This document shows, piece after piece, positions 1 to 64,000 of a stretch of 64,000 bases of DNA. Location: NCBI GenBank assembly GCA_021292105.1, contig CM037863.1, forward strand, positions 9,674,085 to 9,738,084, in the 5' to 3' direction. Position 1 is the stretch's first letter. Each line of letters begins with the position of its first letter. Source of the stretch: Anadara kagoshimensis. Lineage: Eukaryota; Mollusca; Bivalvia; Arcoida; Arcidae. The notes under the pieces were generated by a model, which saw nothing but the letters and a program-made list of their open reading frames with translations, was not told where the DNA came from and ran no database searches. The translations under genes were made by a program, and so were the position numbers.

Positions 1-746
1 AAGAGGGATTATTAGTTGTTACACAGTGCCATGTTAAAGTCACCAGTGATATAGGTGCTTGAATCAGCCAGGGTGTAGTGTATGTATTAAGATATTACAG
101 AAACAGGCAAGTTTTAGTTTTATATATATATATTTCTGCGTTTTGGTGAAGGTGAAACAAGAATTTTAGCAAATTATCCCACTTTGCTCATTGTTCCTTA
201 AATCTGTTTTGTTTATCTAAGATATGTTGTAGCTAACTTATATTTATTGAATTATTTATATGTCACTACTTGCAAATAAAGCATCAACACAGGTTATAAT
301 GTTTATTAATTAATAAATGTTATTTTTCTGGCATTTTGAGTAAATGCCCTTTTTCAACTCATTTTTTTTTTGACATGGATTTCTTATACTGAGTGTTTAG
401 TCTCTTGCCAAACACACTTCCAAAACATGTATTCATATTTTTCATTAGGTGGACACCTGTACATATTTTAAATTCTATTGTCTTGTGGTAGTATATATGT
501 CGTAGTTACGTTTGTTGTGTTATAAAAAAGAACAGAAAAAAATTTCCAGGTACGCAAATTTATCTAGATAGTTCAAATATATTGTTTGAATTTTAAACGT
601 CTTTTTGTGTAAACACATTTTTTGAATTTTTTTAAGTTTTAAAAAATGACCTCTTTTGAAGTCACTTGAAATTTGATTCCAGGTTGTATTATTTTTTAAA
701 TCTAAACCCACATGTTGTTATTTTAGAAGTGTTTGTAGCTTACCGG

Positions 747-955
747 CTTGTACATTCCACATGTGGTTATAATCAGCTGTTACAAGAATGTTACATACAT
801 GTATTATTATACCGGTACATACAAATTTGTGTGTGTATAACATATTTTTTGTGATAACCATATTTTCCTCCCCTCCCTCCCCCTCTCTGTCTTTTTTTAC
901 CATCTTGTACATTCCACATGTGGTTATAATCAGCTGTTACAAGAATGTTACATAT
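747..955. repeat. 51 bp direct repeat pair
   Basis: The segment at 747-798 beginning CTTGTACATTCCACATG recurs at 904-955 almost unchanged. About 105 bases of T- and C-rich DNA separate the copies. Confidence 0.75.
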
Positions 956-962
956 ATTATCC

Positions 963-969
<7 letters not shown>

Positions 970-993
<24 letters not shown>
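970..993. repeat. (TG)n microsatellite
   Basis: Twelve tandem TG units. Confidence 0.9.
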
Positions 994-1139
994 AAGGGGG
1001 AAGCAAAAACATTTTGTTTTTTGTGATGCATGTATTTCTTCATATGCACCATATCTTAAATTAATATGTCCTACCTGATTTACAAGGGATACAGTAGCAT
1101 TATAAATTATTTAAACAGCAAGCAGCTTTATAACTAGAA

Positions 1140-1340
1140 CTGTCTCTTTAGAGGCAAATACTCCCCACCCCGGCCAACTAACATTGACCTCCTGACCTTG
1201 ACCTTTGACTTATGCACATAAATTTGGTATGTTGGTTTACATTTTTCCCAAGTTTGATCAAAATCTATCCATAGACATGGAAGATATAGAGTGGACACCA
1301 CATTAGGATGGACAATCGGGCAAACAGACAGACAGACAGG
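1140..1340. repeat. Dispersed repeat, related copies at 61795 and 43800
   Basis: The left part (CTAGAACTGTCTCTTTAGAG) resembles 61790-61860. The right part (tgacctttgac..., 'atccatagacatggaag', then CAGACAGACAGACAGG) resembles 43800-43975 and 47030-47170. The family was not recognised and there is no coding potential. Confidence 0.5.
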
Positions 1341-1772
1341 GTGATTCCTATATATCCCCCTAAACTTTGTTGTTGTTTCTGTACTGAATTTTAGTTATAG
1401 CTTGATGATAAGCATTTCATATCTTTGTTGCAATGGTTTTAGTCAGTAAATAAGTATTATTTTATCTTGATAGACAATGTTCCAGAAAGGGTACCAGTAA
1501 TTTTTAAAAGCTTTTCCTCTAAAACACCATAAGATCAATACCTTTGCATTCATGTGTTGTTAAATATGGCCCACTTATAAGGCCTTAACAATGGGGTTAA
1601 TCTGGAAAAATAAGGGAACGATCATCAATGCTCATTACCCTTTTTACAATTAACATTGTCTATGAATTTGCTTTTCTTAATACTTTTGTGTCAGAACTAT
1701 ATATATAAAGGCAGTTATTGATAATAATTTTGTTCGAACAGTGAGTATGGTCAGTATTACATTGTGATACTG

Positions 1773-1930
1773 CTATGTTTCCATTCCTGGTAGCCAAAAT
1801 CGCCATTGGGTACTCATTTCTGAGGAATTCTTTCAAAAAGTAACCTATTTTAGCAAATTTGTGGAAAAATACTTTAAAAAGGACTATATTTTCACAAATT
1901 TCAGAAATTTGGCTACTTATGGAAACCTAG
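1773..1930 (+). mobile_element. MITE, family A copy 1
   Basis: Starts CTATGTTTCCATTCCTGG and ends ATGGAAACCTAG, giving imperfect terminal inverted repeats of about 12 bp. Flanked by the 6 bp direct repeat ATACTG at 1767-1772 and 1931-1936. Length 158 bp; no coding capacity. See the copies at 3850 and 4623. Confidence 0.8.
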
Positions 1931-3078
1931 ATACTGCATTGGAAACCCTAGATCTCAATTCAATAACACCCTTTTGAAAACACTAAAATGCCCTACACTA
2001 AATTCAATAAAAAACATATAAAACACACTAGAACTTCCTTAAAGCATAATATTGTACTCATTTACACTTAAAGAGGTCATTTATCCATAATTTCTCCAAG
2101 TAACAAAGCTACTTCACAATTAATCAATATATTTTTTTCCCCCGGAAAATTCTGCTCGCTTCTACCATCTGATCATCGCGTAACTAAGATATTGCTAGAA
2201 TCAGCATTACTAAGCACTCGTTTTATTGAAAAAAGTTAACAGCATTTTTGTGATGGTGAGTTGACATGATTTAACGACAGAGTCACATAAATCAGTGGTA
2301 TTTACTACCACAAGGAGATCTAATAAACTGAAGCAGCTGACTTATATTGATTTTATTTTATCGGAACAAAAAGAAATCCATCGTTCGGTCGGTCGTCGTC
2401 GCTGGAGATGCTAGAGAAGTACACTATACACAACCATTTAAGTACATATATCTATATTTAATCTAGAGAAACTGTAAACATAAGAGCAGTTATATCGACA
2501 TGATGGCTGTTAAATTTATTTATATGTTTTGCAAAGATCTTGTTGTTGGAATGCTAATTTAAGACTTCGGAAATAATCAATTGCCATGCTTCAAATATTT
2601 CAAGGAATTTCAGATGAGTCAGTCACGTTTCATCTTGGGTAATTCCGTCACAGAAAATAACTAAGAAAGGAAAATTGTGTCATCTTTGTTGTGTATACAA
2701 AAGAGGAGTTTTGTGTCATACTTATGTCATTGAGATCTTAATGTGGATTTTGTCATCATTACTGGTACTTTATAAATGTGTAGTCATTGATGTTACATAT
2801 AATGAAGACAACAGACTATTAAGTGTAACATGTAAGTTTTGTTTTTGATTTGAAGGTCTTATTTTACTGGTACATCACAGTGATTATTTTCTTGAACCTG
2901 ATATTTTTCAAACATTTTTTATGTGATTGTTTGATATGACAATTCTTGTTTGAAGTACCGGTAGAGTTGATGCTTGCATATTTTGAAGATGTATTACTTG
3001 TATTTAAGGATGGTTTCAAGGAAATAGTTTTAATGGTGTTCATTCTAGAAGGGGGTTATTGATCCCTTATTATACCCT

Positions 3079-3102
3079 CCCCCCCCCCCCCCCCCCCCCC
3101 CC
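3079..3102. repeat. Poly-C run
   Basis: About 24 consecutive C. It sits at the edge of the repeat at 3100-3340. Length is likely polymorphic and assembly-sensitive. Confidence 0.9.
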
Positions 3103-3340
3103 GCTTAAAAAGTGGGGGTATATAGTGATAGGGGTGTCCGTCCGTGTGTCCGTCTGCCCTTCTGTTACACCTTAGGGTACCTATCTCTTATCTGCAACTC
3201 CTCCTAAACCCTTCAATGGATTTAATGAAACTTTCACACAATCTTTGTGATATAATGTAGATGTGCACCTCCTATTTAAAAGCTGGGGGGGGGGGGGGGT
3301 ATTTTTTGTGAGCTTGTGGCTCAGAGTTTTTCTAGTTTTG
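3100..3340 (+). repeat. Dispersed non-coding repeat, copy at 17950
   Basis: The segment from CGCTTAAAAAGTGGGGGTAT through a poly-G run to 'gtgagcttgtggctcagag' recurs at 17950-18200 with strong similarity and the same order of landmarks. Both copies carry long homopolymers at the same places. Family unknown. Confidence 0.7.
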
Positions 3341-3849
3341 TCAAATGTTAAGGCCTTAGTGGGTCATATTTAACATTACATGAATGCACCATAATATGGA
3401 TATTGACAAATGTTTTTTAACAATGGCTGCACTCTGGCATTGAAAATTGAAAAAGTTCTTTAAAAATCTTGAGTAAATATGCATTCATTAAAACATAAAA
3501 AGATATTCATAGACGGTAAAATATTAACTGGTGTCTACATTCATACCTTTCTTGCGATAATTGAATGACAAATTATTAAGAATATATATATAATATTACT
3601 GGTATACTAATTCTGACCTTTTCATACCAGTCAGTGGGCGAGAACAAAATACCAGTTTTGTTTTGAAAAAAAAATGAAATTAAATTGGTACAAAACATAC
3701 ACACGTACATATAAAAAAGAAGTAAGTCACGCTGGCTCAAAATTTACTACAAAACCTTTAAACAAAAGTAGAAATTTAAAGTCATCTAAAACATATTTTA
3801 TTTTGAAATGAATTTTTTTGTCGCAACGAATAAAAAGTGTAGCAAATTG

Positions 3850-4020
3850 CTAGGTTTCCATAAATTTAAAATAATTAGTAGCCAAATTTCCAAAATTTGT
3901 GAAAATATAGTCCTTTTTAAAGTATTTTTCCACAAATTTGCTAAAATAAGTTTTTTTTTAAAGAACTCCTCAGAAATTAGTAGCCAATGGCGATTTTGGC
4001 TACCAGGAATGGAAACATAG
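3850..4020 (-). mobile_element. MITE, family A copy 2
   Basis: Inverted copy: starts CTAGGTTTCCATAAAT and ends GGAATGGAAACATAG. Flanked by the perfect 6 bp duplication AAATTG at 3844-3849 and 4021-4026. 171 bp. An open frame over it (3808-4020) is incidental. Confidence 0.85.
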
Positions 4021-4622
4021 AAATTGCGACATTTGCAACTGACAGCATGAGCCCAGAGTCAAATGTTTATATAAAACAGGAATGGCTAATCACAATACTA
4101 TTTGAATTATTAATTTTGTCATAGAATTGTACCCCTGATAACAATACGTGATAGATAACATACCCAATAAAATCATTTGTTTGTATAATGCACAGCTGTA
4201 TAGAAATGGAAGTCATTAACACACAATCACCGTCACCATTATAGATCTAATGTTCACATTGCCCTTTCTATCATCTGAATAATTATCCACTGGTCCTGTT
4301 CTATCTCAAATTTTTAATTACATTAAGTGAAGATTTGATAGCCGACTGTGTATATTACACCAAATAATGATGTATTGATGTAGTGATAAGGGAGATCATT
4401 TGATTGTGATGTCATTATGATGTTAGAGGGCAATATTGATGCCTTTTAAGGGAGTTCAGTATATGGTCAAACTTTATCTATAACAGATCACACAAGGGAA
4501 CCTGCAAAATTTGCTTTATGGGCAGGTGTCATGTGTGCTTATATACAGGTGCAAATAGCATTAATAAAGACTAAATGGGATAAAATATTACTAGCCAATA
4601 AAAGCTGGCGACCCTTATATAT

Positions 4623-4793
4623 CTATGTTTCCATTCCTGGTAGCCAAAATCGCCATTGGCTACTCATTTTGAAGAATTCTTTCAAAAAGTAACCTATTTT
4701 AGCAAATTTGTGGAAAAATACTTTAAAAAGGACTATATTTTCACAAATTTTGGAAATTTGGCTACTAATTATTTGAAATTTATGGAAACCTAG
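4623..4793 (+). mobile_element. MITE, family A copy 3
   Basis: Same 171 bp structure as the copy at 3850 in the opposite orientation. Flanked by ATATAT at 4617-4622 and 4794-4799. That duplication is low-complexity, so it is weaker evidence than the other two. Confidence 0.8.
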
Positions 4794-6176
4794 ATATATG
4801 GGTGCATTTAAAGCAGGTTTGACTTTACATGCAGCGTATTCACTGTTTGTGCTAATTGTAGAAGGGATCTATCATAACGTTGATCCTTAATTTTGTCATA
4901 TATAACTTCATAATTAACATTACATGAATGCAAAAAATATTTATGTGTTGGTGTTTTAGAGAAAGCCTCTTCTTAAAAATGTTAGATTGAACATTGCACC
5001 ATAATGTCACAGTGTGAGTAAAGTAATGGTGTTTTATTAAGCCCCAATCAAGATTCTTTCCCTTAAATCAGGATGGTAAGTTCTGCAACAGTGGAGCAAA
5101 CTGGAGTACCTGAAGAAAAATCGCCCAGCCTTCGGCATGTGAACTCACAAACTTTCTGACACTAGAATCTGCCTCTATAGACAGCTGTTCTTTATGTACA
5201 GGTCGGGTCTTGTACATACATGTAGTTACACATTGTCTCTAATAGACAGGTGCTATTTATGTACAGGTAGTTAAACTCTAGACAGGTGTTGTATATAGAT
5301 GCACATGTAATTAGACTCTAATAGACAGGTGCTCTTTTTGTAGAGACAGGTATTTGCTACATCATCTTTCAGTTTATACCAAACACGCATTTTAAGTGTG
5401 TACATGTAATATGACATTATTCATTCCCAGGCTTTTATATTTAGTGTATAATGTCATGCTGGGATTCTTATATTGATCATAAACAGGCGGCAGTATCTAT
5501 CTGTTTGCTGTTTGTAATGTGATATATTTGTCAGTATTTTATAGTTGTGTAATGTCCTCTTTATAATCAATTCATAGTTACCTGGTTTATGTCTGAGCCA
5601 GCAGTTTGCTGTAAATATTGGATAATTTCAAATTAATTATTTTTTGGGGGGGAGGGGGGATTTTTTTATGGATTTTAAGCTGTCTGTCAAACAATGGAGA
5701 TTAAGAATTTATGATAAATTGTAGGAAACTGGCAGTGCTTTTTATACATGTATTGGCTAATTTCAAAATATTTAATAATTTTTTAAGTGTCAAACATTGG
5801 ATATTAATTAAGAATTTATGATAAATTGTAGGAAACTGCTGGTACACATGAACACGTGTTGGCTAATTAAAAAAACAAATCATGGTTTTTAAGTGTCAAA
5901 CAAGGGAGATTAAGAATTTATGATCAAATGCAGGAAACCCTGTTGGTATACAGTCAAACTTATCTATAAAGGCCACTGACTCAAGGAAAGTGTCATGTGC
6001 CATTTTTTCAAAATTGTGAAAATATAGTCCATTTTATTTAATTTTTTTGCCAAAAGGCAAAATTGGGTTATTTTTTTGAAGAATAACACAGAAATAGTAG
6101 TCAATGGTAATTTTTGTAGGAATTGAAACCAGAATACATTTCATTTAACTATATAAATTTATTTTTATATTTTCAG

Positions 6177-6290
6177 ATTAATTACAGTATATTAAACATT
6201 CCATATTATTATATCCAGCACATTCCTAGAAAGTCATCAATCACATCATTCCCATATAAAACCAAGAATTAACAAGCTACTTAACAAAGA
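6177..6290 (+). other. 5'UTR part of the start-codon exon, L1-like gene
   Basis: TATATTTTCAG at 6166-6176 is a good splice acceptor directly upstream of the signal-peptide exon. The 114 bases between it and the ATG would be leader sequence, implying an upstream untranslated exon. Inference from the splice signal only. Confidence 0.5.
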
Positions 6291-6363
6291 ATGCAGCACA
6301 CCTGTCTGATATTATTAGGCTTAACAGCCTTGTTGGCCTTGACAGTAGCAAAACAATCTGGCC
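6291..6363 (+). CDS. Exon 1: signal peptide
   Basis: ATG at 6291 begins MQHTCLILLGLTALLALTVA, a hydrophobic secretion signal with likely cleavage near residue 20. Ends in phase 1 before GTGAGT. This is the first ATG after the acceptor at 6176. Confidence 0.85.
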
Positions 6364-6390
6364 GTGAGTATATTCATATACCTGTATTTC

Positions 6391-6422
<32 letters not shown>

Positions 6423-9400
6423 AAGAGAGGGAGAGAGAGAGAGAGGTAGAATAATGGTGTTTTATGCCACGTCAAGATATAAACATTTCACTAGTTTCAG
6501 TGTTTGAAAAAGTCAAAGTTTTCAGCCAGTCATTTACTGATAATTAATATATTCTTGGGGAATTATCAGGGTCTTTTGGGAAAAGGCCCTAAACTAAAAA
6601 TTGGGAAAAACTATCAACTTTTTGCTGATTTTAGGAAAACTTTGACATCATGTCAAAAGTCAGTTTACTCATGACCTTTGAAGCCTTTGATGAAGAATCG
6701 GTATTTTCATCTTCCATTGCAGCTGTTGTTTTAAAATAATCTAGAATCTTTTACTTGATTTTGCTGGTTGGGGGGCTTTCACAAAATTTACCTTCCTTTT
6801 TTGTTTAAAAACCAACACAATTTTCAAATTTTGAATTTTCTCAGCTGATTTTGGGAAAAAACAATGTTTTTTCCATTGGGAATGGGGCCAAATTTCGGCC
6901 GTAAGAAGACCCTTGTTGAATCCCTGATTCTACTGTACATGTTAAACAGGAGATTATTGAAAAAAAAATACTGTAATAATAATAATACTTGTCCATCCCA
7001 AACGTTACCAGTACTGACTGTTATTTCAAACACTGGTTATATAGAGCTGGTCAGTTTTGCGATTAACCACCAACTTTTGGCTATAGAACTGAAGTGACTT
7101 TCTTTATATATTCTTTTACTATATTTCTTGGGTCCTTTAACACGTTTTAATGAAAATGTTATTCCTTAGTTTATGTAAGAGAAAGAAAGAGACGGGTAAA
7201 GAGAGATGTTTTGGGTTATTTTGTGACTTTATGATATATGAAACATTGAGGTTGTCAAGACACATTAATCTTAACATCTGGAAATAGTAGAGGGGTATTT
7301 TTCTGGTTGAATGATACCAGTAATAAAATGGCCCTAGCTTTTAAATGGAACAACCCTTTTTTGAGATTAAGATCAGTCCACTTCTTTTTTGGAGTGTTTA
7401 AGCATTATATTCAATATTATTTATTAGGATTTTTTTGCTTGATAGACAATCAATAATCCATTTGTCTCAAGCTAAGGGAAACAGAAACACACCAGGCAAT
7501 TGAAAATATCTAATTATAAATTCTGTGAAGCATAAATTATAAATGAATTGTCTTGAACTGTTTCTATAGGCGTTATCTAATTGTATTTTTATTTTTCAGT
7601 GGAGAGGCCACCGGTTATAAAAAGCAAGCTAAGATCTAAATATTATGTGTCTAAATCCGTAGTTCATAAAATGTTTCCATGTCAGACCGACGGCAATCCT
7701 GAACCTTCGTAAGTATTTTCTAAATCTAGAAATTATCATATCATGTTTTGATGTAAAGTTGATTCTCAGCACAATGTCTTGAAAACAAACCTAGACTTTG
7801 TGACAAGTTTCCAAATGGTCATTTCAAAATAATTTAGTATGACCAAAATATTGTGGGAAAAGAAATGTTAGTGACTGTCCGAATTGACAGCAAACTTTCT
7901 GTTAATTTAAAAGGGACTTTGGTGGTTGATTGGTGTTACACACATGTTAATGAATCACAACACCTCTGTGTTTAAATTTCACTCGGTAGCAGATCCTTGT
8001 GGTTTTCTTTGGTATTCTGGTTTTCTCCACCATCCTAGAAATGACCAGAGGCCTCGGTGGCCTAATGGATAAGACGTCAGTCACAAATCCAGGGTCTCTC
8101 ATCACTGTGAGTTTGAGATCCGCTTGGACAACATTTTGGGAAATTTAATTTCCCTTGCCTTTGGCATTACTGGTTCACTTGGTGTCAGTATAATGTCACT
8201 GGGGGAGTGGTACGCTTGTCTGCGGCATACTGACTCAATGAGTTAGCATGTTAAAGTCGCCGAGTGCACGCTGGTACAAGGCAGACAATAAAACACACTC
8301 GCACTTCACATGCATACTCAAACTTGTTCATAGATTAATCCATAGTGATTAATAATAGTTCTCACGAAAAGCTGAAAAGTTGCTGATGCAGCGTTAAACA
8401 ACATTCAACCAACCTACAAATGACCACCCGTAAATAAGGTAAAGAATCTTGACTGGGCACCAAAAAACCTCCATTTTTTCACTGTAAGTGATTCATCACC
8501 ACTGTTTGTCAGAATCTGTCGTGTTCTCGCATTATTATGAAAAGATTTGGTGATAAATTGAAAAAGACAAAGAAAATAGACTGGGACGCAAAATACTTTT
8601 AACTTTGGCAATGAGACGAAGTAATTGAGTGGCCCTCTAACAGAGTTTTTTTCTATGACCAGTGCCTTGACAACTATAATATGATTTATCATTTCTTATT
8701 TCAGAGTTTACTGGACACAAAATAATCAGAAATTTGAATCTACAGAATTAAAGCGTATTTATCCAAATGGAACACTTCATATTGTGAAGATTGTCACTGA
8801 CATCACATTGCCACCATATAAAATTGACTGGGGACGGTACCAGTGCTTTGCAGAAAATAAATTTGGAAAAGCAATGGGTCGGCCATTTTTACTGATGGAA
8901 GCAGGTACTAATAGAAAATTTAGGGAATTATTAACTTTTTCAAATTGATACATGTAAAAAAAATTACTTTTTACAAATTGGTTGTATAAACATTTGTATA
9001 TGATAATTGTTTGTTGCAGCATAAAATTTATGAAAAAGTAAATTAACCTAAAATAAAACTCTAGTTAAGCAAAAGATATTAAATTGGCTGTCTAGATGCC
9101 CTCAATTTTGTTCTGAGCACTACTGATGAGGAATTTTATTCCGAAACAGCTCTCTGGTGCTATAAAATTACCACTAAATTAAGTAATAATTGATGACCAG
9201 TTTGCTCATGACATGGCTTACATTAGTTTCCTTAATAACATAGATGACACTAGTTTACCTAATGACATACATACATACATTGTAGATAAACCTTGGTATG
9301 TTTTATGGCTGTTTCACTGTATGTTGATTTCAACCATTTATGCATCATTATTAGACTGATTTGTATATAATTTTGTTATAGTTAACGACCCATTTACTGA

Positions 9401-12400
9401 TGGTATTACTACTGGGACTGACAACAGAGGTGTAGAAGGTCTCCATAAGTCTATAAAATGTCCTGGTGTAGAGGATCAGAAATGTACCCCAAAATCTAAA
9501 TGTCGTATAGAATGGAAGGTCGGAGAGGGAACAAATAACCCCCTATATCTAGATACAAGAATAGCTGTTGATACTGAAGGTAGGTAGTTAATCATTTTAT
9601 CTCTTTCTTTTCTACCTTTTACCCCTATCTCTCTCTCTCTATCTCTCTCTCTCTCTCTCTTTCCATCCATCCACCCACCCACAATCATTGCCATTGCCAC
9701 CAGTGTAAGCTCTGTTCCATGTATAGTTGAAGGTCACAGAGGGAGCAAATAATCCTTTGTATCTAGAATAGCTGTTTATACTGAAGGCATTAAGCTTTAG
9801 TTTATTATCCTCGCTACTACTTCAATCAGTCTCCATAAGTGGGAGGCCATTGGTTCGAAACCTGACTGGGTCTGACCCAAGACTTGACTACATTTGTTGT
9901 ATTTTGAGTTTGCGGCCCAGCTCAATTCATTATAGAACTTGAAATAGTAATAAATAGCTAACGTCTATATATGTTAGAGGCTAAGATGCAGTTTTAGGAG
10001 CAATGGGCAACTGGTTCCCTCCTAATCTTAATACCTGTGGTATAAGATTTTAGTACTTTTATGAATTCTCAATATAGATGTGAATGCCAGTACTTTCAGT
10101 ACTTTGATTCTTTTTTACAGGTACTCTACATTTTGCCTATTTAAAGAAGAGCGACCAGAAGAATTCTGATTTGGATTTTTATGCTTGTTCTGTATTCAAT
10201 GAAGAGACTAATTCATTAACTAAAGGACCACAAGTTAAACTAACAGTAGTGGATTCAACAGTCGAAGGTAAATACATTTATATAACTTAAATTCACATTA
10301 TTTGAAGTAGAACCTGCCATGTTTTAATCCTGTTAAAAATCGTCAGATTTCAGATATTGTAATTATAACATCTTTGCTACAAGGACCCCAGCTGTTGCAA
10401 GCATATCAGTTTGCTAAAAAAATTTGAGCAATTTACTTTCTCCCAATTTTTAAAAAAGTAAAATTTTCTCAAATGTTGAAGGCAGAAGACTGTAATTAAA
10501 AACTCCCATAACCAGTTGAAAGGCCAGCTTCGATTTTTTCCGTTAAACCCGCGATTTAATCTTCAGGGCCGTTCAAGGGGGGTACGGTAATTCAAATTTA
10601 GTCGGCAGATGGCGCTGTGTCGTCACCTCGAAGAATTTGCATTTTAGGGTTGACGCAATAAATCATTAATTAAATGGTGTTTTTAACTTAAACTATATAT
10701 AATTTTGTATCCGTTTGATAGAAAATTGATTTTTCTATACGATCACAACAATTAAACACTCCTTATAACTAATTAAAATGCTGAAATCATAGACATAAAC
10801 TGCGGTATTGTGAAAGGTCAAAATCAAGTGGGCGGTGCATTCAGAGTTTATGCCCGGTAAATTGAATTGACAGAATCGCATCCCACACCGATTCGGTTAA
10901 AAATTATAGTCGTAATCGGTAGCATATAGAACACCGGTCATTTTGATACCGGGTAGAAACCATCATTCGCACCGGTTATTGCACAGGAACATTGTCAAGT
11001 TAACCCTGCGTGCCGATGATTTGGAAAACAAAACGTGCTATTTATTGCGTCTAGACATCTTCTAATTTGTTTATTTTTACTCTAGATATTTGTTGGTGTG
11101 TTTTTAATATAATCTTTAAACATTTTTGTTTAATTTTAGTTCAATTTTGTAGAAAAAATGCCACGAAAATCAAACATCCAGATCGCCCAGCTGGTCCCAT
11201 GTAGTCACTATGTGACTCAGATATCAGCTGATATTGGATTTTTTTACACTTTCATTACATTTAGAGTCACAAGATGGACAGTTTGCTAGAAAACCATCTG
11301 AACAACAATTATCTGGCGTTGATTTAACTGCTGCAGTGCATGCAAATTTTAAAACAATGTGTTTTTAATGTTTCAGATCAGAAGTTGACAGTTGTATCAC
11401 ATATTTACAGGTACACAGGCTGGCAGGGAGGCTGAAGGAGCATAATTATACATGTAGTTTGTTAAATTTCAGAAAGTTTGCAGAAGAGGAGAAGTCGATA
11501 TAGAAAATTACATAAAATGTTTTCAACTGTAAATTACTTTCTTTTGTTTTTAGAAATTTGAACAGTTTAGCCACTTCAAGGGTTGGAGATAGATTTTAAA
11601 TACCAAAGTTCAGTTTAGTTATTCAGAAACAGAGCAGTATCACAGGAGATGATGTTGGCAGATATTGTGGTCCAGGTTGCAAATGCACAAATTGCAAAAA
11701 TCTTGTAATTAATGCCATTCTAGATCCTTCAGCTATCACTACTGCTACTGTTGTTGATGATTCCACAGCTACAAATACCATAGGTTTTTATAACATTGAT
11801 GCTAATTTTGAATGTTTTCTCTCCACAGTAACCACAGCAAGTATGGATGTACCAGCAGAAAACATACTTGACAACACAGAAAATTCAGAAATGGATCACA
11901 AAGATTCTTGTACTACATGTATTAGATAATTACTGTTCAAACATTTCATATTTTTAAAGTTGATACATGTACATGTATTTGAGCTTTTTATGAAATTTAT
12001 CACAATATAACCCATTCACTTTTATTGTGCAAGAATCTATGTAAATATCTTTTACTGTATTTCAATTTTAGCCAAACTTTAAATCATGGATCATTGCTGC
12101 ACACATCATAGCCAGTTCATACAGCCCCACAGTACCATTCTTGTGTGGTGATTGATGTTATACTGGTACTACATTAAATCATTCTGTTTTAATTAATTTC
12201 TTTTTTGTTCATTTTCAAGAATACAGAATATATGTAGTTTATTTTCATATGATTTTATGATACATCATACATGTATAATGTATTTATTTCAGATGATTTT
12301 CAGATTACCAATACCCAGATATCTATACAGTTTAGTTTCAGATTATTTATTCCTACAAGTTACTTTTTAGGGTACCCTTTTCAGTTCATTTTATTTGAAG

Positions 12401-15400
12401 ATAACCTTTTTTATATTTATTGACATGTGAGATGCATATTTCAAATTTTATTTACAGATTTGCCAACATTATATTTTCAGATTATTGATAGATAACTGTT
12501 TTATTTGTAGATTAAATATTATTAATGCTATTGCTATGCTAAAAACATTAGTACTTACATTGAATATTATAATGACTATGTTTGGGTTTTTTTTTTGCAG
12601 ATAACACTACATGGCCAACACATAGTACAATGTCAATAAAGATGTATTGCTTGCATATTAAAATTATCATTACTTTAAGAAAAATAAATGTTAACTTGAC
12701 ATAATAAATGCATAATAATTTTTGTGCATTACACTGGCACCTGTCCAGCATAACCTCTGAAATGTTGGTAGGGACATGGCCTCTTACTGTACAGGTTTGA
12801 ATCTCATTTAGGACAGTTTTTGTGTGAGAAAGTTGGTCATTTTGTTGTGGAATGTTGTTGGTTTTCTTTGGGCTCTACAGTTTTCTCCCCATCTCTAAAT
12901 ATGTTTGATAGTGAAAAATCTTGACTTTTACTCTACTCCTTAGCTGCAAAAAAGTATATCAGCAGCACTTGATCTGTGAAAAAATTAAACTACAGAGACT
13001 ACAGATTAAACTGTTACACCCAGTAAAACTGACCTGACCACCTTGAAAGAGATTTTAATTTCCAATTATTAACTTAGGATGTGGAAACAATATTTCTTCC
13101 TTTTCCACTGTCATGTGTTGATTTTGAATTTTTATTTAAATACAGCATTCGAAATCAGCACATGGCAGCTTGTTGTCATGTGCTGATTTTGAATTCATTA
13201 TTTTAATAAAAATTCAAAATCAGCACATGACACCACTGAAAAAAAAATTATATAACTTTCCTGTGTATCAAATTTGGAGAAATATTTCCCATGGAAAATA
13301 ATTTTATTTGATTAAAATTTAAATGTTTAATGAAGCCAATTTTTTACATAGATTTTAATTGCCATTAGATATTGCAAAACAATTGAAACAGTTGAAATTG
13401 CACCCTAATAAAACAGATGATCTACAGGAATTTTTAAGAACATTTTTGCATGTTACTAATTTACGTTGATAGTTTTTTTTTTGTTTTGTTTTGTTTTTGT
13501 TTTTTTTTAAATTTCCCTACATTAAAATGAATATCAATCAATAAAACAGTAAAATCACTTCAGTTTTATTCGAATACATGCAAGAGACAGTGTAAACAAG
13601 GGAGATAATCATCATACGAAAACCAAAACAAAACAAAGGCAACACCTGCTGATTTCTTAACTGACAGAATCGCATCCCACATCGATTTCGGACAGGTCTT
13701 TCATATGAATGTGTTCAGAAATGAATATATTTTCAGAATTGAATTATTAGAACCCGTCATTTGTCCTAATATTTAATAATTTGTGTCTGAAGCACGAATG
13801 TCGGCCGACAGACGTGAGCCAAACCCAGCAAAAGGAGCCTCACCTGCCGTTTTCTCAACTGACAGAATCGCATCCCACACCGATTTCGGACATGTCTTTC
13901 ATATGAATGTGTTCAGAAATGAATATATTTTCAGAATTTAATTATTAGAACCCATCATTTGTCCCAATATTTGAATAAATTGTGTCTGAAGCACGAATGT
14001 CGGCCGACAGCTGTGAAGTAACCCCCACTTTCAAGACGTATTTCTCGTAATTTTCTGTATATATTTGATTCTTTTTTAGATAAATTAAAGGGAAAAATAT
14101 CTGTTGTTAAAAATATTTGGTCATTTCAAGTAATAACGATCCCATTTAATAGTATACTTAAATTTTCGAGACCTACTACCATTTCCGATCGCGTACCAAA
14201 ATTTGAACTGAAAGTCACGTGACTAAAGCGATTAAAAATCAGCCATATTGGAAGCTGGCCTTTCAACTGTAACAAAATCTCTAATGTCTAGTATTTTGTA
14301 TTTTCAGGTTCTTCTACAGTTGATCCAAGTCCAGTTTTCCATACAGCCACGGTGGAAGCAATGATTGGCGAAACAGCTTTATGTCAGTGTGTGTTCAGAG
14401 GAAAGTATGTATTAAATAATTTGTAATTAAAGCATTGCCACCATTTGTTATTAACACTACCCCATCCCCTTAGGTTTTACTGTCATACATTAATATGAAT
14501 TCATTACATATTATTTTGATGATTTTTATGAATTGTATTCGCGAACATATGTGTACACATGCTTTTATCTAAGATAGATTGGAAAAAATGTTTCCCAAAC
14601 TAGAATGAAATCACAAATCATCTTTTGTTGGAAATGTGATTGCAACAAGATTGGAATGCTTGTCCTATACTGAGAATGGTCAGATATTTCACTTGTTCCT
14701 GGTTTAAAAAGAAAGCATTAAAATAGTTCTATTTAACCATTAGGCCAAACTTAGGGCCATGTATTGGTATAACAGGTAGTCATCAGAAATTAATTAAAAC
14801 ATGGGTATATTTCAAATATAGTATAGATTACAATGCATGTAGTTTTGGCCTTTAGGGTCCACACCTCTGTATTGTTTAAGGGCCATGATGGCTTATTGGT
14901 CTAAAGCACATAGTTTTATTTCCCGCTGCCTTTCACCACCTATGTTCGAGTCCCGCTCAAGCTCATTCTAGTGCAAAAAAGTTTGTTGGCTTGTCAAAGG
15001 TCAGGAGTTTTCTCTGGAGATTCCAGTTCCCTCCATAATCCAAGATCTGGCTATATCGGTACAAGTGACAGAATCTTGACTGGGGCGTAAAACTTGCCCT
15101 AAATTTGGGATACTAGCTTTCAAAGGCCAGTAATTTGTACCTATATATATAAGGTCTACCTGCCCATGCAGACCACTTTTACTGCTTCCTTTTGGTCATC
15201 TTTATAAACAGGTTTGACTGTGTATTGAACAAGTTAGTTAAGTTAGTTAGTTAAAGTCTGTCCCGAGCCATTAGGCCCATCAGGCCGGAGCTTATCCCGG
15301 TTTCTGTGGCGTTAAGCGACTGAGAGTACAAGACTCTCCCCTGAATGGGACGCCGGTCCATAGCAGGGTTAACCCCCAGCATTTTGCTGGTACTCATTTA

Positions 15401-18400
15401 TTTTTCAGCTGAGTGAACTGGAACAACGTGAAATAAAGTGTCTTGCTCAAGGACACAACACATCGCCCGGTCCAGGGATCGAACCCACGGTATTGAACAA
15501 GTACTATGACATATTTATATATTTCATAGGGCCTCATTGGTTGTGCAAGAGTTTTTCATCTTGCTAAAAAACAGTGGTTTTCTCTGAGCACATCATTTCC
15601 ATCTGATCTTTACATTTGTGGATAGACCACATGTAGACGTAAAACCTCCGACAATCATTACCAGTTTTCTCAACCATCCCAAAACTGACTGCAAAAAAAT
15701 TAATCAAAGAATCTTGACTGGGGCATAAAATTCCATTAGCCCGCTCCTTTCTGAATTGTTAGTTCTAAGTATTGTATATTATTTATTTTTAGACCGGAGA
15801 GCAACCTGGGACCCATACAGTGGTTTAGAGAAGATTCTGTTACTGGTATGGAGGTAGAAATTAACTCCGGGGGAAACTACAGTATCGAGGACTCCGACAG
15901 GAAACTCATATTTAAATATGTAAATGAGAAAGATGAAGGTCGATACACTTGTCAGTTAAAAGGAATACGCAACACATGTTTTCTGAATGTCACTTGTAAG
16001 TTGATATACATGAAAAACATCTACTTTGATATTTAATTAAGAAGCTTGATTTTTATCCCCCGCTTTTCGAAGAAAGAAGGGATATTAAATTCCAGTTTCC
16101 GTCCTTCCTTCCTTTCTTCTGTCCGAAATTCTAGTCTGTGCTAATTCTCCAAAACTATGAATCACTATTTCTTGAAACTTGGTTCAAAGTATCAATATAG
16201 ATAGGAGATGTGCATATTGTTAACCCAAGTTTGTTTGCTAATTTTCATTACAGTTATGGCCCTTTGAACATAAGTACAAATCCTAAAAAAAAAGAAACTG
16301 CTGGTGGGGTATCCTACATGTAATTCACTGAATTTGCTTGTCAAATTTGTTATTATAATATAATTTTGTTATATTGCCCAAGAACTTTGTCATCTCACTT
16401 ACTGCCAGTTTTTGGAAGTCTCCATCAATCTATTGTCAAACTTGATAGAACAAATGTGGCAATAAATCTGGTTTGACTGCATTTAAAGGGTAAAAATAAG
16501 TGTTTATTTGCTATGAAATGCTGATTTTATCATTTCATACTCAAATAATTGCTATTTAGCTTATTTTTTGCTCAAAATTTTTTATCCAATATGAAGGGCC
16601 TCAGTGGACAAGTTGTCACTGTTGTCTAAAGTGTCTATGTTTAAATTTCAAAGTGCAACTCACTGCTTAGGTTTATTATTAGGGTGTATAAACAAGATTT
16701 TGGAAGTGGCAATTCTCGTAAAATTGCGAAAACCATTTATGATAGAGATGCCACTTCCAAAATCTTGGTTTTATCCCGTAAACCACAACAAATTGAAAAT
16801 CATTGCTTATATTTACAATATTAATTGTTGACATTTCTGCTTAGAACTTGCAAAAGGCTAGTTAAGAAATACAAAATAGTAGTTTTCAAAACATTTCTTA
16901 TCCGCTGATTTTGTCGGTGAATGGAACAGCACCATTCACCCTTTCAGAACATTTAGCCCGCCTTCATCGACATCATTTCATCTCTTTAAATTATCTAGCA
17001 TCGCTTTCTTTGTCATCACAATAAACAGTCAAAACTAAAATTTGACTTGATGAGAGGTTGACCGGTCATGCTAGTTTACTGAAATGTAAGCATTATTTTT
17101 GTCAGTAAGTTTATGTATAGGTAAACAACATTGACCTGTCCGTTTGACCTTTGATTAGGAATATTCATATAGTAGAGGCCACCCTATACATAGGTAGTAG
17201 TAGGAGTCGCAGTTAATGTTGCATACACAAGATAAGTGACTAGTGTTCTTATTATGTATACAAAATAAGCCTGTGTGATATCTATATATAAATGCAGTCG
17301 TCCATGATGAATATTTAAATTAAAGGTCAAACGGACAGGTCAAAGTTGTTTACTATAATGAAACATCAGCTATTGTAAATATTTAATCATAAATTGTTTA
17401 ACATTTCAGCACCACCCATCTTTGATGATGAAACAAAAGATAAACCACAAGGTTTGACTTTACCCGAGGGAGAAGATGCCGTATTTCGTTGTAAATCTCG
17501 ATCTCTGCCAAATGAGAAACCACCTTTCTCTCCAGCATGGTACCAAAATGGCAAACTTATAAAATCAGGTAAATAAGACTAATGTTTTATTATAACCACA
17601 TTTAATATAACCATCAAATTACCTAGATTTTACTAGAGTACTTTGGGTGAGCTAATTTGTAAAAAGTAAGATTTCCGAATGATAATTTGGCAAAAAATAA
17701 CTTGGAAATAAGGAAACTTTTTAATGTTTTTGCTATTGAGAATAAGGGCCCATTGTTGGCTTAAATTATGGGTGACAGAAGTCTTTGAAAGGGTACACAT
17801 TTTTTTGTTTACATAAAGTGCATGGAAATTGGATAACAAACTTATGAGTGATGGATATTATTGTTTTGAGTACATGTGTGGGCAGAAAAGGCCTTGCAAA
17901 GGGTATATTTAGTGTATGGGGGTTGGTATATTTCCTGTAATTACCGGTATACCCCCCGCTTAAAAAGTGGAGGGTATATAGTGATAGGGGTGTCCGTCCT
18001 TCCGTTACACCTTAGGGTACCTATCTTTTATCCTTAACTCCTCCTAAACCCTTCAATGGATTTTCATGAAACGTTCGCACAATCTTTGTGATATAATGTA
18101 GATGTGCACCTCCTAGTGAAAAACTATGGATTTTGTTTATGGGGGGGGGGGGGGGGGGTATTTTTTGTGAGCTTGTGGCTCACAGTTTTTGTAGTTTATC
18201 TCTGGGACAATTTCATTTGAATTTATTCTTTGAGTACATATATGTATTTCTCCAGCTATTATTAGTTACATTTGTATTATTATTAGGTACTGCCAAATTA
18301 CAGCTGAGTACCGACAACACAACACTGGTCGTAAAAAATGTCCAGAAACCAATCAAAGGACCTGTATTTAACCCAATGGACGTCGGTAGTTATGTCTGCG

Positions 18401-21400
18401 AAGTGTCTAATACTTTTGGAACAGTGTACGGATTTGGCTCACTTAATGTGATAGGTCAGTATTTTATAAAGTATATAGTTACCATGGTAACAGTAGTTAA
18501 ACTTTTAGATAAAAATAGTTTTGTCATATTTGTTATAAAAACAAAACAATATTATGAGTAGAAACAAAATAAATTTTTTAGTCAAACTTACCTTGAAGGT
18601 CACCTCTATATAAAAGTCACCTGCTTTTTAAGACAAGTAAAATGTTATGCGATAATTTTTATGTTATTTTAACATGTATATAAGAGCCACCTGCCCAGAA
18701 AGATCACTTTTATTGGTTTCCTTGGGTGGCCTTTAAAGGTTTGACTATCAAATAAATTTGTAAGTCTATGTGAAATTATTGATTTTGCTATTATTGGTCT
18801 TGAATTAAATATTAAATCTGGAGTGAATTAAATATTAATTCTGGAGTGAATTAAATATTAAATCTGGAGTGGAGTAATGGTGTTTTACTTCTTATTCATG
18901 ATAATTTATTATTTGTCCCTCTGATTAGGCCTTAAATTTGCAAATGAGACCTTGAAAAGACCCTAAGAAGTCCTTAAATTTTGAGTCCAAATGTGTGTAC
19001 GAACTGTGTTTGCCATTGGCTATTAGTATTTTAATCATGCATATGGATGGGGATTCTCCAGTGGGGCTTCGATTTGGGTGATGGTTTTGACACATTTACC
19101 TGTTGCAGTTATAAAGTATATCTCGCTTATATTGTCTTATAGAGCCCATTAAATGGCTGCTCATTTGTTGATCAGGAGCATGGTTAGGGATGTCACATTT
19201 GAGGTTTGTTTGGATACAGAAAACTAATATAACTCGTTTATTTTGTCTTACAGAACCCATTATAATCACACTTCCAATAGAAGATAGTGTTGAGATTTTA
19301 CCTGGAGAAATTAAGACGTTATCCGTAGACGCCACAACGGATCCTCAGTTGAACCTAGAATACATCTGGAGTTTTACAAAGAAAGATGACGAGTACACAT
19401 TATCACAACGCGATATGATACTGTCCAATTTATTTGAGTTTAGTACTGGTAGAAAGAACGTCACCATTAATGCTAAAAATTTAAAAGGCTCAGAAATCTA
19501 TCAAGTTATTGGAGTCTACACTGTTGTAATCAGGCACCAATATGAAAATAAAACACTGACGTCTGAATTTACTACAGATTCCACCATAGAACCACCTGTA
19601 ATAGGTAAGTTATATTTTTATCCCTCGCCTTTCTAATAAATGTGGGCTATTATATTCGATTTTCAGTCCTTCTGTCCATCGGAAATTCTTGTCTGCGCTA
19701 ATTGTCCAAAACTATGCAGCACATTTTCACGAAACTTGATGAAAAGTATCGACATACATAGGAGATGTTAACCCAGAGTTTGCTCATTTTCTTTGGAGTT
19801 GTGGCCTTTTGAACATAAGTGCAAATCACAAAAAAAAAAACCTGCTGGCGTGGGATTCTAATTCACTGAATTTGTTTGTTATTTAATAGTTTAACATGAA
19901 ATGGTAATTTTATGGATAGCACTTGTGTATGTAATAAATATCTGCAAGAATAGGATCCAGATAAGTAAACCACTATGCTAGCGTAGGTGTGCTTCCTCTA
20001 GATGTGACTGGTTAGAGTTTGAACTCAGCTGGTCCGATTAAAGACCTTTTGAATAGGTAGTGTCCAAACCCTATACTTGCCCTTTAGTAAAAGTCACAAG
20101 GTCCTTGGAGAGAGACCTTAAAAATGATTCCCAAGAGTACAAAGAGAAATCCACCCATATTAGAATTATGAACTGACAAACTATCACATATTGCTCAAGT
20201 GGGGATTTTAGTGTAGCAACCCCAGGTGATTACCTGTAACTGCTAGAATTTCATAAAATAGTATACCCATCATCATTTATTTCTATTTTATTATGTGTTG
20301 TTTTTAATTTTCTTAATAAAGAGTTATATCATTGGAAACAGATTAAAATACACTACACAAGTATATACTTTGTTTTGTTGTGAGATTTTTGACACCTGAG
20401 ATATTGTGTGTTAATTGTCAAAATTCCAGGTAAAAAGTGTAATACACTGAAGGGCCGATTTTCGGGTAAATCGTTTTAGAGAGGGGTAAATAAGTTTTTA
20501 TTTCCGAAGGGGATGTAATTATCTCAGGATTCTGATTTTTAGCTCACCTGACCGAAGGTCATGTGAGCTTATGGCATAGCGCAGCGTGTGTATGTGCGTG
20601 TGTGTGTGTGCGTCGTTAACACCTATTTTCGACTTCTCCTCTGAAACTACTGGACAGTTTTTAATGAAACTTTGTCAGAAGTATATATGGGCCGGTGCAA
20701 TTCAGATTTGTTCGTGGCGTTGCTATGGCTACCATAACTAGGTCAAGGTGACCTAGGGGTGCAAAAATCTTAAAAAATCTTCTTCTCTGAAACCAATGAT
20801 TGGAGAAAAAATCTGATGTGATATTTAGCTTCTCTAGGGTCTTAAGCCTATAGTTTGTTCATTTTGTGAATTTCGGATAAAAAATAGGTTACGCGTTTTT
20901 GCGTTTAATTTTGAAAAAATCGTAAAATAGCTTCAAACTGTTATAACTTGACTATTTGACCAGATAATGACATGGGGTTTTCAGTTTTGACATCTTCTTG
21001 TTAGTATCTTCAAAATGAGGTCAAGGTCGATTGTGAAGGTCGTGACCTAATTTTTTTTACCTCTGATTATAATTATTATCTCGAAAACTATAAACTTTTT
21101 GTATAGGCATGTATATTAGAATGTTGTAGGTATTGATACAACGATCATTTTGATGTATAGAAAAAGGTCATGGGTTCAAAGGTCAAGGTCACAGATGCGA
21201 AACAATACCGAAATGGTTAATTATCTAAAAAACTATAAACATTTTGTATAGGTATGTATATTAGAATGTTGTAGGTATTGATACAACGATCATTTTGATG
21301 TAAAGAAAAAGGTCATGGGTTCAAAGGTCAAGGTCACAGATGTGAAACAATACTGAAATGGTTAATTATCTTGAAAACTATAAACTTTTTGTATAGGCAT

Positions 21401-23384
21401 GTATATTAGAATGTTGTAGGTATTGATACAACGATCATTTTGATGTATAGAAAAAGGTCATGGGTTCAAAGGTCAAGGTCACAAATGCGAAACAATACCG
21501 AAATGGTTAATTATCTCAAAAACTATAAACATTTTGTATAGGCATATATATTAGAATGTTGTAGGTATCGATGCAACGATCATTTCGATGTATAGATTAA
21601 GGTCATGGGTCAAAGGTCAAGGTCACAGATGTGAAATAATACTGAAATGGTTAATTATCTCGAAAACTATAAACTTTTTGTATAGGCATGTATATTAGAA
21701 TGTTGTAGGTATTGATACACCGATCATTTTGATGTATAGAAAAAGGTCATGGGTTCAAAGGTCAAGGTCACAGATGCAAAACAATACCAAAATGGTTGAT
21801 TATCTCAAAAACTATAAACTTTTTGTATAGGCATATATATTAGAATGTTGTAGGTATTGATACACCGATCATTTTGATGTATAGAAAAAGGTCATGGGTT
21901 CAAAGGTCAAGGTCACTGATGCAAAACAATACCAAAATGGTTAATTATCTCGAAAACTATAAACTTTTTGTATAGGCATGTATATTAGAATGTTGTAGGT
22001 ATTGATACAATGGTTATCATGATGTAAAGAAAAAAGTCATTGGGGTTTAGTATTTATGTGTTCTTTAAATCTATCAGCTAGCCATTAGTTATCAGGTGAG
22101 CGTATCAGGCCCATGGGCCTCTTGTTTAACACAAATCAGATAAAAGAATTATCTTTTATCCATCGTTTGCAGCATCTTTTTATCTGTAGTAGAAAAAAAG
22201 TTATAACACCAAAAAGTTGATCGACGATTGCGCCAAAAATATTTGATAAATTTTTTTGCTGCATATATATTTTAATTCTACACTTTTGTATGATTATTTT
22301 AAGATAAAAATCATAAAAATCCATTGGGTATAAGCCCCTCGGAAAACCAAACAAAAAAGACGATCTTGTCAGTTCGCACCGACGTTCTTCTTTTTGACCT
22401 ACATGTGGTTGTTTACAGTCGCCGCCATATTGGATTTTTAAATTTACGCTAAGTGATATCGATAAATAAACACAAAATATGCTCTTTATACAGCGTTTTA
22501 AGTTGAATAAAGTTTATAATCAACACAAATATATTCACAGCTATCAGTGTTGAAAGCAGTTTTAATTTTCACGGACGATTTTGTTATGAAAACGAAAATT
22601 TTTAAAATGGGGAAATCCCGTTCCAAATAAAGAATCGACAAAAATGGATAGTTTTGAAAATTAATACATGATCGTTTTACGGAGGAAAAACAATAATCGC
22701 GGATCATATTTGATGACAAATTATATATATTTTAAAATTGATTTTCAAACACATGGATTTAGCGGTTTTGTTAAAAAAAAAAAAATATGAGTTTCAACCG
22801 CTATATACCGGAACGAAAAATATTTTGACCCCGTGTTAATATTGAAAATAAATTATAGAAAATATACCAATGAAACCCCAGAAAACAGCTATAATTTCAG
22901 CAATAAATACTTTATAGTTTCATCTAAAAATTTACAATAAAAATGTGCGTATGTGATCGAAATCTTTTGTGGAAAATTTCACTTAAATTCGGAATGTATG
23001 GCGACGAAAATTTTTTAAACCAGGACATTTGGGAAAAAGGTTACTCGTTTTGAGATCATTATTTCTTGAAAATTAAAACACAAACTGCAATAACAAATCT
23101 GCTATGATAAATAAAAAAATTATGACAATCAGGCCTGAAATTAATTTAGTATTTTCTCATACAACAAGATCCATGCACTTAAACTGTAATTTTTATTTTA
23201 AATTTGCATACATGTCTACATTTTGCCCTATTGCCCCAATATGTGAAATTATTAAAAATATTATTATTATTAGCAGTAGATCTAGTGTTGCCTTTTTTTC
23301 TTTTTAAATTTTTACATTTATTTATTTATTTTTTTTTTTGAGAGGGGGCTAAGCTACAGGTCACAGTGTCTGCCCCCCTGTCTG

Positions 23385-23429
<45 letters not shown>

Positions 23430-25820
23430 GGCTAAGTGGTCTAAAGCACATGCAGGCCTCTCCTTGACTGGGTCCGAATCCCACTCAGGACAGATCCTAG
23501 TGAGAGAGTTTGTCAGTTTGCTTGTTTAAATCAACAATCAACACATGTCAGCATTCATTTCAAAACTAGTGACATTAAAATAATATATAACTGAAAATCA
23601 GATTAACAATTATAGAAGAAAATATGATGGCAAACATCAGCTTTATTTGTCGTAGAATTTCAACAAAAAGAAAAGGCACATCCAATCTTTGCTTGGCCAT
23701 TTAATATAAAAAATCTGCTTGCACTACATACAAAAGATTTCTTATATCTAGTATTTATTAATTGTTGCTGCAAGAATTTTGTTTACAAAGAAGTATGATT
23801 TGTGTTAGTATTACCCAACCATTATCATTGCATTATGCGGAAGCGAGTTTAGGAAAAGAATCATTATCCATGGTGATTCAATACACAAAAACACAGGGAT
23901 GCTTTTGATTTAGCTCAATTTTAAGTAGAAAAATGAGTTCAGCATGCAAAATACCATAAAGTTGTCAAGTTTCAACAACATATGTTTATTTTTAAAGTTA
24001 TGGAGAAAAAGATGAAAACCTCTCTTGCGACGGTTCCGTCGGCTGTTGATTTTCAATTACCAATTACCGGTAGATAAGACAAAAATTCAAGAAAAACGCT
24101 CCGTTTTTGCGACTTTAAAAAGTCATAACTTTGGTTCTAGTTTAGATATCAACATAATTCAAACTGTTTTGGAAAGAATTATTAAATATCTTTCTGATTG
24201 GTTTATTTTCATTAAATTTTAAATAAGTTAAATTTTTCACCTGGGGTTGCTATTTAGTGTCATGGTGATTGGTAAGCATGGGCTTTAGTCCGCTTGGCCA
24301 CTGAGGCTCCTAAACAAAAACTAAGCATCATAGATTACTAACCAGTTATTTTGTTTTCTTTATAGCTCCAGGACCACAGTTAGCTGCATTTGATTTCTGG
24401 ATATTAGCTGTTGTATTAGGATGTCTTGTACTATTTATTGTTATTATCTTAATAATATGTTGTGTTACCGAAACCGTGGAGGAACATACCCAGGTAAGAT
24501 GATTATATATTTATATCTTACCCCAGCCCGACCCCTTAACAAAAAAATTATCAACTTCTTCTTGTCCATGAAGAAAAACCTCTTCATTTCCCCCAAAATA
24601 TAGGTCCCAATTTTTAAAGTAAAATAACTTTTATTTCCCCAACAATAGGAAATCAAAAGGCAAACTTTCAAAGTTTCATAACTTTGTAATTTGAAAACTA
24701 CTTGACTTTCCTTGACAAAAGAGGGCTATTTTTCTTTTGCCATCTCATTATCAGTTTAGTGAAGTAAAAAAAATTTAAAAAAAACCCTGATTTTTTGGAG
24801 AAACCATATTCCCCCCAATACCTCAACATATATTTTTCAATGAAAAACTTACGTTTTGCATATATAGGTTCCAATAATTATTTTAATCAGACAAAAAACA
24901 TTCATTTTCATATATGTATATTGTAGTTGATAAGAAGGAAGTAGAAGCTGGTCATGATCCAGAAAAAGAACTTAAGGATGGCGGATTTCATGATTTGTCA
25001 AGAGCGTAAGTAATGACTTAACCCCCACCCCCACCACCACCATACACAAACAGAATTTATAGTGGTTTATAGAAACCACCCTGCTTGTCCATTCAAATGG
25101 CATGTCTGCTCTATATCGTCCAGGTCTAAAGATGAATTTTGATCAAACTTAACAAATGTACACGAACATGAGATGATGTGATCACATACCAAATTTAGTT
25201 GGTCATGACCCAATGACAAAATCACAACCACGGTAACTCAGTTGGTAGGGCACTTGCTCTGATGTGGAAGGTCATGGGTTTGATCTCCCATCAGCATTTG
25301 ACCAACACTTTAAAAAAGGTTTTGGCTTTTTCACTGTTCACTTGGAATTCAGAAACGAAAGTCATGGGGTCCTTTTGAAGAAACATGAAAAAACGATCTC
25401 CTGTGTCGCAGCAGGTGGCCTGAGCACACTTTCAAGGTAAAAATTCCTGACACTTTACCATTAGCAGGTGATGCCTTGATATAAGTGAAGGATTCCTGAC
25501 TGAGACATAAAAACCCATTCAATCAATCAATTAATCAATCTAGACAAAACAGATAATATGCTTGCTGCAAGGTCATCTACATTGAAACATGCTAAATGTG
25601 GTCAGGTTCAGTATTTTGACATGTTTTCTTTTTGTATTTTAGAGATGACTTTGACAATCCTGGTTATGACAATGTTTCACTGTCAAGTCTGAAGCCTATC
25701 GAGAGTGATGAAGATAGTATGGGAGAATACGGTGAAATCGACATTGCCAAATTTAATGAGGATGGATCATTTATAGGACTTTATGCAGAAAAGAAAAAAC
25801 CAACACAGTCAACGGTGTAA
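6291..25820 (+). CDS. L1CAM/neuroglian-like Ig receptor without FnIII repeats
   Basis: Thirteen coding exons (6291-6363, 7600-7708, 8705-8904, 9382-9579, 10121-10267, 14308-14404, 15793-15995, 17410-17568, 18287-18454, 19254-19604, 24366-24493, 24927-25005, 25643-25820) give roughly 695 residues. Order: signal peptide (1-20), Ig1 (about 27-125), Ig2 (129-240), Ig3 (245-342), Ig4 (343-450), a cysteine-free Ig6-like domain (452-565), one transmembrane helix, and a cytoplasmic tail with FIGLY in place of the ankyrin-binding FIGQY. Ig1 YQCFAENKFG, Ig2 RIAVDTEGTLHFA...FYACS and tail FNEDGSFIG are typical of L1CAM/neuroglian. Typical members have six Ig and five FnIII domains and exceed 1100 residues; here Ig5 and all FnIII are absent. 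The exons are phase-consistent up to the transmembrane exon, which shows a one-base mismatch with the tail. Likely a divergent homophilic or heterophilic adhesion molecule at the plasma membrane; a paralogue of neuroglian rather than its orthologue is my inference. Confidence 0.85.
6391..6446. repeat. (GA)n microsatellite
   Basis: Imperfect GA tract just inside intron 1. Confidence 0.9.
6555..6930 (+). mobile_element. MITE, family B, degenerate copy
   Basis: The internal motifs 'gggtcttttgggaaaagg', GGGAAAAACTATCAACTTTT and 'ccattgggaatggggcc' occur in the same order as in the clearer copies at 51571 and 52843. Ends are eroded; no TSD found. Confidence 0.6.
7600..7708 (+). CDS. Exon 2: Ig1, first half
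   Basis: Bounded by a TTTTTCAG acceptor and GTAAGT donor. Encodes ERPPVIKSKLRSKYYV and the first Ig1 cysteine in FPCQTDGNPEP, the GNP-P turn typical of L1-family Ig1. Confidence 0.85.
8049..8413 (+). mobile_element. tRNA-headed SINE
   Basis: Box A-like GGCCTAATGGATAAGAC and box B-like GAGTTTGAGATCC, followed by a conserved body and an end reading GCGTTAAACAACATTC. It lies in intron 2. It is a repeat, not a tRNA gene: the cloverleaf does not close. Confidence 0.65.
8705..8904 (+). CDS. Exon 3: Ig1, second half
   Basis: Contains the Ig core tryptophan (VYWTQNNQKF), an N-glycosylation sequon NGT and the second cysteine in DWGRYQCFAENKFGKAMG, which closely matches L1CAM/neuroglian Ig1. Confidence 0.9.
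9382..9579 (+). CDS. Exon 4: Ig2, first half
   Basis: Encodes SIKCPG (first cysteine), CRIEWKVG (core tryptophan) and LDTRIAVDTEG, a signature of the L1-family Ig2. Two extra cysteines (QKCTPKSKC) may form a local disulfide. Confidence 0.85.
9629..9662. repeat. (CT)n microsatellite
   Basis: CT tract in intron 4, close to the donor. A spurious open frame on the other strand reads through it. Confidence 0.9.
10121..10267 (+). CDS. Exon 5: Ig2, second half
   Basis: Encodes GTLHFAYLKKSD and DLDFYACSVFNEE with the closing cysteine, then PQVKLTVVDS, the last strand and linker. Phase 1 at both ends. Confidence 0.85.
11158..11290 (+). pseudogene. Short open stretch inside the transposon
   Basis: An ATG in AAAAATGCC context opens MPRKSNIQIAQLVPCSHYVT and runs about 43 codons to a stop. 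No domain recognised. It may be the beginning of a transposon protein whose other exons are decayed or unrecognised. Confidence 0.3.
11600..11930 (+). pseudogene. Transposon-borne ORF with half a CXC motif
   Basis: An open frame without its own ATG runs about 110 codons to TAA near 11930. It contains RYCGPGCKCTNCKN, like the second half of tesmin/TSO1- or MSL2-type CXC zinc-binding motifs, followed by an Ala/Thr/Asp-rich tail. It looks like the terminal exon of a transposon-encoded protein. The first half of a CXC domain was not found. Confidence 0.45.
12745..13010 (+). mobile_element. SINE-like fragment nested in the transposon
   Basis: Contains TACAGGTTTGAATCTCATTT (box B-like), 'gtgagaaagtt' and a tail resembling the SINE copies at 14877, 23426 and 48850. 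The head is degenerate. Confidence 0.45.
13109..13232. repeat. Perfect 22 bp hairpin arms plus a third copy
   Basis: TGTCATGTGCTGATTTTGAA at 13174 is complemented at 13213-13232, with a related segment at 13109-13168. It can fold into a strong hairpin inside the transposon. Confidence 0.75.
13643..14013. repeat. 198 bp direct repeat at the transposon right end
   Basis: Two tandem units begin CACCTGCTGATTTCTTAACT at 13643 and CACCTGCCGTTTTCTCAACT at 13841. Both contain GACAGAATCGCATCCCAC and end in TGTCGGCCGACAG, a short palindrome. Confidence 0.8.
14308..14404 (+). CDS. Exon 6: Ig3, first half
   Basis: Starts 38 bp after the transposon end. Encodes SSTVDPSPVFHTATVEAM and TALCQCVFRG with the first Ig3 cysteine. 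Phase 1 in, phase 2 out (GTATGT donor). Confidence 0.8.
14877..15110 (+). mobile_element. tRNA-related SINE
   Basis: Head TGGCTTATTGGTCTAAAGCA, box B-like TATGTTCGAGTCCCGC, tail 'agaatcttgactggggcgtaaaactt'. Related shorter pieces lie at 15540-15740, 23426-23545 and, reversed, 52085-52290. Confidence 0.55.
15120..15225. mobile_element. Truncated MITE of the CAGTCAAACCT family
   Basis: Ends AAACAGGTTTGACTGTGTA and has 'aaggtctacctgccc...gaccactttta' inside, like the MITEs at 18579 and 52325. The left inverted repeat is missing. Confidence 0.5.
15233..15492 (-). mobile_element. SINE, head-truncated copy
   Basis: About 260 bp nearly identical to 40683-40975, which has the complete tRNA-like head. 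Conserved landmarks: AGTCTGTCCCGAGCCATTAG, 'gggacgccggtccat', 'gctcaaggacacaacacatcgcccgg'. On the minus strand this copy lacks the tRNA head. Confidence 0.75.
15793..15995 (+). CDS. Exon 7: Ig3, second half
   Basis: Contains IQWFRED (core Trp), a sequon NYS and EKDEGRYTCQL, the D-x-G-x-Y-x-C Ig signature. Phase 2 in, phase 1 out. Confidence 0.85.
16055..16325 (+). repeat. Dispersed repeat, copy at 19618
   Basis: Begins ATCCCCCGCTTTTCGAAGAA and includes 'gtccgaaattctagtctg', 'gatgtgcatattgttaaccca' and 'ctgctggtggggtatcc'. The same order recurs at 19618-19870 and, reversed, near 41640-41990 and 43380-43600. Family not recognised. Confidence 0.6.
16688..16774. repeat. Hairpin with 24 bp arms
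   Basis: ACAAGATTTTGGAAGTGGCA is complemented by TGCCACTTCCAAAATCTTGG, separated by about 37 bases. Confidence 0.8.
17118..17354. mobile_element. MITE, family C copy 1
   Basis: Inverted repeats of about 33 bp: left GGTAAACAACATTGACCTGT and 'ccgtttgacctttg', right their complement ending 'gttgtttact'. About 237 bp, possible TA duplication. Second copy at 60275. Confidence 0.75.
17410..17568 (+). CDS. Exon 8: Ig4, first half
   Basis: Encodes PPIFDDETKDKPQGLTLPEG, AVFRCKS (first cysteine) and AWYQNGKLIKSG. Like neuroglian Ig4 it begins with a PP-F strand after the linker. Confidence 0.85.
17950..18205 (+). repeat. Dispersed non-coding repeat, copy of 3100
   Basis: Repeats the landmarks of the 3100-3340 element, including a poly-G run at 18141-18158 followed by 'gtgagcttgtggctca'. 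It ends about 80 bp before exon 9. Confidence 0.7.
18287..18454 (+). CDS. Exon 9: Ig4, second half
   Basis: Encodes STDNTTLVVKNVQ, then MDVGSYVCEVSNTFGTVYG with the closing cysteine, as in L1-family Ig4. Phase 1 at both ends. Confidence 0.85.
18579..18746. mobile_element. MITE, CAGTCAAACCT family, degenerate
   Basis: Ends AGTCAAACTTACCTTGAAGG and TGGCCTTTAAAGGTTTGACT are inverted repeats; the interior matches the family (CACCTGCC, 'agatcactttta'). 168 bp. Confidence 0.6.
19254..19604 (+). CDS. Exon 10: cysteine-free Ig6-like domain
   Basis: A single 351 bp exon. TLSVDATTDPQLNLEYIWSF matches the L1-family Ig6 pattern C-x-A-x-x-D-P-x-L...W, and GVYTVVIRHQYEN matches the closing strand, but both disulfide cysteines are valine here. 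Two sequons (NVT, NKT). The domain immediately precedes the membrane span; Ig5 and all FnIII repeats would normally lie beside it. An FnIII identity is possible but the motif order favours Ig. Confidence 0.75.
19618..19870 (+). repeat. Dispersed repeat, copy of 16055
   Basis: Starts 14 bases inside intron 10 with ATCCCTCGCCTTTCTAATAA and follows the 16055-16325 copy landmark by landmark. Confidence 0.6.
19871..20540 (+). other. Intron 10, left part
   Basis: No exon recognised. A poor SINE-like stretch may lie near 19980-20130 (GGTTAGAGTTTGAACTCAGC). Otherwise AT-rich unique-looking DNA. Confidence 0.4.
20740..20754. promoter_or_regulatory. Perfect IR3 nuclear-receptor palindrome
   Basis: AGGTCAAGGTGACCT is a canonical estrogen-response-element type inverted repeat with a 3 bp spacer. 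The second element copy carries AGGTCACCTTGACCT at the same place (35745-35759). Function unproven. Confidence 0.4.
21067..22030 (+). repeat. 145 bp tandem repeat array, copy 1
   Basis: CTATAAAC recurs at 21088, 21233, 21378, 21523, 21667, 21812 and 21957, a 145 bp period. Most units contain GGGTTCAAAGGTCAAGGTCA, which holds a DR1 and an extended TCAAGGTCA half-site. Confidence 0.9.
23381..23429. repeat. (TC)n microsatellite
   Basis: TC tract abutting a SINE head. Confidence 0.9.
23430..23545 (+). mobile_element. SINE head fragment
   Basis: GGCTAAGTGGTCTAAAGCAC (box A region) and GGGTCCGAATCCCACTCAGG (box B region) followed by 'gagagagtttgtcagtttgcttg'. Same family as 14877 and 48850. Confidence 0.55.
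24366..24493 (+). CDS. Exon 11: transmembrane helix, with a frame mismatch
   Basis: In the frame carried over from exon 10 it encodes AAFDFWILAVVLGCLVLFIV and IILIICC, a clear membrane helix. The L1-family juxtamembrane motif RNRGG-YP is also present (YRNRGGTYP) but one frame over, and only that frame matches the next exon (VDKKEVEAG). In the helix frame the next exon stops after six codons. A one-base deletion in the helix or just after it, in the genome or in this assembly, explains both. The CAG-GTAAGA donor is excellent. Confidence 0.75.
24927..25005 (+). CDS. Exon 12: cytoplasmic tail, proximal
   Basis: Encodes VDKKEVEAGHDPEKELKDGG followed by FHDLSRA; an acidic/basic juxtamembrane segment as in L1-family tails. 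Phase 1 in, 2 out. Confidence 0.75.
25226..25530 (+). mobile_element. tRNA-headed SINE, family D
   Basis: Head CGGTAACTCAGTTGGTAGGG, box B-like TCATGGGTTTGATCTCCC, tail 'attcctgactgagacataaaaaccc'. Related copies at 30812, 31758, 38295(-), 50268(-), 58273(-) and 59915. Confidence 0.65.
25643..25820 (+). CDS. Exon 13: ankyrin-binding tail
   Basis: Encodes DDFDNPGYDNVSLSSL, SDEDSMGEYGEIDIAKF, then FNEDGSFIGLY, and ends TQSTV plus TAA. The FIGQY tyrosine is kept but Q is L. In L1-family proteins this motif binds ankyrin and is released by tyrosine phosphorylation. The terminal STV resembles a class I PDZ ligand (S/T-x-V). Confidence 0.9.
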
Positions 25821-26882
25821 AACTGTGGCCATTAGAAAATGCTAGTTTATTTTTATATTGAAATTTATGAAAGAAGGAAATTTAATATACCAGTATATAA
25901 AAACAAAGTTAGACATTGTAAAAGGAAGTTATGAGTGTTTTAAATTTGAATAAGTATTTTTTACATAAGTTTTCAGCATTGACCTTTGACCTTTATGTTG
26001 TGTGTGCACATCTCATAGTTTAATATTTTTGTCATGGTAACCATGTGTGTGAATCAAGCATGTTAAAATTTATGTTGGTATATTGAAAAGTGCAGACAAA
26101 CAAACTAGTGTGACCTTGACATTTGACCTTGGCTTTTGGTTTTCATCATGAACTATTTTTTTTTTGTTTCTCATTGTCAAGAGGAATATTCTAATCATCC
26201 ATATAATGGATATTACTTACATTTGCCATTTACATTTTTGCCAATTATGAAACACTCATGTACATATACAACTGTACGGCAGTATTAATTTATTCGGCTA
26301 CAGGTCAGATGTCAAGGTTATATTTTTAGAGGAAATACTATTATCACATCTACACAAATGTAAGATGTGTACTGTAAACAGATTTAGATAGGCGTATACT
26401 TATTGTAGCTATTCATGTATGCCCTATGTATTAGCAGAGTTGAAATTTAGCACTAACAACGCTTTTAACAAGACCAAATGGGAGTTTCTTAATTTAAAAA
26501 GTATGTATATTTTAGGAAGAATATGAAGTGATGAGATGGTTTTACATTCTAGATAAGAGTAATTGTTAGAATTTCTTTGCAAGAATATGAAATTTATAAT
26601 CCAGATAATGAGTAACTGTTAAAAGTTCTTTGCAGTCTCTCTCATTCTCTCACCTAAAAAGCACACATACACACAAACACCTTAAGCATAGCTCAATATT
26701 TGGTTATTAATGTCAAGGTCATTGGAATAGCTATGTGTTGATAATCAATTGAACTTAGTGCTATGAATTAATTATGATACTTATTTTATTGCTAAATGGC
26801 ACACACACACACACATTTTTTTTATGTATAGAAATGTATAAAAAATGGAATATTTAAATTTAAGTCAGAAAAAAGAATAAAG
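25821..26882 (+). other. Probable 3'UTR of the L1-like gene
   Basis: AT-rich DNA with AATAAA at 26877-26882 as a candidate poly(A) signal. A later AATAAA near 30231 could serve a longer form. No open frames of note. Confidence 0.4.
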
Positions 26883-27559
26883 ACTGAGTTAAAAGTATGA
26901 CAACTGATCATGAAACAGTTAAATCTCGTTATCTCGATCTTCACAGGGAAATGAGAATAGTTACTTATCCAAAGTTCAAGATATCTGTGCTGAAGAATTC
27001 AACTTTATGTTGTATGTTACCTTGTGTAAAGCTCCGGTAATATAGATTTAGTTAAAAGTGTGGTAGATTACTGTGGACTTGATTAAGGACAGTAATGATT
27101 ATATCAAGGACCTCTCTCGCCCTTTTATGAATAGGGCTTGGATCCTTGTGAATTAGGGACTGTATTTCTATTTTGGCATCAATGGCGCAAGAGTCCCTTC
27201 TACATTGAACACTGCTATTATGATAAATTATTGCAGAAATGTCATTATTGGAACTTTATTATGTGTTTGGTGTATTGGTTTTGATATTCCGAGAAATGGC
27301 TGTAAGCAACATGTAATTTGTTGTAGCTCTGCTTGGTGTACTTGGTTTTGTCGTTATATCATTATACATGCATGTTATTCTGATAAATGCCTCTTAAGAT
27401 AATGCTTGTTTGTAATTGTGCAGGGATTTGGTTTTGTGTTTATTTATGAATTAATCTGTTTATCCATTCCCTCCATTAATTATCATCAATTAGTAACGAA
27501 AATTAAATTAGATATTCCTTCATGTGTTACATCAACAGATTACTTGTGTTACTAACCAT

Positions 27560-27970
27560 GGTTCTCATTGGTTCTCTCGTTGAACTTACCTTGGTTTTCA
27601 TTGGTTCCCTTGTTGAACTTACCTTGGTTTTCATTGGCTTTCTTGTTGAACTTAAGTTCTCCTGTTGAACTTATCTTGGTTTTCATTTGTTATCTTGTTG
27701 AACCTAACCTTGGTTCTCTTATTTAACTTCTCTTGGTTCCCATTGGTTTTCTTGTTTAACTTACCTTGGTTTTCATTGGTTCCCTTGTTTAACTTACCTT
27801 GGTTTTCATTGGTTCCCTTGTTGAACTTACCTTGGTTTTCATTGGTTCTCTTGTTGAACTTAGCTTGGTTTTCATTGGTTCTCTTGTAAACCTAACCTTG
27901 GTTCTCTTATTTAACTTCTCTTGGTTCCCATTGGTTGTCTTGTTGAACTTACCTTGATTTTATTGGTTCT
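27560..27970 (+). repeat. 33 bp minisatellite
   Basis: About a dozen units of the pattern CTTGGTTTTCATTGG-TTCCC-TTGTTGAACTTAC. Since 33 is a multiple of three the array stays open in one frame (27665-27889), giving a leucine/phenylalanine-rich peptide that I regard as incidental. Confidence 0.85.
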
Positions 27971-28085
27971 GTGCCAGTAACTGATCTCATTTAAACTGTA
28001 CTGATATATTATATATGTATTGTGGTAGTTTTATGTCATTGTTATGGTCTACATGTTGTCTGTAGACATTTGTAGTTAGTTATGT

Positions 28086-28267
28086 GGCAGGTTTTAATCG
28101 CTAGCTCAAATGTCAATTTTCATTAACTTCAGAATTTCCTTTTTGAGGCAGATTTTTATTGGCTAGCTTGTAAGTCGATTTCATTAGCTTCAGAATTTCC
28201 ACTCTGTGGCAGATTTTTATTCGCTAGCTCACAAGTCAAATTTTCATTAGCTTCAGAATTTCCACAC
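28086..28267 (+). repeat. About 61 bp tandem repeat, three units
   Basis: Units start GGCAGGTTTT, GGCAGATTTT and GGCAGATTTT at 28086, 28147 and 28208, each containing CGCTAGCTC-like and 'cattagcttcagaatttcc' blocks. Confidence 0.8.
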
Positions 28268-28429
28268 AGCTTATTTGCACTATAGCTACAAAGTAATGGC
28301 AATTAGGATTGTATAGGTCTATTAGAAGATTTTTATCATATAATTATAAGAATGTTTGTCTAGGTTTTCGCATGTTTTTAAATTGATTGCCTTGTTTAGC
28401 AAACACATTGACAGACACGTTGACACCGA

Positions 28430-28650
28430 CACAAACACACACACACTCGCATGATTTGTGGTTATATCACAATTGTAGGCATTCTTGCATATTATTCATC
28501 TGATAATGAACCAAACATACACACAAATATATTAGTGAAACACTCGCACAAACATACACATTAGTGAAACACACTAACACAAATATATAAGTGAAACACA
28601 CACACGCATACATACATGTACATGTATTAGTGAAACACACACACATTTTG
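28430..28650 (+). repeat. Degenerate CA-rich tandem repeat
   Basis: Repeated TTAGTGAAACAC blocks separated by ACACAAATAT-like DNA. Confidence 0.65.
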
Positions 28651-30288
28651 CTAAATGGTTAAATGTCCCATGTAGGTTTTTTATTTTTGTATTATTTTGC
28701 ATATATTTATCATTTTTCATCATTTATCATATTTCAGCTATAATTATTGTGTTTATTTCATTAGTCTCAGCTATCGTCATCATCCACTAAAAATCATTTT
28801 TATATATATTTTTACATGGGCCTTGTTCGGTATATATGCCCTACGTGTATAATTGTTGTATATACATATATATTTTTACACGTGTGATAGGTGGTCGAAC
28901 GGGGCTCACTTGAGTAATTTTTTATGATTTAGTTTTTACGAAACATTCCTATAGATACCCAAGTTCTTGACCTACTTATATAACCCTAAAGGTCAAGGTA
29001 TTTGGGTATTTTTTATGTTTTTCCTCGTTTGCGGCCCAAATATAAAGATTTTTATTTGATAGAAGGAAGAGTTTTGTGCAATTGTTAATACAATTATTGT
29101 TATATTTTTTATAAAATCCTTTCTGGGTGGCCAAATTCTTGGTAGTTGCATAATTCTGTTGAAATAGAAATTTATTTAAAATCACAAAATGTCTGGGTTT
29201 TGAAAGGTACGTTATACAATATATCTGAAAACATGGACCTTAATTTTATATGAGAATATTTGGCCTGATTTTAATGAATTCTTTTTTCATAATTAAATCA
29301 GACACTAGTACTTTTTAGGTGTTCATGATCATCTTTGCAATATTTCAATTTTGATTGTAATAGTTAGGTTTCTGTGAAGAACTACACTGTATTAGCTCAG
29401 GATTATATGGAAAGCCATGTGATTTTTCTGACAGCACTTGTAATTAGCAAAGATCCTGGAGCTAGATCAAATAATGATAGGTTTTAAATGTTTTTTAAAT
29501 TCTTTGAGAACATATTTTAATTTTAACATCTTCCAATGTAATTCTATTATCTCGGAAAATGTTTTACAAAGAATTATACCAGTTCGTGGCTACAGTGCCC
29601 TAACTAGCTTCTTGTTTTTGATTGGCTAGTTTGCTAGGTCAAGTCATGGACTGGGACCCTGATCGCTTTGACTTTAGTGCCCTGACCAGCCTTTTTGCTG
29701 GTTCTGCTAGGTCCGTCGGGTGATCGGGGGCTCAAGGCCATCTGGAGACGATATTGTTATTAAATATTGATATTTTATAGAAAAAAATGAAGAAAAACAA
29801 CAATTCTTTTAAAATGTGAATATATGTTTTTATCAATGTAAAATAGGATTCAAATTAAGTAGTTTTGGCATAAATTAAATTCTCAATATTTTATAATCTG
29901 TAAAAAAAAAAAAAATTAAGTTAGAGTTATCTCCCTTGCACTTCAAACTTGTCCATAGTACCTGTATATTGACTTGTTACAGGCAGGATAAAAATTAATT
30001 TTACAAAACAAAATTAATAAAATTGATATCTTTATGAAAGTTTAGGTCCAAAATTATGAATGTTTTATAAATGCAAGTTTTTTGGGGTTTTTCTTACTGA
30101 TACAAATCATATACATATAGGATTTTAATATTCTGGTGTTTTTGGAATTTACTTAAGGAACTTAAAATTTTAACCTGTACAATTTTTCGACTAGTGAATT
30201 ATTTGATGTACCTCTGTATTCACATTGACTAAATAAATGCTTTTGTAGTAATCTGAATAGTCTTGATTTTACTTGATTTATGGACGGA

Positions 30289-30600
30289 CATGGCCGAGTG
30301 GTACTGTTACTGGCTTTCAATGTCGAGGGTTATGGGTTCGAACCTCACTCAGGACTTGGACAATTTCTGAGATGATTTTCATATTCTGGCTGTACTAAAG
30401 ATGTGAAAAGCTTGTTATTCTTACATTTTTTGCATGAGAATCCCTTTCTCAGTGCACGCTAAAGACACCTCTGTAGAGTTCGAAAAAAAAGTAGGCCACC
30501 TGTGGTCACTACAGAGAACGCTCACACAGTTATAATTGAAACAGACTGAGCAACATCACCCGAACCATTCCTGAGCTAAATCAGAATTTTTGGTTACATA
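30289..30600 (+). mobile_element. SINE-like element with tRNA head
   Basis: ATGGCCGAGTGGTACTGTTA and TTATGGGTTCGAACCTCACT have the positions of tRNA boxes A and B. The following body (GGACAATTTCTGAGATGATT, 'ccacctgtggtcactacag') recurs at 53330-53400. Confidence 0.6.
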
Positions 30601-30811
30601 TTTCTATTCCTCGATATCTCATGAATAGAGGTGTCTGAAAAAATTCTGAATGATTTTAATTTTGAATAGTTGTAAATTTTCAGAATGAATTCAAAATTTT
30701 CAGACAAATATTTCAAATGAAAGCATTCAGAAAAATTCAGACTACATTAATTTTTTGTGTAAAAAATATAATTCAGACAAATTTCAGAATGTTTGTGTTA
30801 TGAGGGAAATT

Positions 30812-31130
30812 ACCACTATGATAGCTCAGTTGGTATAGTGCTGAGTCTGAGTGGGAGGTCTGAGTTTGAATCCTAGGTAGGTCCAACTAAGACTTGAAAA
30901 AAGGTTGTGGCTGTTCTTCCACCAAGCAACCAGCACTTAGAAATGGAAGTCACTTGGTCTTTTTGAAGAGACCTTAAAAATGGATGCCCTGTGTCACTGT
31001 AGAGATTACTCATTAAAGAACCCTCCCTTCACATCTAAATTTCTATCACTTCACCTATAGCTGATGATATCTCAATATACTACTTAAATGAAATATTCTT
31101 GACTGAGATGTTAAACCCCATATTAATCCT
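30812..31130 (+). mobile_element. SINE, family D
   Basis: Head GATAGCTCAGTTGGTATAGT, box B-like GTCTGAGTTTGAATCCTAGG, tail 'attcttgactgagatgttaaacccc'. Confidence 0.7.
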
Positions 31131-31159
31131 CAATCATATTTACTTGTGATGTGTAACTA

Positions 31160-31346
31160 CAGTAAAACCTCATTATAATGCCCCTCGATAACTTTGCCAC
31201 CTCGCTTATCGCCACACTATTTTGAAGTCCCAAAATCCATTTTGTTTATGTTTTTCTTTATCCACCTCCTCCGATTTATCGCCAAACCCCTTTATAGCGC
31301 CAAAATTTGACTGAACAAATGGTGGCGATGAATCGAGGTTTTACTG
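31160..31346. mobile_element. 187 bp mariner-like MITE
   Basis: Ends CAGTAAAACCTC and GAGGTTTTACTG are perfect 12 bp inverted repeats, flanked by TA on both sides. Further inside, ATAATGCC and GGCGATGA extend the pairing. A possible degenerate relative starts at 44325. Confidence 0.75.
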
Positions 31347-31757
31347 TATTTCTATAACCCCACCCACCCTTCCACACACAATTAAAAGGGTAGTAGATAA
31401 GTTTGAATACAAATTACATGTAAACCATCTCCCTAACTTGCTGTTTGTCATAACTCTCACCTCTATACAAGTGATAGGTAGATCACATTGGTTGATTAAA
31501 TTGTAGTGAAGATCATTTCACTTCATGAGATGTCACCAGCTATATTGAGTGAAATATGGGTTTACATCACAGTCAAAGTTATTTTACTTACATTAAGATA
31601 ATATCAGCTATATTGAATGGAAAGAAGTTTACACCAGTCAAAAGTATAAGGAAATATGGGTTTATATAATAGTCAAGGTTATCTCACTTATATTGAGATG
31701 TCACCAGCTAAAGTGAAATGGTGTTTTAAACCACAGTCAAGTTTATTTCATAATAGT

Positions 31758-32090
31758 TACCAGACCACTGTGGTACCTAAGTTGGTAGAGTGTTTGCTCC
31801 ATAAGTGGGAGGTTGTGGGTTTGATCTCTGGGGTCTGAATCAAGACTTGAAAGTGGGTAGTGACTGGTCTTTCCCCAAGCACTTGACATTACAAATAACA
31901 GTTGGATGGGAACTTAAATAAACATGTCCCATGTCATGGTAGGCTTTGCACAATAAAGAACTCTGCTGTATAATGTCATCAGCACAATACACAGGCAAAA
32001 TATCTACACCTTATCCAATAACGATGTCTCGATAAAAGTAAAACATTCTTGACTGGGATGTTAAACACCATTACTCAACTCAACACATGT
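31758..32090 (+). mobile_element. SINE, family D
   Basis: Head TACCTAAGTTGGTAGAGTGT, box B-like TTGTGGGTTTGATCTCTGG, conserved body and tail 'attcttgactgggatgttaaacacc' followed by ATTACTCAACTCAAC. Confidence 0.7.
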
Positions 32091-32900
32091 TTCTAGCTAT
32101 AGTGAGTGAAAAGGGATGTACATCAATCGAGATTATTTCACTTCTATAAAGTTGTCACAATGTTATGTATAAGCGAAATAAGGGTTTACATAAGTCAAAG
32201 CTATTTCACTTATTTTGAGACATCACCAGCTATTTCAAGTGAAACCAGGGTCAAGGTTATTTCACTAACATCTATATTGAGATGTCACATCTATACCTAA
32301 ACAAATATACAATGATTGACTTCTATGGTGGCACATCCACCGACACAGGACTAATGGTTTACCAATAATATCCAATCTTGTATCAACTAAATTATCATTG
32401 GATTGAATATACATGTATATGTTTATCAATTCTTACAAAAAGGTTGCTTGCTAATGCGGAGAAATAAGTCAACATAATTTCAAGCCAAGTTTTATGGAAT
32501 GGCTTGTTGCACCATTTGAAATAAGTGATATATCATTGACTTTGAAGTGAGGACACCATTCCGACAAAACTGGTAGATGTGAGTACACCATTCTGACAAA
32601 ACTTGATGATGTTTCAACACTGAATACTGTTTATCTGTAACTTTAAGAGGGACTGAAACTTTTATTTGTGACTGTCTATGATGTTAAACAAAATTAATGA
32701 TGGAATGTTTTAAACTGAAGAGAGAATTGAAAACTGTTCATTTTGTTACACATTTTGTGAAAGTTTTATCCCAAAGCTTGCAGCTTGATTTGAAATAAGT
32801 GATATATCTTTGACTGGTGGTGTAAAACACCAATCTTATAACCACACAATAAAACTGCTTGAGAGTTTCAACACCAAACACATTTTACAGCAGACTTCAA

Positions 32901-33079
32901 TTAAGAAATAACATTCTATTTGAGTGTATTCATTTGGTATTATGAATGAGAGTCAGGAATAGCATATTCAATGAACTGCTTCTTCAATGAACTGCAAAGC
33001 AGTTCATATTAAATATGCTATTCTTGACTCTCATTCATAATACCGAATGAATACACTCAAATAGAATGTTATTTCTTAA
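32901..33079. repeat. Long foldback with about 80 bp arms
   Basis: Arm 32901-32981 (TTAAGAAATAACATTCTATT...) is the near-perfect complement of 32997-33079. The loop is about 15 bases. No coding content. Confidence 0.85.
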
Positions 33080-33718
33080 ATTAACAATCATAAAAAATAG
33101 TGATAGCATGTCCGAAATGTAAAATTATAGCTACAGTAATTGATTTCATTCAAGATTCCGACAAACATACGGGATTAATGGAACAGCCTTGCTCCATATA
33201 AGGAAAGTTACGTCGCAAGTAGACTTGGATTCTGACCAATCAAACAATGCATGACGTAATAGATGTCATTCTGTGACGTAACCGAATAGTTAAACATTAC
33301 GTAATCAGAGGTCATGACCCCACACTGTATTCAAGAGCAATTGAATGCCAGTTAAAACAAATAGGTTCATCTAAAGAAGGTCAATTCCAATTGTAAATAT
33401 ATGGAAATGTTACTACTTGTAACTGTCTATCATGTGAAACAAATTAAGAAAAGGTTGAAGTTAAAGAGAAATGGCAAACTGTTCATTTTGAGAAATAATT
33501 TTTAACTTGGTCTTAACAGCCTCAATAAGTAATTCTTCTTTGCACATAATGGATATTTTTGGCAATTCTCTCTTTCCATCATATGAAATACAATATAATA
33601 ACGAAATTATCAGAAATGACATAAGGTTTATTGTAGCAAGTTCAAATTTAAATTAGTAAGGGTGTAATAAAACAGGATTAACCGGTAAACATAAGCTCTT
33701 AAAAAGACAACATCTGCT

Positions 33719-33774
33719 TCACACACACACACAGACACACACACACACACACACACAGACACACACACACACAC
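33719..33774. repeat. (CA)n microsatellite
   Basis: CA tract with two AGAC interruptions. Confidence 0.9.
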
Positions 33775-34519
33775 TTGCATGTTCAATTTCATCGGCGAAA
33801 GGCTCGGAAATATAATCCCAGAATTGAACGCCAATTAACCCTCAAAAAATAAATTCCAGAATTTTAAAAAAAAATATTTAAAATGAAAATGTAACAATTA
33901 ATGGCTTTCAAAGTCAATAAATATGAATGCCAAAACCTTGCATGACAAACCAATCATAATGTGCAATTGCACAAAGGTTGTTGTGCAAAGGTTTGACATT
34001 CAAACTGACTATGAATGCCATGTCAAAACAGTTTAATTGTTAAATATCTAATGCAAATCAGGAAGTTTGTGTGTCATTAATTTTTCACCAGAGGTAGCAT
34101 TTTAAGTTTTTTGTGTACTATAATTTGGTTGGAAAACAGTTGAATTTTTTTTTAGTATTTTGTTAATATCAGGATTTTAAAAAGTGAAGTACATGTACTT
34201 GAAGATACATGTATATCACTTGTGTTTCTACATTTCCACAGATTCAATTTTATCAACTGTCAAATTTCCAAAAAGTGTGAAAATATAACCCTTTTTAATT
34301 TTTTTTCACAAAACTGAAATCTATTACTTTTTGAATGATGATCTCAGACATTTACTAGTATCAAAATGGCAACTTTGATAACCAACAATAGGCCCATGGG
34401 CCTTATACGCTCACCTGATAACTAATGGCTAGCTGATAGATTTAAAGAAAACATAAATACTAAACCCCAATGAATTTTTTCTTTACATCAAAATGATCAT
34501 TGCATCAATACCTACAACA

Positions 34520-35420
34520 TTCTAATATACATGCCTATACAAAACTTTTATAGTTTTCAAGATAATTAACCATTTCAGTATTGTTTTCGCATCTGTGACC
34601 TTGACCTTTGAACCCATGACCTTTTTCTATACGTCAAAATGATCATTGTATCAATACCTACAACATTCTAATATACATGCCTATACAAAAAGTTTATAGT
34701 TTTCGAGATAATTAACCATTTCGGTATTGATTCGCATCTGTGACCTTGACCTTTGAACCCATGACCTTTTTCTATACATCAAAATGATTGTTGTATCAAT
34801 ACCTACAACATTCTAATATACATGCCTATACAAAAAGTTTATAGTTTTCGAGATAATTAACCATTTCGGTATTGTCTCGCATCTGTGACCTTGACCTTTG
34901 AACCCATGACCTTTTTCTATACATCAAAATGATCGTTGTATCAATACCTACAACATTCTAATATACATGCCTATACAAAAAGTTTATAGTTTTCGAGATA
35001 ATTAAACATTTCCGTATTGTTTCGCATCTGTGACCTTGACCTTTGAACCCATGACCTCTTTCTGTACATCAAAATGATCGTTGTATCAATACCTACAGCA
35101 TTCTAATATACATGCCTATACAAAAAGTTTATAGTTTTCGAGATAATTAAACATTTCCGTATTGTTTCGCATCTGTGACCTTGACCTTTGAACCCATGAC
35201 CTTTTTCTATATATCAAAATAATCGTTGTATCAATACCTACAACATTCTAATATAAATGCCTATACAAAAAGTTTATAGTTTTCGAGATAAGTAACCATT
35301 TTGGTATTGTTTTACATCTGTGACCTTGACCTTTGAACCCATGACCTTTTTCTATACACCAAACAATACCTACAACATTCTAATATACATGCCTATACAA
35401 AAAGTTGATAGTTTTCGAGA
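34520..35420 (-). repeat. 145 bp tandem repeat array, copy 2
   Basis: Six units, each with TGACCTTGACCTTTGAACCC (near 34602, 34743, 34888, 35033, 35182, 35325), the complement of the DR1-plus-half-site block of copy 1. Confidence 0.9.
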
Positions 35421-35744
35421 TAATAATTATAATCAGAGGTAAAAAAAATTAGGTCACGACCTTCACAATTGACCTTGACCTCAATTTGAAGATACTAACA
35501 AGAAGATGTCAAAACTGAAAACCCCATGTCATTATCTGGCCAAATAGTCAAGTTATAACAATTTGAAGCTATTTTACGATTTTTTCAAAATTAAACGCAA
35601 AAACGCGTAACCTATTTTTTGTCCGAATTTCACAAAATGAACAAACTATAGGCTAAAGACCCTAGAGAAGCCAAATATCACATCAGATTTTTTCTCTAAT
35701 CAATACTTTCGGAGAAGAAGATTTTTTAAGATTTTTGCACCCCT

Positions 35745-35759
35745 AGGTCACCTTGACCT
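35745..35759. promoter_or_regulatory. Perfect IR3 nuclear-receptor palindrome
   Basis: AGGTCACCTTGACCT, conserved relative to 20740-20754 in the other element copy. Confidence 0.4.
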
Positions 35760-35857
35760 AGTTATGGTAGCCATGGCAACACCACGAACTAATTTGAATT
35801 GCACCGACCAAGACATGCATCTGACCAAGTCTCGTTGAAATCTGCCCAGTGGTTCGT

Positions 35858-35885
<28 letters not shown>

Positions 35886-35916
<31 letters not shown>

Positions 35917-35917
35917 C
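35886..35917. repeat. (CGA)n microsatellite
   Basis: About ten CGA units within the pearl-like element; produces a spurious arginine-rich frame on the minus strand. Confidence 0.9.
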
Positions 35918-35928
35918 AGACAACGGAC

Positions 35929-35960
<32 letters not shown>

Positions 35961-36472
35961 TGGCTCAGGTGAGCTAAAAATGGAATGGGGGTTTTGAGTG
36001 CTAATATAAAATGGTATATTAACTCCTTTGTGCGTTAATTTGGAATATGGATCGTAATATCAAATACCTGATAAATAAATTACTGGTATTAAAAATGAAC
36101 TGTGATACACAATACGACTATCTAGGCCTGAATAATTTTTTTTCTGTATACAATACATATGACAATGTGATTTTCAGACTTAAGCCAGAATTTTTTGTGC
36201 ATATGTAATTATTGCAATTTCCATTTTGAGAATTTGTGTCAAAACCTACATGGGGGTATAATTCTGCTTCACTGACGCTTCTAGTTTGGAATGGATTATA
36301 ATATCAAAAACAAAATGAACTGTGATGCAAAATACCATTCTAAGCCTGAAAATTCAAAAATAAAATTTTTATACAATGTATGCACATATATATAATCATG
36401 ATATTAACACTACAAAATTAGTAAGAATTGGATATTACATACAAAATCAAAGTGAATTTATGATACATTCAG

Positions 36473-36718
36473 GCCCCGGTTTCACAATCATTTCTTAACT
36501 AAGATTTTTCTTAACTTAAATCTGACAAATTTGAAATCTAAATAATTTATTTAGTTTTCAGTTTAAGGTGTTATATTGAAGATCACTCTAACTTTATTAT
36601 ATCTATATTCCAATTTTGTTGAAACCTTTTATTTGTAGTACAATAAAATTTTGTCAAAATTCATCAGATTTAAGTTAAGGAAAATCTTAGTTAAGGAATG
36701 ATTGTGAAACCCAGGGCT
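36473..36718. mobile_element. 246 bp MITE with about 50 bp inverted repeats
   Basis: Left GGTTTCACAATCATTTCTTA, 'actaagatttttcttaactt' is complemented at the right end by 'aagttaaggaaaatcttagt' and TAAGGAATGATTGTGAAACC. No coding capacity. Confidence 0.8.
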
Positions 36719-36929
36719 AGTATAAATATAATTATATACATAAGGTGAAAGTGCTAGTTTGGATAAATATGGCACATAGGTTTTGTTATAATTATATTGC
36801 AGATATTAATTTGCATCGCATACCATAATTTACACATATCCCTGATTTTATTTATTGGATGGAAAAAAGATGCCATTTTTACACATAACACTAAAATGCT
36901 TAAAACATCCACCATGGAAAGAGTTGTCT

Positions 36930-37040
36930 GAATATTGTCTGAAAAATTCTGATTTTATTCTGAATTTTGTCTGAAAAATTCTAAATTTATTCTGAATTTT
37001 GTCTGAAAAATTCTAAATTTATCTTGAAAAATTTGCATAA
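36930..37040 (+). repeat. About 35 bp tandem repeat
   Basis: Three units of TTTGTCTGAAAAATTCT plus TTTATTCTGAA-type spacer. Similar DNA occurs at 30630-30790. Confidence 0.65.
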
Positions 37041-38294
37041 TTGACGACATGCACTGAATATTTTTACATTTTCAGAATTTTCAGACAAATTTCAGAGTAT
37101 AGTTAAACATTCAGGATAAATTCAGACACAAATGATTGGTGTCAGAAAATTCATAATTTTTTGTTTCATGAGGGAAATAACACTTAGTGTGCCATCATGT
37201 AAAATATAATTGTTAAATGACTTTTTAACTTTTTATTCAACTTGCTGTTACCTTGTGTAAAGAATGGGTAAGGGAGGTAACTCTTTAAAATAAAAATTAA
37301 ACCACAAACAGACCATGTTATTAAAATTATCAGTTAGTTTTAAACAATTAAAATGGTTATCATAATTCTTATTACACCATTTTTTTTTTCAATATTTTCC
37401 CCAAAATAAAAAATTGTGAATTGTTTTTATTTTGTTTTTTTTTTTTTTAAATAAAATAATGCATTAAAAAACTGCACATGTCAAATATGAATTCATTCCA
37501 AGAATTCCATAGATTTCTAGTTCCTAAATTCACCATAAGACTTGAATTAAGTTTTAAATTGACTGGAATTAAGTTTATCATTCTGAAACTCTGCTAATAT
37601 TCAACAGAAATAATAGAATCTACACTGGTAAAAGTGTGAGATGGAGATACCAGTATCTGGGACAAGAATTAACATTTTCCTGTCCAGAATGAGCTTCATG
37701 GAGTTCTGGACATTGAAAATATTTTTTCGAATAATTTTCTGATCAAATCATTTTAAAATGATGAAGGTGGCAGTAAAACAAAGCTTTTGATGCAAGTCTG
37801 TTTTTATGGTGACTTTAGTTACCAGGGGAGACAACCATGAAATTAACAACATAAATCTATACACTGTACATATTATATAAAAAATCTGAATATTTTACAA
37901 TAATAAATGTGTTCTGATGGAATGTACAATGAAGGATTGTATGTACAACATTTTTACAAAGTATAAAAATATATAAAAAATATAAAAAGGCACTCATTGC
38001 ACCAAAATTACCATACACGAATATGCAAAAAGGACCCTTAGGTAAAAACTTTGAGATTTTCACTTTTTGTTATATTTTTATAGCACCAACAATGGGTAAT
38101 ACAAAAATAATAATAAAAGTGAAATCAATTCAATAGTTGTGGAGAAATTATGCAAATCACAAACCTTGTTTTCAAAAACAGGCTATATTTTTTTCATTCA
38201 AAATCAGTTTTCTGAGTTATAATTCCCATTCTTTTAAAGTCCCTCTTTGCTTACGGAATGTCATATATCATTGAACATAAACCAGGACCTAGTT

Positions 38295-38415
38295 ACACAA
38301 AAACACTTTTAAGTCTTGGCTCACACATTGTAAGTCCTGTCGGGGTTCGAACCCACGACCTCCCACTTAAGAAGCGAGCACTCTATCAACTGAGCTACTG
38401 CAGTGGTGTGTGCCA
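38295..38415 (-). mobile_element. SINE family D, head fragment
   Basis: Complement of GTAGCTCAGTTGATAGAGTG and GTCGTGGGTTCGAACCCCGA, the tRNA-like boxes. The 3' part is missing. Confidence 0.65.
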
Positions 38416-38530
38416 ATTATGGTTTATTTACTTATTAACTTTAATATAGCTTTGTGCAACTGGGCTCTGATAATAATATAAAACACCAAATATATCCTTA
38501 ACAATACACCAGATGGATAAATAAAATGCC

Positions 38531-38611
38531 AAATATACAGGTATCCTTGACAACAAAATATACAGGTATCCTTGACAACAAAACATATAGGTATCCTTGA
38601 CAACAAAATAA
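38531..38611. repeat. 28 bp tandem repeat
   Basis: Three units of ATACAGGTATCCTTGACAAC plus AAAATAT. Confidence 0.85.
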
Positions 38612-39560
38612 ACACTTAAATACTGGTAATACAGGCCACACATTGTATGGCTGGAATGTTATGAATATCAAATTTAACTGTCGAGAACAAAGTTAGTTCT
38701 CAACTAAAAAAGTCTTAAAATTTTGCAAAAAAGGAATTGGATTCATCACTCTACCACATGATCAACAGACATTAACGTTTGTGTGAGATGTTTTGAAAAA
38801 CATTTACATCACAAATTCTTAGAATAATATCATTTTCATGATAAAAATGAACCGATACGATTTCAATTCCAATGGAATATTGATTCCGCACAAACATTAG
38901 GAGGTATCAGTTGGTACATATACAGCAGCGAAGCCCATTGGTGTGGAGTATGCCCCAGTCAAGGCTCTCTAACTTAAATCTAACCAATCAGTTCAGATGG
39001 TGGAGAAAATTTAAGCAACTGGAGAAAACCATCTACGTTTGGATAACAAACTGATAAACTTTCTTGCACTAAGATTTGCCCTGAGTGGGATTCAAAACTT
39101 TAGGCGTTCAGAGGCACTGTGACCCTTTACTTATATCAAGAAAGTCAATTCTGGAACAGTGGAGAAAATAAGAATGCCTGACTAAAAAAACCTGACAACC
39201 TTTCTTGCACTAAAAGCTTCCCGGGTGGGATTTTAATCTAGATAGTGAAAAGTGCTGTATATCAGAGTTTTAAGATAGCTGGGCCACAGATGTCCCTTTA
39301 TTTGCAAAAAGGAATCCAAGAGAAATATAATATTGTCATAAGATTATTTTTCGGACTATTTGTCCAGTAGTGACATGGGTCTGATATTGGATCACATTCA
39401 CAATTAAAGATATTATAGGTTATTTTAACAGAGTGTTATCAATCAATTATTTGGTTAGGACTCATTCCACAATAAGTAACCCATTTACTCATTCCACAAA
39501 CATAATTTATCACTCATTCTCAACCAGTATTATACAACATTCTACAAACATAATCTAACA

Positions 39561-39712
39561 TCAGTAGTCTTTAGGTCTCATTCTACACATAGCTATACAT
39601 AGTGCAAACACTATAATTATGAGAATTATGCCAACTGACATCAGGGACCATGTTGCTGTTTTAAAATTTGTCACTTGCTGTGCTTCTTGAGCTGATTTCG
39701 GAGTTGTAAATT
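39561..39712 (-). CDS. Carboxylesterase exon 11: membrane anchor
   Basis: Encodes a short Gln/Thr-rich stalk, then [20 protein letters not shown] and MCRMRPKDY, stop TGA. No PDZ ligand like that of vertebrate neuroligins. Confidence 0.88.
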
Positions 39713-42700
39713 CTGAAATAGAAAAGATCACCATCAACATTAACAACAATCTTTACTGAGTTAGAAGCTAAGCATCATGTAGACAAGATGTAAAGGAGTG
39801 GAATAATATGACTGATAGTGTGACCGTTAAGGAAGCGAAGCAGACAAAGTTCTATGACAGAAGTTTTAATTCTACTTTCAGCATAGGGCAAATGCGGAAT
39901 ATTTCTTAGGAAAAATTCTGAAATAATAATTTGAACATTTTAGTTACAGACAGTATATAAGCATACTAGGTTTTTACACTGTCAACATTGGTGGGATCTC
40001 TGAAAAGAAACAACAATCTCACGAGATCCCATTTGGTTTGAGCTTCAATATGGCTATGTATTGCGGGTATAATAATTCGATTCATTTAAGAATTTTATGT
40101 ACACATGTTGTCTATTGTGAAAGCTTTGCTTTTGCAGCCTTAGGACGTGGAAAAGCTGTACTTTCTATATGTTAAGAATCTTTCACATATATCTATATCC
40201 ACCATGTATGTGGTCAGTTAAGGGATGGTGAAGAAAACAACCGACCTTTGGCAAGTAAACTGACAAACTTTAACACTAGGATCTGCCTAGAGAAGGGTGA
40301 AAATCTAGGTTGTGGGAAGTGCTGTAATCCATTACCAAGTGTTTCAGACCACTCAGTCACTGAATTTCCTTGACAAGGTGGAAGCCGCTCTTTTATGTTT
40401 ATGGGATTTTTTTAATTTAAAGTAACCCTTCACCCTTATCCTGCCCAACCCATGTATTAATAACCCCAATCTTCACCCATTATATAAAGTCAATCATTTT
40501 ACGAGTTCCTCATATGTATATACAGTTCCTTCCCCAGTCTCACCCTTTACATATAACCACTTCCCTCTGCCCAAACCTTTATATAAAACCACCTCAATCT
40601 TCCCAACCCTATCTATAAATACACCCTCCCTACCCAACCCTTTCTATAAACCCCTCCCTTATCTCACTCTTTATATACACCCTAGTTAAAGTCTGTCCCG
40701 AGCCATTAGGCCCATCAGGCCGGAGCTTATCCCGGTTTCGGTGGCGTTAAGTGACTGAGAGTACAAGACTCTCCCCTGAATGGGACGCCGGTCCATCACA
40801 GGGTTAACCCCCAGCATTTTACTGGTTCTCATTTATTTTTCAGCTGAGTGAACTGGAACAACGTGAAATTAAATGTCTTGCTCAAGGACACAACACATCG
40901 CCCGGTCCAGGGATCGAACCCATGACCTTCGAATCATGAGTCCAACGCCTTAACCACTAGGCCATGCACTTCCACAATACACCTGCAATCATATACACCC
41001 TGCCCTTGCCCAAACCCTTACATCACCCCCTGCCCTGCTCTTACCTTTATATACAACCCATGCCCTACCCCTGCTCCCACCATTTATACATATCAACCCT
41101 CCCTGATCATTTATATACTTACGACTTGGCCTATTCCATATCTTTGGGAAGTATTGTCTCCAGAATGCGTACTCTGTCTGCCTGTAGTTAGTTAAGTTAT
41201 GAGAAGAGTTGCCTATATACAGGTAACTATGGTTATATAAATTATACTCTCCCCAGGTTATGTTTCTGAAGTGCTTCAGGTCATATGTTCTTGGTGTTGG
41301 ATCTCTGAAAAAAAAGAAAAACATGTAAATTTAGTGAATGGGGTTCATTGCTATACCACTTGATACTCTCTACTGTTTGTGCGGAACACTTATTTTCAAG
41401 GGATATGGAATCGCATAAGATGACGTTTACTTGTTAAAACGACGTCATTCCAATACTTTGTTATTTTGAAGTTTTCCAAACGTTCCACACAAATGTTAAG
41501 AGGTATTGATCATGTGGTACAGCGGCAAACCACATTAGAATCACCCGATAGGTACTTCATTATGATTTTTACTTATGTTAAAAAAAACATAACTCCCAGG
41601 AAAATCAGTAAACCGACTCAGGTTAATGACATGCACATCTCCTACTGTATAAAAAGAAACATTAGCCGTAGGATACATTCACGGTTATAATCTTCCGAAC
41701 TATTTCGTAGTAGAAATTTTCACAGTTCTAACAGTAGGAATAGTGTACCAAGGGAAATAAGAAATTTTCGCTGAGAAGATATATTTGCGGTATAAGAGTT
41801 ACCGTGAAAATTGCGAACATTTTTTCCTTGCAAATATTTCTTCTTTTACAGTATTAATGCTGAATCACTGATACTTTGCACCAAGATTCGTAAAATAGTG
41901 TTTCACAATTTTGGAGAATTACTCTAGACAAGAAGTGTCTGGACAGGCAAAAGGATGGAAGGTCGGATATAAAAAATCTATTATCCCCCCTTTTTTCTTC
42001 TTAAAGACAAGGAATAATAAGACATTAACAGATGTATTTAATAAATTAAGACACAACAAGAAAGTTTGGCATCTTGATTTCCAATTAGGTCTGTTGCAAT
42101 GTTATTTGTTCTTCTCATTCTCTCCTAATGATCTTCAAATGCTATAGGATTTTGCATAAAAGGAAATAAACAGTAAGCCATTTGTGTATTCAATTTAATT
42201 TTTTACATAATAGATATTTCATATGTAGAAACAACACTTACCCGCTAGATGAAAAGTTTGTCCATAGAGCCATCATGTATTCACTTGTGTTTCTATCAGC
42301 GTAATCATAATATTGTCGTGGATAGACACCAAATAAATCCTTATATGTCTGGTTAATAAAGGGAAATCCAAATACATATTGTAACTCCTGTCCATGTGCA
42401 ATACCTGAAAATACATAAATATATTTACACAATGAATTCCAAATACATACTGTAATTCTTGTCCATGTTCAATACCTGAAAATATGTAAATATATTTACA
42501 CAATGATTTCAAATTCATATTGTAACTCCTGTCCATGTGCAATACCTGAAAATACAAAAATATATTTACACAATGAAGGGAATTCCCAAACCCAAATACA
42601 TGTACATACAACATGTACAAATACATATTGTAATTCCTGTCTATGTACAATACCTGAAAATACGTAAATATATTTACACAATAAAGGGAAACCCAAATAC

Positions 42701-45700
42701 ATTGTAACTCTTGTCTATGTGAAAGTACATATTTTTATGTGTGTGTATATGTATTGTGTGTGTACATGTATATGGGTGTTCTGTTACAATGTGTGTAAAC
42801 TATGTTTCATAATATTAGATGTATGTGCAGCGATTTTGTTTACCTAAAATTACTACCAAATAAAGGTAGTTTCTCCATGGAAAAAGTGACTTAAATTTCC
42901 CAATTTGACCACTAAAATTCCCAAAACAACAGTAATACACTCACAAATTTAATCTTGTTGTCTTTAACAACAAAACGTTTGATTTGCATCTTCATATACA
43001 TGATCCTAAGCTGTTGCAAGCATGTCATTATGCAGTTGGCTGTATTTGAGAACTGTTTTGTTTTAAAAAATATAACAAAATCACTGATGTGTTTGAAAAC
43101 CAAATAACAATTCAAATTATAAAATAAAGATGTTAAAGTTAGCATAGAAAACCAAAACCTTACCTCTATATTTAGGCAGATAGTCGTTCCAGGAGAAGTA
43201 ATCAAATACATATACATAAGTATGGTTAAATCTAGAATGTGCCTTAACAACTTCATCCATGCCGGTACCGAACATGTAATCCGACATCATCTGTAAAAAA
43301 AAAAAAAATCCAAAAAGTAAATTCAATGAGTTAGGATCCTTGGCAAGCAGGTTCTTTTTTGTGATTTACACTTATGTTCAAAGGACAATAACTCCTAGGA
43401 AAATGAGTAAACCAACCCAGGTTAACGATATGCACATTTCCTATCAATGTTGATGCTTTGTACAAGTTCGATGAAACAGTGCTTCATAGTTTTAGAGAAT
43501 TTGTGCAGACAAGAATATTAGACTGATTGTCTTAAAGACGGACAGAAAGTGAAATTCAATATCCCCCTCTTCCTTCGAAAGGTAGGGGATAATAAGGTAT
43601 TGTCCATACCAATTCAAGTGAAGCTATTTATTCATACATCTATTTAAAAAATTATGTCAATATTACAAGCCATTGCAATAAAAAATTAAAACAGCATTTT
43701 CATAAACACATACCGTACATGGTGAAGCTATAATACAGAACTCAGATAAAAATTTTCTAACAGCTTTGTATGAAACCAAGTACCGGTAATCAAGCTACCG
43801 TGTACTCAGCACAAAATTAGGATGGACGGCCAGACATATGACCAGATGCATGGTCTGACACTAAACTTGGGAAACATTATCTTATGATGTTTCACATTTC
43901 TGATATCCATGGATAGACATGGAAGATTATGGAGCAGACACAATATTGAAAAGGACAGCCAGATGGATAGACAGACATCTATGTTTCCATTCCAAATAGC
44001 TAAAATTGCCACTGGCTATTAAATTCTGAGATTTATTATCTTAATAATTTTGTAAAAACCTAACTATATACCCCCCCCCCCCCATAAACCTTGTTTGCCG
44101 GGGGTATAAAAATCAATCTATCCACTCACATCTATGGTGCGTTGTCGTACCATACTGAAATTTTTGGGTTGTGGCCAGTATGTGTACTGGAAGGTCAGCG
44201 CATCTACTGTGTTGGTCATATCCTCCACAGCCCTGTCGTTTAGGAACTCATATAAAATGTTGTCGAATTGAACATCAGATATTCCATCTGACAGTGTTGG
44301 TAAATTAGCTAAAATATAAATACAGCAAAATCTCATTATAATGCCCTTCTATCTGTTAGTAGTGGTAAAGTAGATAGAATATTTACCTGTATAGATGTGT
44401 GTTTCTCACACAGGAGACATGAAAATCCTGCGTTTTTACCAATGTGAGATTTTTAATCTCAACCTAATGTGAGATTTTTCCAAACCTACAATTTTCTCAA
44501 AGTCACAATCAGTTACACACTTTTAATGGTGATATAATAATCATTTTACATGAGAGTGTCAATAAAAATCAATTACATCATTTTCAGAAGACACCGATGA
44601 TGGCAATAAATCTGAACATTTCATGCAAATCTTTGTTTACAAATCATGTTTTTATGCTGCAAATGTGTGAGAAAAAGAATCCTACATCCATAACAGTGTA
44701 AGACAGATATGTCTTAAACTCAATAAAGCTTGTTCTGGACAGGAAAATATTCATCCTGGTTTGAGATATCTCTGTCTTAAACTGTTACCTGTGTAAGATT
44801 CTATAAATCTCTCATGGCACAAAACCCTATCTCACATGAGCAGATATAGAAAGAAAATGGGTTTTGACTTATTATAACAACCTCTTACTCAAACGATCAT
44901 GTTCGAGTATTGTTGAGTGGTTATTGCAAGATATTTAATTTAACACTTCTCTAGCCTAAATTACAGATAAATGAATGAATATTGACAGAAATTGTAATGT
45001 TTAACCTTGCAATAAATGGGCAACTTATTCAAAGGGGTTATATAATCATTGTATTCTTAATTATTTAATCCTTGCACAGATTGTCTCTATATACAAGTTT
45101 TACTGTACTAAAGCAACTGAGTAAACTTACGTATAAAAAATGACCCATCATCTTTATTAAGACCAGCCATTATACGATACTTCTTGAATCTGGCTTGCTC
45201 TCTCATATTTTTGGGGGTATCTGGCAGAAACCCAAAGTTTACACCTTCTATTGGACCATCAACTACCGGTGCCCATGGGTTACCGACCTTACCATCCTGA
45301 AAAATGTAGTCATACATTATCATGATTCATGGTTGAAAAAATCTTTCCTGAAAAATGTCATGAGTCAAAATTAAACAAAACAAAAACATTCATCATTAAT
45401 GTACATGATCAAAAAGCTAAACAAAATTAAAATTGGATCTTGAAATTAAAACGAAAAATTCATAAATGAAAAGGAAATACAATGCATTTAAATACATTAC
45501 ACATTGACCATGGAATCTTGTGATGCGGACCACATGGTAGAATGTTATGTACAATAAAACATGAATATAATGAACACACTTAAAACAAATACATAGATAG
45601 AATGAAGTCAATTATTTGGCCTGACCGCTTCTCTATATAAGTCTATTTATAACAATATAACGAAGTCGCTTTGCAACGAAGTTAAAAATAGAGTCCCAAG

Positions 45701-48700
45701 AGGTTCGTTATAAACGTGTTTTACTGTATCAACTTTTACAGCAAAATAAAATGGAGTCTATTTAAGAAATGGTGTTTATATCCCAGTCAAGATTATTTCA
45801 CAGTTCATGGATGGTAAAAGAAACAGAAGTGACTGGAGAAAACTATCAAGCTTTGGCAAGCGACTGACAAACCTTTTCATGCTAGGATGTGTCCCGAGTT
45901 GGATTTATACCTTGGCATCGAATCTTTGGTTCTGTGGTACATAAGTGCATGTTTGTAGTGTGAACATGTATTGAGTATACGGAAGAAGCCTGAGAGAATG
46001 TTTCTGCAGTATAAATATGTACAGCAGTGATTTTGTTACATTTTTTTAAAAACTAACTTTTGTCGTTTAAATTGGAAAAAACTGAAGTTCTAAAATACAG
46101 AAAACTGCATAATGACATACTTGCAATAGCATAGGTTAGGGACAACTAGATTTAATTTAGTAGTAAATCACTGTTGTTAAATGGGAATTTTAGTGATCAA
46201 ATTGGGAAAATTTAGTCTTTTTTCTCCCAGGGGAAACTACCGGTACCTTTATTCGGTAGTAATTTTAGACAAACTAGTAAATAAGAAGAATCCCTGGGAG
46301 GATGTTTCTATAGTTTAAATACGTATTGTGTAGTAAAAACCTACCTTTACTCTAATCATAAATGAGGCATTGACAATCTCGTCACTTTTTTTAATTTGTA
46401 AACATTTAATCAATAGGAAGTTGTTATTGGTTGGACATCCAACCTCATTGGCTAATTCCTTAGCATATTGCGCAGCATCAGTTACCGGGTCAATTACGGC
46501 CCACTCACTCCTGTCTGAGCCACTCTGCATTATAGCTCGGGAAAACATACCTATGAAAAAAATAAAGAATGTACATTATAAGTTATACAGGGCTTTGGCA
46601 GGTTACATGGCCCCATGTACCCTCATTCATCTTTGACGGGGTACATGGGGCCATGTTACCTGCCAAAGCCCTGTATAGCGTGTTTGCCACCCTTCAAAGC
46701 ATTACCAGTTGCCTCTTTTTAACTTCCACTTTGTGTTTTGTGTGACTTGCGTATGTTGTTGCCATGTTTGTTTACCATATCTAGACATCCACGATGTACG
46801 AGTTACTTCCCTTTTACCGCTAAACGTTGCGTGTGTTCATGTACCCCGGCAGATTTCCGAACATTGTTCTATGTACCCCGGCAAGTTAACCAATCAGCAT
46901 GCAAGAAATTTCATTGAAGGGTGACAAAAACTATTAAACCAGTAAAATAAGTCAATTTCTAGCATATAAATATTGACATAAACTAAAACTGTAGGTGAAT
47001 CTGATTTATACCCCTGAAAAGGTTTTGTCTTTGGGTTATGACCTTTGACCTATGGCTCTAATTTTGGTACGTGACACATTGTCTCAAGTTGGTTTACATT
47101 TGTGCCAAATTTGAACAAAATCCATCCATTAAAATGGAAGATAGGGAATACCAACAAGATATTTCAATGTGCAGTCAATCAGGCCATGTTGCCATTCCTG
47201 GAAGCCAAAATCACCATTGGCTACTTAATCTGAGAAATTCTTGACTAAACTAGCCTAAATCAGCAAATGTGTGAAACAATACTTTAACAAGCAGACAGTT
47301 GATACTTTAACACATTTTGGAAATTTGTCTACTAGTATTTATATTTTAAATTTGTGGAAACCTAGAACAGGGCGATTCCTCTATACTTCATTTGCAGGGA
47401 GTATGTTAAGGGGTGTTGATCATATGGTACAACAGCAATCAGTATATTTATCTAACATTAGAGTAGTTTTTCTATCTGATTCGACGAAATAAAGTACATG
47501 TGCACTTTTAGTCGGATTTCTTATTGTGACGTCATTGGGGAATCTCCGATTTTTCAAATGTAAATAATGACGTCATTACTACAGAACATGTCATAACAAA
47601 GTTCAGTGGTTTTCTGTGGTAAAATGTATTTTTTTACATAAAGTATTGTTTTTATTTTTTAAATAACTTAATTGGAAATGTTAGATAAAAATATCATATA
47701 CATAGTGTGAATGTACAACCCTTCCTTTTTTCGTAGCTATATCCCTTCTCCTCGCGAGTGATACGGCTGCGAAAAAAGGACTCAACCTGATACTGAGAGT
47801 TGTACATACCCACTGTGTATATAATATGTATGTATTGCTCCATCAAAATCTATTTTTGATTTTGGTGTTTGAAATAATAATTTCAACTGTAAAAATTAAA
47901 TAGTTGATTGTAAAAATAAGGCTACTTACGAACAGTTCTTGGAGACAGAAGATGAAGGCCGACTGCAGCAGCTCCAGTACTTGCTCCAAACAGTGTCACT
48001 ACTCCTGGGTTACCACGGAAAAACCTGATATTATCTCGGATGAATTCCAATGCTCTATGCTGATCCCACAATCCATAGTTACCAATAGCATTTCCATCTC
48101 CAGTACTCAGAAACCCTTAAAAATAAAGAAATTTATAAACAGTACTGTAAACATATTTAATTTTGCATGTATTTATTTTCGAGGTATAAGAAATTAAGAC
48201 ATATCTGCATAGTTTAATTTTTTGGTTTTTCAAATAAGCACTATAATACAAGTAGCATAATAAAATTTTCACTCGGTTTTAATTTTTGTGCAAAAAAAAG
48301 ATCGGGAAAATTAGTACACCACAAAAATTAATAATATTTATGTTTACAGTATTTCTATATAATACTATAGGGGTGGGTATTGGGGAAAAAAGCATATTGC
48401 AATATATTGCAATATTTGAGAAAATATTGCAATACATATTGCAATACATATTGCAATATATTGCAAAGTTAATGAATGCTTAAAAGGTAAACGAACCGGC
48501 ATCCAAGTTTGGGTGATGGCAGCGAATGTGAGAAGTAAGATTACTTGTACCCCCAGCATAATTATCGTCTGCATTACAGACAGTGCATACTGCTATATTT
48601 TCATTAATAGCCCCCGCTATTTGCATAAATTTAACATGTAGTTGACAAACACTTACGAGATAAAGATGATATTACAGTCTATTGAGTGTTAATTAACAAA

Positions 48701-51177
48701 ATAATGACCGTAAAGCATAATCTACTGATTTTTTTTAATTTCCGTGGTATACCGGTTTTTTATTTTGCGTACCGGTATATTGTATCGACCCTGCCAGACC
48801 GCAATATACCGGTATACTGGTAATATTGCACACCCCTATAATACTAGTAATCAAATCCCACTTGAGACAGATCCTTGTGTGAGAAAGTTTGTTAGTTTGC
48901 TTGCAGTTTGTCAGATTGTGAAAGGTCGGTGGTTTTCTTTGGGCATTCTGGTTATTTTGGCCATCTTAGAACTTACTTTCTCGTACCTCGGACACAAAAA
49001 TCTTACGCGCACACCAGTGCTAGATTTTTCTGTCTTGTCCAGTTTGTCTGGTACTGCCTCACGCGACAATTGAACAATCAGGATGACGTATCCGATCATT
49101 GCGCTTGACGTCATCAAAACAAAGCGTTTCTTAATTTATTTTTCACATATGTGTTTTATTTTACTTTTTATTCAAAATATTTCATTGTCAAAGTTTTTTA
49201 TATTTGCATTGAATACAAATCGTTGATATTTTAAAATTTTGAAGAGTTGACGATGGGATTATTTTCAAAGGGCGGATTTGTACAATGCATTAGGTGCCCA
49301 AAGGAATGCAAGAGGCCCCATGAGGGTACGTGTTTTGTTTTGTATACACAGTTATAAACACTTTTAAAAATGGTACGAGAAATAGAATCTATCACTTGTT
49401 TGTGACCGATACCGGTTGATCTCAGCCTTGGGTGCTGTGATGTAACATATCCCAATCTCGGCAGAGCCTCGATTGGGATATATGTTACATCACATCACCC
49501 TCGACTGAGATCAACCGGTATCGGTCACAAACAGGTGACAGATTCTATTAGTCTCAGTATAAGTGAGAGAATCTTTACTAGGCCATAAAACTCCATTACT
49601 CGACAACCCACTCTATACCATGTATCAAGAAACCCTTAAATAAATAAATGTTACCAATGGAATTTCTATACCCTTTATTCATAAGCTTTTAAATATATAC
49701 TAGTTTGTATATATATACAAAGAAACAAAACACAACAAAACAAATGAAATCCAAAGGATAAAAGGTAAAAAGGATGCCCAAGAAACACCTGGAGACAAAA
49801 TACATGTACCGAAATGGAATTGAAACAGAGAGGATGCAACTGGACAGACATTGAAAACTTTGCACAGAAAAGAGCCAGATGGAGGGATTTTGGGATTTTG
49901 CCATGGCCTTAGAGCTCCAATGGTAGTTTAGGGACAAAGTAAGTAAGTAATACAAAGATTAAATTTGCAATGGCAGGTGGTCTTTGTACAAAGGTAGTCA
50001 CTATAACAGGCTATATGGTATTTGTATGAAAAATTAAATAATCTCTGTCAGAAAATCACATACCTAAAGGACCTAGTCTGTAATTTAGTGTTACCACGAC
50101 AACATTTCTTTCTGCCAGGAACACACCAGGATACTGCTGAGAGGCACCATACACAAACCCCCCTCCATGTATAAACACCATGACTGGATACAAACTTGGG
50201 CTTATTGAAGATGGTTCATCTGTTCTCTGAAGTAAAGAAAATATAAAACATGACACAGTTTAGCTAGCACATGAATTAGATTGATTGAATTTGGTTTGAT
50301 GTCCCAGTCAAGAATGTTTTACTTATATTGAGACACCACCAGCTGTAGAAGAAAACAAGTGGCAGAGATTTTGACCTTGGCAGTGTGCTTTGGGCAATGT
50401 ACAAGGAGGGTTCTTTAAAGAGAAATGTGTGCCTTGACACAAAGCATCGAGTTTTAAGGTCTCTTCCGAAGGACCCTGTGACTTTCATTTCTAAATGCCA
50501 GGGGCCAGTTGCACAAAGCTTGATTAGTTTAATCAATTGATCAGTCAAAATTTGAATTTCGTATAATTTCAGATCTGTTGTGAAATTAAAGTTGAAAATG
50601 TTGAAGAGAAATACATATGTAGAATTCCATCACACCTAACTATATCATTATAAAACTATCAATTTGATAATGTCATATTGATTTTTATTGTCTTTTTAAA
50701 TTTGTGTTAATCATTGATTAAACTGATCAAGCTAACTTACAACCAAAGCTAGTCATTTTGTACCATAACCATTTCGTACCCAAATTTACCATTTCGTACC
50801 CAACTCTGTCCATTTCGTACCATGCTATATGACCAATTCGTACCATAACCATTTCGTACCATGACCATTTGGTACCCAAATTTTCTGTTTCTATGGTACG
50901 AAATGACTAGCAAATTTTTATTAAAATAATGCATTCAAAATCTGCACATGAAAATACTACCATTTCGTACTACATTTTATAAAATATAATGACATATTCT
51001 CCACTTTATCATTTGGAAATTCCGTGACCCGGCCTTTGTTTTAGTTCTGATGCCCATAGTTTACCAAAACACATTGTTTTTTAACATAGATTCTCAAAGT
51101 CCAAGCATCTTTTTTACTTGAAGATGTTCGTCTTATTCAAGTTTTATTTAAGAACTTTAGTATCATGTAAGAACTAC

Positions 51178-51240
<63 letters not shown>

Positions 51241-53794
51241 AGAGAGAGAGACTTTCACTATGATACGAAATTTATTGTAGGAATTGGTAACATTTCACTA
51301 TCATATGGTATGAAATGGTAGCTATGTAGTGATAATATATGGTAAAATGGCTTGAGTGTATGGTACGAAATGGACATGGCACGAAATAGGCGTTGATATG
51401 GTACGAAATGGATGGTACGAAATGGTCATGGTACGAAATGACTATAATTCACTCCGCTCTGTAGCATATCATGCCTAATAATGCTCAAAGTTCACCGATA
51501 TACCGGTATTGTGGTGCACCAACGTTTGTGTAGGACAATTATTTCCATTGGATATGGAAGCATACCAGTTTACAGGGATTTATCAAGGTCTTTTGGGAAA
51601 AGGCTGTAAATTAAAAGTTGGGAAAAACTATCAACTTTTTGCTCATTTTGGGAAAACTTCGACATCATTTTTGATGCCATTAATGATTAAATCTTACGCT
51701 GAAGGTGCTCAGCAATGTCCTGGACACCAAGATTAGCAACAAATTTTACAATGTCTTCACAATTACACAAAATTTTCTTTCATTTTCGTTTAAAAACAAC
51801 AATTTTCTAATTGGGAATTTTCTCAGCCAATTTTGAGAAAAAATCAATGTTTTACCATTGGGAATGGGGCCGAATTTTGGCCATTAATAGGCCCTTGATA
51901 AATCCCTGGTTAATGTTTTCCTATAAAATGATGTTATTCATGAAATTTTCAATGTAAGTACTGTATATTCAAAACATTCTGTAAAAACCTTAAAGTAATT
52001 GATCCTGTGGTACACTGGAATATTCAATTGAAATTATCACAAAGAGATTCAGGGAATTATCTGGATGACCACAAATGATATAAACAATTGCTTACCAATC
52101 ACAATGTCTCTCACCCCTAGGTTTGATCCAACTCATGGTACATCCTAGAGTGCGAAAGTTAATCAATCTGTTTGCCAAAAGTTTGGTGGTTTTCTTTTGG
52201 CACCCTTGTTCCCTCCACCATTTCTGAACTGACCGTGTTGATATAAGTGAAAGAATCTTGACTGCATCATAGAGTACCACTACTATACTCCACTCAATTC
52301 AAATAAATGTCAATTTTCAATATACAGTCAAACCTTTCTATAAAGACCACCTAGGGGAAAAGGTAAAAATTACCTTTATGGACAGATGCTCCTAATATGC
52401 AGGTTCACATAACCTGAACAGAGAGCAGTTAAGATAAAATTTCACTGGCCTTAAAGGCTTTAAAAGCAGGTGGTCCCTATATATATAGAGGTGACCATTA
52501 AGACAGGTTTGACTGTAATTCTATATAGACTTACAGCTGGTGAAAATATATTGAGGTAGAGACAGTCCTCATCTATATCTTTGTTACTAAAGTTTGGTAC
52601 TGTCTCTTTGACATACCAAACTGGCTGGGGACAAGCCGGACGGTAATATGTGGCATCCCAAACACCACCCCAGTAAGGCTTCTTTGGTTTCTGAAATAGA
52701 AAAAAAAATAGCTCATATAAAAACAATGTGATTATCTACAGCATTAAAGACCACAACTATGTTTTTATTCTTGGTAGCCAAAATCACCACTAGACACTGG
52801 TTACTAATTTTTTCAAAGAGTAACCTATTATCCCTGCAGACAGGGATTTATCCGGGTCTTTTGGGAAAAGGCCCTAAACTAAAAATTGGGAAAAACCTAT
52901 CAACTTTTTGCTCATTTTGGGAAAACTTTGACATCATTTTTTACGCCATTAATGATTAAATCTAATGCTTTTAGTGTATTGAGTTGATTGAAGATTGAGA
53001 AAAGCAGCCACATTTATGGCCAGGCTTAAGCTATGTATCTGGTACAATTTTCTAATTGGGAATTTTCTCAGCCCATTTTGGGAAAAAATCAGTGTTTTTT
53101 CCATTGGGAATGGGGCCGAATTTCGGCCCTAAATAGGCCATTAATAAATCCCTGCAAATTTGTGATAAAAATAAAAATTAAATACTCCAAGAAGGATGTT
53201 TTATTGATAGTTGGCTTCTTCGGAAGATGAAGGACAGACTCCAACCCAGAAATATGGACGGACATCACATGGCCAAGTATAGTACTTGTCATTGGCTGTT
53301 GAAGTCATTTGGGTTGAGGTTTCCAACTTCACTCTGGACTTGGAAATTTCTGAAATGATTTGCGTAAATACATGTAGGCCACCTGTGGTCACTACAGATG
53401 ACGTCTTCAATGAAAAGTGATTAAACCGCCTAAGCAAGATAAGAAATTGTGCAAACCAGAAACCTTCTTGCAATTGGGGACTGAGCTCCACTTTCATGTC
53501 TCATTCCTCCACTCTTTCTCTCTATCCAGATGCATTACCCACCTTAAACCTGAACTCTCTCTGGAAGTCATCGTACTGAGATTTTCTCTTGGCGTATGGA
53601 ATTCCTAAGAATACATTGATACGTTTTCGTTCAAACGCCGAGTAATGGGAATGGATGGAAAAGCCCTTGACGGGACCGTGTATCGTGTCAACCACAACAT
53701 CAGTTAAACCTTCACAGAAACTAAATGTTATAAAAACACATAAAGTCAATAAAATTAAGTTTTTAACATCAATCCGGGGATATGATGATTCCAT
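39561..53794 (-). CDS. Membrane-anchored cholinesterase/neuroligin-family carboxylesterase
   Basis: Eleven exons, 1932 nt, close in frame without any anomaly to a 643-residue protein: signal peptide (about 1-29), alpha/beta-hydrolase carboxylesterase domain (about 30-575), one membrane helix (about 615-636) and a seven-residue tail ending RPKDY. Type I, lumenal/extracellular catalytic domain. Oxyanion hole HGGGF (156-160), nucleophile Ser236 in GASTG, acid Asp371 in NKDDG, His482 in AHGQEL. Disulfide pairs typical of the family: Cys104-Cys127 and Cys291-Cys302. Known relatives hydrolyse choline or carboxyl esters, or act as adhesion proteins (neuroligins, which lack the Ser). Here Glu of GESAG and of the triad are replaced (GASTG; Asp), so activity is possible but uncertain. 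Convergent with the L1-like gene. Confidence 0.92.
40683..40975 (-). mobile_element. SINE, full copy with tRNA head
   Basis: On the minus strand the head reads TGGCCTAGTGGTTAAGGCGT (box A) and AGGTCATGGGTTCGATCCCT (box B), a convincing tRNA-derived promoter, followed by a conserved 230 bp body shared with 15233-15492. Confidence 0.8.
41123..41304 (-). CDS. Carboxylesterase exon 10
   Basis: Encodes [22 protein letters not shown] and AFWRQYFP, the usual C-terminal end of the esterase fold (G-D-P-x-P...Y-L-x-I...F-W). Three sequons (NIT, NHS, NLT). Confidence 0.9.
42242..42404 (-). CDS. Carboxylesterase exon 9: catalytic His
   Basis: Begins right after TTTTCAG with [16 protein letters not shown]; His482 is the triad histidine in the family motif H-G-x-E-L-x-Y-V-F-G. 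Two sequons. Its 5' edge has been duplicated into the preceding intron (42405-42720). Confidence 0.93.
42405..42720 (-). repeat. Tandem copies of the intron-8 acceptor plus exon-9 start
   Basis: On the minus strand, three extra acceptor copies precede exon starts at 42475, 42545 and 42653, each with a polypyrimidine/AT tract, CAG and a His-motif peptide: [26 protein letters not shown] and [13 protein letters not shown] further partial copy lies near 42690-42720. Spacings to exon 9 are 71, 70 and 108 bases. Each copy covers about 40 coding bases and no downstream donor. Confidence 0.88.
42838..42925 (-). repeat. Repeat with inverted partner at 46188
   Basis: On the minus strand GGGAATTTTAGTGGTCAAAT and 'actacctttatttggtagtaattttagg' match 46188-46275 on the plus strand. 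Both lie in introns of the same gene. Confidence 0.65.
43164..43290 (-). CDS. Carboxylesterase exon 8
   Basis: Encodes [34 protein letters not shown]; the 'Y-x-Y-x-F-D' strand preceding the His loop. One sequon (NHT). Confidence 0.9.
44130..44308 (-). CDS. Carboxylesterase exon 7
   Basis: Encodes [20 protein letters not shown] through [11 protein letters not shown]; helical segment between the acid and His. Phase 1 in, 0 out. Confidence 0.88.
45131..45296 (-). CDS. Carboxylesterase exon 6: catalytic acid
   Basis: Encodes [14 protein letters not shown] and [13 protein letters not shown]. Asp371 sits where most relatives have Glu (N-x-D-E-G). Confidence 0.92.
46188..46275 (+). repeat. Repeat with inverted partner at 42838
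   Basis: GGGAATTTTAGTGATCAAAT through GGTAGTAATTTTAGACAAAC pairs with 42838-42925. Confidence 0.65.
46345..46550 (-). CDS. Carboxylesterase exon 5
   Basis: Encodes [18 protein letters not shown], the conserved A-I-x-Q-S-G strand after the nucleophile helix, and Cys291/Cys302, a conserved disulfide. Confidence 0.92.
46584..46677. repeat. Hairpin with 38 bp arms
   Basis: TATACAGGGCTTTGGCAGGT, 'tacatggccccatgtaccc' is complemented almost perfectly. It lies in intron 4 of the esterase. CTGCC/CCCGGCA-type echoes follow to 46890. Confidence 0.85.
47183..47364 (+). mobile_element. MITE, family A, diverged copy
   Basis: CATTCCTGGAAGCCAAAATC at the left and TTTGTGGAAACCTAG at the right match family A; no clear duplication at the ends. 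Confidence 0.6.
47930..48115 (-). CDS. Carboxylesterase exon 4: nucleophile elbow
   Basis: Encodes [37 protein letters not shown] and [11 protein letters not shown]. Ser236 is the nucleophile; the usual GESAG reads GASTG. Confidence 0.94.
48368..48838. mobile_element. 471 bp hAT-like MITE
   Basis: Ends TAGGGGTG and CACCCCTA with perfect 8 bp duplications TAATACTA at 48360-48367 and 48839-48846. The interior repeats TATTGCAATA and ACCGGTAT motifs. An 8 bp duplication fits hAT. Not coding. Confidence 0.8.
48850..48965 (+). mobile_element. SINE fragment
   Basis: Box B-like AATCAAATCCCACTTGAGAC and 'gtgagaaagtttgttagtttgcttg' match 23430-23545. Confidence 0.5.
49381..49550. repeat. Foldback with about 75 bp arms
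   Basis: AATAGAATCTATCACTTGTT and GTGACCGATACCGGTTGATC at the left are complemented at the right, ending GATTCTATT. The centre contains CTCGGCAGAGCCTCGA. Confidence 0.85.
50064..50226 (-). CDS. Carboxylesterase exon 3: oxyanion hole
   Basis: Encodes [20 protein letters not shown] and [14 protein letters not shown], both family signatures. Confidence 0.95.
50268..50510 (-). mobile_element. SINE family D, 3' part
   Basis: Complement of the family tail (AAGAATGTTTTACTTATATT region) and of 'ttagaaatgaaagtcac'. The head is missing. Confidence 0.55.
50749..51443. repeat. Foldback region rich in CATTTCGTACC
   Basis: At least seven CATTTCGTACC-like motifs lie at 50752-50970 in one orientation and six GGTACGAAATGG-like motifs at 51300-51443 in the other. 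A GA microsatellite (51181-51251) sits between them. Every motif has GTAC or TACGAAA at its core. Confidence 0.75.
51181..51251. repeat. (GA)n microsatellite
   Basis: About 70 bases of GA with one GGGG interruption. Confidence 0.9.
51571..51909 (+). mobile_element. MITE, family B
   Basis: Ends CAGGGATTTATCAAGGTCTT and GGCCCTTGATAAATCCCTG are inverted repeats. 339 bp. The interior shares GGGAAAAACTATCAACTTTT with 6555 and 52843. Confidence 0.75.
52085..52290 (-). mobile_element. SINE, 14877 family, reversed
   Basis: Minus-strand CCATGAGTTGGATCAAACCT (box B-like) through 'aagtgaaagaatcttgactg' tail read in the plus direction; eroded head. Confidence 0.45.
52325..52515. mobile_element. MITE, CAGTCAAACCT family
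   Basis: Ends CAGTCAAACCT and AGGTTTGACTG, flanked by TA on both sides; 191 bp. It ends 20 bases from exon 2 of the esterase, inside intron 2. Confidence 0.8.
52535..52690 (-). CDS. Carboxylesterase exon 2
   Basis: Encodes [20 protein letters not shown] and [15 protein letters not shown]; Cys104 and Cys127 form the conserved first disulfide, EDCLYLN is the family signature 2. Confidence 0.94.
52757..53170 (+). mobile_element. MITE A split by a MITE B insertion
   Basis: Family A sequence runs 52757-52830 (TTCTTGGTAGCCAAAATCAC ... AGTAACCTATT) and resumes at about 53155 (GCAAATTTGTG). Between them is a family B element, 52843-53155 (CAGGGATTTATCCGGGTCTT ... TTAATAAATCCCTG). This dates B's insertion after A's here. 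Confidence 0.7.
53330..53410 (+). mobile_element. SINE fragment
   Basis: GGAAATTTCTGAAATGATTT and 'ccacctgtggtcactacag' match the body of the SINE at 30289. Confidence 0.5.
53543..53794 (-). CDS. Carboxylesterase exon 1: signal peptide
   Basis: ATG at 53794 begins [20 protein letters not shown] and continues FITFSFCEG, a signal peptide. Then [11 protein letters not shown] and [10 protein letters not shown], the G-x-x-x-G and F-x-G-I-P-Y-A start of the esterase fold. Ends in phase 0 before GTGGGT. Confidence 0.92.
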
Positions 53795-54540
53795 CTGATG
53801 TTTACAAAATATGTCACACCTGTAGTTTCAATTCATATTTACATCCAGGAAACAAAGCGGAAGTGTACGTCACGTGATCACAGGTGAGAAAGAGAAGATA
53901 ACTCATGAGACCGCAATGTTCCGGTTGATTTTTGTAGCAGATGCGTTGCGAGTGCAAATAAATTGTATTTGCGGTAACTATTGAAATCACTAATTGGAAC
54001 GTGGCGTTTTGCACCCAAGTCAAGATTCTTTCTTTTATTACATATTTTAAGAACGAAATATAATTTTTCGGTGGGATGAAAAACAAATTTGAGTGGGTGG
54101 TGTGGTTCTTTAGATATTCTCGGTTTCGGTGTGACGTCACCGGGGAAGATTGCGACTAAGACACTTTGGATACGGTGACACTAACCCGCGGCAGCGACAT
54201 TTAATAAATGCATTAAATATCGCTGTTCTGAGTTATTATAATTTTTTAATTATTTTTAAATTCTAAGCAGCGACATTTAATGTCGCTGTTCTAAGTTTTA
54301 ATGAAAATTGTTTTATGAGGATATCATAAAATATTGAAATTTAAATTGGGAGTAACTTGACCGTCGAATTATTCATCAAGTTTTACATCTACATATAATG
54401 TATAGGAAAAAAAGAAAATTATCTTTATCTTGTGAACAGCTCTAGTGAATATCTATCCTCTCGATTAAGACACGATCTTACCTATAGAGTACGAGTTAAG
54501 TCCCTTGATTTACCGAACGGTAAGTTCATAATAATTCAGG
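53795..54540. promoter_or_regulatory. Upstream flank and probable promoter of the esterase gene
   Basis: About 55-90 bp upstream of the start codon lie an ETS-type CGGAAGTG (53858-53865) and GTCACGTGAT (53869-53878), an E-box/CLEAR-like site. A full CRE, TGACGTCA, lies at 54132-54139. No TATA box seen. Binding is unproven. Confidence 0.4.
54185..54300. repeat. Repeated near-palindrome
   Basis: AGCGACATTTAATGTCGCT at 54272 is a near-perfect palindrome. An expanded version, GCGACATTTAATAAATGC then ATTAAATATCGCTG, lies at 54193-54228. Both are followed by TTCT(A/G)AG. Confidence 0.6.
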
Positions 54541-54544
54541 CTGA

Positions 54545-55620
54545 ATGAGAATATGGAGTGACAACAGATAATGAAGATACAAAATAATGTAAAGATGACT
54601 TTAACAATCATAGTAATAACAAACATGCTGAGAAATTTTGGACCTTCATCTTAAGTAAAAGATCAGAGAACTCAGGAGTACTACCACTGAGGAAAGAGGG
54701 CATAGATCTTACATAGCGAAACTCAGTGTGACCAAGGCGAACATCCTGAACGACCAATTTGTATCTGTATTTACCAAAGAAGACACAAACAACCTACCTT
54801 ACAAAGGAGGCAGTCCATTCCAGATTTACCTGACAATACTGTCTTTCCAGATGGAGTGAAAAGTTACCGAGAGACATCAATCACCACAGGGCTACAGGGC
54901 CCGGCAGCGGACAACTTACCTGGTAGACTTCTCGGGGAGCTTGCTGATGAGGTTACGCCAATAATCACTCTCATATTTAATGCTACACTTCTCCATGGGC
55001 AGATACCTAGTCAATGGAAGGAGGCATTAGTTACACCATTATTCAAGAAACGTGACAGGCGGAAAGCGACAAACTACAGACCAGTCTCCCTTACATCTAT
55101 AGCCTGCAAGGTCATGGAACATGTCTTATTGCACAGCAACATCACTTACAAGATCAAGGTATCCTATCGGACTTCCAACACGGATTCCGTAAAAACGACT
55201 ATATGAGAGTCAGCTAGTCATACATTACCTATGAGGACATAGCAAATGACCTCAATACAGGAGACCAAATTGACTGTGTCCTTCTGGATTTCTCCAAGGC
55301 CTTCGACAAGGTATCCCACCAAAGGCTCCCTCGCAAATGCTACTATTATGGAATCCGTGGTAAAACTCTTAATTGGAAAGCAAACTTCCTCCAACACCTG
55401 AACATCGGATCGAAGAGGTCGTTTGTGAAGGCGAAAGGTAGGAAAGATCACCTGTTACGTCAGGAGTGTCCCAGGGGACAATACTAGGACCCCTTCACTT
55501 GATCTAAATCCACTGCAAGATTGTTCGCAGATGATTGTCTACTATATTGCCAGATAAGATCATCTAAGGACTCTATCACAGTGTTTGAACGGAACTGTAC
55601 GCAAAAAGATAGCTACTGTT
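54545..55620 (+). mobile_element. CR1/Jockey-like LINE reverse transcriptase relic
   Basis: The translation in several frames shows RT blocks in order: GQIPSQWKEALVTPLFKK, RKATNYRPVSLTSIACKV, VLLDFSKAFDKVSHQRL, YYGIRGKTLNW and RLFADDCLLY. The YADD box reads FADD. Several stops and shifts, a small deletion before FADD, and no endonuclease or 3' tail show a dead 5'- and 3'-truncated copy. Confidence 0.85.
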
Positions 55621-56439
55621 CGTCGAAGCGAGAAGGTGTATCGGGAGACACGAAGTTGTTGATTATCTATCTTTCTAGCTCAATTTTGATGGATTTAGTT
55701 TATCCCTTTTATTTAATCCATCTTCACTATATAAAGCTTTAGTGGTAGCCATATGCTCTCAGAAAAGTGTCAACTTATATAATAAATATGATGATGAACA
55801 TCATCAAACGCAGAGCCGTGGGCTTGTCACTTCTAGTTAAATGATGTAAAATACGTATTATTTCACATTGTATGTTCCATTATCAGTACCTATATGTAGA
55901 AAAATATTCTTAGATTCCCTAAATCATGTACAGAATGTTACAAAACTCGTATTTACACTGAAAAAGCAAGTTTTCCTACCGTGGTCGAAAGTTAGAACTG
56001 TACCGGTAGTTTTCAACATCTGTATTGTTTCTGTACCGGTAGCTACTTTTCTCTTCCACGTCATCCATGCGAGTTAGATGGAATTTTCAGTTTGATACTA
56101 GAATTTTTTTGTAATTCAATTATAAATTATAAATAATGCTTTTCTATTGAAGCAAAATATGCTTTGGACAATAATAAAGACCAAGTAATAGCCCCTTAAT
56201 CATAGTACATTTTGCAATTGCATTAAAATATATCGTATACTGTAGCATGTTTTAGGCAATTTATTACTCAACTTTCCATATTGCAAGAACTGAGGGGGTG
56301 ATAACTATAACATAGAAATATTATTAAACGTAAGCTACTATTTGCGACGAGAACAAGATTATTACCCTCTGAGAATTAATCTATGTGCGTGAGATTTGCT
56401 AGTGTGTTTACTATCAGTCATTAGCAAGGAATTTAGCTG

Positions 56440-57530
56440 TATAGTCATTGCAAGGATTAAGACAGGAGTGGACAAGAGACTCAGGAAGGAACATGCGGAA
56501 TTTAGACCAGGGAGAGTAACAACAGAACATCCTGAGAAAAATACTGGAACAAGAAAATGAATTCAGAACTCCAATATACACATACTTTGTGGACTTTGAA
56601 AAGGCATTCGACTCGGTGCACAGGAAGAGCCTTTGGACGATAACGAAGAGTTATGGGATTCCAACCAAAATCACTAATGCTATAAGAGGGATGTATGAGG
56701 GATTCGAATGTTCTGTCATTGAAGAAAGTGAAACATCAGAGTGGTTCGCTATTAAAAGTGGTGTAAAACAGGGATGTATAATGTTAGGGTTTCTTTCTAC
56801 TAGTTATAGATTGGATGATAAAGAAAACAACAAATGGAGTGAGAAGAGAAATAAGAAGCGACTTTACAACATTATTGTTAGGTCTTGGGTTTGCGGAAGA
56901 TATAGCACTTTTATCTTCCAAATTCTAAGACCTGAATGATAAGACGAGGAAAATGACTGCAGAGGCATCAAGGATAGGGCTTAAATTAAATTCAAAGAAA
57001 TAGACGTAGAAGGTTTTGGAACACCAAAAATATTGGAAAAAATACAAAGATGCACCTATTGAAGACCTTAGTAGGACCAGTATTGTTTTATGAAAGTAAA
57101 ACGTGGAAAAGAACGAAGAAAGATGAACACCTCTTATAAACGGCTTCCAAACATATTGCCTCAGAAGGATACTAAGAATAAGATGGCAACAGAAAATACC
57201 TAATAAAAAAATATTAAAAACGGCTAGACTTAACAACATAAGCTATGAGATCAGGAGAAGAAAGTGGAACTGATTGGGACACATACTACGGAAAGAGGGA
57301 ACAAATGACTGAAAGACAACACTAGGGTGGCAGTCAGAGGGAAAAAAAGGAACGACCTAAGTCCACATAAAGGAGAACAACGAAAAAGGAAAGAAACGCT
57401 GCTGGATGGAGTAGATGGAACTCAGCAAAAACAGCTGCAACGAAGGACAGTCAAAAATGGAAGGATAGCGTTCAGGCCTTATGCGCCTTCTGGCGCAGAG
57501 AACATTAAGGCCAAGTGGTACAAATGGATG
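56440..57530 (+). mobile_element. RTE-like LINE reverse transcriptase relic
   Basis: YFVDFEKAFDSVHRKSLW, SYGIPTKITNAIRGMYEGF and IKSGVKQGC match RTE-type reverse transcriptases. After a break, ILRIRWQQKIPN, WNWLGHILRKEGTND and WQSEGKKERPKSTWRR match the conserved C-terminal region of the same class, ending near 57530 (ALCAFW). The YADD region is deleted. Dead copy, same strand as the LINE at 54545. Confidence 0.85.
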
Positions 57531-58270
57531 CTGACGTTACGCACAGCGTGTACAAATCTATGCACTTTGATGGTATTATTCTAAGTCCTAACTTAAAGGG
57601 ACTTAATAATTTTGATAAATATCTTGCAGGGAATAAAATACATAATATCTATTGATTAAAAATATTAATGAAAATATACAAGAAAAGATACAGGGATAAA
57701 TTCAACAGATCTAAATACCAGTGATTCACTGAAGATTTGCCTTTTTATACCTTCAATTAATAAAGACGTTTTTTCACAAAATTTAATTGATGATATCTTT
57801 TTTAATATTGTTATTGTTAATTTTGGTCATATTTTCGCATCAAATTTCGTCTTTAAAGTTTTATACCAAAAAATCAAGCAAGGTGACATATGTATTTCTT
57901 TACATTTTCAGAAAATTTAAATTCAGAACTACATAATGTTAGTTTTTCAAAAACTTGTAGGACAATCTGTTATTTTTCTACACTTTTCCCAATTTTTCAG
58001 AGCCTGAAAAAATGCAATTTCCCATTAATCCTATGGTAAAATCCCGACATTTTTGAGATGTTTGACGCTTTATAGCAAAAAAAGTAAAAAGGTGACCCTT
58101 ATATATTTTTACATTTTCAGATGCGCCTCAAAAAGTTTTACATATATGGAAAAAATCAGAAACTTGTAGGATAGTGCCCATTTGTACCACTTGGCCTTAA
58201 GTTAAGTTATTTGGTAAAAAGCCATCTTTGTAAATGAAAGATTTTTATTTTACGACAATCTTTTTTGGCC
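57531..58270. other. AT-rich DNA without recognised content
   Basis: No gene or repeat boundary recognised; short segments such as GTACAAATGGATGCT and 'tttgtaccacttggccttaa' (58188-58204) suggest an inverted repeat around 57510-58205 (GGCCAAGTGGTACAAATGG pairs with CCATTTGTACCACTTGGCC). Confidence 0.5.
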
Positions 58271-58272
58271 AA

Positions 58273-58640
58273 AGCAATATCACAAGTTTAAGAGGAGTTG
58301 AGTAAATGTGTTCTACGTCCCAGTCATGAATATTTCACTTATTTCAAGAAATCGCCAGCTATAGGTGAAGGTGCATAAATTTTGTCTGTGCGTTACACTG
58401 ATGGCAATTTACAGCAGGGTTCTTTATCGCGCCAAGCCTACCATGACACGGGACCTCGTTTATTTTAAGTTCCAATCCTAAAGAACCGCGACTTTAATTT
58501 CGTAATGCCAAGTGCTTGGCGAAAAAACAGTCACTTCCCACTTTCAAGTTTTGGGTCAGCCCTGGTCGGGGTTCGAAGCAACGACCTCCCACTTACGGAT
58601 CGAGCACTCTACCAACTAAGCTACCGCAGGGGTTATGTTT
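58273..58640 (-). mobile_element. SINE family D, full-length reversed copy
   Basis: Minus-strand head TAGCTTAGTTGGTAGAGTGC and GTCGTTGCTTCGAACCCCGA, body with 'gccaagcacttgg', tail ending in the complement of GAGGAGTTGAGTAAATG. About 365 bp. Confidence 0.7.
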
Positions 58641-58842
58641 AAAAGGATGTGGTGGCTGTGTTACCATAATACTTATACAACAAATTAGATAAAATCATAT
58701 GGTAGCATAATAAGCATAAAAGTACTAAAAATCTCTGACTGGAAAAAGAGAAATTTCTCCAGTATCACAGAGAGACTGAAGTTAAAGTATCACAATAAAA
58801 ACTACCGGTACAGTGTTTCTTTAACTAGAAATTCACTACCGG

Positions 58843-59108
58843 TCAATTGCTGTAAACTCCTCAGTTTTGGTGGTACACTCTATACTGTCTTCCAGGTGGT
58901 TCCAGTCAATTGCTGTAAACTCCTCAGTTTTGGTGATACACTCTATACTGTCTTCCAGGTGGTTTCAGTCAATTGCTGTAAACTCCTCAGTTTTGGTGGT
59001 ACACTCTATACTGTCTTCCAGGTGGTTCCAGTCAATTGCTGTAAACTCCTCGGTTTTGGTGGTACACTCTATACTGTCTTCCAGGTGGTTCCACCCAATT
59101 GCTGTTCG
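58843..59108 (+). repeat. 63 bp minisatellite, about 4.2 units
   Basis: TCAATTGCTGTAAACTCCTC recurs at 58843, 58906, 58969 and 59032. Units are almost identical, hence recent. Two frames stay open because 63 is a multiple of three; not regarded as coding. Confidence 0.92.
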
Positions 59109-59296
59109 CTCAAATAGAAAGTTTTTGTATTGTTCTGTTTTTGCTCAGTGACACAATGACGGCCTTTCCCCTCTATCACAGAAAAAGAAGTAGAACCACT
59201 ACCTAAGTTATGAAGGATAGAAGACTAAAAGTGGTTTTTACTCAGTTGTTTTTTTCTTTTCAGTGTCCTTTCTTTTTATGTCACAACTTGATTCGT

Positions 59297-59653
59297 TTAA
59301 TGAGATACATATGGCGGGAAACAGTATTAGCTAGGACAGCTTCGCGTGTGCGGGGCAGTGAATTGCCACAGACTGTTCACATTTCATTGTTGATTACGTC
59401 ACTGATAACACCAATCAAAAGATGTATCTAGATCTTATAATTTTAATCTTAAATTATAAGATCTAAATAAATTTTTACTGTTTACGCATGAATTTTTAAG
59501 AAATATGTTTCCCGGAAAACCGAAGACATTGTGACGTAAATGGTGTTATCAGTGACGTAATCAACATAGAAATGTGAACAGTGTGTGGTTATTCACTGTC
59601 CTGCACACAAGATGCGGTCCTGATACCGTTTCCCGCCAAATGTATCTCAGAAG
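59297..59653. repeat. Foldback with about 115 bp imperfect arms
   Basis: ACATATGGCGGGAAACAGTA ... GATTACGTCACTGATAACACC at the left is complemented by GGTGTTATCAGTGACGTAATC ... TTTCCCGCCAAATGTATCTC at the right. The centre has a second small palindrome (CTTATAATTT / AAATTATAAG). Confidence 0.8.
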
Positions 59654-59914
59654 TAATGCTGTTTCACTGCTGTTTCACGCCACATTTAAGATTCTTTTGG
59701 TTCATGTAGTAGTAGAAACAATTTTTACAAATAAGGATCATGGAACAAAAGTAAAACTCTTATGTTAACCAGTTTCATGTGCATCTATAATATAACAATT
59801 TATACAACATGGCATTTTTATACGTACAATTAAGTAAAGCATTTAGTCTCTAACTCTTCTTGTATATTTCACTTCTGTCAATTAGCCACACATAGAAGTT
59901 AACGCAATTGCTAA

Positions 59915-60040
59915 TGTCATCAGCGCAACACACATGCATTGCCGCAAAATTCTGCACCTTCGCCTATAGCCGACGACGTCTCGATATAAGTGAAATTATC
60001 TTTATTGGGACGTAAAACATTATTACTCAACTCCGGGTTC
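59915..60040 (+). mobile_element. SINE family D, 3' part
   Basis: 'atgtcatcagcgcaacac', GACGACGTCTCGATATAAGT and TTTATTGGGACGTAAAACAT followed by ATTACTCAACTCC. Confidence 0.55.
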
Positions 60041-60274
60041 GGTCCCCAGAGCAAGGATGTGTGGATCTCACTTTAGGGTCAAGACAAAGTGCTTAAAGGT
60101 ATTAGACCGTTTAACCAATGTCAAGAAGATAATTATACTGCTATGGATCAGTCTCAGGATTATACTAATCCCTTAATCCTTATTGTCCCGCCATATGTTC
60201 TCGTCCTATATCGAATTCATTGTATTAACAAGAGATTAAGGCTAAACCACTTTCGTGTCATTATGCATTATATA

Positions 60275-60518
60275 TAGGCAAACAGCATTGACCTGTCCGT
60301 TTGACCGTTAATTTAGATATTTATTTTGGTCCAGTATACTTTCCTAATAGGGAAACACATGTTTAGTTCTTCCATGTACAGCATGGAAGGCATACATTAT
60401 TTATGTATTAACTACGGATCCTGACATTACCTATGTGTTGAATGGACAATCGTAATAATTATATAAATATGAATACACCCAACGAAAGGTCAAGCTGACA
60501 GGTCAATGTTGTTTGCCA
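60275..60518. mobile_element. MITE, family C copy 2
   Basis: Ends GGCAAACAGCATTGACCTGT and CAGGTCAATGTTGTTTGCC; 244 bp. It lies about 120 bp upstream of the EF-hand start codon. Confidence 0.75.
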
Positions 60519-60638
60519 TTTAATTTTAGATTTCACTTTTGATTATAGCTATAAATTGACATACGTCATATTTGGACATTCATGTTTTCTTCATTGTTAG
60601 TTTAGTTTTAATTCATTTTTGTCTTCAAATCATACAAG

Positions 60639-60647
60639 ATGGCGATG
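60639..60647 (+). CDS. EF-hand gene exon 1 (9 coding bases)
   Basis: ATGGCGATG followed by GTAAGT; context CAAGATGGCG. Only three codons precede the first intron. Start choice rests on frame continuity with exon 2. Confidence 0.65.
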
Positions 60648-63600
60648 GTAAGTTTGACATCATAATATTCATTAATGAGTTTTAATTTGACTTCAAGTTC
60701 AGAGTTTGCTAAATTATACGTGTTTGTCAGTACTGTCATGTGTTATTTTTGAATCAAACACAAACATACCAGTCCGTGTTAAAACACTATATAATAAGTG
60801 CAACACGTGAACTTTCATTGTGGAAATGACTAGGTCAGATGCTCCGGAAAGGTAATGACGCCCTGTTTAGCTAGCTACATGGTCAAAAAATTAGAAGAAA
60901 TGAAAGGAAGTTTAACATGGAACTATGTGACGTCAAATATCTATACATGATAGTTTTGGATACAGAACACGTTTGAGGGCGATGGTAAGCCTAGGTTTGC
61001 AATATCCGCGAAACAACAATTTATTTGTGAGCACATTTCTTCGTTGTATAAATTTCCCCTGGTAGATCTTTTTTTTAAAAATATCAAAATTTACGTATGT
61101 ACGTGTCCAATATGTAGCAGAGCATGTTTTCCTTCCTCTTTTCAGGGAACGAATTAATTTACCGTGAATCTTGTCATCCTTGTTTTAAATATTGCTATTG
61201 GAATGAAAACCCTACTTTAAACGGTATGATCATTTTTTGAGAGTTTTATGATAAATGGTCTACTGAACGCAATGGTCTCATACCTTATTATATAAACTAC
61301 TAGTAGTTATGCGTATAAATCGTTACCTATGAAGAGTTGCTCCCCTTTGGTTGTTACTGCCAACAGATGCCCTTTTATCTTATCTAATACCGATTCAGAT
61401 CATTTCTTACAAATCACATCATTAACGTACTAGACAGCCTATAGGTTCGAACCCAACTTGGGACAGATTCTAGTGTGAGAAAGTTTATCAGTTCGGGCAC
61501 TCCGGTTTCCCCATCAATCCCCAATCAATCAATCAATCAATCAATCAAAAAATAAATCGATCAATCAATCAACAGATCAACCAAACAATGGGATATAAGG
61601 TAAAGAATCTTGATTGGGACTTGAAACATTCTCACTCCCTTAGGTAAACAATGATCATTACACATTTTAAATGATTATCTACGAGAGTATTTTAAACAGT
61701 TCTGCCACAAACTTATAAGGACCAGGATCAATTTATTTAAATGAAAACGAATCAAATAACCCTCTTTTGTAAATAAAGTAAAATTCACTAGAACGGTCTC
61801 TTTAGATCCAAATACCCCACGTCCCCAACATTAATGTTTTCCTAGACCTTTCCAATATACCTTGGTACAAGGTCATGACACACCTTTGGACCATGAAGAT
61901 TATTCACGTCACGTTTTATGACAGTTGTACAGTTGTACACGTATTGATGCCACATTTTCTCAATAACCATGTGCTTATTGCTGATATTAGTAGCGATGCA
62001 AATATATCGTAAAAATATCTGACAAGAAAATTTCAGAGAGACTAATTAATACAGCTCATGTCCTTGTTGTTAATATGCAATTACATGTGTGTATTATGTT
62101 TGTTTTAGTTTAAACCTTGTTTGTCGATTAGTGAGCAGCAATGATTTTGATCTGTTCAACAAATATTGGAGGCTTTTGCAAAGAGGATAAATAATTGTGG
62201 AGATGAATGATGTTTCACTGTAGTCACTTTAAGTTTCGTTTTTTCATTTAACTTTATAGGCATTTGATGAAGAAGATGGTTTAAGACCAAGTGAAGCCGC
62301 AGGTAAGAGGAAAATGTATTTAATTACATTTGAAAAGAAACCAGACCACTTTTGGGGTCAGGTAATCGATCGGGTCGTTGTTTTCATATAAATGACTTCA
62401 ACGGGAGCCAAATAAAAAAAAACTAACATTTTATTTTACACTTTAATTAAAATGTTATGAAGTACTTGTCATATGACGATTCCAAAAGAAGACGTTTTAA
62501 TGTACTTCCATACAGCTGTTCCAATGTCCGTTCAAATTAAAGTCAGTTATTCGAGTGTCGCCAGAAGTAAGGTGTTCCAGTTCTCATCTAAAGTCATGTC
62601 CGATCCCCGTTCAAAATGCATTGTTTCAGTCCCTATTGCACTTCTTCACCACCACCACCATTTTGTAAAAGAAGGTTTGTAATCCAAAACAAACATATTA
62701 ATCCATGTTCGAATCACACCCCAGAAGCAAAGTAAACACTTTGGAACTGACAAGTCAGGTTAGACACGTGAACTTTCACCAGGGAAGTGAGGCCGTGTGC
62801 TCCGGAAGGGTAAGTACCTCCTGTTTAGCTCATCTGTTTTTATTAAATCATTGGACTGTTTAGAAATGACATTTATATTACTGTAATTTCACCAACTGTT
62901 GAATAACGTTTGTCAAATTAGAATGCTTTGTACGACAAAGGAAGTTAACTGTTAACGCCAATTTCTAGACAGTTCAATAGTTATATTACCATTTTGTTTG
63001 GTTGTTTTGTTTGTGTTTTTTTGAAAATCTTAGTTTTGTTTGTTAACTCTGAAATAAACGTTGTTGTTTACAAGATGCACGACCAGTTTTTAAACAGCCA
63101 ACGCATGAGCTCGTGTGTATTGCAAATGCAATATTTAGCATAAATTGAGTGACGTCACTTGATCAATGGTACTTATAGTCATATAATTACGTTTGGTCTA
63201 AAACAGAGATTTATAGAACAAAAAAATTTGAAATGTAAATATATATGAAGTATGTACTGACCTATCGAAAGTTTAACACTTAGTTAACGAATTATTGCCT
63301 ACTCGACAACACATCCGGACCTCCCCCTCGTTAACTACAGTACAGACCTTTCAAAAGTTTAACTCTCAGTTAACGAATTAGTGCCGAATCGACAACACAT
63401 CCGAACCTCGCCCGGTTAACTATATCTCGACAGCAGGTGCCATCTATTTCTTAATAGCATTTGGCCATTAGCAATCGATATTTCGACAACTCTGTAACCG
63501 ACCTTTGGCTCATTTTCGTTACTTCAATGTTAAACTTTCGATTGGTCTGTACTGTATGTATAGTGATTTGCCAAAAAAGCGACTGCGAAGAAATAGGTAG

Positions 63601-63868
63601 CAGCTGCCGAGATTTAGCTGACGGAGGGCCGAAATGAGTTGCCATTTGAGTACTAATCCGTTAGCTAAGTGTTAAACTTTCGACAACCCTGTACTGTAGT
63701 TTACTTGTTTGTTTCGTTATACAGAGTTAATGGAAGCATTTTCTATGTTTGACAAGAACAACGATGGAAAGATTAATACATCTGAGCTTGGAGTAGTTAT
63801 ACGGGCACTTGGACAGAACCCAACCGAGGCGGAAATAGAAAAGTTTATGAAGAAGTTTGACAAAGACG
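60639..63868 (+). CDS. Calmodulin-like EF-hand protein, 5' part
   Basis: Three coding exons (60639-60647, 62260-62302, 63725-63868) join to MAMAFDEEDGLRPSEAAE, LMEAFSMFDKNNDGKINTSE, LGVVIRALGQNPTEAEIEKF and MKKFDKDG. The first EF-hand loop DKNNDGKINTSE has all calcium ligands; LGQNPTEAEI is a calmodulin hallmark, and the second loop begins at the last exon edge. The N-terminus is longer and different from calmodulin's. The gene continues past the window. Likely a calcium sensor, or a light-chain-like protein; which one cannot be told from one hand. Confidence 0.88.
60879..62259 (+). other. EF-hand gene intron 1
   Basis: No exon recognised. Holds a SINE-like stretch near 61440-61640 with CAATCAATCAATC repeats and the repeat relative of 1140 near 61790. 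Confidence 0.45.
62260..62302 (+). CDS. EF-hand gene exon 2
   Basis: Encodes AFDEEDGLRPSEAA between a TTTATAG acceptor and GTAAGA donor. Phase 0 in, 1 out. Confidence 0.8.
63256..63699. mobile_element. TIR element with internal duplication
   Basis: CTACAGTACAGACCTTTCAA at about 63336 is complemented by 'ctttcgacaaccctgtactgtag' ending 63699. A unit of about 85 bp (GTTTAACACTTAGTTAACGA) at 63256 repeats at 63341, and GTTAAACTTTCGATTGGTCT at 63529 is a further inverted copy. It ends 25 bp before exon 3. Confidence 0.6.
63725..63868 (+). CDS. EF-hand gene exon 3: first EF hand
   Basis: Encodes helix E, the loop DKNNDGKINTSE and helix F, then the linker and the start of a second helix-loop. Donor GTATGT. 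Confidence 0.9.
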
Positions 63869-64000
63869 GTATGTAAATAACATTTGATTAAGGTAGCACT
63901 AAGGTAAAATAAACATGTAGTTTAAGGACACTCGATGTTCATGGACCCTTGTCTCAGTTGTCTGGTTATCTCCCTTTAATTTTTGGTTTGTGATGTTTTT

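Follow-up and report, generated by a model that had tools for sequence, protein, structure and literature searches.

A tandem array of four splice acceptors upstream of the active-site histidine segment in a predicted carboxylesterase-like gene

The intron 8/exon 9 boundary of a carboxylesterase/neuroligin-like gene, predicted within the 64,000-nucleotide stretch of DNA analyzed here (the window), is preceded by a tandem array of copies of itself. Four TTTTCAG acceptors follow one another on the minus strand, with first exon bases at 42653, 42545, 42475 and 42404, the last belonging to the real boundary at 42405/42404. The array is probably a silent local duplication inside intron 8, with splicing directed mainly to the last acceptor, at 42404. 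This reading rests on the anatomy and divergence of the array, its confinement to one locus, the reading-frame outcome of each acceptor, the single positive result among 20 splice boundaries of the gene, the precedent of similar arrays in lancelets, and a second boundary duplication at another esterase locus, L066.

Host gene and anatomy of the array

The gene model (Table 1), assembled manually from open reading frames and splice sites, is a prediction, in a window with a G+C content of 34%. Its ten introns are all of the GT-AG type, and the exons join into a continuous frame of 643 aa. The predicted protein matched the carboxylesterase family, PF00135, with an E-value of 2.1e-129, and the top-scoring solved chains along its length were neuroligins, followed by acetyl- and butyrylcholinesterases. 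The Ser of its GASTG motif aligned with the GESAG Ser of acetylcholinesterase, and a His encoded by exon 9 aligned with the one that bile-salt-activated lipase carries in GADHADDLQYVFG; we take these two residues to be catalytic. Judged from the alignments, the product is a PF00135 member that appears to keep both its nucleophile Ser and its catalytic His, and a hydrophobic segment close to its C terminus resembles, by eye, a membrane anchor.

Table 1. Features of the predicted gene and of the acceptor array, in positions of the window
Feature	Position	Strand	Description	Basis
Whole gene model	39561..53794	-	11 coding exons; carboxylesterase/neuroligin-like; C-terminal hydrophobic stretch	Built by hand
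Exon 8	43164..43290	-	Would-be partner of all four acceptors; first intron base of its donor at 43163	Gene model
c4	42680..42728	-	Outermost copy; exon-like part up to exon position 50; without AG acceptor	
c3	42572..42679	-	108 bp; acceptor; first exon-like base 42653; 94% identity to c0 over 62 columns	
c2	42502..42571	-	70 bp; acceptor; first exon-like base 42545; 97% identity to c0 over 62 columns	
c1	42431..42501	-	71 bp; acceptor; first exon-like base 42475; 90% identity to c0 over 62 columns	
c0	42405..42430	-	Last 26 bases of intron 8, with the real acceptor	
Real exon 9	42242..42404	-	163 nt; phase 1 start; carries the active-site His segment	Gene model, His alignment

Upstream of the real acceptor, three extra intact copies each comprise, without gaps, the last 26 intron bases and the first 36 exon bases. 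A first-pass annotation of this DNA had counted three intact copies and one partial copy upstream of exon 9, as found here, and its coordinates for the three extra acceptors and for the end of exon 8 (43164) agree to the base. The shared exon start that it described was also recovered, although its length of 40 coding bases has to be corrected to 36, the ungapped stretch common to all four copies. Its period of about 70 bp corresponds to units of 71, 70 and 108 bp and to a TRF period of 71 (42363-42577, score 353), the TRF call covering c1, c2 and the real boundary. Likewise upheld is its description of a unit that joins a 3' splice site to active-site codons, given the alignment of the encoded His with that of the lipase. 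The insertion carried by c3 is placed after its exon-like part, and the outermost copy, c4, gave a local alignment score of 64, whereas none of 500 mononucleotide shuffles exceeded 24.

Pairwise identity among the four intact copies ranges from 87% to 97% over 62 aligned columns (2 to 8 differences), the closest pair (2 differences) being c2 (42545) and the real boundary. Of the 62 columns, nine vary, three on the intron side (positions -12 to -10) and six on the exon side; the nine bases preceding the cut show no variation. In its exon part, c1 differs from the real exon at four positions, with three of the changes synonymous, and CAG/GT is kept in three of the four extra copies.

This divergence bears on whether the array could be an assembly error, in which repeated or haplotypic reads were set in tandem. 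One lancelet mirage, a tandem duplication of this general kind, was apparently misassembled in a draft genome, according to PMC3087553, and six groups among 30 esterase loci of the present assembly share over 95% identity across more than 2 kb. However, differences of this number, together with an insertion in one copy, exceed what would be expected of a single sequence assembled twice, and we regard such an error as highly unlikely. The six esterase groups, as well as pairs with equal or near-equal scores lying 0.2-2 Mb apart on one contig (for example, C13:7727696 with C13:9358131, and C1:42810209 with C1:43018358), could be recent duplications or unresolved haplotypes.

For a silent duplication, we infer that a segment across the intron 8/exon 9 boundary, comprising approximately 26 intron bases and up to 50 exon bases, would have been duplicated tandemly several times. 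The copies may then have drifted, leaving the outermost without an acceptor, one with an insertion and two a few bases shorter; the acceptor of c4 may have been either deleted or never copied. The invariant nine bases and the synonymous changes in c1 would also fit some constraint, which speaks weakly against a neutral history, the changes being few.

Predicted consequences of acceptor choice

Only acceptor 42404 gives a straight full-length frame. Plain use of acceptor 42475 would lengthen the mRNA by 71 nt and put exon 9 out of frame, whereas the additions from 42545 (+141 nt) and 42653 (+249 nt) are multiples of three; readings from the latter two nevertheless run into one common stop, the TAA within GTGTAAAT, which belongs to the intron portion of the 42475 unit. 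The predicted products from 42475, 42545 and 42653 comprise 545, 494 and 530 residues, respectively, compared with 643, with premature stops 213, 436 and 436 nt upstream of the final exon junction. Stops that far upstream of the last junction normally expose a transcript to decay. Use of an extra acceptor would therefore be expected to lead to decay or to a shortened protein that lacks the hydrophobic segment at the C-terminal end. The competing acceptors had been proposed to yield isoforms with altered His loops; because all three, read straight into exon 9, give premature stops, plain acceptor choice cannot make a full-length enzyme of that kind, and we reject this route. If the duplication is silent, exon 8 would be joined preferentially to the exon-attached acceptor at 42404, and any use of a decoy would produce an mRNA with a premature stop, to be removed by decay.

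The same stops could be put to regulatory use, the extra acceptors serving as poison sites whose deliberate use sends some transcripts to nonsense-mediated decay and so sets the level of the esterase. The presence of three intact acceptors, each followed by a premature stop over 200 nt upstream of the final junction, and the invariance of the nine bases preceding the cut are consistent with such a role. However, no sign of regulation came to light, the units are unequal in length and sequence, and the nearest precedents, the amphioxus arrays considered below, are reported as normally spliced (PMC3087553, PMC3902484), so that we consider regulation of this sort improbable.

A different outcome would be incipient intron or cassette-exon gain, in which an exon-like part of the array is taken as a small exon through a cryptic donor within the unit. 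With a single mini-exon and a minimum intron length of 30 nt, ten of the possible routes maintain the frame and avoid stops. All ten start from 42653, and four lead on to the real acceptor, for example through an 84-nt exon followed by a 165-nt intron. A precedent exists in the potato RdRp gene, in which, as described in PMC4974935, a duplicate was turned into a new intron and exon. Against this, the candidate donors in the unit, such as TGT/GTAAAT and CAG/GTATTG, look weak by eye, no in-frame, stop-free route within the same limits starts from 42545 or 42475, TGT/GTAAAT leaves an intron of just 24 nt between adjacent units, and the insert would adjoin the active-site His. Exon gain is accordingly given very little credence here. 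Recursive (ratchet) splicing at CAG/GTATTG is also unlikely, the donor half being weak by eye.

Taken to its furthest, this line of thought would make the array a live source of gene structure: 42653 and a cryptic donor would create an in-frame small exon (e.g., 84 nt) beside the active-site His in some transcripts, the other acceptors would act as poison sites, and copy number would tune both the output and the form of the esterase. We hold this combination to be very improbable. The likely role of the array is none, and splicing leakage, if any, probably ends in decay.

Distribution of the repeat and of boundary duplications in the genome

The assembly searched comprises 1.115 Gb in 36 contigs. 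A search of the array against these 1.1 Gb, with a DNA search that skips very common words, returned no match outside its own locus. The core pattern AATATATTTNNNTATTTTCAGGTATTG has four mismatch-free matches in the genome, all within the array. When up to three mismatches were allowed, it occurred at 114 places, compared with 15 for the reversed pattern; the listed matches outside the array carry two or three mismatches each, and many are TATT-rich by eye. A single genomic locus for the array is hence strongly, though not absolutely, supported. The possibility that the array is a generic repeat present elsewhere, which the first-pass annotation had named as a refutation of its view, was not borne out as far as the search reached, and a generic dispersed minisatellite is rejected within the same scope because the array and the exact core matches occupy one locus.

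Within the gene, 20 splice boundaries were tested for copies over 1.5 kb on each side, and the exon 9 acceptor alone was positive. No close paralogue of exon 9 showing the ancestral boundary was found in the assembly; its other matches there lie at two places, in 278-aa open frames, with equal scores and 43% identity. Each of the 30 top family matches extends uninterrupted from profile position 2-5 to 472-501 of 515, several with stops. Since the match continues unbroken through the likely His region, these 30 paralogues seem to lack an intron at that point.

The survey was extended to 30 other carboxylesterase loci with 1.5 kb flanks, representing 23 clusters after merging of those more than 95% identical, and the same test applied to exon 9 as a positive control recovered the array. 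One of the 30, L066 (G000:C5:40529993-40531453 with flanks), has a boundary duplication. There, an exon 3' end with its donor recurs in degenerate form within the intron, 518 bp farther downstream, with 83% identity over 42 bp (offsets 2931 and 3449 in gene orientation); the copy is non-tandem and has lost the GT. By the same test, no boundary duplication was detected in the remaining 29 loci. The L066 copy suggests that boundary duplications may not be restricted to one gene in this genome.

Several other repeats and assembly features were recorded along the way. The window contains a 33-bp minisatellite of approximately 13 copies at 27551-27970, whose minus strand repeats CCAAGGTAAGT, a good 5' splice site match, in several units. 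A 63-bp tandem repeat at 58842-59105 (4.2 copies, 96% matches) carries CTTCCAGGTGG in its unit and has long open frames on both strands. Two arrays with a 145-bp period, at 21075-22040 (6.7 copies) and 34476-35424 (6.6 copies), have consensus units that look reverse-complementary. Outside the window, the acceptor-like AATTTATTTTTTTATTTTCAGGTTATG occurs at eight places in G000:C3:9844130-9861054, in steps of approximately 1.4 kb or multiples thereof, a pattern that resembles a longer tandem array whose unit carries an acceptor-like site. Contig C22 accounts for 15 of 19 scored ABC-transporter matches, six with an in-frame TGA, and appears to be of bacterial origin, using a Mollicutes-type code, within the animal assembly.

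Relation to described boundary duplications

The first-pass annotation had called the array unusual, a judgment that we share, although its kind has already been described: tandem duplications of intron-exon boundaries in amphioxus genes were termed 'mirages' (PMC3087553). Those in BflGb6, BflGb9, Adh3 and TnC resemble the present array in being minisatellite-like tandem copies across an intron-exon boundary and in keeping splice signals in many copies; here, the boundary spanned by the unit is the authentic one of the predicted gene model. BflGb6 shares with the present array the repetition of the 3' intron end and the 5' part of the next exon. Its units, given as 150-160 bp, exceed the 70-108 bp found here, whereas the 10-72 bp given for those of Adh3 would accommodate all of the present units save one. 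The gene is a different one and the phylum apparently another.

Regular splicing was reported to be undisturbed in the globin and Adh3 mirages (PMC3087553) and in TnC, a further lancelet mirage (PMC3902484). The latter paper describes lancelet PGBD5 as similar, its authors proposing undisturbed splicing without transcript evidence over the repeats and omitting an exon that a gene prediction had placed inside them, and PMC3087553 notes that mirage copies could serve as cryptic splice sites. Judged by its structure, the present array appears to be another case of the mirage kind, apparently outside the lancelets. Among the open-licence literature matches listed, in the text that these provide, no boundary repeats from molluscs were recognized, the cases met being from lancelets and potato.

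Intron gain by tandem duplication, as described for ATP2A1 and potato RdRp, likewise involves a tandem duplication carrying AG/GT. According to PMC4974935, the duplicated RdRp segment consisted of the 3' side of the intron and the start of the next exon, as it does here, and a cryptic GTAAG donor made it into a new intron and exon. In the present array, a new intron or exon would be a hypothetical product, and a donor shared by the units would leave the 24-nt intron noted above.

Tandem acceptors are also known as NAGNAG sites, at which closely spaced 3' splice sites change the protein by one residue. Competition among 3' splice sites for one exon is common to the two arrangements; the spacing is 3 nt in NAGNAG sites and 70-108 nt here, and the predicted outcome here is a premature stop and not a one-residue change.

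By itself, the array most likely has no effect on the protein. Near-identical tandem acceptors constitute a natural test of how the spliceosome chooses among sites, and tandem acceptor copies have been proposed as the initial stage of intron gain. Four such acceptors, in a clean case outside the lancelets, would suggest that mirages are not a lancelet oddity.
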